Part shown: one piece after another, positions 1 through 36,036 of the stretch | Numbering within the stretch: position 1 is the stretch's first letter | How the letters are laid out: every line of letters starts with the position of its first letter | NCBI GenBank assembly: GCA_947631865.1 | Contig: CANRNF010000025.1 | Coordinates: 1-36,036 of the forward strand | Length of the DNA stretch: 36,036 nucleotides | Direction of reading: 5' to 3' | Source of the DNA: an uncultured Oscillospiraceae bacterium | GTDB taxonomy: Bacteria > Bacillota > Clostridia > Oscillospirales > Oscillospiraceae | Notes under the pieces: model-generated | Told to the model about the DNA's origin: nothing | Databases searched by the model: none | Seen by the model: only the letters and a program-made list of their open reading frames with translations | Translations under genes and position numbers: made by a program

Positions 1-185
1 GAGGACGACGATTTCACCCCCACCTTCGGCTCCGTGGAGAACAGCCGCTCCGACGACCGGGAGTTCGAGCGCTCCGGTTACAGCATCGACCAGATCGACG
101 AGAGCCAGCTGGAGCTGGACTTCGGCAGCGAGGACGGCACCCTGGACGACGATTATACTGAAGACGGAGAGGAGGACATCGACAT

Positions 186-189
<4 letters not shown>
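1..189 (+). CDS. rpoB: RNA polymerase beta subunit, C-terminal end (partial)
   Basis: An open frame runs in from the window edge and stops with TGA at 187-189. The 62 visible codons encode a very acidic tail (many Asp/Glu, ending EEDIDI) of the kind seen at the extreme C terminus of clostridial RpoB. The conserved RpoB core lies outside the window, so the call rests mainly on position: the stop codon overlaps the rpoC start in an ATGA junction, the standard rpoB-rpoC arrangement that implies translational coupling. Confidence 0.85.
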
Positions 190-3965
<3,776 letters not shown>

Positions 3966-3985
3966 ACACAAGCATACCAACTTCG

Positions 3986-4029
3986 CTCCATCCACTTCGC
4001 GTTCCGCGCGGAGTGGATGGGGTCATTTT
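3986..4029 (+). terminator. Hairpin downstream of rpoC, probable terminator
   Basis: CTCCATCCACT (3986-3996) pairs with AGTGGATGGGG (4012-4022) with one G-U pair, and the inner CGCG/CGCG can extend the stem. The tail is TCATTTT, so the U-tract is short. It probably ends or attenuates the rpoBC transcript before the acyltransferase genes. Confidence 0.65.
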
Positions 4030-4055
4030 GAGAGGAACTGAGGACAGAGCGGGCT

Positions 4056-5516
4056 ATGCTGTTCAACTCCTATATCTTTGTGCTCCTGTTTCTGCCTTTG
4101 ACGGTCGCAGGGTACTATCTTCTGAACAAACTGAAGACGAGCACAGCAGCCCACCTGTTCCTGCTGGGGATGAGCCTGTGGTTCTACGGGTACTTCAACG
4201 TCTCCTACTTGCCCATCATCCTGGCCAGCGTGGCGGTGAACTTCGGCCTGTACCGGGCCATGGGCGCGGCGGGGCAGGGGGCCGTGCGGAAGCTGGTCCT
4301 GGCCGCGGCGCTCCTGTTCAATTTAGGTATCCTGTTCTATTATAAATACTTCGATTTCTTCACGGAGAACGTGAACGCCCTATTCGGCAGCGACTGGCCC
4401 CTGCGGCGGCTCATCCTGCCCCTTGGTATCAGCTTCTTCACCTTCCAGCAGCTCTCCTTCGTCATCGACGCCTACCGGGGCCAGGTGGCGGACTACGGCT
4501 TTCTGGACTACGCCCTGTTCGTGACCTACTTTCCTCAGCTCATCGCCGGGCCCATCGTCACCCACGACGAGCTGGTGCCCCAGTTCCGGGACGAGAGCCG
4601 CCGCCGTATCGACTGGGACCGCTTCGCCGGGGGGCTCTATCTGTTCGCCATGGGCATGGCGAAAAAGGTCCTCATCGCGGACACCTTCGGCAACGCTGCC
4701 AACTGGGGCTTTGCCAACATCCCAGCCCTCAGCAGCGCCAGCGCCGTCCTGGTGTCCCTTAGCTATACAATTCAAATATACTTCGATTTCAGCGGCTACT
4801 GCGACATGGCCATCGGCATCGGGAAGATGATGAACATCGACCTGCCGCTGAACTTCGACTCCCCCTATAAGGCAAAGACCATCACGGAGTTCTGGGACCG
4901 GTGGCACATGACCCTGACCCGGTTCTTCACCCGGTACGTGTATATTCCCCTGGGCGGCAGCCGGAAGGGGGCGGGCCGGACCTACCTCAACATGATGGTG
5001 GTTTTCCTGGTGAGCGGCCTTTGGCACGGGGCCAACTGGACCTTCGTCCTGTGGGGCGCCCTGCACGGGGTCTTCTCCGTCGTCACAAGGCGTTTTAAGA
5101 AGTTCTTTGAAAAGCTCCCCGGCCCGGTGGGGTGGCTGGTCACCTTCATATTCGTGGACCTGGCCTGGGTACTGTTCCGGGCCGATTCCATCGCCGACGC
5201 GGGCCGGCTCATCGGCCGCATCTTCGCCTTTTCCGGGGGCGGCGTGGCCCGGGAGATCGTGGACTGCTTCGCCCTGCCTGAGCTTGAATTCGTCGTGGCC
5301 CACCTGCTGCGGGCGGAGACCACGGGCCTGTGGAGCTGTGTGCTGTGCGCGGTTTTCTTTGCCCTGGCGTTCTGGTTCCTGGGGCGGAAGAACGCCTATG
5401 AGCGGATGGAGAGGATGAAGCCCGGGCCGGTGAACGGGCTGGTCACGGCGGTGCTGCTGGTGTGGTGCGTGTACTCCTTCTCCGGCGTCAGCACGTTTCT
5501 GTACTTCAACTTCTGA
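4056..5516 (+). CDS. MBOAT-family membrane-bound O-acyltransferase (AlgI/DltB-like)
   Basis: A 486-residue multi-pass membrane protein that starts MLFNSYIFVLLFLPLT, typical of AlgI/PatA-type MBOAT proteins. Two family signatures are present: FWDRWHMTL (about residue 283) and LWHGANWTFVLWG (about residue 322), whose WHG histidine is the presumed catalytic residue. Family members move acyl groups, usually acetyl, from the cytosol to extracellular polysaccharide or wall polymers. The acceptor cannot be read from the sequence. The next gene, 12 nt downstream, is an SGNH-like protein, and such pairs commonly form export-and-transfer modules. The ribosome site is weak (GAGG about 13 nt upstream), but this start gives the expected N terminus. 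Its position between rpoC and rpsL is unusual. Confidence 0.93.
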   Translation: MLFNSYIFVLLFLPLTVAGYYLLNKLKTSTAAHLFLLGMSLWFYGYFNVSYLPIILASVAVNFGLYRAMGAAGQGAVRKLVLAAALLFNLGILFYYKYFDFFTENVNALFGSDWPLRRLILPLGISFFTFQQLSFVIDAYRGQVADYGFLDYALFVTYFPQLIAGPIVTHDELVPQFRDESRRRIDWDRFAGGLYLFAMGMAKKVLIADTFGNAANWGFANIPALSSASAVLVSLSYTIQIYFDFSGYCDMAIGIGKMMNIDLPLNFDSPYKAKTITEFWDRWHMTLTRFFTRYVYIPLGGSRKGAGRTYLNMMVVFLVSGLWHGANWTFVLWGALHGVFSVVTRRFKKFFEKLPGPVGWLVTFIFVDLAWVLFRADSIADAGRLIGRIFAFSGGGVAREIVDCFALPELEFVVAHLLRAETTGLWSCVLCAVFFALAFWFLGRKNAYERMERMKPGPVNGLVTAVLLVWCVYSFSGVSTFLYFNF

Positions 5517-5528
5517 GGGGGCGGAGCC

Positions 5529-6584
5529 ATGACGAGCAAAAAATGGATATGGCTGTGCCTGGGCGTGTTTTTGGCGCTGCTTGTTCTCCCCGCGGTCCTG
5601 ACGGCGGTGATCGACCCCTTTTTCCACTACCACGCGCCTTTGGAGGGCGTGAGCTATATCATCGACGACGAGCGGTACCAGAACGACGGCATCATGCGCC
5701 ACTTCGACTACGACGCAGTCATCACCGGCACGTCCATGACGGAGTACTTCAAGACCTCGGAATTCGACGAGCTGTTCGGCGTGAAGTCGGTGAAGGTGCC
5801 CTATTCCGGGGGCGGGTTCCTGGAGCAGACGAAAAACCTGGAGCGGGGCTTCGCCTCCCGGCCGGGGATACGGACGGTGATCCGCAGCATCGAGCCCCTG
5901 TCCATGGGCATGGGCAAGGACGAGCTCCAGACCGACGCCTATCCCGGCTATCTCTACGACGACGCGCTCTGTAACGACGTGAACTACCTCATGAACAAAG
6001 AGGTGCTGCTGGGCTACACCCTGGAGGATCTGGCCTGGACCCTCTACGGCTACGAGACCACCAGCTTCGACGAGTACGCCAACTGGTCCCGCATCCACAC
6101 CTTCAGCAAAGAGGCGGTCCTGGCCGGGTTCCAGCGGGCGGATGTGGCGGATGAGCCGGTAGTATTTTCCCAGGAGGAAAAGGAGAAGCTGGGGGGCAAC
6201 CTGGAGCAGAACATCGTGGCCCTGGCCCGGGCCCACCCGGAGACGGAGTTTTACTATTTCTTCGCCCCCTACAGCATCCTATGGTGGGACACCGCCATCC
6301 GGGAGGGGCGCTTCGGCTACGAGCTGGAGCGGATGGCCTTCGTGGCGGAGAAGCTTCTGGCCTGCGAAAACATCCGGCTGTTCTCCTTCAGCGACGACTA
6401 CGACCTGGTGACGGACCTGGACCGCTACCGGGACTACGCCCACTATGACGAGGACGCCAACTCCGCCATGCTCCGCTGGATGAAGGAAGGGGAATATGAG
6501 CTGACTTTGGACAATTACAAGGAGCGGCTGGAGGGGATGCGGGCCTTTTACGCCGCCTATGACTACGACAGCATCTATTCCTGA
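5529..6584 (+). CDS. SGNH/DltD-like partner protein of the MBOAT acyltransferase
   Basis: 351 residues with an N-terminal membrane anchor (about residues 6-27) followed by an extracytoplasmic domain. The motif TGTSMTEYF (about residue 60) resembles the serine block of SGNH-hydrolase-like proteins. DYAHYDEDANSAML near the C terminus resembles the late Asp-x-x-His block of DltD and AlgX-like proteins. These proteins act outside the cell with an MBOAT protein in O-acetylation or D-alanylation of surface polymers. The gene follows the MBOAT gene by 12 nt with a GGGGGCGGAG ribosome site, so the two are cotranscribed. The exact substrate is unknown. It could also be annotated simply as a hypothetical membrane protein. 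Confidence 0.75.
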   Translation: MTSKKWIWLCLGVFLALLVLPAVLTAVIDPFFHYHAPLEGVSYIIDDERYQNDGIMRHFDYDAVITGTSMTEYFKTSEFDELFGVKSVKVPYSGGGFLEQTKNLERGFASRPGIRTVIRSIEPLSMGMGKDELQTDAYPGYLYDDALCNDVNYLMNKEVLLGYTLEDLAWTLYGYETTSFDEYANWSRIHTFSKEAVLAGFQRADVADEPVVFSQEEKEKLGGNLEQNIVALARAHPETEFYYFFAPYSILWWDTAIREGRFGYELERMAFVAEKLLACENIRLFSFSDDYDLVTDLDRYRDYAHYDEDANSAMLRWMKEGEYELTLDNYKERLEGMRAFYAAYDYDSIYS

Positions 6585-6622
6585 CAATGGGCGTTTTTTG
6601 CCCGGAAACAGGAGATTTTTCC

Positions 6623-6651
6623 TTGACACGCCAGGGATTATCTGTTAAAAT
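6623..6651 (+). promoter_or_regulatory. Sigma-A promoter of the str operon (rpsL)
   Basis: TTGACA (6623-6628), a 17-bp spacer and TAAAAT (6646-6651) give a near-consensus promoter about 70 nt upstream of the rpsL start. Expression of the ribosomal operon is therefore independent of the acyltransferase pair upstream. Confidence 0.88.
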
Positions 6652-6719
6652 CCTATTTTGCGTGAAAGCGTGGATCTTCTGCGCCCAAAAACGTGATTTT
6701 TTGAAGAAAGGAGAAAGAA

Positions 6720-7133
6720 ATGCCTACTTTTAACCAGCTGGTCCGCAAGGGCAGACAGCAGGTGACCTACAAGTCCACCTCTCCCGCTATGCAGAAGGGC
6801 CTCAACACCCTGAAGAACCAGGAGACCGACCTGTCTTCCCCCCAGAAGCGCGGCGTCTGCACCGCTGTTCGTACTTCCACCCCTAAGAAGCCGAACTCCG
6901 CGCTGCGGAAGATCGCCCGTGTGCGTCTCACCAACGGCTACGAGGTGACGGCCTATATCCCCGGCATCGGCCACAACCTGCAGGAGCACTCTGTGGTGAT
7001 GATCCGCGGCGGCCGTGTGAAGGACCTGCCCGGCGTGCGTTACCACATCATCCGCGGCTCCCTGGATACCCAGGGCGTGGACGGCCGCCGTCAGGGCCGC
7101 TCCAAGTACGGCGCGAAGCGCCCCAAGAAGTAA
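6720..7133 (+). CDS. rpsL: 30S ribosomal protein S12
   Basis: S12 of 137 residues, full length. The decoding-site loops are intact: [11 protein letters not shown] and [13 protein letters not shown], with Lys at the positions where streptomycin-resistance substitutions arise, so the sequence is the sensitive wild type. The C terminus [11 protein letters not shown] is typical. AAAGGAG (6707-6713) precedes the ATG by 6 nt. It is the first gene of the str operon rpsL-rpsG-fusA, with tuf following from its own promoter. Confidence 0.99.
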
Positions 7134-7152
7134 AGCAGATCCCCAACAGCGT

Positions 7153-7191
7153 CCCTGTTGGTTCCTATATAATATATAGGGAACGTCAGGG
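7153..7191 (+). promoter_or_regulatory. Long dyad in the rpsL-rpsG gap, possible S7 autoregulatory leader
   Basis: CCTATATA (7164-7171) and TATATAGG (7173-7180) form a perfect palindrome around one central base. Flanking GTTCC/GGGAAC and CCCTG/CAGGG (7153-7157 and 7187-7191) can extend the stem with small bulges. It lies in the 126-nt gap before rpsG, where E. coli carries its S7-binding translational operator. There is no T-tract, so it is not a classical terminator. The embedded TATAAT (7168-7173) has no -35 partner at 16-18 bp. Confidence 0.5.
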
Positions 7192-7259
7192 CGCAAACGG
7201 AAGTCGAAAGACACTTTCGAGTACCGGTGAATTCATTCTTATGAAGGAGGGAAGATAAA

Positions 7260-7730
7260 GTGCCCAGAAGAGGTAACGTTCCCAAAAGAGAGATCTTGCC
7301 GGATCCTGTTTATCATTCCGTTCTGGTGACGAAGCTCGTCAACCAGATCATGCTGGACGGCAAGAAGGGCGTCGCTCAGAAGGTCGTGTACTCCGCCTTT
7401 GATATCATCAAGGAGAAGACCGGAAAGGACCCCATGGAGGCCTACACCGAGGCCCTCAACAACATCATGCCCAGCCTGGAAGTGAAGGCCCGCCGCGTGG
7501 GCGGCGCCACCTACCAGGTACCCATCGAAGTGCGCCCCGCCCGGCGGCAGACCCTGGGTCTGCGCTGGCTCGTCGGCTACGCCCGCAAGCGCGGCGAGAA
7601 GACGATGAAAGAGCGCCTGGCCGGTGAGATCATGGACGCGTCCAACAACACCGGCAACGCCGTGAAAAAGCGCGAGGATACCCACAAGATGGCCGAGTCC
7701 AACAAGGCCTTCGCGCACTTCCGGTATTAA
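7260..7730 (+). CDS. rpsG: 30S ribosomal protein S7
   Basis: S7 of 156 residues, the standard length, beginning with a GTG codon ([10 protein letters not shown]). The GTG is supported by AAGGAGG at 7244-7250, nine nt upstream, and by the absence of any nearby in-frame ATG. The central region [17 protein letters not shown] and the C terminus with the conserved [15 protein letters not shown] are intact. S7 nucleates assembly of the 30S head by binding 16S rRNA and can repress its own operon in other bacteria. It is followed by fusA after 24 nt. Confidence 0.99.
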
Positions 7731-7754
7731 TTTTCCCAGAAGGACTTTGAACGC

Positions 7755-9830
7755 ATGCCGAGAGAGTATTCCCTTGAAAAAACCCGAAATATCGGCATAA
7801 TGGCCCACATCGACGCCGGCAAGACCACCACCACCGAGCGCATCCTGTTCTACACCGGCGTCAACTACAAGCTTGGCGAGGTCCATGAGGGCAACGCCAC
7901 CATGGACTGGATGGTCCAGGAGCAGGAGCGGGGCATCACCATCACCAGCGCCGCCACCACCTGCCACTGGCGCGATCACCGCATCAACATCATCGACACT
8001 CCGGGCCACGTGGACTTTACGGTGGAGGTGGAGCGCTCCCTGCGCGTGCTGGACGGTTCTGTGACCGTGCTGTGCGCCAAGGGCGGCGTGGAGCCCCAGA
8101 CCGAGACCGTGTGGCGCCAGGCCGATAACTACAACGTCCCCCGTCTCATCTATATCAACAAGATGGACATCATGGGCGCCGACTTCTACAACGTGGTGGA
8201 CATGGTGAAGGAACGGCTCAAATGCAACGCCGTGCCCATCCAGCTCCCCATCGGCAAGGAGGCCGACTTCCGCGGTATCATCGATCTTGTTGAGATGAAG
8301 GCGGACGTGTACTACGACGACCTGGGCAAGGACATGCATGTGGAGGACATCCCTGCCGACATGCTGGACCAGGCCAAGGAGTACCGGGAAAAGCTGATCG
8401 ACGCCGTCAGCATGTTCTCTGACGACATCGCCATGCTCTATCTGGAGGGGGAGGATATCCCCGCCGATATGATCCGTTCCGCCCTCCGGGAGGGCACCAT
8501 CAGCAACAAGCTGGTGTGCGTCACCTGCGGTACCAGCTACCGCAACAAGGGCGTACAGAAGCTTTTGGACGCCATCGTGGACTTCCTGCCCTCGCCCCTG
8601 GACGTGCCCCCTGTGAAGGGGACCGACCCCAGGACCGGCAAGGACGTGGAGCGCCCCGCCAGCGATGACGAGCCCTTCTCCGCGCTGGCCTTCAAGATCA
8701 TGGCCGACCCCCATGTGGGCAAGCTCACCTTCGCCCGTGTCTATTCCGGCACGGCCACGTCGGGCTCCACGGTCATGAACTCCACCAAGGGCAAGCGGGA
8801 GCGCCTGGCTCGTGTGCTGCTGATGCACGCCAACCACCGGCAGGAGCTGGACACCATCTATTCCGGCGACATCGTCGCCCTGGTGGGCCTGAAGAACACC
8901 ACCACCGGAGACACCCTCTCCGACGACAAGCACCAGATCGTGCTGGAATCCATGGAATTCCCCGAGCCGGTCATCCGGGTAGCCATCGAGCCCAAGACCA
9001 AGGCCGGCGAGGAAAAGCTCAACATCGCCTTGGCGAGACTGGCCGAAGAGGACCCCACCTTCAAGGCGTACACCGACGAGGAGACGGGCCAGACCATCAT
9101 CGCGGGCATGGGCGAGCTGCACCTGGAGATCATCGTGGACAGGCTGCTGCGTGAATTCCGCGTGGAGGCCAACGTGGGCAAGCCCCAGGTCTCCTACAAG
9201 GAGACCATCACCCGCCCGGCGACGGTGGATGTGCGCTACGCCCGCCAGACCGGCGGCAAGGGCCAGTTCGCCCAGGTCAAGCTGATGATCGAGCCCAACG
9301 AGTCCGGCAAGGGCTACGAGTTCGTGAACGCCGTCACCGGCGGCGCCATCCCCGGCGAGTTCATCCCTGCCATCGACCAGGGCATCCAGGGCGCTATGCT
9401 CTCGGGCACCGTGGCCGGTTACCCGGTTGTGGACGTGAAGGCCACCGTCCTGGACGGCCAGTTCCACGAGGTGGACTCCTCCGAGATGGCCTTCAAGATC
9501 TGCGGCAGCATGGCCTTCAAGGAGGCCTGCGAGAAAGCCGGGCCCACCCTGCTGGAGCCCATCATGAAAGTGGTAGTCACCACCCCCGAGGAGTATATGG
9601 GCGACGTCATCGGCGACATCAACGCCCGCCGGGGACAGGTCCAGGGCCAGGAGTTCCGCAACGGCGCCGTCATCATCGAGTGCAATGTGCCCCTGTCCAG
9701 TATGTTCGGCTACGCCACGGACCTGCGCAGCAGGACCCAGGGCCGCGCCAACTACTCCATGGAACCCAGCCACTATATCGAGCTGCCCCAGGGCCTGCGG
9801 GAAAAACTGGTGGGAGCTCGCAGTAAGTGA
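7755..9830 (+). CDS. fusA: Translation elongation factor G
   Basis: The translocation GTPase EF-G, 691 residues and full length. G-domain motifs are present: [13 protein letters not shown] (P-loop, residues about 17-29), DTPGHVDF and NKMD. Domain IV with GGKGQFAQV and the C-terminal [17 protein letters not shown] are also intact. It is the third gene of the str operon, with the conventional order rpsL-rpsG-fusA. An AGAAGGA ribosome site precedes the ATG. No sign of a second, divergent EF-G copy is seen here. Confidence 0.99.
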
Positions 9831-9838
9831 AAAACTTA

Positions 9839-9867
9839 TTGCAAAATATCCCTGCATATTGTATAAT
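9839..9867 (+). promoter_or_regulatory. Promoter of tuf
   Basis: TTGCAA (9839-9844), a 17-bp spacer and a perfect TATAAT (9862-9867) lie in the 90-nt fusA-tuf gap. This gives EF-Tu its own promoter, as expected for the most abundant cell protein. The start codon is preceded by TTAGGAGGACA. Confidence 0.85.
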
Positions 9868-9920
9868 CTCAATCGCGAGTTAAGGATCTTATTTTTTCTA
9901 CTATTTAGGAGGACAATGCA

Positions 9921-11126
9921 ATGGCAAAGCAAATGTTCAACCGCACCAAGCCCCATGTGAACATCGGCACCATCGGCCACATCGACCACGGCAAGACCAC
10001 CCTGACGGCGGCCATCACCAAGGTCCTGAACATGGCTGACCCCACCGCTGCCGAATATACCGCTTACGATCAGATCGACAAGGCCCCCGAAGAGAAGGCC
10101 CGCGGCATCACGATCAACACCGCGCACGTCGAGTATCAGACCGAGGCCCGTCACTATGCCCACGTGGACTGCCCGGGCCACGCCGACTATATCAAGAACA
10201 TGATCACCGGCGCTGCGCAGATGGACGGCGCTATCCTGGTCATCGCCGCCTCCGACGGCCCCATGGCTCAGACCCGTGAGCACCTGCTGCTGGCCCGCCA
10301 GGTGAACGTGCCCTACGTGCTGGTGTTCCTGAACAAGTGCGACCAGGTGGACGACCCCGAGCTGCTGGAGCTGGTCGAGATGGAAGTCCGCGAGCTGCTC
10401 AACGAGTACGGCTTCCCCGGCGACGACACCCCCATCATCAAGGGCTCCGCTCTGGAGTGCCTGGTGAGCACCGAGACCGATCCTCACGCCCCCGTGTATG
10501 ACTGCATCTGGGAGCTGATGAACGCTGTCGACACCTGGATCAAGACCCCCGAGCGCGCCGCCGATAAGCCCTTCCTGATGCCCATCGAGGACGTGTTCAC
10601 CATCTCCGGCCGCGGCACCGTCGTTACCGGCCGTGTGGAGCGTGGTCAGGTCAAGGTCGGCGACAAGGTGGAGATCGTCGGTATCCGCGAGACCCAGGAG
10701 ACCGTCGTGACCGGCACCGAGATGTTCCACAAGACCCTGGAGTACGCCGAGGCCGGCGACAACGTGGGCTGCCTGCTGCGCGGCATCGACAAGAAGGCCG
10801 TCGTCCGCGGTCAGGTGCTGGCTGCTCCCAAGAGCATCCATCCCCACACCAAGTTCGTGGGCCAGGTCTACGTCCTGTCGAAGGACGAAGGCGGCCGTCA
10901 CACCCCGTTCTTCAACAACTATCGTCCTCAGTTCTACTTCCGTACCACCGACGTGACCGGCGTCATCTCCCTGCCTGACGGCGTCGAGATGTGCATGCCC
11001 GGCGATAACGTGGACATGAACGTGGAGCTGATCACCCCCATCGCCATCGAGGTGGGCCTGCGCTTCGCTATCCGCGAGGGCGGCCGTACCGTTGGCTCCG
11101 GCGTGGTCATCGAGGTCAAGGAGTAA
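9921..11126 (+). CDS. tuf: Translation elongation factor Tu
   Basis: EF-Tu of 401 residues. The P-loop GHIDHGKTT, switch [26 protein letters not shown] and NKCD are present, followed by domains 2 and 3 ending [10 protein letters not shown]. The P-loop has Ile in place of the commoner Val (GHVDHGKTT), a conservative change. EF-Tu carries aminoacyl-tRNA to the ribosome. It is transcribed from its own promoter at 9839-9867 in addition to read-through from the str operon, and is closed by the terminator at 11135-11181. Confidence 0.99.
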
Positions 11127-11134
11127 AAACTTCA

Positions 11135-11181
11135 AGCAAAAGTTCCCTCGGCGTAAGCCGGGGGAACTTTTGCTTTCATTT
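11135..11181. terminator. Strong bidirectional terminator between tuf and the DUF4830 gene
   Basis: AGCAAAAGTTCCCTCGGC (11135-11152) pairs with 11157-11174 over 18 bp with a single G-U and a GTAA loop. A T-rich tail (TTCATTTT) follows on the plus strand and a T-rich run (from GTAAAAAC) on the minus strand. It separates two convergent genes and can serve both. Confidence 0.92.
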
Positions 11182-11625
11182 TAACCCTATCATGAAGCCG
11201 TTCAGGTTGGTGGAGTGGACATCGCCGCCGATGACCTGGTTTTTGAATATGTACAGGTCTGCGATGACGGTCTGGTCCGGGTCCGGGTAGTTGGTGACTG
11301 TGTAGCTGTAGAGGGTGCAGGTCCGGCCGGCGAATTTGCTGAGGTCCCAGCCCTGCTGCTTTTGCAGCTCGTTGTAGGTCTCGTACACCGGGGAGAACCG
11401 CTCCGGGATGAGGATCTCCTGGACCTGCTCCGTGGCCCCGTCCGCCTCCCAGCCGCACTCGGCCAGGTAGGCGACGCGCTTTTCCGTGGTGGAGGCACGG
11501 TCCTTGGCCAGGATCTTCACGCCCCCGGCGGCGCTGCCCACCGTCAGCAGGATGGCCAGCAGCACCAGCGCGCCGAGCACCACCAAAAAGGTCCTTGTCT
11601 TTGGTTGGATGTTTATTCGTTTCAT
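11176..11625 (-). CDS. DUF4830-domain membrane-anchored protein
   Basis: A 149-residue protein read on the minus strand from ATG at 11625. It has one N-terminal hydrophobic segment (about residues 12-33) and a small extracytoplasmic domain. Family features are the CGWE block, ILIPERFSPVYETYNELQK, and the C-terminal IGGDVHSTNLNGFM, which match DUF4830, a clostridial family of unknown function. The frame stays open 62 codons further upstream, but that extension would overlap the pseudouridine synthase gene. Starting at MKRINIQPK leaves a good signal anchor and a GGGAGG ribosome site 13 nt away. It is convergent with tuf and divergent from the next gene with only 34 nt between the starts. Confidence 0.8.
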   Translation of the reverse strand: MKRINIQPKTRTFLVVLGALVLLAILLTVGSAAGGVKILAKDRASTTEKRVAYLAECGWEADGATEQVQEILIPERFSPVYETYNELQKQQGWDLSKFAGRTCTLYSYTVTNYPDPDQTVIADLYIFKNQVIGGDVHSTNLNGFMIGLK

Positions 11626-11659
11626 GGTACAGCATATTCCTCCCAAAGGAGTTCTATGA

Positions 11660-12370
11660 ATGGAGCAGGAGAGACTTGACAAGATATTGGCCGGCTCAGG
11701 CCACTTCACCCGCTCGGAGGCCAAAAGCCTCATCCTGGCCGGGTCCGTCACTGTGGACGGGGCGGTGGTCCGCCGACCGGAGACGAAGGTGAGCCGCTCC
11801 TCCGCCATCACGGCCGGAGGAAAGCAGATCGATGGGGCGGAATTCGTCTACTATATGCTCAATAAACCCGCGGGGACCATATGCGCCACCGAGGACGGAG
11901 CGTATCCCGCGGTCACCTCACTGCTGCCCCGGCACCTGCAGAAGCGGGGCCTCTTTCCCGTGGGACGGCTGGACGCGGACGTGACCGGTCTCGTCATTTT
12001 GACGGACGACGGCGTCTTCGCCCACCGGGTCACCGCGCCCCGGTCGGAGATCAAAAAGGTATACGAGATAGAGACAGACCTGCCCATGGACGGGGCCGAC
12101 GGGGACAGGCTGGCGGCGGGGGTGACCATGCCCGACGGCACGGCCTACCGTCCCGCCGGGCTTTCCATCGATCCGGCGGACCCCAGGCGGGGGGCGGTGA
12201 CCGTCACGGAGGGGAAATTCCACGAGGTGAAGAACCTCATTTCCGCCTGCGGAAAGCGCGTCGTCGCCATGAAAAGGGTGTCCATCGGGGGCATACAACT
12301 TGATGAAAATCTGCGGACTGGTATGGTCCGAAAATTGGAAAAAGAGGAAGCGCTCGCCATTTTTCTATAA
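11660..12370 (+). CDS. RsuA/RluB-family 16S rRNA pseudouridine synthase
   Basis: 236 residues, normal for the RsuA group. An N-terminal S4 RNA-binding domain (residues 1-60, with ERLDKILAGSG) is followed by the synthase domain. The catalytic aspartate is in GRLDADVTGLVILTDDG (about residues 107-123). The conserved LNKPAG and the C-terminal EGKFHEVKNL motif are intact. Such enzymes isomerise a single uridine in 16S or 23S rRNA, and the RsuA-type core suggests U516 of 16S. The start is decided by AAAGGAG (11645-11651), 8 nt upstream; the overlapping ATG at 11656 runs into a stop after seven codons. Confidence 0.92.
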   Translation: MEQERLDKILAGSGHFTRSEAKSLILAGSVTVDGAVVRRPETKVSRSSAITAGGKQIDGAEFVYYMLNKPAGTICATEDGAYPAVTSLLPRHLQKRGLFPVGRLDADVTGLVILTDDGVFAHRVTAPRSEIKKVYEIETDLPMDGADGDRLAAGVTMPDGTAYRPAGLSIDPADPRRGAVTVTEGKFHEVKNLISACGKRVVAMKRVSIGGIQLDENLRTGMVRKLEKEEALAIFL

Positions 12371-12460
12371 GTGGTGCTAATATAAAGGCTTATTTTTGTG
12401 CAAATCGGCGGAAAGAAACGAAACAAAATAAAAAGTTTACAAATTTTTAGCTGGTTTCTA

Positions 12461-12489
12461 TTGCAAAATGACGATGTTTGATTTACAAT
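12461..12489 (+). promoter_or_regulatory. Promoter of the PucR-like regulator and ftsEX cluster
   Basis: TTGCAA (12461-12466), a 17-bp spacer and TACAAT (12484-12489) lie in an AT-rich 150-nt gap (12371-12520), 32 nt upstream of the next start codon. The rest of the gap holds A/T-rich sequence and no convincing terminator hairpin. Confidence 0.78.
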
Positions 12490-12520
12490 AATCGCATGTA
12501 TTTTGTGGGGGTAGGATACT

Positions 12521-13609
12521 ATGTCGAGCCGAGTTTTCCAAAGCGTGATCCTGCAGATGAAGGACGCCAGCAAGCGCTGCTTCGGCGTCGTGGACGAGCA
12601 GGGCAATGTGATCGCGTCCAGCGACCTGTCTCTCATGGGTTTTTCCATCGGGGACATACACCTTGCCGCCCAGGAAGCGGGAACGGAACTGTTCGTGGTA
12701 TCGGGCAGGACCTGCCGTGTCATCGGTTCCGGCGGCAGAGGCGTCTACGTGGCCTTCGTGGACGGCCAGGACGAGGCCGCCCGGAGCATCTGCATCCTGA
12801 TCTCCGTCGCGCTGGCGGAGGCCAAGAGCAGCTACGACGACAAGCATGACACCACGACCTTCGTAAAGAACATCATCTCCGACAACATCCTTCCGGGCGA
12901 CGTGTACGTCCGTGCCAAGGAGCTGGGCTTCAACGCCGAGACGCCCCGGGGCGTGTTCGTCGTGCGGCAGAACGCCGGCGCGGAGATGGCGGTGCTGGAG
13001 TACCTGCAGAACCTCTATCCCGCCCGGGACAAGGACTTCGTCCTGTCCATGAGCGAGACGGACATCGTCATCATCCGGGAGCTGCAGCCGGGCTTCGACT
13101 CCGCAGAGCTGGAGCGCACCGCCCAGCAGATCCAGCGCAGCCTGGAGCAGGACATGGGCATCCACTGCGTGGTGGGCATCGGCTCGCCGGTGCTGCATCT
13201 GCGGGAGCTGGCTGACCGGTACAAAGAGGCCGAGACCGCTATCGACGTGGGCAAGGTCTTTGAGAACGACCAGACGGTCATCAGCTACGAGAGCCTGGGC
13301 ATCGGGCGCATCATCTACCAGCTTCCCACGACGCTGTGCGAGATGTTCCTGAACGAGGTGTTCAAGAAGAGCCCCATCGAGAGCCTGGACCAGGAGACCC
13401 TGTACACCATCAACAAGTTCTTCGAGAACAACCTGAACGTGTCCGAGACCAGCCGGAAACTGTTCGTGCACCGCAACACCCTGGTGTACCGCCTGGAGAA
13501 GATCAAGAAGCTCACCGGCCTGGACCTGCGGGAATTCGACCACGCCATCGTGTTCAAGGTCGCGCTCATGGTCAAGCAGTACCTGGATTCCCAGAACGCA
13601 CGTTACTGA
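12521..13609 (+). CDS. PucR/CdaR-like transcriptional regulator
   Basis: 362 residues. The C-terminal 65 residues form the PucR-type helix-turn-helix (NLNVSETSRKLFVHRNTLVYR, then LEKIKKLTGLDLREF). The central part (about 120-260) resembles the GGDEF-like domain of CdaR/PucR regulators, and the N-terminal part (about 15-100) is a CdaR-like or GAF-like sensing region. The family activates catabolic or stress genes in response to small molecules; the ligand here is unknown. A GGGGGTAGGA ribosome site precedes the ATG. Only 21 nt separate it from ftsE, so it is probably cotranscribed with the division genes, an unusual place for a catabolic-type regulator. Confidence 0.88.
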   Translation: MSSRVFQSVILQMKDASKRCFGVVDEQGNVIASSDLSLMGFSIGDIHLAAQEAGTELFVVSGRTCRVIGSGGRGVYVAFVDGQDEAARSICILISVALAEAKSSYDDKHDTTTFVKNIISDNILPGDVYVRAKELGFNAETPRGVFVVRQNAGAEMAVLEYLQNLYPARDKDFVLSMSETDIVIIRELQPGFDSAELERTAQQIQRSLEQDMGIHCVVGIGSPVLHLRELADRYKEAETAIDVGKVFENDQTVISYESLGIGRIIYQLPTTLCEMFLNEVFKKSPIESLDQETLYTINKFFENNLNVSETSRKLFVHRNTLVYRLEKIKKLTGLDLREFDHAIVFKVALMVKQYLDSQNARY

Positions 13610-13630
13610 TCTCGCGGAGGCCCCTTTTCT

Positions 13631-14329
13631 ATGGTCCTATTCGATAATGTTTCCATGACATATCCCGGCGGGGACATGCGCGCCATCGACGAGATGTCCT
13701 TCGCCATCGACGACGGTGAATTCGTGTTCCTCGTGGGCCCTTCGGGCAGCGGCAAGACCTCCATCATCAAGCTCATCACCGGCGAGGTCCGGGCCGACAG
13801 CGGGGAGCTGAACGTGAACGGCTTCGACCTGCGCCGCATCCGGCGGGGAAAGCTGCCGGCCCTGCGCCGGACCATCGGCGTCATCTTTCAGGATTTCCGT
13901 CTCATCGAGGATATGACGGTCTATGACAATGTGGCCTTTGCCATGCATGTAGTGGGCGCCTCCAACCGGGAGATCCGGCGGCGGGTGCCCTATGTGCTGG
14001 ACTTGGTAGGTCTGTCCGGGCGGGAGAAGCGATTCCCCCGGGAGGTCTCCGGCGGCGAGCAGCAGCGCGTCGCTGTGGCGCGGGCCATCGTCAACAGCCC
14101 CCAGCTTCTCATCGCGGACGAGCCCACGGGCAACCTGGACCCGGCTCGCAGCCTGGAGCTGATGCTGCTCATGGACCGGATCAACGACAACGAGATGGGC
14201 ACCACCGTGCTGGTGGTGACCCACGAGAAGGAGCTTGTCAACTCCTTCTCCAAGCGGGTCGTCGCCATCGAGGACGGCCGGGTGATCTCCGACGGAATGG
14301 ACGGGTACTACAGCTATGAAATCCAGTAA
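13631..14329 (+). CDS. ftsE: Cell-division ABC ATPase FtsE
   Basis: 232 residues with Walker A GPSGSGKT (36-43), ABC signature [14 protein letters not shown], Walker [14 protein letters not shown] and the H-loop THEKEL. The sequence [10 protein letters not shown] with a short C-terminal end is typical of FtsE rather than importer ATPases. FtsE works with FtsX to switch on an extracytoplasmic peptidoglycan hydrolase at division or elongation sites. The gene overlaps ftsX by 14 nt, implying translational coupling, and the expected hydrolase partners follow. Confidence 0.97.
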
Positions 14330-15203
14330 GATCGGCTACCTCATCAAAGAGGGCTTCAAATCCATCGGCACCCACGGGTTCATGTCCTTCGCGTCGGTGA
14401 CCATCATCATCGCCTGCCTCGTCATCATGGGAAGCTTCACCCTCATCGCGGTGAACATCGACTCCATGCTGGATAGCCTGGAGGCCGAGAACCAGGTGGT
14501 GGCCTACGTGGAGGAGACCTTCTCCGAGGAGGAGGCCCGGGCCCTGCAGCCGGAGATCGAGTACATATCCAACGTCCGGCTGTGCCGGTTCGTGCCCCGT
14601 GAGGAGGCCATGGAGGAATTCGCCTCCCAGTTCGAGAACCAGGCCCTTTTCCAGGACGTGGACGCCTCGGTGCTTCGTGACCGGTACATCATCTATCTGA
14701 ACGATATCTCCCTCATGGAGCAGACCCAGGAGGAGCTCTACAATATCATCGGCGTGGCCAACGTGGACGCCCATCTGGGCGTGGCGGAGGGCTTTGTGGC
14801 CGTGCGCAACGTGGTCAGCGCCGTGAGCCTTATCCTTGTGGTGGTGCTGGTGGTGGTGAGCGTGTTCATCATGGCCAACACCGTCAAGCTTGCCACATTG
14901 AGCCGGCGGGAGGAGATCGCCATCATGAAGATGGTGGGCGCCTCCAACTGGTTCATCCGCTTCCCCTTCATCGTGGAGGGCCTGGTGCTGGGGCTTTTGG
15001 GCGCCATCATCGCCTTCCTGCTGGAATGGAGCGTCTACGACGTGGTGACCAACCGCATCATCGCCGGCGTCATCGGCCGGCTGGTGTCGGTGATCCCCTT
15101 CTCCCAGCTGAGTCCCATCGTGCTGCCGGTGTATCTGGGGGTGGGTCTCGCCGTGGGCGTGTTCGGAAGCACCATCGCCATCCGCAATTACCTGCAGGTG
15201 TGA
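14316..15203 (+). CDS. ftsX: Cell-division membrane protein FtsX
   Basis: 295 residues. An N-terminal cytoplasmic start (IGYLIKEGFKSIGTHG), a first membrane segment (about 22-45) and a periplasm-facing domain with Glu-rich sequence (about 50-165) are followed by three membrane segments. The C-terminal MKMVGASNWFIRFPFIVEG is a recognised FtsX block. FtsX carries the FtsE signal across the membrane to a coiled-coil hydrolase such as PcsB or CwlO, and two candidate partners are encoded immediately downstream. Confidence 0.97.
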   Translation: MKSSKIGYLIKEGFKSIGTHGFMSFASVTIIIACLVIMGSFTLIAVNIDSMLDSLEAENQVVAYVEETFSEEEARALQPEIEYISNVRLCRFVPREEAMEEFASQFENQALFQDVDASVLRDRYIIYLNDISLMEQTQEELYNIIGVANVDAHLGVAEGFVAVRNVVSAVSLILVVVLVVVSVFIMANTVKLATLSRREEIAIMKMVGASNWFIRFPFIVEGLVLGLLGAIIAFLLEWSVYDVVTNRIIAGVIGRLVSVIPFSQLSPIVLPVYLGVGLAVGVFGSTIAIRNYLQV

Positions 15204-15256
15204 GGGCTGTTCGCCCTGCATCGAACTACGAGAGGACTGATCCTCGGGGAGGAATG

Positions 15257-16465
15257 ATGAAAAAGCACCTTCGGCCCCGTCCGCTGCTGGCGGGCCTTCT
15301 GGCGGCATGGATGCTCCTGTGCGCCGTGCCCGCCTACGCCGCGTCCAGCGAGGACATCCAGGACGAGATAGACGACCTGACCGGCCAGCAGAGCGACATC
15401 CAGAGCCAGATCGACGATATGCAGAGCCGCATCGACGGCCTGGAATACCAGCAGGCCGGCGTTTTGGAGAAAAAGGAGCTGCTGGACCGGAAAAACGACC
15501 TGGCCGCCCAGGAGCTGGAAGTGCTCCAGGAGCAGGTGGCCATCGCGGACGGCATGATCGCCGCGGTCCAGGAGGACCTGACCCAGGCCCGGGCCGAGGA
15601 GTCCGCCCAGAGGGAGCGCTGGCTCCGCCGCCTGCGGGCCATGGAGGAGACCTCCAGCGTGAGCTATATCGAGGTGCTTTTTGAGGCCACAAGCTTTTCC
15701 GACCTTTTGTCCCGCCTGGACATGGTGGGGGAGGTCATGGCCTATGACGAGGACCTGGAGGCCGCCTACACCGCCTCCCGACGGAAGGTGGAGGACCTGG
15801 AGGCCAGGGCCGAGACCATGCTGGCGGAGAACGAACAGCGCAGGCAGGATGTGGAGCGCAAGCAGGCCCAGCTGGTGGCGGATATCAACGCCGCCTGCGA
15901 CCTGATCGCCTCCATGGAGGGCAATATCGCCGACATCCGGGCCGCCCTGGAGGTGGAGGAGGCCACCAAGGCGGAGCTGGCCTCCATCATCGCGGAGAAA
16001 CAGGAGGAGCTGGAAAAGGCCAAGGCCGCAGAGGGCACGGCCAGTCCCGGTTCCGTCACCGGCTCGGGATTCATCTGGCCCAGCTATACGAAGCTGCTCA
16101 CCAGCTACTACGGCCCCCGGTATCTGGAGCTGTACGGCTATACCCGGATGCACGCCGGCGTGGACATCGGCGCCAGCTACGGTTCCCAGATCTGGGCCGC
16201 CCAGGCGGGCACGGTCATCACCGCCGACTGGTACGGCGGCTACGGCAAGTGCGTCATGGTGATGCACGACAACGGCTATACCACCCTGTACGGCCACATG
16301 TCCTCTATCGCCGTGTACAACGGCCAGACCGTGACCCAGGGCCAGGTGCTGGGCTATGTGGGCTCTACCGGCAACTCCACGGGACCCCACCTGCATTTTG
16401 AGATACGCTCCAACGCGAACCCCTCCACCACCTACGATCCGGAGAGCTTCGTCTACTACGGCTGA
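15257..16465 (+). CDS. Coiled-coil M23 peptidoglycan endopeptidase, first copy (EnvC/PcsB/CwlO-like role)
   Basis: 402 residues. A signal peptide with a likely cut after Ala28 (VPAYA/ASS) is followed by long heptad-rich coiled coils (about 30-115 and 180-255) and a C-terminal LytM/M23 domain. The zinc ligands are complete: His299 and Asp303 in HAGVD and the HLHFE motif at 378-382, with YGHMS between. A complete active site suggests a working endopeptidase, unlike E. coli EnvC, which only activates amidases. The frame is open far upstream, but the true start is set by the signal peptide and GGGGAGG at 15246-15252; of two adjacent ATGs, the second (15257) has the better spacing. It lies right after ftsEX and is the obvious partner. 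Confidence 0.93.
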   Translation: MKKHLRPRPLLAGLLAAWMLLCAVPAYAASSEDIQDEIDDLTGQQSDIQSQIDDMQSRIDGLEYQQAGVLEKKELLDRKNDLAAQELEVLQEQVAIADGMIAAVQEDLTQARAEESAQRERWLRRLRAMEETSSVSYIEVLFEATSFSDLLSRLDMVGEVMAYDEDLEAAYTASRRKVEDLEARAETMLAENEQRRQDVERKQAQLVADINAACDLIASMEGNIADIRAALEVEEATKAELASIIAEKQEELEKAKAAEGTASPGSVTGSGFIWPSYTKLLTSYYGPRYLELYGYTRMHAGVDIGASYGSQIWAAQAGTVITADWYGGYGKCVMVMHDNGYTTLYGHMSSIAVYNGQTVTQGQVLGYVGSTGNSTGPHLHFEIRSNANPSTTYDPESFVYYG

Positions 16466-16511
16466 ACGGCCATAGACCGCAAGACCGACCCGCGCATTTT
16501 AGGAGGACCCA

Positions 16512-17807
16512 ATGAAGAGACGCAAAGCATTCATATCTGCCGTTTGTATCATGCTGGTGGTGCTGATGGTCCTGTCCATCACGGTCATGGTCATCGCCCC
16601 CAACGCCCATGCCCAGACCAGCGATGAGATCCAGGACGAGATAGACGAGCTGAACAGCCAGCGCTACGCCATCCAAGGCCGTATGGACGACCTGCAGGAC
16701 GAGATAGACAGCCTGGACTATGAAAAGGCCAACGCCCTGGAAAAGAAGCTCATGCTGGACCAGAAGAACCAGCTGGCCCAGGAGGAGCTGGAGGTCATCG
16801 ACGAGCAGATCGCCATCATCGACAACATGATCGCCAACGTGCAGGAGGACCTGAACAGGGCCCGTGCGGAGGAGGAGTACCAGCGCCAGCGGTGGCTGAC
16901 CCGGCTGCGCGCCATGGAGGAGACCTCCGACGTGAGCTACATCGAGGTGCTCTTTGAGGCCAGCAGCTTTTCCGACCTCCTGACCCGCCTGGACCTGGTA
17001 GGCGAGGTCATGGAATACGACGAGGACCTGGAGGCGGAGTACATCGCCGCCCGTGAGAACGTGGAGACCCTGGAGGCCCAGGCGGAGACCATGTTCGCCG
17101 AGAACGAGGTCCGCCGCCAGGAGCAGGAGACCCGCCGGGCCCAGCTGGAGGCCGACACCGCGGCCGCCTGCGAGCTGATCTCCGCCATGGAGAACAACAT
17201 CGACGAGTACAACAAGACCATCGAAGAGGAAGAGGCCACCATGGCGCAGGTCACTTCCCTGGTGGTCCAGAAGGAGAAGGAACTGAAGGAGGCCAAAGCC
17301 GCTGAGGAGGCGGAGCGCCTCCGGAAGCTGGCCGAGGCCCAGGCCGCGGCCGCTGCCGCCGCCGGCGGCACCAGTTCCGCACCCGCACCCAGTCTGGGCG
17401 GCGGCAGCGGTACCTGGATGATGTGGCCCAGCTACACCACCTACCTGACCTCCCGGTACGGCATGCGGGTCAACCCTGTCTCCGGCATATATAAGCTCCA
17501 CTCCGGCTGCGATATCGGCGCCAAGTACGGCAGTTCCATCTACTCCGCCGCGGCCGGCACGGTGATCCTGGCCGGCTGGAACGGCGGCTACGGCAACTGT
17601 GTGATGGTGAACCACGGAAACGGTTATACTACTCTGTACGGCCACATGAGTTCCATCGCCGTGTCCAACGGCCAAAGCGTGACCCAGGGCCAGGTGCTGG
17701 GCTATGTGGGCTCCACCGGCAACTCCACCGGCCCCCATCTGCACTTTGAGGTCCGGGCCAGCGCCACCGGCGCCACCATGGACCCCATGGCGTTCAGCTA
17801 CTATTGA
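16512..17807 (+). CDS. Coiled-coil M23 peptidoglycan endopeptidase, second tandem copy
   Basis: 431 residues, a paralogue of the preceding gene with the same order: signal peptide (cut near NAHA/QTS), two coiled coils, an Ala-rich linker (about 280-295) and an M23 domain. Long stretches match the first copy, for example RLRAMEETS, SYIEVLFEA and GYVGSTGNSTGPHLHFE. The zinc site is complete (HSGCD at 330-334, HLHFE at 409-413). Differences concentrate in the linker and the start of the catalytic domain. AGGAGG lies 6-7 nt before the ATG. A terminator follows, so ftsE-ftsX-M23-M23 probably form one unit. Confidence 0.93.
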   Translation: MKRRKAFISAVCIMLVVLMVLSITVMVIAPNAHAQTSDEIQDEIDELNSQRYAIQGRMDDLQDEIDSLDYEKANALEKKLMLDQKNQLAQEELEVIDEQIAIIDNMIANVQEDLNRARAEEEYQRQRWLTRLRAMEETSDVSYIEVLFEASSFSDLLTRLDLVGEVMEYDEDLEAEYIAARENVETLEAQAETMFAENEVRRQEQETRRAQLEADTAAACELISAMENNIDEYNKTIEEEEATMAQVTSLVVQKEKELKEAKAAEEAERLRKLAEAQAAAAAAAGGTSSAPAPSLGGGSGTWMMWPSYTTYLTSRYGMRVNPVSGIYKLHSGCDIGAKYGSSIYSAAAGTVILAGWNGGYGNCVMVNHGNGYTTLYGHMSSIAVSNGQSVTQGQVLGYVGSTGNSTGPHLHFEVRASATGATMDPMAFSYY

Positions 17808-17828
17808 CAGACCGATGATATGACCGGA

Positions 17829-17856
17829 CCGGGCGGCTTTTTGTCGCCCGGCCTTT
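17829..17856 (+). terminator. Terminator after the second M23 gene
   Basis: CCGGGCG (17829-17835) pairs perfectly with CGCCCGG (17845-17851) around a 9-nt loop and is followed by CCTTTTGTG. The stem is GC-rich but the T-run is only four long, so termination is likely partial and may allow some read-through to the S41 protease gene. Confidence 0.7.
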
Positions 17857-17876
17857 TGTGACGAAAGGAGATGCCC

Positions 17877-19037
17877 ATGGGTAAGGGCATGAGATACGCG
17901 CTGGCCGCTCTGGGCGGCGCGGCCGCGGTCCTGCTGGTCCTGACCGTGGCCTGCGGCGGTTTTTCCGACCTGTTCCGGGCGGCCCGCTTCGCCTGGGTGA
18001 TGCGCCTTCTGGATGTGAACTATGTGGGCGAGCTGGACCCGGACGAGGTCACGGACCGGGCCCTGACCGCGGCGGTGCAGGGCCTGGACGGCTGGAGCTA
18101 CTACATGGACGCCGAGGCCCTGGCCGCCTACGACGACTACCAGGCCAACCAGTACCAGGGCATCGGCGTTACGGTGATAAAGGACGCCGAGGCCGGCGGC
18201 ATCCGGGTGGTGGCCCTGGAAAAAGACGGCCCGGCCCAGCAGGCGGGCATCCTGGCCGGGGATGTGATCCTGGCGGCGGACGGTCAGAGCATGGCGGAGA
18301 GGACCACAGACGATCTTCGGGCCGTCATCCAGGCGGACTTCGGCGGCCAGGTGTGCCTCACGGTCCGGCGGGCCGACGGCACGGAAGAGGACGTGACCGT
18401 GTCCTGCCAGGTGGTCTACGACGACCCGGTGAGCGGGGAGCTTCTGCGGGACCACGTGGGCTATATCGCCATCGAGAACTTCCACACCGGCGCGGGCCAG
18501 GAGGCCCTGGACATGATAGACGAGCTGCTGGGCCAGGGGGCGGACTGCCTCCTGTTCGACCTGCGGGACGACCCGGGGGGCATCGTGGCGGAGCTCATCC
18601 AGGTCCTGGACCGGCTGCTGCCGGAGGGGACTATCCTGAGTCAGACGGATAAGGCGGGCCATGAGCATGTGCTGACTTCGGACGCCGTGTGCCTGGACGT
18701 GCCCATGGCGGTGGTGGTGAACACCGAAAGCTGCAGCGCCGCGGAGCTGTTCGCCGAGGTACTGCGGGAGTACGACATGGCGACGGTGGTGGGCGAGGCC
18801 ACTACAGGAAAATCCCGCAGTCAGGTGACCTACAACGTGCTGGGCGGCGGAGCGGTGCATCTTTCACATTACAGCTATCTGACCCACGACGGCATCGACC
18901 TGTGGGAGTGGGGAGGCATCGTGCCGGACGTGGAGGTGTCCCTCACCCGGGAACAGGCGTCCCTTCGTGCCACCGGGTTGCTGGAGCTGGAGGACGACCC
19001 CCAGATCCAAGCGGCTTTGGACGCGCTGGACGCTTGA
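17877..19037 (+). CDS. S41-family C-terminal processing protease (CtpA/CtpB-like)
   Basis: 386 residues. An N-terminal membrane anchor (about 5-25) is followed by a PDZ domain (about 95-180, with the GDVILAADGQSM block) and the S41 protease core. The core shows DLRDDPGGIV, the serine region NTESCSAAELF and the lysine block TTGKSRSQVTY, so the Ser-Lys dyad looks intact. The length fits a protease without a peptidoglycan-binding tail. In B. subtilis ctpB sits next to ftsEX, so the linkage is conserved. The start is decided by AAAGGAG at 17864-17870: an ATG at 17871 abuts it, whereas ATG 17877 has normal spacing. Confidence 0.92.
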   Translation: MGKGMRYALAALGGAAAVLLVLTVACGGFSDLFRAARFAWVMRLLDVNYVGELDPDEVTDRALTAAVQGLDGWSYYMDAEALAAYDDYQANQYQGIGVTVIKDAEAGGIRVVALEKDGPAQQAGILAGDVILAADGQSMAERTTDDLRAVIQADFGGQVCLTVRRADGTEEDVTVSCQVVYDDPVSGELLRDHVGYIAIENFHTGAGQEALDMIDELLGQGADCLLFDLRDDPGGIVAELIQVLDRLLPEGTILSQTDKAGHEHVLTSDAVCLDVPMAVVVNTESCSAAELFAEVLREYDMATVVGEATTGKSRSQVTYNVLGGGAVHLSHYSYLTHDGIDLWEWGGIVPDVEVSLTREQASLRATGLLELEDDPQIQAALDALDA

Positions 19038-19062
19038 CAGGATGGGCTTGGATAACTATAAT
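19034..19062 (+). promoter_or_regulatory. Perfect-consensus sigma-A promoter of greA
   Basis: TTGACA (19034-19039), exactly 17 bp, then TATAAT (19057-19062). The -35 box overlaps the TGA stop of the S41 protease gene. The predicted start site is about 30 nt before the greA ATG. Confidence 0.93.
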
Positions 19063-19099
19063 ATTCGCGGACAAAATTCATTGAGCGGAGGTATCGGGA

Positions 19100-19573
19100 A
19101 TGGCTGACGCGAAATTCAAAATGAGCCGGGAGCGGTATGAGGAGATCGCCAAGGAACTGGAGTATCTTCAGACCGTCCGAGAAAAAGAGGTCTCCGAACT
19201 CATCAAGGAGGCCAGAAGCTACGGCGACCTGTCGGAGAACAGCGAGTACGACGAGGCCAAGACCGAGCAGGGCAAGCTCTATTCCAAGATCGCGGAGTAC
19301 AAGAACCTGCTGGAGAACGCCGAGATCGTGGAGCACAACACCCGCGCCGGCGTCATCAGCATCGGCAGCCGGGTCACCGTGAAGGACGTGGAGCTGGGCG
19401 AGGAGGCCGAGTACCAGATCGTGGGCAGCCAGGAGGCAAACCCCATGTCCGGCCGCATCTCCGACGACTCCCCCTTCGGCAAGGGCCTTATCGGCCACAA
19501 GATCGGCGAGACCGTCACCGTGGAGGCTCCCGCCGGGGAGTTTCAGTTCGAGATACTGAACGTCACCTACTGA
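19100..19573 (+). CDS. greA: Transcription elongation factor GreA
   Basis: 157 residues, standard length. The N-terminal coiled-coil domain carries the tip motif GDLSENSEYDEAK (about residues 36-48), whose acidic residues reach into the RNA polymerase active site to trigger transcript cleavage. The C-terminal domain has the conserved ISDDSPFGKGLIGHKIG block. GreA rescues backtracked RNA polymerase. A GCGGAGGTATCGGGA ribosome region precedes the ATG. It forms an operon with lysS, 30 nt downstream, a common pairing in Firmicutes. Confidence 0.98.
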   Translation: MADAKFKMSRERYEEIAKELEYLQTVREKEVSELIKEARSYGDLSENSEYDEAKTEQGKLYSKIAEYKNLLENAEIVEHNTRAGVISIGSRVTVKDVELGEEAEYQIVGSQEANPMSGRISDDSPFGKGLIGHKIGETVTVEAPAGEFQFEILNVTY

Positions 19574-19603
19574 CATCATATTACAAAAGAGAGGAAGACA
19601 CCT

Positions 19604-21103
19604 ATGTTCCAGTACGCGCCGGGGTATCGGACCGCGCCCGAGGGCCTGTCCGACGAGATGCTCGTGCGGCGGGAGAAGCTCTTCAAGCTCCAGGACGCCG
19701 AGCGCGACCCCTACCAGATCACCAAATTCACCCGCACCCACTTCTCCGCCGACATCAAAGACAACTATGACGCGCTGGAGGGGAAACAGGTGTGTGTGGC
19801 CGGGCGCATCATGGCAAAGCGCGTCCAGGGCAAGGCGGGCTTCATGGACCTGCAGGACGACAAGGGCCGCATCCAGCTGTACGTGAGCGTGAACGAGCTG
19901 GGTCCGGAGGGCCTGGCGGACGTGAAGAGCTGGGACGTGGGCGACATCGTGGGCGCCGCGGGCGAGGTGTTCAAGACCCGCACGGAGGCCATCTCCGTCC
20001 ATGTCCATGAGATCGGCCTGCTGGCCAAGAGCCTCCGGCCCCTGCCGGAGAAGTTCCACGGCCTCACCGACACGGACCAGCGGTACCGCCGCCGGTATGT
20101 GGACCTGATCATGAACCCGGATTCCCGCCGGGTCTTTGAACTGCGCACCCGGTTCATCAGCCATGTGCGCCGGTATCTGGACAGCCGGGGCTACCTGGAG
20201 GTGGAGACCCCCGTCCTGGGCACCATCCAGGGCGGCGCCGCCGCGCGGCCCTTCGTCACCCACCACAACACCCTGGACCTGGACATGTACATGCGCATCG
20301 CCACGGAGCTCAATCTGAAGCGGCTCATCGTGGGCGGCATGGAGCGGGTCTATGAGATCGGCCGCATCTTCCGCAACGAGGGCATGGACACCAAGCACAA
20401 TCCCGAGTTCACTACCCTGGAGATGTATGAGAGCTACGCCAACTTCGAGACCATGATGGACTATGTGGAGGGTATCCTGTCTTCCGCCGCCATGGAGCTT
20501 CGGGGCACCTATGAACTGGAGTGGGGCGGAAACGCCATCAACATGGCCCCCGGCTGGCGCCGGCTCACCATGGTGGACGCGGTGAAGGAATACGCCGGGG
20601 TGGATTTCGGCGCCATCAGCGATGACGCCGCCGCCGTGGCCGCCGCCAAGGCCGCCGGGGTGGATATGGACAAGAAGGAGCCCACCTGGGGCAACGCCCT
20701 CTATGAGACCTTCGACCAGAAGGTGGAGGAGAAGCTCATCCAGCCCACCTTCATCACCATGTACCCGGTGGAGGTGTCGCCCCTGGCCAAGCGCAGCCCA
20801 GAGGACGGCCGACTCACCGAGCGGTTCGAGGCGTTCATCAATGCCTGCGAGATGGGCAACGCTTTCTCGGAGCTGAACGATCCCCTGGACCAGCGGCTCC
20901 GCTTCGAGGCCCAGATGGCCCTGAAGGCCAAGGGCGACGAGGAGGCCAACGACATGGACACGGACTTCTGCGAGGCCCTGGAATACGGCATGCCGCCCAC
21001 CGGCGGACTGGGCATGGGCATCGATAGGGCGGTCATGCTCCTGGCCGGCGTGGACACCATCCGCGATGTGATACTCTTCCCCACGATGAAGCCCACGGAC
21101 TGA
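19604..21103 (+). CDS. lysS: Lysyl-tRNA synthetase, class II
   Basis: 499 residues, the usual size. An N-terminal OB-fold tRNA-binding domain (about 60-165, with VCVAGRIMAKRVQGKAGF) precedes the class II catalytic core. Motif 2 is FRNEGMDTKHNPEFT and motif 3 is GLGMGIDRAVMLLAG. The enzyme charges tRNA-Lys in the cytoplasm. No T-box leader is visible upstream; transcription most likely comes from the greA promoter. A strong hairpin follows at 21145. Confidence 0.98.
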   Translation: MFQYAPGYRTAPEGLSDEMLVRREKLFKLQDAERDPYQITKFTRTHFSADIKDNYDALEGKQVCVAGRIMAKRVQGKAGFMDLQDDKGRIQLYVSVNELGPEGLADVKSWDVGDIVGAAGEVFKTRTEAISVHVHEIGLLAKSLRPLPEKFHGLTDTDQRYRRRYVDLIMNPDSRRVFELRTRFISHVRRYLDSRGYLEVETPVLGTIQGGAAARPFVTHHNTLDLDMYMRIATELNLKRLIVGGMERVYEIGRIFRNEGMDTKHNPEFTTLEMYESYANFETMMDYVEGILSSAAMELRGTYELEWGGNAINMAPGWRRLTMVDAVKEYAGVDFGAISDDAAAVAAAKAAGVDMDKKEPTWGNALYETFDQKVEEKLIQPTFITMYPVEVSPLAKRSPEDGRLTERFEAFINACEMGNAFSELNDPLDQRLRFEAQMALKAKGDEEANDMDTDFCEALEYGMPPTGGLGMGIDRAVMLLAGVDTIRDVILFPTMKPTD

Positions 21104-21144
21104 AAAACCGCGTGTTTGCGGGGGAGCGAGGGTATATACCAAAC

Positions 21145-21180
21145 AAGGCTTGTCCGATAAGTTCGGACAGGCCTTGTGCT
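21145..21180 (+). terminator. Terminator after lysS
   Basis: AAGGCTTGTCCGA (21145-21157) pairs with TCGGACAGGCCTT (21163-21175) over 13 bp with one G-U and a 5-nt loop. The tail GTGCTTTG is only mildly T-rich. Confidence 0.75.
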
Positions 21181-21213
21181 TTGTATCAGGAGGCGGTTTG
21201 CGGCATCACTATC

Positions 21214-21243
21214 TTGCCAGACCAGGCTTTATCGTGCTATATT
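21214..21243 (+). promoter_or_regulatory. Promoter of the two-component genes
   Basis: TTGCCA (21214-21219), an 18-bp spacer and TGCTATATT, an extended -10 (hexamer 21238-21243), lie about 105 nt before the response regulator start. The leader in between (21250-21348) contains no hairpin I would defend. Confidence 0.7.
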
Positions 21244-21348
21244 AATAAAGAAGACGGATCCCTCTGCCGGGACGCCAAGCGTATGATGGGCTACTTCCGC
21301 CGGGCTGCCGCCCGCGCCCACGCCGCCTCAGAGAAAGGAAGCGGAACG

Positions 21349-22074
21349 ATGCTTAAAATATCTGTTTGTGATGATGAGGCCGAGGAGAGGAAAAAGATCG
21401 CGGATAATCTCCGGGTCTACGCTGCGGCACATGGTGAGCATGGCGTCGAATTTGACGTATATTCGTCTGCGCTTGAAATGCTGGAAGCATTTGACAAAAC
21501 AGGCGGTCCTGATATTGCTCTTTTGGATATTTGTATGCCAGACATGCTGGGAACAGAATTGGCACGGGATATTCTGCGCTTCAGTGAAAATACCGACATC
21601 GTCTTTCTGACGACCAGCTCGGACTACGCGGTCGACGCCTTTTCCATACATGCCGCAGACTATATCTGCAAGCCTTACACGCAGGAACAATTTGACGCGG
21701 CCTTAGACCGGGTCATTGCCAAGCGTGAGCAAAGAACGTGGATCCTTCTCCGCTGCGAGGGAGAACTGCACCGCATCGCGCTGGAAGATATTTTGTACGT
21801 AGAGACCAGAGACAAACAACGTGTGTTTTCCCTGGCCTCCGGGAAAAAGCTTTCTGTGTGGTCATTGCCAACGCAGCTTCAGGAATCTATTATGGGCAAA
21901 AAAGGCATGACCATGTGCGGGAGTTCTTTTATCGTCAATCTGAATCATGTTCGCTGCTTTTCCGGTGCGGATCTGCTCATGGATGATGAGACACTCATCC
22001 CTGTTCCAAGGAGGTGCCGCTCCGAGCTGAAGCAGGCGTATTTTGAGTTTTACTTAAAGGAGGCAGTAAACTGA
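21349..22074 (+). CDS. LytTR-family response regulator
   Basis: 241 residues. The receiver domain has the acidic pair Asp8/Asp9, the phospho-acceptor Asp60 (ALLDICMPDMLG) and Lys108 (YICKPY). The C-terminal LytTR DNA-binding domain (about 138-238) includes ILYVETRDKQRVF and the SSFIVNLNHVR block. Such regulators bind pairs of short direct repeats two helical turns apart. The frame is open to 21112, but the upstream part crosses the promoter and reads as low-complexity sequence; ATG 21349 has AAAGGA nine nt before it and gives a perfect receiver N terminus. It overlaps the kinase gene by one base. The GC content is visibly lower than in the neighbouring housekeeping genes. Its likely target is the operon promoter at 23525-23594. 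Confidence 0.95.
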   Translation: MLKISVCDDEAEERKKIADNLRVYAAAHGEHGVEFDVYSSALEMLEAFDKTGGPDIALLDICMPDMLGTELARDILRFSENTDIVFLTTSSDYAVDAFSIHAADYICKPYTQEQFDAALDRVIAKREQRTWILLRCEGELHRIALEDILYVETRDKQRVFSLASGKKLSVWSLPTQLQESIMGKKGMTMCGSSFIVNLNHVRCFSGADLLMDDETLIPVPRRCRSELKQAYFEFYLKEAVN

Positions 22075-23354
22075 TGCCGGCGATTCAGATAATCATGATC
22101 GCCTTTTTTGTCAGCTTGTTGTTTTTTGCAACACATCTGACGGCAGGACTTTTGCTGCAGGAGAGAAAATACCCGGTAAAAAAGACGGCGCTGCTGTGGG
22201 GGTCGGCGGGGATTTTCCTTTTTCTGGATTGCTGCGCCAGCTTTCTTCTTCTGTCAAAGCCATGGAGGATGCCGGCTGCTTTGACGTTTTCGTATCTGTA
22301 CTTTTGGGGAATTTATACATATGTGTCAGCAGACGGATTTTGGAAGAAGTGCTATCTTTGGATCACATATGGCTGTGCGTTCTGCATTTCGCTGTCCATT
22401 TCATTTTTGGGATGTTATGTGCTTGTGCCGAACGGCTCAGAGACGTTTGTATACTTTATGCGAGGTGTGGTCTATGGCGTTATTTGTTTTGCGCTTTCAT
22501 TTGTGTATTATAAATACGGCAGACCGATCATTCGCGAGATCAGCGGATTTCGTACAAAAAACTGGATATCGCTGAGCATCGTCTCCATAATATATTTTTT
22601 CGCGTTCGTGATACTTTTGTCAAAGATCAGTGCAGACAACGGGATCAATTCAAACACCCTGCTCCTCTTCTCCCTGCTCGTGTGTTCTTTTGCCGTAGCG
22701 AACATCCTGATGATCAGCAGCATCCATCAGATGCGCAAGGAGGCAAGGGACGAATTGGTAAAGCAAAACGTTGAGTACCTGATGTCCTATATGGAAAATG
22801 CGCGGAAAACTGAGCAAGAGAACCGGCGGATCCGTCACGATCTGCGCCATCACGATGAGCAGATCGCGGCAATGGCCCGGGAGGGCAACACAGAGGGGAT
22901 CTTAGCGTATTTGGGGCAGAACAAAGAGGCGCCAGAACGTTTTCCCGCGTGGTGTCCGAACGTCACGGTCAACGGCATCCTGAGCTCTTACGGGGGGAAG
23001 GCAAAAGAGGCGGGCGTGGGATTTCATGCGCAAGCGGATACTCCAGCCCAGTCGCCAGTCTCCGATGTGGATCTTGTGGCGATCCTCGCCAACCTTCTGG
23101 AAAACGCGCTGAATGCCTGCGTTGCGCGGAAAAGCGCCGGTCCTATTCAGGTCCATGTCAGAAATGTAGGGAATAAAATGGTGATCGCCGTCAGCAATCC
23201 CTGCGGCGCGGATATGAAGCTGGAAAACGGGCTGCCGGCCGCGCGGGGCATCGGGATCGACAGCATCATTTCCTCCTCTGTCAAGTATCATGGGGAGATC
23301 AACTATACGATCCAGGAGGGCATTTGTACTGCCTGTGTGATCCTCAATCCGTAG
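22074..23354 (+). CDS. AgrC/GHKL-type sensor histidine kinase
   Basis: 426 residues. Six or so membrane segments fill the first 215 residues with no large extracellular domain. They are followed by a dimerisation region with the phospho-acceptor block RIRHDLRHHDEQ (His near residue 254) and a GHKL ATPase domain. The N-box is ILANLLENALNAC and the glycine box ARGIGIDSI. This is the layout of quorum-type AgrC kinases and of the many HPK10-like kinases paired with LytTR regulators. No peptide precursor gene is seen nearby, so the signal is unknown. The pair is closed by three stacked hairpins immediately downstream. Confidence 0.93.
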   Translation: MPAIQIIMIAFFVSLLFFATHLTAGLLLQERKYPVKKTALLWGSAGIFLFLDCCASFLLLSKPWRMPAALTFSYLYFWGIYTYVSADGFWKKCYLWITYGCAFCISLSISFLGCYVLVPNGSETFVYFMRGVVYGVICFALSFVYYKYGRPIIREISGFRTKNWISLSIVSIIYFFAFVILLSKISADNGINSNTLLLFSLLVCSFAVANILMISSIHQMRKEARDELVKQNVEYLMSYMENARKTEQENRRIRHDLRHHDEQIAAMAREGNTEGILAYLGQNKEAPERFPAWCPNVTVNGILSSYGGKAKEAGVGFHAQADTPAQSPVSDVDLVAILANLLENALNACVARKSAGPIQVHVRNVGNKMVIAVSNPCGADMKLENGLPAARGIGIDSIISSSVKYHGEINYTIQEGICTACVILNP

Positions 23355-23430
23355 TCGAAAGACCTCTGATGATGTCAGAGCCTTGCAAGCGAGGCTCCTC
23401 CATCGGTCAGAGGCCTTTCTCCTTCTCCCC
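23355..23430 (+). repeat. Nested-hairpin repeat, copy A
   Basis: It begins one base after the kinase stop codon. TCGAAAGACCTCTGA (23355-23369) is identical to copy B at 35420. The outer arm GAAAGACCTCTGA pairs with TCAGAGGCCTTTC (23407-23419) with one mismatch. Inside is a second hairpin, GAGCCTTGC/GCGAGGCTC. A pyrimidine run TCCTTCTCCCC follows. The element probably acts as an RNA terminator or 3'-end protector. Confidence 0.8.
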
Positions 23431-23461
23431 ATGCGGCCCATTTCATTGGGCTAGCATGGGG
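23427..23461 (+). terminator. Second hairpin downstream of the kinase gene
   Basis: CCCCATGC (23427-23434) pairs with GCATGGGG (23454-23461), with inner GCCCA/TGGGC around TTTCAT. There is no T-tract, so it is structural rather than a complete intrinsic terminator. Confidence 0.55.
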
Positions 23462-23489
23462 GCTGTTTCATACTGTTTTCAAGTTTTGA

Positions 23490-23515
23490 AAGCCGCCTTC
23501 GGGCGGCTTTTTCTT
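23490..23515 (+). terminator. Classical intrinsic terminator before the transporter operon
   Basis: AAGCCGCC-TTCG-GGCGGCTT (23490-23509) followed by TTTTCTT is a textbook stem, UUCG tetraloop and U-tract. It insulates the two-component genes from the transporter operon. Confidence 0.93.
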
Positions 23516-23524
23516 ATCTGCCTG

Positions 23525-23557
23525 CGACCAATTTCGGAATCAAAACGACCAATTTCG
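23525..23557 (+). promoter_or_regulatory. Paired direct repeats, predicted LytTR binding site
   Basis: CGACCAATTTCG occurs twice without mismatch, at 23525-23536 and 23546-23557, spaced 21 bp start to start (two helical turns). LytTR regulators bind such paired direct repeats beside the -35 region. The site ends 31 bp before the -10 hexamer and the adjacent genes encode a LytTR regulator. Binding is inferred. Confidence 0.8.
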
Positions 23558-23585
23558 ATATTCTTCCCGATCCTAAGTGTTGCTA

Positions 23586-23594
23586 TGCTATAAT
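23586..23594 (+). promoter_or_regulatory. Extended -10 promoter of the transporter operon
   Basis: TGCTATAAT (23586-23594) is a perfect extended -10. The matching -35 position (23566-23571) reads CCCGAT, far from consensus, which fits a promoter needing an activator. An AT-rich initial transcribed region follows. Confidence 0.8.
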
Positions 23595-23615
23595 TTTTTA
23601 ATTATTTAAAGAGTT

Positions 23616-23792
23616 ATGGAAAAGAGCGAAGATCCGCTCGACATGGATGATCGTTATAAAGATCATAGATCGATCTATTCTGGAGGTAAGACCGTGAACA
23701 AGCAGGGTGAGATGCGGATCAAAAATGTGAACAAAACGGTCATGGAAGTGTTTGAGGTCACGGGTTTTTCAGACATTTTAACGATCGAGTGA
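23616..23792 (+). pseudogene. Short ORF holding only the C-terminal end of a STAS domain
   Basis: A 58-codon frame from ATG 23616, or 32 codons from GTG 23694, which has GGAGG (23682-23686) 7 nt upstream. The last 26 residues (MRIKNVNKTVMEVFEVTGFSDILTIE, given here as blocks MRIKNVNK, EVFEVTGF and SDILTIE) match the final helix and strand of SpoIIAA/RsbV-type STAS proteins. The phosphorylatable serine region and the rest of the ~100-residue domain are missing. It is probably a deletion remnant of an anti-sigma-antagonist-like gene. A retained short peptide that still docks to the ATPase-like domains downstream cannot be excluded. Ten nt separate it from the next gene. Confidence 0.65.
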
Positions 23793-23802
23793 GGTAATAG
23801 AT

Positions 23803-25392
23803 ATGGTGAGCAGCCGCAGTGAAAACTTCATCCTGTCCGCGAAGACGATCGACACAGTATCCGGGATATGCGTGCAGGCGCTTACGGAAGCGGGAGCGGA
23901 TAAAAAGGATATCATCCGCATCCGCCTGTCCCTGGAGGAGATCCTGGGCGTCTGGCTTGGATCTTTGGAGGGCGCTTCGGTCCATGTGGACTGCGGACAG
24001 AGATTTGGACGGGCGTTTTTGAAAGTAAGCGTGGATGGCCCGACTATGGACGCGTGGGATAACGAGGAATTGGTTCTCAGCGGCCGCATGCTCTCCCAGG
24101 CAGGGCTGTCGTTTACATACGCTTATAAGAACGGGAAGAACTGTCTGGTCTGCAATCCCAAGAAGAAAAAATCGTCTATGGGACAGCTGGCTTTTCTCTT
24201 GGGCGCGGTTTTCCTGGCAGCGTTCCTGGGTTTCGCCATGAGGCGGGCCCCGGCCATGCAGACAGCGGCCCTTTCGGTCACGGAGCCCCTGTTCAATATG
24301 ATCCTGGGGGCGCTCCGGGCGGTCTCGTCCCCGCTGGTGTTCCTGGCTGTCTGCTGCGGGATCGTGAGTATCGGCGATCTGACGATGGTAGGCAGAGTGG
24401 GCAAAAAACTGATCTTCAGAATGGTCGCGGGGACATTCGTTTTAGCGGTGGTCATGGCATTTGCGGGCTGCCTGCTGTTCCCGATCGCCGCGGAAGCGGA
24501 AAGTGGGATCACCGGCAATTATTCGGCGATCTATCAGATGGTGCTGGAGATCGTGCCCTCGGACATCGTCTCGCCGTTTTTGAACGGAAACGCGCTGCAG
24601 CTGGTGTTTCTGGGTATCTGCGTGGGAGCCGCCCTTTTGATCCTGGGCGATCGGGTATCGGCGGCCCAGACTACCCTGCTGCAGGTGAACGAGGCTGTAC
24701 AGTTCCTGATGAGCGTGCTGGGAAAGATCATTCCGCTGTTCGTGTTTTTATGCCTGTTCAACCTTATCCTGTCCGATTTTGACAGCGGGATCTCAAGCCT
24801 GTTCAAAGTGTTTTTGATCACAGTACCGGTGTGTTTTGTCCTGACACTGTTTTATGTGTTTGTGGCGGCGATGAAGCTGAAGGTCAGCCCTGCCCTTCTG
24901 ATAAGGAAAATGCTGCCGACTTTTCTGATCGCCCTGACGACAGCTTCCTCGGCTGCCGCCCTGGCGACGAATTTGGAGACATGCGTGAAGGAACTGGGCA
25001 TCCCGAAAAAGGTGGCGGATTTTGGCATCCCGCTGGGACAGGTCCTTTACAAGCCGGGCTTTGTGGTGGGTCTTTTTTCCCTGGCCCTGTGCATGGCGGA
25101 GTCCTATGGCATTCCCATCACGCCGATGTTCCTCTTTATGTCGGTCTTGACGACAGGGCTTCTGTCCATGGCGCTGCCGCCGATCCCCGGCGGGGCCCTA
25201 TCCGTGTTTACGGTCATGTTTGCACAGCTTGGCATTCCCAGTGAGGCGCTGGCCCTGGCGGTCGCGGCCAATGGGATATTGGACTTCTTTATGACGGCGG
25301 CGGGCGTGGCCTGCCTGCAGGTGCAGGTGACGCTCGCGGCGGACAATGTTGGGATGCTTGACGAAAATAAGCTGAAAAGGAGCATGTCATGA
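23803..25392 (+). CDS. SDF-family (dicarboxylate/amino acid:cation) symporter with N-terminal ATPase-like domain, copy 1
   Basis: 529 residues. Residues 1-118 are cytoplasmic and resemble a degenerate RsbW/SpoIIAB-type ATPase fold: [18 protein letters not shown] in the N-box position and a late [15 protein letters not shown] block. A basic linker (NPKKKK) leads into an SDF transporter with about eight membrane segments. The hairpin-tip region reads [12 protein letters not shown], recognisable against the family's serine-rich SSxATLP motif. However, the sodium-binding NMDGT motif is replaced by LYKPG, and the usual substrate Asp/Arg block near the C terminus is not preserved. The substrate and coupling ion therefore cannot be assumed. 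GTGAGGT serves as ribosome site. The stop overlaps the next start. Confidence 0.85.
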
Positions 25393-28300
25393 TGAAAAAT
25401 AAAAAATTCTGGCTTTGCCTGTCCGTGATGATCCTTCTTATATGCCTGCTCCTTGGCGGCTGCGGGAAAAGCGACGACGGGAAAAGCGGCGGGGAGACCG
25501 AGCAGATAACCGATATCCGCCAGCTGGACGGACAGGCCATCGGCGTGATGACCGGCTCCAGCTTTGATGTGCTCACCGACGAGTTCATCGAGAACGCGGA
25601 CAAGCAGTATTATGACAAGGTCCCGGATCTGGCCTTGGCGGTGGAACAGGGGAAGATCGCCGGTTTTTTGATGGACGAACCTATCGCCCGTACACTGTGC
25701 CTGGAAAACCCGGCGGTGACCTATCTGCCCGATAAGCTGGTGGAAGAGAGCTACGCCGCCGCTTTTGCAAAGACCGAGCGCGGCGCGGCGCTGCGGGACG
25801 AGTATAACGAGTTTTTGGCGCAGATCAAGGCGGACGGCACCTTGGAGGAGATCGACGACATTTGGCTGGGCGCCGACGAGAGCAAAAAGGTGGTGGAGGA
25901 CTGGACAGCCTTCCCGGCGGACAACGGCGTCATCCGCATGGCGGAAAAAACGGACGTGGCGCCCTTCTGCTATATCAAGGACGGCAATATCGTCGGGTAC
26001 GACGTAGATATCATGGTCCGTTTCTGCAAGGCCCGGGGCTATGCTCTGGAAGTGACTGGCGTGGAGCTGGCGTCTATTTTCGCGGGCCTTGGCACCGGTG
26101 CGTATGACGTATCGGCCACCGGCCTGACCGTGACGGAGGAACGGGCGGAAAGCGTGAATTTCGCCGAGCCGAGCTACACCGGCGGCGTAGTGGCGGTGGT
26201 AGCCAACCGGGGACAAAGCCAGGCCCGCTTCCAGACGCTCCAGGATTTTTCCGGTGCAACAGTGGGATTGGTGACAGGTACCATTGGTGACCAGCTTGTG
26301 GACGCTGTGGTCAGCGGCTGCGAATATCAGTATTACGATGATATTTCCGCGCTGCTTCTGGCGCTGCAGTCGGGCACGGTGGACGCCGCAGTGGCCGATA
26401 TGCCCGTGGCCCAGCTGGCGGTGGCCAGGCAGCCGGATCTGGCCATATTCCCCGAGACAGTGACGCCGGACACCTACGGCCTGGGTCTGCAAAAGGACAG
26501 CCCCCTGACGGATAAGATAAGCGCCATCATCGAGCGATATACGGAAGACGGTACGCTGGACGCCCTGCGGGAGAAATGGCTGGGCGCTGACGACAGCAAA
26601 AAGACCATCGACGTGGGCGAGTATGACGCGCCCAACGGCACCCTGCGCTATGTCCATGACTCTGCGCTGGAGCCTATGAGCTATGTGGGCGGGAACGGCC
26701 AGTCCCTGGGCTATGAGGTGGAGCTGGTCTCGCTCATCGCCAAGGAGCTGGGGATGGAGCTGGAGATCACCCAGGGCTCTTTCAATTCGCTGATCCAGAT
26801 GCTCGGCAGCGGCCGGGCGGATATCGTGTCCGGCGCCATGAGCATCACCGATGAGAGGAAGCAGAGCATCGATTTCCCCACCACCCATTATGTGGGCGGC
26901 CTGACGTTCGTTGTCCGGGGCGAGGATATGGGCGTGGGCGCGGCCGCAGAAGAGGATGAAACGGGCTTCTGGGCTGGGCTCAAAAACAGCTTTTACAAGA
27001 ACTTCATCCAGGAAAACCGGTGGCAGATGATCCTCTCCGGCCTGGCCGTCACGTTCATCATATCGATCTTCTCGGCGCTGTTCGGCACGGTGCTGGGCTT
27101 TGGCCTGTGCCTGCTGCGCCGCAGCCATAACAAGGTAGCCTCCGGCATCACGGCGGCCTTTGTCCGGCTTATACAGGGCGTCCCGGTGCTGGTGCTGCTG
27201 ATGGTGCTGTTCTACGTGGTCTTCGCCGGGGCGAGGCTGGACGGGATCGTCGTGGCCATCATCGGCTTCACCATCAACTTCGGCGTCTATGTCTCCGAGA
27301 TGATCCGCACCGGCATCGACGCCGTGGACGTGGGCCAGTGGGAGGCGGCGTCCGCCATGGGCTTCGGCCGGGTCAAGACCTTTACGAAGATCATCGCGCC
27401 CCAGGCGGCGCGGCATATCCTGCCGGTATACAAGGGCGAATTCATTTCCATGGTGAAGATGACGTCCGTGGTGGGGTATATCGCGGTGCAGGACCTGACC
27501 AAGGTGACCGACCTCATCCGCAGCCGGACGTTTGAGGCGTTCTTCCCGCTGATACTGACGGCGGTACTGTATTTCCTGCTGGCGTGGTGCCTGACCTCGC
27601 TGCTGGGACTGGTGGAGAGGAAGATCGATCCCCGCCGCCGGCGCCGGAAACCGAAGGGCGTGGACAGGAGCGTTGCCATTCCGGATGCCCCGGAAGAGGC
27701 GAAGGCCGCGCAAAACGGGGGACCGGTCATCACGGTTTCCCATTTGAAGAAGGTATATCCCAACGCGACGCCCCTGAAGGACGTGAACGCTGTCATAAAC
27801 CAGGGGGACGTCATCTCCATCATCGGACCTTCCGGTACGGGCAAGAGCACCTTCCTGCGCTGCATCAACCGGCTGGAAACGCCGACGGAAGGCGAGATCC
27901 AGGTGTTCGGCCAGCCGGTGACCGGCGTGAAGCCGGCGCAGCTTGGCGCCGTGCGCCGCCGGATGGGTATGGTGTTCCAGAGCTTCAACCTGTTTGCCCA
28001 CCTGACGGTGATCGAGAATATCATGCTGGGGCCGGTGGAGCTGCTGGGCTGCACCCGGCAGGAGGCCTATGAACGGGGCATGCGCCTGCTGGCCAAGGTG
28101 GGCCTGGCGGAAAAGGGGCTCAACTATCCGGATGAGCTCTCCGGCGGCCAGAAGCAGCGTGTCGCCATTGCCCGCACCCTGGGGATGCAGCCGGAGATCG
28201 TGCTCTTCGACGAGCCGACCAGCGCGCTGGACCCCACCATGGTGGGAGAGGTGCTGGCGGTCATCCGCAGTCTGGCCGAGCAGGGACTGACCATGCTCAT

Positions 28301-28811
28301 CGTCACCCATGAGATGAAGTTTGCCCATGATGTATCCACGCGGGTATTTTACATGGACGAAGGTATCGTCTACGAGGAGGGGGCGCCGGAGCAGGTGTTC
28401 GATCGGCCGAAGACCGACCGCTGCCGGGCGTTCGTCCACCGCCTGAAGACCCTCCATCTGGACATAGACTCCAAGGGGTTCGACTTTATCGGCGCGGCGA
28501 GCGACATCGACCGTTTTGCCCGAAAGCAGCTGCTGGGCGCGCCGCAGTCGCTGAAGTATCAGCAGATATTTGAGGAGCTGTGCGTGACGAGCATCCTGCC
28601 GACCCTGCCGGACGAGGGGTGCGGTCTGAGCTTCGACGCCCTTTGCAGCGAAGACGGGAGCGAATGCGAGGCCGTCATCCGCTGGAGCGGGGCAAAGTTC
28701 GACCCGCTGACGCAGGGAGATGAGCTGAGCGCGACGCTGGCTCTCAGCCGGACCAAGAGCAGCGCCCACGCCTATGCCGGCGGGGTCAACACGGTGACCA
28801 TCGTATTCTAA
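25389..28811 (+). CDS. One-polypeptide amino acid-type ABC importer with C-terminal ATPase-like domain
   Basis: 1140 residues. A lipoprotein signal ends at LLLGGC (Cys near residue 21). A substrate-binding region follows in an odd order: a lobe-2-like half (38-165), then a complete SBP_bac_3 domain (about 170-412), then a lobe-1-like half (413-520). A HisM/GlnP-type permease (about 543-745, with the loop [14 protein letters not shown]) and a HisP/GlnQ-type ATPase (about 778-1015) come next. The ATPase has [28 protein letters not shown] and THEM. The last 120 residues form a degenerate RsbW-like domain ([13 protein letters not shown], then [13 protein letters not shown] and [10 protein letters not shown]). 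All importer parts thus sit in one chain, likely for a polar amino acid or similar solute. AAAAGGAG precedes the ATG by 6 nt. Confidence 0.88.
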
Positions 28812-28831
28812 TTTTTAAATGAGGAACCGCT

Positions 28832-30418
28832 ATGGAAAACGTGGAAGCAAGATATGACCTGACTGGGCCTGGCATCGACGACGCCGGGGAGGCGGCTTAC
28901 AGCTTCCTCACGGCGGAGAAGGTGGAGCGGAAAGACGCCCTGCGGGTGCGGCTGGCCCTGGAGGAGGCGCTGCTGCGGTACCGGGACGAGGGGACGGCGG
29001 AGGGGTTCACTTTGCGCTGCCGCCGGCGCTTTCGCGCCCCGCGGGTGGAGCTTTCCCTGTCCGGTCCGTCCCTGGACCCCTTTTCGGAGGAGGACCAGCC
29101 CGACAGCGGTGCGCTGACGGGCATGATGGCCCAGATGGGGCTGGCGCCCCTGTGGCAGTACAAGGACGGGGCGAACCGCATCCTCTTTACCCCCAAGCGG
29201 AAAAAACACTCCCTCATGGGCTCCCTGGCCATCGCCCTGGTGCTGGCGGTGGCGCTGGGCTATCTGTGCCGGCTCCTGCCGGAGGCGGCCCGCCTCGCGC
29301 TTTCGGATAAGCTGGTCTCGCCCCTTTTCAACACCTTCATGGGCTTGCTCACCGCCATATCCGGCCCCATGATATTCCTGTCGGTGACCTGGGGCATCTG
29401 CTGCATGGGGGACGTGGCCTCCTTCGGCCGGATCGGCAAGCGGTTGATCGCCAAGCTGATCCTTCTCACCGTCATATTGGGGATCATCGCGGGTGCGGCC
29501 GTGCTGCCCTTCTTCCCCCTGGCCGCGGGGGGCGGCCAGGCCTTCGACCCATCGGAGCTGATGGACATGGTGCTGGACATCGTGCCGGCCAACTTTTTCA
29601 CCCCCTTCACGGAGGGAAATCCCCTGCAGATCATCTTCGTAGCGGTGCTCATCGGTATAGCGCTGCTGCTTTTGGGAGAGAAGGTCTCCGTGGCGGCCAC
29701 ATTCATAGAGCAGTCCAACTACGTGGTGCAGCTCATCATGGAGGCGGTGAGCTCTCTGGTGCCTGTGTTCGTGTTCGGCAGCGTCTTCAAGATGTTCCTG
29801 GGAGACGGGTTCCGGCTCCTGGTCCGGTCCTATAAGCTCCTCCCCGTCATAGTCCTGGGCACGGCGGTGATGATGGCGTGCAGCCTCGCGCTGGTGTGTG
29901 TCCGGTGGAAAGTCGGGCCCATGACGGTGCTGAAAAAGACCATGCCCACCTTCCTCATCGGCCTGAGCACAGCGTCCTCTGTGGCTGCCTTTCCCACCAA
30001 CCAGGAGTGCTGCGAACGGCAGCTGGGCATACACGAGAAGATCACCCGCTTCGGCATCCCCCTGGGGCAGGTCATATACATGCCCGGCGCGGTGGTGATG
30101 TTTCTGGTCGCCAGCCTGTGCATGGCGGAGATATACGGCGTGGCTATCACGCCGGCGTGGCTGCTGACGGCGCTGTTCATCTGTGTGATGCTGGCCATCG
30201 CGGCGCCGCCCGTGCCAGGGTCGGCGCTGACATGCTACACGCTGCTGTTTACCCAGCTGGGCATACCCATGGAGGCGGTGGCCATTATAACGGCCCTGAA
30301 CGTGATATTGGAGTTCATCGCCACATCGTCGGACCTGTTCTGTCTGCAGATGGCGCTGACGGACCTGGGCGGCTCGCTGGATATGCTGGACATGGACGCC
30401 CTGCGGAGCAAGACTTGA
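28832..30418 (+). CDS. SDF-family symporter with N-terminal ATPase-like domain, copy 2
   Basis: 528 residues, a paralogue of the symporter at 23803 with the same architecture. Residues 1-120 form the ATPase-like domain: RKDALRVRLALEEALLRY, then SGPSLDPFSEEDQ and QYKDGANRILF. A basic linker TPKRKK and an SDF transporter follow. The hairpin region is LSTASSVAAFPTN, and the NMDGT position reads IYMPG, again unlike characterised glutamate/aspartate carriers. The two copies bracket the ABC fusion, and all three share the extra domain. There is a 20-nt gap to the gene upstream and 51 nt to the permease downstream. GC content is higher than in copy 1, so the two are old paralogues rather than a fresh duplication. 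Confidence 0.85.
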   Translation: MENVEARYDLTGPGIDDAGEAAYSFLTAEKVERKDALRVRLALEEALLRYRDEGTAEGFTLRCRRRFRAPRVELSLSGPSLDPFSEEDQPDSGALTGMMAQMGLAPLWQYKDGANRILFTPKRKKHSLMGSLAIALVLAVALGYLCRLLPEAARLALSDKLVSPLFNTFMGLLTAISGPMIFLSVTWGICCMGDVASFGRIGKRLIAKLILLTVILGIIAGAAVLPFFPLAAGGGQAFDPSELMDMVLDIVPANFFTPFTEGNPLQIIFVAVLIGIALLLLGEKVSVAATFIEQSNYVVQLIMEAVSSLVPVFVFGSVFKMFLGDGFRLLVRSYKLLPVIVLGTAVMMACSLALVCVRWKVGPMTVLKKTMPTFLIGLSTASSVAAFPTNQECCERQLGIHEKITRFGIPLGQVIYMPGAVVMFLVASLCMAEIYGVAITPAWLLTALFICVMLAIAAPPVPGSALTCYTLLFTQLGIPMEAVAIITALNVILEFIATSSDLFCLQMALTDLGGSLDMLDMDALRSKT

Positions 30419-30469
30419 AAATAGCGTAAAGACAAACATATCAAAAAAGAGAGCGAGGTACGAGGATCG

Positions 30470-31882
30470 ATGCTATCACTGGAAAAAATATTTCATGTAA
30501 AGGAAGCCGGCTCTACAGGGAAGACGGAAATTCTGGCAGGCGTCACGACCTTTATGACCATGGCGTATATCCTCATGGTCAATTCCAGCATGTTTGCGGA
30601 GCTTCCGGGGGTGTCCTATAACGCGATCTATATCGCGACGGCGATCTCCGCCTGTATCGGGACGGTGCTGATAGGCCTTCTGGCGAATATCCCGCTGGCG
30701 CAGGCGTCCGCCATGGGCGCCAATGCCTTTTTTGTCTATACGGTGTGCTTCGGCTTTGGGCTCAGCTATGCCAATGCCCTGGTACTCGTTCTGCTGGACG
30801 GCATCCTGTTCATCCTGCTCACGGTGACGGGACTGCGAAAGAAAGTGTTTGAGGCGATACCGACGCCGGTGAGGGTGTCGATCCCCGCGGGCGTGGGGCT
30901 GTTCATCGCCTTCATCGGGCTGAAGGATTCCGGGATCGTGGTGGCGGATCCGTCCACCTATGTAGGTCTTGCCTCCTTCAACCTTCTCTCCGGAAATGTG
31001 GCGTGGAAGGACATCATGCCCATGCTTATCACGATCGCCGCTTTGGTCGCGATCGCGGTCCTGACATGCAAGCGGGTAAAGGGCGCTGTGCTCTGGGGGA
31101 TCCTGGGAGGAACGGCGCTGTATTACCTTCTCGGTCTTACGGTACCCGGATTTTATGGCGGGGGGGGGGTCACAGATAGTCTGAGTTTTAACCCGCTCGC
31201 GGCATTTGGGGACTTTGGCAGACATGCCTTCGGCAAGGTCTTTACGGAGGGCTTTGATTTTTCGCCCTATTTGGCCGATCACAGCAAAATGGAGCTTGCC
31301 GTCTTGATCATAACGACGGCGCTGGCGTTCTGTCTGGTGGATATGTTTGATACCATCGGCACCCTGTATGGAGCCTGTGCCAGGGGCAATCTTCTGACCG
31401 AAGAGGGGGAAGTGCCCAACATGGACAAGGCGATGCTCGCCGACGCCATAGCCACCACGTGCGGCGCGATCTGCGGCACCTCCACGGTGAGCTCTTATGT
31501 GGAGGCCTCCACAGGCATCGCGGAGGGCGGAAAGACAGGCATGGCCGCCATGGTGACGGGGGCGCTGTTCTTTGTCAGCATGTTTTTGAGCCCCATCGCG
31601 AAGCTGGTGCCGGGATGCGCGACAGCGGCGGCGCTCATCTATGTGGGGATCATGATGATGAACTGCGCCAGAAATATAGACTGGCTGAAAACAGAGGAGG
31701 CGGTCCCGGCATTTCTGACCTTGGCGATGATGCCCATGACCTACAATATCTCTTACGGCATCGCCTTCGGCGTGATCTCCTATACGCTTATCAGCGTGTT
31801 TACCGGAAAGGCTAGAAACGTAAAAGCGGGGACATGGGTGATCGCAGCGCTCTTTTCCGTCATGTTCTTTGTGACGCATTGA
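30470..31882 (+). CDS. NCS2-family nucleobase permease (PbuG/AzgA-like), copy 1
   Basis: 470 residues, multi-pass. The N terminus (EKIFHVKEAGSTGKTEILAG, TTFMTMAYILMVN) and the GANAFFVYTVCF and DMFDTIGTLYGA blocks are typical of the AzgA/PbuG branch, which takes up hypoxanthine, guanine or adenine with protons. The conserved STVSSYVEASTGIAEGG segment is present. The substrate is not decided by sequence. The reading frame crosses a run of ten G at 31160-31169 and depends on its exact length. A ribosome site of moderate quality (GAGCGAGG) precedes the ATG. Confidence 0.92.
   Translation: MLSLEKIFHVKEAGSTGKTEILAGVTTFMTMAYILMVNSSMFAELPGVSYNAIYIATAISACIGTVLIGLLANIPLAQASAMGANAFFVYTVCFGFGLSYANALVLVLLDGILFILLTVTGLRKKVFEAIPTPVRVSIPAGVGLFIAFIGLKDSGIVVADPSTYVGLASFNLLSGNVAWKDIMPMLITIAALVAIAVLTCKRVKGAVLWGILGGTALYYLLGLTVPGFYGGGGVTDSLSFNPLAAFGDFGRHAFGKVFTEGFDFSPYLADHSKMELAVLIITTALAFCLVDMFDTIGTLYGACARGNLLTEEGEVPNMDKAMLADAIATTCGAICGTSTVSSYVEASTGIAEGGKTGMAAMVTGALFFVSMFLSPIAKLVPGCATAAALIYVGIMMMNCARNIDWLKTEEAVPAFLTLAMMPMTYNISYGIAFGVISYTLISVFTGKARNVKAGTWVIAALFSVMFFVTH
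31160..31169 (+). repeat. Homopolymer run of ten G inside a permease gene
   Basis: Ten consecutive G encode part of a GGGG loop in the NCS2 permease (FYGGGGVTDS). Gain or loss of one base would truncate the protein, making this a candidate slippage site or a sequencing-error site. Confidence 0.9.
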
Positions 31883-31914
31883 GAACCGTCACGAAAGAAT
31901 AAGGAGGAATCACG

Positions 31915-32793
31915 ATGGAACATGACTATGGAATCGAGCGCAGGCTGGCCCAATGCGCGCCGGAGCTGCACAGCCGGTATCGGGACTGCGTGGTGGTCTC
32001 GCAGAAAATGCTCAGCCGGTATGAGAACTACTTTCCCGACTTTACCGATCATACGGTTCTGCATTCCCTGGATATCCTGGATTTTTGTAATCAGCTCATT
32101 GGCGGCCAGGTCGGGAAGCTCACGGCGGAGGACCTGTATGTGCTGCTGATGGGCGCGCTGTTCCATGATATCGGCATGGGCGTGTCCGTATCGGACTTCG
32201 AGGAATTCCGGAAGGTGCTGGGATTTCCGGAGCCGGCGGATGAGACGGCGCTGGCCTGGGCTGTACGGGACCACCACCAGGAACTGTCCGGACTGTACCT
32301 AAAAAAGTATTGGCACTTGATGGATCTCCCCACGGAGGCCTACGCAACGGCTGTGATCCAGGTCTGCCGTGGGCACCGGAAGACAGACCTTTTGGATACG
32401 AAGGACTACCCGCCCCAGTTCGAGGTGGAGCCAGGAAAAACGGTGAGCCTGCCCTATTTGGCAGCACTGATCTGTCTGGCGGATGAACTGGACATCGCCG
32501 CCGACCGCAATATCAGTTTCCTGTATGATGTGGAGAGGATGCCCAGCGCCAGGGACCGCCAGGAATTCCACAAGCATATGGCTATCCGCCGTGTGGAGCT
32601 GACGCCGGACCGGGTGGTGGTCCACGCCTGGACAGAGGACCCGGAGGTCCGAGTGGGCGTACAAGATGTAACCGACAAGCTTCGTGACAAGCTGCTGCTG
32701 TGCCGCCGGGTGGCGGCGGAGCGCTCCTCCTTTGTCATCACGCAATCTGACGTAGTATTGCGTATGGAGAAGCCGGAGGAGACGGAGCTATGA
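31915..32793 (+). CDS. HD-domain metal-dependent phosphohydrolase-like protein
   Basis: 292 residues, cytoplasmic. HD-superfamily metal ligands are visible: TDHTVLHS (His46, His50), FHDIGMG (His84-Asp85) and a late Asp in LADELDIAADRN (about residue 190). The pattern HSxxxLxxCN ... ALFHDIGM resembles the HD-CE type HD domains rather than HD-GYP cyclic-di-GMP enzymes, since no GYP motif is present. HD proteins cleave phosphate esters, often in nucleotides, which would fit the nucleobase permeases on either side, but the substrate is not known. AAGGAGG lies 7 nt before the ATG. The stop overlaps the next permease start (ATGA). Confidence 0.85.
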   Translation: MEHDYGIERRLAQCAPELHSRYRDCVVVSQKMLSRYENYFPDFTDHTVLHSLDILDFCNQLIGGQVGKLTAEDLYVLLMGALFHDIGMGVSVSDFEEFRKVLGFPEPADETALAWAVRDHHQELSGLYLKKYWHLMDLPTEAYATAVIQVCRGHRKTDLLDTKDYPPQFEVEPGKTVSLPYLAALICLADELDIAADRNISFLYDVERMPSARDRQEFHKHMAIRRVELTPDRVVVHAWTEDPEVRVGVQDVTDKLRDKLLLCRRVAAERSSFVITQSDVVLRMEKPEETEL

Positions 32794-34097
32794 AAGTGTT
32801 GGACCGTCTGTTTCACCTGTCGGACTACCATACCACCGTTCGGCGGGAGCTGCTGGGAGCGCTGACGTCCTTTTTCTCGGTGGCGTATATCCTGTTCGTC
32901 ACGCCAAGCTATCTGTCCATGACAGGTATGGACTATACCGGCGTCCTGCTGGCCACCTGTGTGTCCTCGGCGCTGGCCTGTTTTCTGTCCGCCGCCTTTG
33001 ATCTGCCCTTCATGCTGGCCCCCGGGGTGGGTCTCAACGCGTTTTTCACCTATACCCTCTGCCTTACCATGGGCTATACCTGGGCCCAGGCGCTGGCGGT
33101 GGTGAGCCTGTCCGGGATAGCGTATCTGGTGATCAGCCTGACGCCTCTGCGGGATCAGATGATCTCCTGTATCCCGCCCAGCATGAAGAACGCCATCAGC
33201 GCGGGTCTGGGGCTGTTCATTGCCCTCATCGGGCTGTTGAATTCCGGCATCGTCCAGGCGCAGGACGGCGCGCTGCTGCTGGGGGATATCGGCGCCCCGG
33301 CCACCTTCCTGGCCATTCTGGGCCTGCTGATCACGGGCGTGCTGATGGCCTGGAAGGTGAAGGGCGCCCTGCTCATCGGCATCGTGGCGACCACGCTGCT
33401 GGGGTTCCCTCTGGGGGTGACGCAGGCGCCGGAGTCCATGAGGCTGGACCTCGCCGCCCTGCGGCCGCTGCTGCTGTCTGCTGACTTCAGCGGGGTGTTC
33501 TCTCTGGGGATATTGCCCTTGATCACAGCCGTCGTCACCTTTACCATGTGCCTGTGCTTTGACACCCTGGGGGCGCTGATCTGCATTGCCGGAGCGGGAG
33601 ACCTGCTGGACGAAAAGGGCGGTCTGGGCCGGTACAGCCGGGGCATGACGGCGGTGGCCCTGTCCACCGCTGTGGCGCCGCTACTGGGCGCGCCTGCCAT
33701 CGGTATCCCGGTGGAGGGCTCCACCGGCGTGGCGGACGGGGCCCGGACGGGGCTGTATACCGCCGCCACCGGCGTGCTGTTTTTGGCCGCCATCCTGCTG
33801 GCCCCCATCGCGGGGATGATCCCCGGGGCGGCTACCTCGCCGGCCCTTGTGCTGATCGGGATGCTGATGATCCACAACGCCACCAACATTTACTGGCATC
33901 AGGTGGAGATCGCCCTGCCCTGTTTTCTCACGATGATCATGATCCCCTTCACCTATTCTGTGGCGGACGGTATCGGCGTTGGCTTCATCTCCTACACCGC
34001 CATCAGCCTGGTCAGCGGGAAAGGGAAGAAGATCCCCCCGGTCACCTATATCCTGACCGCCATGTTCGTGGTCATGTACGTCCTTTCGGCGATCTAG
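32790..34097 (+). CDS. NCS2-family nucleobase permease, copy 2
   Basis: 435 residues. It is related to the permease at 30470 but shorter and diverged: VLDRLFHLSDYHTTVRRELL, GVGLNAFFTYTLCL, CFDTLGALICIAG and a GIPVEGSTGVADGART block in place of the SSYVEASTG one. The translational coupling to the HD gene (ATGA overlap) suggests the two proteins are needed together. The substrate is unknown: purine, xanthine or uracil are all within the family. Confidence 0.9.
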   Translation: MKVLDRLFHLSDYHTTVRRELLGALTSFFSVAYILFVTPSYLSMTGMDYTGVLLATCVSSALACFLSAAFDLPFMLAPGVGLNAFFTYTLCLTMGYTWAQALAVVSLSGIAYLVISLTPLRDQMISCIPPSMKNAISAGLGLFIALIGLLNSGIVQAQDGALLLGDIGAPATFLAILGLLITGVLMAWKVKGALLIGIVATTLLGFPLGVTQAPESMRLDLAALRPLLLSADFSGVFSLGILPLITAVVTFTMCLCFDTLGALICIAGAGDLLDEKGGLGRYSRGMTAVALSTAVAPLLGAPAIGIPVEGSTGVADGARTGLYTAATGVLFLAAILLAPIAGMIPGAATSPALVLIGMLMIHNATNIYWHQVEIALPCFLTMIMIPFTYSVADGIGVGFISYTAISLVSGKGKKIPPVTYILTAMFVVMYVLSAI

Positions 34098-34109
34098 GGG
34101 GTGAGAGAG

Positions 34110-35417
34110 ATGAAACAACTGGACCGATTCTTCCGCCTGTCCCAGCGGGGCACGACCATAGGCCGGGAGATCCTGGGCGGGTGCACCACATTCTGCTCCG
34201 CGGCATACCTGATCCTGGTCATCCCGAACCTGCTTTCCGGCGCGGGCATGGACGTCAATGAGGTCATGACGGCCACCTGTCTGATCGCCGCTCTGGGAAG
34301 CATCCTATTCGGACTGGTGTCCAACCTGCCCTTCGCGCTGGTTCCCGGACTGGGATTTCCCACGCTGTTCACCTATACCCTCTGCCAAGGGTATGGCTGC
34401 ACCTGGCAGCAGGGCCTGGCCCTGGTGCTGCTGTCCGGCGTGCTGTTTCTGGCTTTGGCGCTCAGCCCTTTGCGGCAGCGGCTGAACGACGCGCTGCCCA
34501 TGCCCTTCAAGTTTGCCCTGTCCGCCGGGTTGGGGCTGCTTCTCACGCTCTCCGGGCTCATCAACGCGGGGCTTATCACCGCGGATGAGAACATCGTGGA
34601 TATGGGTGCGCTGACCGCCCCAGGGCCTTTGCTGGCGCTGCTCGGTATCTTCATCACAGCCGTGCTGGTGATGAAAAAAGTACCCGGCGCGCTCATGATA
34701 GGTGTCGCGGTGACGACATTGCTGGGCATCCCGCTGGGAGTGACCGTCCTGCCCCAAAGTCTGACGGCCGCCCCGAAACTGTCTCTCGCTCCGCTGAAGC
34801 CGGACTTCACCGGCCTTTTGGCCCTGGGTCCCATCCCGCTCATCTCCGCGCTGCTCTCCCTGGTGGTGGCGCAGCATTTTGACGTTTTGGGCACCCTTCA
34901 AGGCGTGGCGGGCGATACCAAGCTGACGGACACGACCGGCGATCTCGCCGGGCAGAAGGAAGCGTTTCTTTGCTGCGGGGCCGCCACCTGCGCCGGTGCG
35001 GTGCTGGGGGTCACCAATGTGATCGTCGTGGCGGAATCCGCCACCGGCATTCGGGAGGGCGCCCGCACGGGCCTTTCCGCTGTAGTGACCGGCCTGCTCT
35101 TCCTCGTCGTGATCCCGTTCACGCCCCTGGTGGGGATGGTGTCCGGCGCTGCGCTGGCCGCTCCCCTGGTCTTGGTGGGTATGTTCATGATGAGCGGCAT
35201 CACGCAGATCACCTGGAAGCATACAGAGATATCTCTGCCCTGTTTTCTGATGATCGTTGGAATGCCCTTTACGTTTTCCATCACGACCGGCGTCATGCTG
35301 GGGGTAGTTTCCTATGTGGTGGTGATGGTGTGCCGGAAACGGGCCGCGCTGGTGGACCCGGCGCTCTATTTTCTGGCCGCCGTATTTGTTCTCAACGCCG
35401 CGCTGGGCGTGATTTGA
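34110..35417 (+). CDS. NCS2-family nucleobase permease, copy 3
   Basis: 435 residues, closest in look to copy 2 (start MKQLDRFFRLSQRGTTIGRE). Family blocks are present but eroded: GLGFPTLFTYTLCQ in place of GANAFFVYT, and QHFDVLGTLQGVAG in place of DMFDTIGTL. This divergence suggests a changed substrate. A GTG nine bases upstream (34101) is in frame, but GGGGGTGA (34097-34104) fits as the ribosome site of ATG 34110, so I take the ATG. It is the last gene of the operon; repeat copy B starts three bases after the stop. Confidence 0.9.
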   Translation: MKQLDRFFRLSQRGTTIGREILGGCTTFCSAAYLILVIPNLLSGAGMDVNEVMTATCLIAALGSILFGLVSNLPFALVPGLGFPTLFTYTLCQGYGCTWQQGLALVLLSGVLFLALALSPLRQRLNDALPMPFKFALSAGLGLLLTLSGLINAGLITADENIVDMGALTAPGPLLALLGIFITAVLVMKKVPGALMIGVAVTTLLGIPLGVTVLPQSLTAAPKLSLAPLKPDFTGLLALGPIPLISALLSLVVAQHFDVLGTLQGVAGDTKLTDTTGDLAGQKEAFLCCGAATCAGAVLGVTNVIVVAESATGIREGARTGLSAVVTGLLFLVVIPFTPLVGMVSGAALAAPLVLVGMFMMSGITQITWKHTEISLPCFLMIVGMPFTFSITTGVMLGVVSYVVVMVCRKRAALVDPALYFLAAVFVLNAALGVI

Positions 35418-35419
35418 CG

Positions 35420-35496
35420 TCGAAAGACCTCTGAAGACGATGGGGACCCGCTTGCGGGTCCCCATTCGTCGGTCAGAGGTCTTTCTCCTTTTTCCC
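35420..35496 (+). repeat. Nested-hairpin repeat, copy B, probable operon terminator
   Basis: The outer arm GAAAGACCTCTGA (35422-35434) pairs perfectly with TCAGAGGTCTTTC (35473-35485). Inside, GACGA/TCGTC and TGGGGACCCG/CGGGTCCCCA form a second long stem. TCCTTTTTCCC follows. Almost the whole 65-nt stretch is base-paired. The 5' 15 bases are identical to copy A. Confidence 0.9.
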
Positions 35497-35514
35497 ACGG
35501 GAGCCCTATAATTT

Positions 35515-35580
35515 GCTTTGAAGATTCGAGGTCCTGGCAAGCCAGGCCCCCTCATCGGTCAAAGCTCTTCTTCCTTTTCC
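35515..35580 (+). repeat. Nested-hairpin repeat, diverged copy C
   Basis: GCTTTGA (35515-35521) pairs with TCAAAGC (35559-35565), with an inner CCTGG-CAAG-CCAGG hairpin. The 3' part CATCGGTCAAAG followed by a CTTCTTCCTTTTCC run parallels copies A and B, although the arm sequence has changed on both sides. Confidence 0.65.
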
Positions 35581-35654
35581 GAAACAGGTCACGCTCATAT
35601 TTGCCCTGGCCATATGTGGCGGCACGTTTGCCTGCTTTAGCGCAGGCAGGGGAG

Positions 35655-35846
35655 AAGTATGCCTTGACAGTTCAGGAGGCCGCGGCATTCTTTCAGATAG
35701 GGGAGAACAAACTGGCGGCTCATAAGCGAGGATAAAGAGGCAGACTTTATACTGTGGAATGAGAACAGGCCACAGATAAAGAGAACGAAGTTTGAGGACT
35801 ACCTGGATAAGCAGAATGTCATTTTAATTGCTATAGAAGCTCTTTT

Positions 35847-35850
<4 letters not shown>
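35655..35850 (+). pseudogene. Broken Tn916-type excisionase gene
   Basis: From 35655 one frame reads KYALTVQEAAAFFQIGENKL and stops at 35733. From 35722 another frame continues ISEDKEADFILW, NENRPQIKRTKFEDYL and DKQNVI to a stop at 35850. Joined, they match the small winged-helix excisionases of Tn916-like integrative elements, with a one-base insertion (or two-base loss) near 35721. The expected ATG before AAG is GAG, so the start is lost too. The gene encodes a DNA-bending recombination factor in intact elements. No integrase is seen in the window. It is a relic of a mobile element. Confidence 0.82.

Positions 35851-36036
<186 letters not shown>

Follow-up and report, generated by a model that had tools for sequence, protein, structure and literature searches.

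Three transporters encoded in one operon of an uncultured Oscillospiraceae bacterium carry an extra domain related to the RsbW/SpoIIAB anti-sigma kinases. Judging from sequence and gene neighbourhood, we give about one chance in two to the reading that a partner-switching system targets these nutrient transporters, with the pseudo-RsbW domain as the docking site of a STAS protein. Partner switching is known chiefly for freeing sigma factors; here we infer that it would control transport and not a sigma factor. Its parts appear to be connected to membrane transport by way of pseudo-kinase domains, which in gut Clostridia are found repeatedly on transporters of unrelated families. The window analysed is the whole stretch of 36,036 nucleotides, and its features are collected in the table.

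Table. Features of the window, with their positions, strand and the evidence for each assignment.
Feature	Position	Strand	Evidence or remark
LytTR-type response regulator	21112..22074	+	Pfam Response_reg 2.5e-15, LytTR 6.2e-9
GHKL sensor histidine kinase, partner of LytTR regulator	22074..23354	+	Pfam HATPase_c_5 4.9e-10
Direct repeat GACCAATTTCG x2, 21-bp period	23526..23557	+	In front of operon
TATAAT, candidate -10 element	23589..23594	+	Read from sequence
Remnant STAS gene, 32 codons	23694..23792	+	TIGR00377 E 1.4e-4, 28-STAS alignment, tblastn
SDF1: N-terminal ATP-less RsbW-like domain and SDF membrane core	23803..25392	+	Pfam SDF 4.2e-55, residues 132-502
RsbW-like domain of SDF1, residues 1-119	23803..24159	+	
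Single-chain polar-amino-acid-type ABC importer with C-terminal RsbW-like domain	25389..28811	+	Pfam
RsbW-like domain of ABC protein, residues 1020-1140	28446..28808	+	
SDF2: N-terminal RsbW-like domain and SDF core	28832..30418	+	Pfam SDF 2e-64
RsbW-like domain of SDF2, residues 1-118	28832..29185	+	Row 2 of domain alignment A4
Purine-type permease	30470..31882	+	Pfam Xan_ur_permease 2.9e-32; recurring cluster member
HD-CE domain protein	31915..32793	+	Pfam HD-CE 9.5e-38; recurring cluster member
Purine-type permease	32790..34097	+	Pfam Xan_ur_permease 7e-23
Purine-type permease	34101..35417	+	Pfam Xan_ur_permease 2.5e-22

The three transporter reading frames lie where a preliminary description of this DNA had placed them, and the extra domain is, as it had reported, N-terminal in both SDF symporters and C-terminal in the ABC importer. 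The domain limits it gave (1-118 in SDF1, 1-120 in SDF2, 1021-1140 in the ABC protein) held approximately, the ends now being set near residues 119 and 118 and the ABC domain at about 1020-1140. Pfam saw only SDF in SDF1 and SDF2, both of which passed the cut-off of the PF00375 family profile at the E values tabulated. The ABC protein consists of three SBP_bac_3 domains, BPD_transp_1 (residues 569-746), ABC_tran (796-945) and the RsbW-like domain; its weaker Pfam matches were to related families and all fell inside the main domains. The extra domains had no Pfam or NCBIfam match (for the ABC protein, among the best 25 of 223 NCBIfam families). Neither STAS nor HATPase_c_2 (PF13581) matched any of the three proteins in Pfam at E values up to 10, and HATPase_c_2 gave weak matches in 12 of 40 aligned SDF domains (best E 0.0048).

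Alignments of 40 SDF and 22 ABC domains bore out the sequence marks that the three domains had been said to share. Glu45 (before the catalytic-Glu position) and Gly111 and Asn113 of the late G-x-N block were invariant in 40/40 SDF domains, as were the EE pair and the late Asn in the 22 ABC domains. In profile-profile comparison the SDF-domain and ABC-domain profiles matched each other at 96.1% (E 3e-9), and against RsbW kinases the domain profiles scored 98.0% (118 columns) and 96.6% (62 columns) in hhalign; STAS controls gave no match (0.2-0.3%). The SDF-domain profile also reached the C-terminal domain of a MATE transporter (E 3.6e-8) and, in a search of the bacterium's own genome, SDF2 (E 4.2e-40, the profile containing the SDF2 row). 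Against PDB sequences it returned nothing meaningful, so that solved structures can be linked to the domain only by way of the kinase profile or of the fold. Related folds had been made a condition of the proposal beforehand. When the SDF1 and ABC domains were modelled with AF2, the nearest solved folds of the PDB were anti-sigma factors, and both predicted folds were RsbW/SpoIIAB-like; the SDF2 domain, which can be aligned with that of SDF1, was assigned by alignment only. An ordinary histidine-kinase ATPase domain was rejected because anti-sigma structures ranked higher in both structure comparisons, and chance or low-complexity similarity was rejected on the profile and fold evidence with its controls.

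The domains lack the residues of an ATP site. The N-box Asn, which the preliminary description had found missing, was present in 1/40 SDF and 0/22 ABC domains compared with 17/17 kinases, and the glycine-rich lid (G[GA]xG), likewise reported missing, in 0/40 and 0/22 compared with 17/17. The G1 Asp was missing too (0/40, 0/22 and 17/17). Taken together, the sequence comparisons and, for SDF1 and the ABC protein, the predicted structures show that the transporter domains descend from RsbW/SpoIIAB anti-sigma kinases and have lost the ATP site, and with it the capacity to be kinases. We built a tree of 64 domains, taking 18 of the 40 SDF rows together with all 22 ABC, all 17 kinase, 6 MATE and 1 SpoIIAB. 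The SDF domains formed a single group (100/100), as did the ABC domains (98/89). We draw no conclusion about how many fusions occurred, since support for the kinases was weak (54/0), MATE domains fell in two placements and there were long-branch warnings.

If the domain were a functionless, neutral vestige of an earlier fusion, it would also have lost its ATP motifs, and the decay of the neighbouring STAS gene in the window would suit such a relic. This explanation is very improbable: the dN/dS of the SDF1 domain was 0.14-0.23 in seven comparisons, suggesting that its function has been kept, its three invariant residues are constant in 40/40, and the domain was present in 75 of 76 related loci, the match in the remaining locus beginning at a contig end.

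We examined the genes beside the 75 fused loci. A same-strand STAS gene was found within 6 kb in 31/75, a SpoIIE phosphatase in 17/75, an RsbW kinase in 14/75 and any of the three in 35/75. Intact STAS genes thus adjoin many homologous operons; their absence had been named earlier as a result that would speak against the proposal. The motif SSAGLR was present in 36 of 37 STAS matches of the 76 loci. No partner gene lay within 6 kb in 40/75 loci, many of them cut by contig ends, nor in 15 of the 29 with full 6-kb flanks. Among 40 control loci with unfused SDF genes, searched on both strands whereas fused loci were counted on the same strand only, there were three STAS genes (all on the other strand), no kinase and no SpoIIE. 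The spans searched were similar (median 13.6 kb for fused and 13.2 kb for control loci); the controls were hand-picked, roughly by rank and distance from the contig start, and 13 of 40 were shortened by a contig end. The difference between fused and unfused loci had a Fisher p of 9e-5, a value that overstates independence because the loci are related, some genomes contribute two (e.g. L087 and L102), and sequences from the STAS-positive loci L119 and L125 had gone into the STAS model. We identified partner genes with custom HMMs, whose source sequences included genes neighbouring such fusions, and ran Pfam on a sample only. Five of the 76 loci (L084, L107, L119, L125 and L144) are apparently records already used (G077 twice, G019, G133 and G025).

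Clear clusters were seen at L067, L062, L061, L069, L114 and L097. A Flavonifractor An82 cluster also has an intact STAS of its own. The L114 cluster contains a gene like the first purine-type permease of the window, and in L097 a gene like the HD-CE protein lies behind SpoIIE/RsbW. No sigma factor was found among ten neighbouring proteins of the partly annotated clusters L114 and L097. Other cluster genes, named by eye without Pfam, are glyoxalase-like, GH3-like and methyltransferase-like.

In the genome of the window itself, PF13581 and PF07228 had no match in the window and matched on other contigs. The own-genome search with PF13581 gave seven matches, two of them below the cut-off (contigs C13 and C8) and none on the three window proteins. 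Contig C3 carries an intact STAS gene, a SpoIIE-RsbW protein and a MATE-RsbW fusion, with the STAS gene directly upstream of the latter. The domain type is common to SDF, ABC and MATE proteins of one genome. This distribution, and the frequent occurrence of SDF and ABC fusions in one operon among the related loci, would also agree with a dimerisation or assembly module, as RsbW-family kinases dimerise. The domains would then pair, SDF with ABC, or bind an active RsbW kinase, co-localising the transporters or steering the kinase without direct contact with STAS. We regard this as unlikely, as it leaves unexplained why STAS is the commonest of the three companions (31/75, against 14/75 for kinases).

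The window has a STAS sequence of its own, which on alignment with 28 STAS proteins is a decayed remnant corresponding to residues 67-98 of an intact 98-residue STAS and without the phospho-serine. A STAS fragment had been described as the first frame of the operon. The STAS assignment stood, by TIGR00377 and the alignment; the frame proposed, 23616-23792, includes sequence that is not STAS, and the start is most probably GTG 23694, with a ribosome site GGAGG at 23682-23686, rather than ATG 23616. An intact STAS gene occupies the corresponding place in L073, L074, L088 and L130, where SDF1 is 76-90% identical; three further relatives that we inspected (L071, L072 and L077) had none there. The dN of the remnant against the four intact copies was 0.05-0.08, and the 30 codons compared are too few to judge selection. 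The remnant was ruled out as a working partner because residues 1-66, including the serine, are gone; the partner must come from elsewhere. The local gene, now a short leader with a ribosome site, may only keep the translation of SDF1 coupled.

These observations suggest the following mechanism, in which the steps of phosphorylation and dephosphorylation are drawn from gene neighbourhood and from the known chemistry of SpoIIAA, SpoIIAB and SpoIIE. The pseudo-RsbW domains would lie on the cytosolic side, consistent with the topology of these transporter families, and would most likely serve an RsbV-like STAS protein as its docking site. True RsbW kinase domains, SpoIIE-fused or stand-alone, would phosphorylate the SSAGLR serine of STAS, from which the SpoIIE phosphatase, on a signal, would take the phosphate off. 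Unphosphorylated STAS may then bind the transporter domains, as SpoIIAA binds SpoIIAB, and alter uptake. In the genome of the window, contig C3 would supply the STAS protein, the kinase and the phosphatase in trans.

The membrane cores bear on the direction in which such a switch would run. In none of 115 fused SDF rows (109 distinct) was the Asn or Asp of NMDGT retained, nor the Arg of TM8 or its last Asp, whereas NMDGT and D..RT..N..GD were kept by 9/9 unfused SDFs of the same family; the ligand motifs were read with the residue roles that we take GltPh to have. The loss of canonical sodium and substrate residues makes a sensor role a serious rival. In this reversed flow, the SDF cores and the ABC chain with its triple binding protein would be transceptor-like sensors of external amino acids, and the pseudo-RsbW domains would hold or release STAS and so report the nutrient state. 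A domain without an ATP site can only bind, and STAS and SpoIIE/RsbW are co-encoded in part of the relatives, as such sensors would have it. The ABC chain, however, looks from its sequence like a working importer: Walker A, LSGGQ, Walker B and the H-loop are intact and conserved in relatives, and its ATPase domain is closest by sequence to the polar-amino-acid/ArtP ATPases of the PDB. The dN/dS of the SDF core (0.13-0.29) indicates purifying selection, which fits sensor and transporter alike, and no downstream target of a sensor was recognised in the partly annotated L114 and L097. On balance we consider sensing less likely, and retain docking of STAS for the control of uptake as the preferred reading.

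The LytTR two-component pair encoded upstream probably governs transcription of the operon. The regulator was found at at least 80% identity in 14 of 76 related loci, and the kinase at at least 78% in the same 14. As the receiver domain starts around residue 85 of the regulator reading frame, translation of the regulator probably begins at the Met codon at 21349. The GACCAATTTCG repeat, with 0 expected from 100 shuffles of the window, is a candidate operator of this regulator under the repeat rule that we assume for LytTR proteins. Two copies of ACCAATTTCG at the same spacing lie behind regulator genes in seven related loci. The TATAAT was absent from the matches of a consensus promoter scan.

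Should STAS docking prove true, phosphorylation would offer a fast and reversible means of controlling uptake, or of sensing nutrients, and degenerate RsbW domains would have a role. A broader generalisation is possible and offered tentatively: a post-translational nutrient switch of gut Clostridia, in which STAS docks to ATP-dead RsbW domains of SDF-like, ABC and MATE proteins. The SDF-like proteins, without classical sodium coupling, would be receptors or STAS-gated carriers, and amino-acid and purine supply would be coupled to membrane transport without a sigma factor.

Among the matches listed in a search of open-access PMC papers, we found no published description of RsbW-type domains fused to transporters. 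The anti-sigma kinases RsbW, SpoIIAB and UsfX (HATPase_c_2, PF13581) differ from the domains described here, which are fused to transporters, lack the N-box Asn, G1 Asp and lid, and have no sigma factor in sight in L114 and L097 as far as these are annotated. In the SiaABCD system of Pseudomonas aeruginosa, SiaA is the phosphatase and SiaB the kinase. What is targeted there is not a transporter but an enzyme carrying stalk motifs, and the available portion of the description of this system mentions no RsbW-like domain on it. The window proteins share membrane folds and overall family with GltPh-type SDF symporters and PAAT importers. The fused SDFs differ from the former in missing NMDGT and the Arg and Asp of TM8, and the ABC importer from the latter in that three binding proteins, permease and ATPase form one chain. 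The MATE proteins with a C-terminal HATPase_c_2 domain on contigs C3 and C38 of this genome extend the same principle to a third family of transporters; that of C38 keeps the N-box Asn and scores 43.2 bits against the Pfam cut-off of 27.4, and that of C3 lies at the cut-off (27.5 bits in one search and 23.4 in another). SulP/SLC26 transporters, in the part of the account available (PMC8256260), likewise carry a piece of the partner-switching toolkit, but there the STAS domain itself is fused, whereas here the kinase-like partner domain is fused and STAS is separate.

The three long reading frames of the operon occupy the positions that the preliminary description had given them. Pfam recognised the transporter parts of each protein and gave no match in the first ~120 residues of SDF1 and SDF2 or in the last ~120 of the ABC chain; among the NCBIfam families listed, none has its main part in these extra domains. 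The extra domains have an RsbW-type fold, which structure prediction gave for those of SDF1 and the ABC chain. The ABC chain joins three substrate-binding domains, a permease and an ATPase, and its ATPase motifs are intact. In one relative (L126) the ABC parts are split over 750-residue and 383-residue frames, the latter bearing the RsbW-like end.

Features of the window, of its own genome (L020, L021) and of related loci (other L-numbers)
Feature	Locus	Position	Strand	Content
Perfect direct repeat	window	23526-23557		21-bp period; between LytTR two-component genes and operon
Ribosome site of STAS remnant	window	23682-23686		GGAGG
SDF1	window	23803-25392	+	Pfam SDF, residues 132-502
ABC chain	window	25389-28811	+	1140 residues; Pfam: three SBP_bac_3 stretches, BPD_transp_1, ABC_tran
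SDF2	window	28832-30418	+	Pfam SDF, residues 131-499
Downstream region	window	30470-35417		permeases, HD-CE protein
Second partner-switching cluster	L020, contig C3	5138-12083		STAS - MATE with C-terminal RsbW-like domain - GH3-like (by eye) - SpoIIE/RsbW - STAS fused to APH-type kinase
RsbW domain, C-terminal on MATE-type protein (by eye)	L021, contig C38	5392-5742	-	N-box Asn kept; over Pfam cut-off
402-residue protein	L061	432-1640	-	directly behind STAS
Short STAS end	L090	1201-1368		VTGFSDILTIE
Cluster	L067			SDF fusion - STAS - RsbW
Cluster	L062			SDF - ABC - STAS - glyoxalase-like - SpoIIE (SpoIIE by HMM in L119, a contig of equal length)
Cluster	L069			STAS - STAS/APH/RsbW - SDF
Cluster	L114, Flavonifractor sp. 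An82 (not labelled MAG)			SDF - ABC - STAS - glyoxalase - SpoIIE/RsbW - CstA + purine permease
Cluster	L097			SDF - ABC - STAS - SpoIIE/RsbW - HD-CE - permease

The ATP site was compared with that of RsbW kinases, in which the N-box Asn, the G1 Asp and the G[GA]xG lid were each present in 17/17 aligned sequences. These features were found in 1/40, 0/40 and 0/40 SDF domains, respectively, and in none of the 22 ABC domains, as proposed earlier for the N-box Asn and the lid. Trp occupies the G1 Asp position in 21/22 ABC domains, and the catalytic-Glu position is acidic in all 40 SDF and all 22 ABC domains. Loss of the Asn, Asp and lid rules out a kinase identity. By the ATP features tested, the fused domains are relatives of RsbW kinases turned pseudo-kinases, whose function may resemble that of a kinase's binding half.

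Selection keeps the SDF1 domain: its dN/dS was 0.14-0.23 in seven comparisons, and the SDF core was alike (0.13-0.29). Relic status was rejected on these values, and we consider it very improbable. That the domain is an assembly module is a further reading, which we regard as doubtful.

Unfused SDFs of the family kept the NMDGT and D..RT..N..GD motifs in 9/9 cases. In the alignment of fused SDFs (115 rows, 109 distinct), the NMDGT Asn is replaced by Tyr or Phe and the Asp by Pro, Thr, Ile, Leu or Gly; in TM8 the Arg and the last Asp are kept in 0/115 (the latter Leu in 113) and the Asn between them in 33/115. When aligned with an aspartate transporter whose structure has been solved, SDF1 and SDF2 showed the same NMDGT loss and SDF1 the same TM8 loss. 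In GltPh the residues concerned hold sodium and substrate; because they are lost, standard sodium-glutamate symport is, judged by sequence, improbable for the fused SDFs, which may have another substrate, work without coupling, or act as sensors. The main rival to control of transport is a reverse flow, in which the switch receives information on the nutrient state from SDF-like proteins; it is serious because the SDF core lacks ligand residues, and we rate it as somewhat unlikely.

The draft genome (3.0 Mb, 150 contigs, 87% complete) contains the window as contig C25. In the genome collection, the named genomes nearest to it carry Clostridia labels, Oscillospiraceae and Lachnospiraceae among them, and many are called 'Lapin', which we take to mean rabbit gut. 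Within the same family, 21/150 genomes matched at E 1e-30, and matches reached the N-terminal domain in 12 of these, own genome counted. The SDF domain profile matched 8/295 sampled genomes of the order, own genome counted, and the trait is therefore patchy. A search of 84,980 species genomes, using the best 80 of 107 matches, yielded 76 loci, the nearest with an SDF1 96% identical. The RsbW-like domain was present in 75/76; in the remaining locus (L099) the match begins at the contig end.

Local HMMs were used to call partner genes, counted if they shared the strand of the fused SDF gene and lay no more than 6 kb from it. The survey for STAS genes beside homologous operons, suggested in the preliminary description, found them at 31/75 loci; an RsbW kinase domain was present at 14/75, a SpoIIE phosphatase at 17/75 and at least one of the three at 35/75. 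Among the 29 fused loci with full flanks, 14 had a partner gene and 15 had none. The phospho-serine motif SSAGLR was present in 36/37 STAS matches. Forty unfused SDF genes of the same family, with similar searched spans (median 13.2 kb versus 13.6 kb for fused loci), gave three weaker STAS matches (E 3e-6 to 8e-10), each on the opposite strand; RsbW kinases, SpoIIE and the SDF N-domain were absent there. Fisher p was 9e-5 for STAS and 1e-5 for any partner, values that overstate the significance because the loci are akin. In some relatives, fusions lie together with STAS, kinase and phosphatase genes.

Purine-type permeases, an HD-CE protein, CstA and a metallophosphoesterase surround the switch genes in L114, L097 and the window's downstream region, whose permeases and HD-CE protein fit this cluster type; it looks as if the island serves nucleobase and amino-acid supply. 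The 402-residue protein of L061 has an RsbW-like start by eye, and Pfam sees glyoxalase alone, in its second half; L062, L114 and L119 have a ~205-residue glyoxalase-like protein in its place.

The STAS fragment noticed in front of SDF1 proved to be a remnant: only the last 32 codons are kept, behind a GTG and a good ribosome site, and the phospho-serine is missing. Intact STAS genes end at most ~250 bases upstream of SDF1 in L073, L074, L088 and L130 (SDF1 76-90% identical); L071, L072 and L077 have no STAS at that place. The window's STAS appears to have lost the stretch from its start codon to an internal Met, and what is left of it may have been kept as a leader for translation, since its end overlaps the probable SDF1 ribosome site. 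The STAS end in L090, apparently joined to the end of a different frame (tblastn E 0.018), is perhaps a second 3' remnant. Contig C3 carries an intact STAS (98 residues, SSAGLR present), MATE-RsbW, SpoIIE-RsbW and STAS-APH, and partners therefore exist in trans. On contigs C38, C87, C15 and C9, several methyltransferase-like proteins (by eye) end in STAS with SSAGLR; STAS-tagged enzymes are thus common in this genome.

Immediately upstream of the operon, the window encodes a LytTR regulator with its GHKL kinase, a pair that 14/76 loci conserve. The repeat behind them, a candidate LytTR operator, has counterparts of 21-bp period in seven related loci.

We give the output model, a partner switch acting on transport, a probability of about 0.5. 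Unphosphorylated STAS would dock on the pseudo-RsbW domain and so alter transport, and true RsbW and SpoIIE would set the STAS phosphorylation state. Such setting by kinase and phosphatase is established for SpoIIAA/SpoIIAB/SpoIIE (PMC11418112). No description of pseudo-RsbW domains on transporters of three families, close to a STAS gene in many relatives, was found in the open-access literature searched. Partner switching itself is of a known kind, and SiaC-SiaD (PMC8457831) illustrates that the direct target of a switch protein can be something other than a sigma factor.
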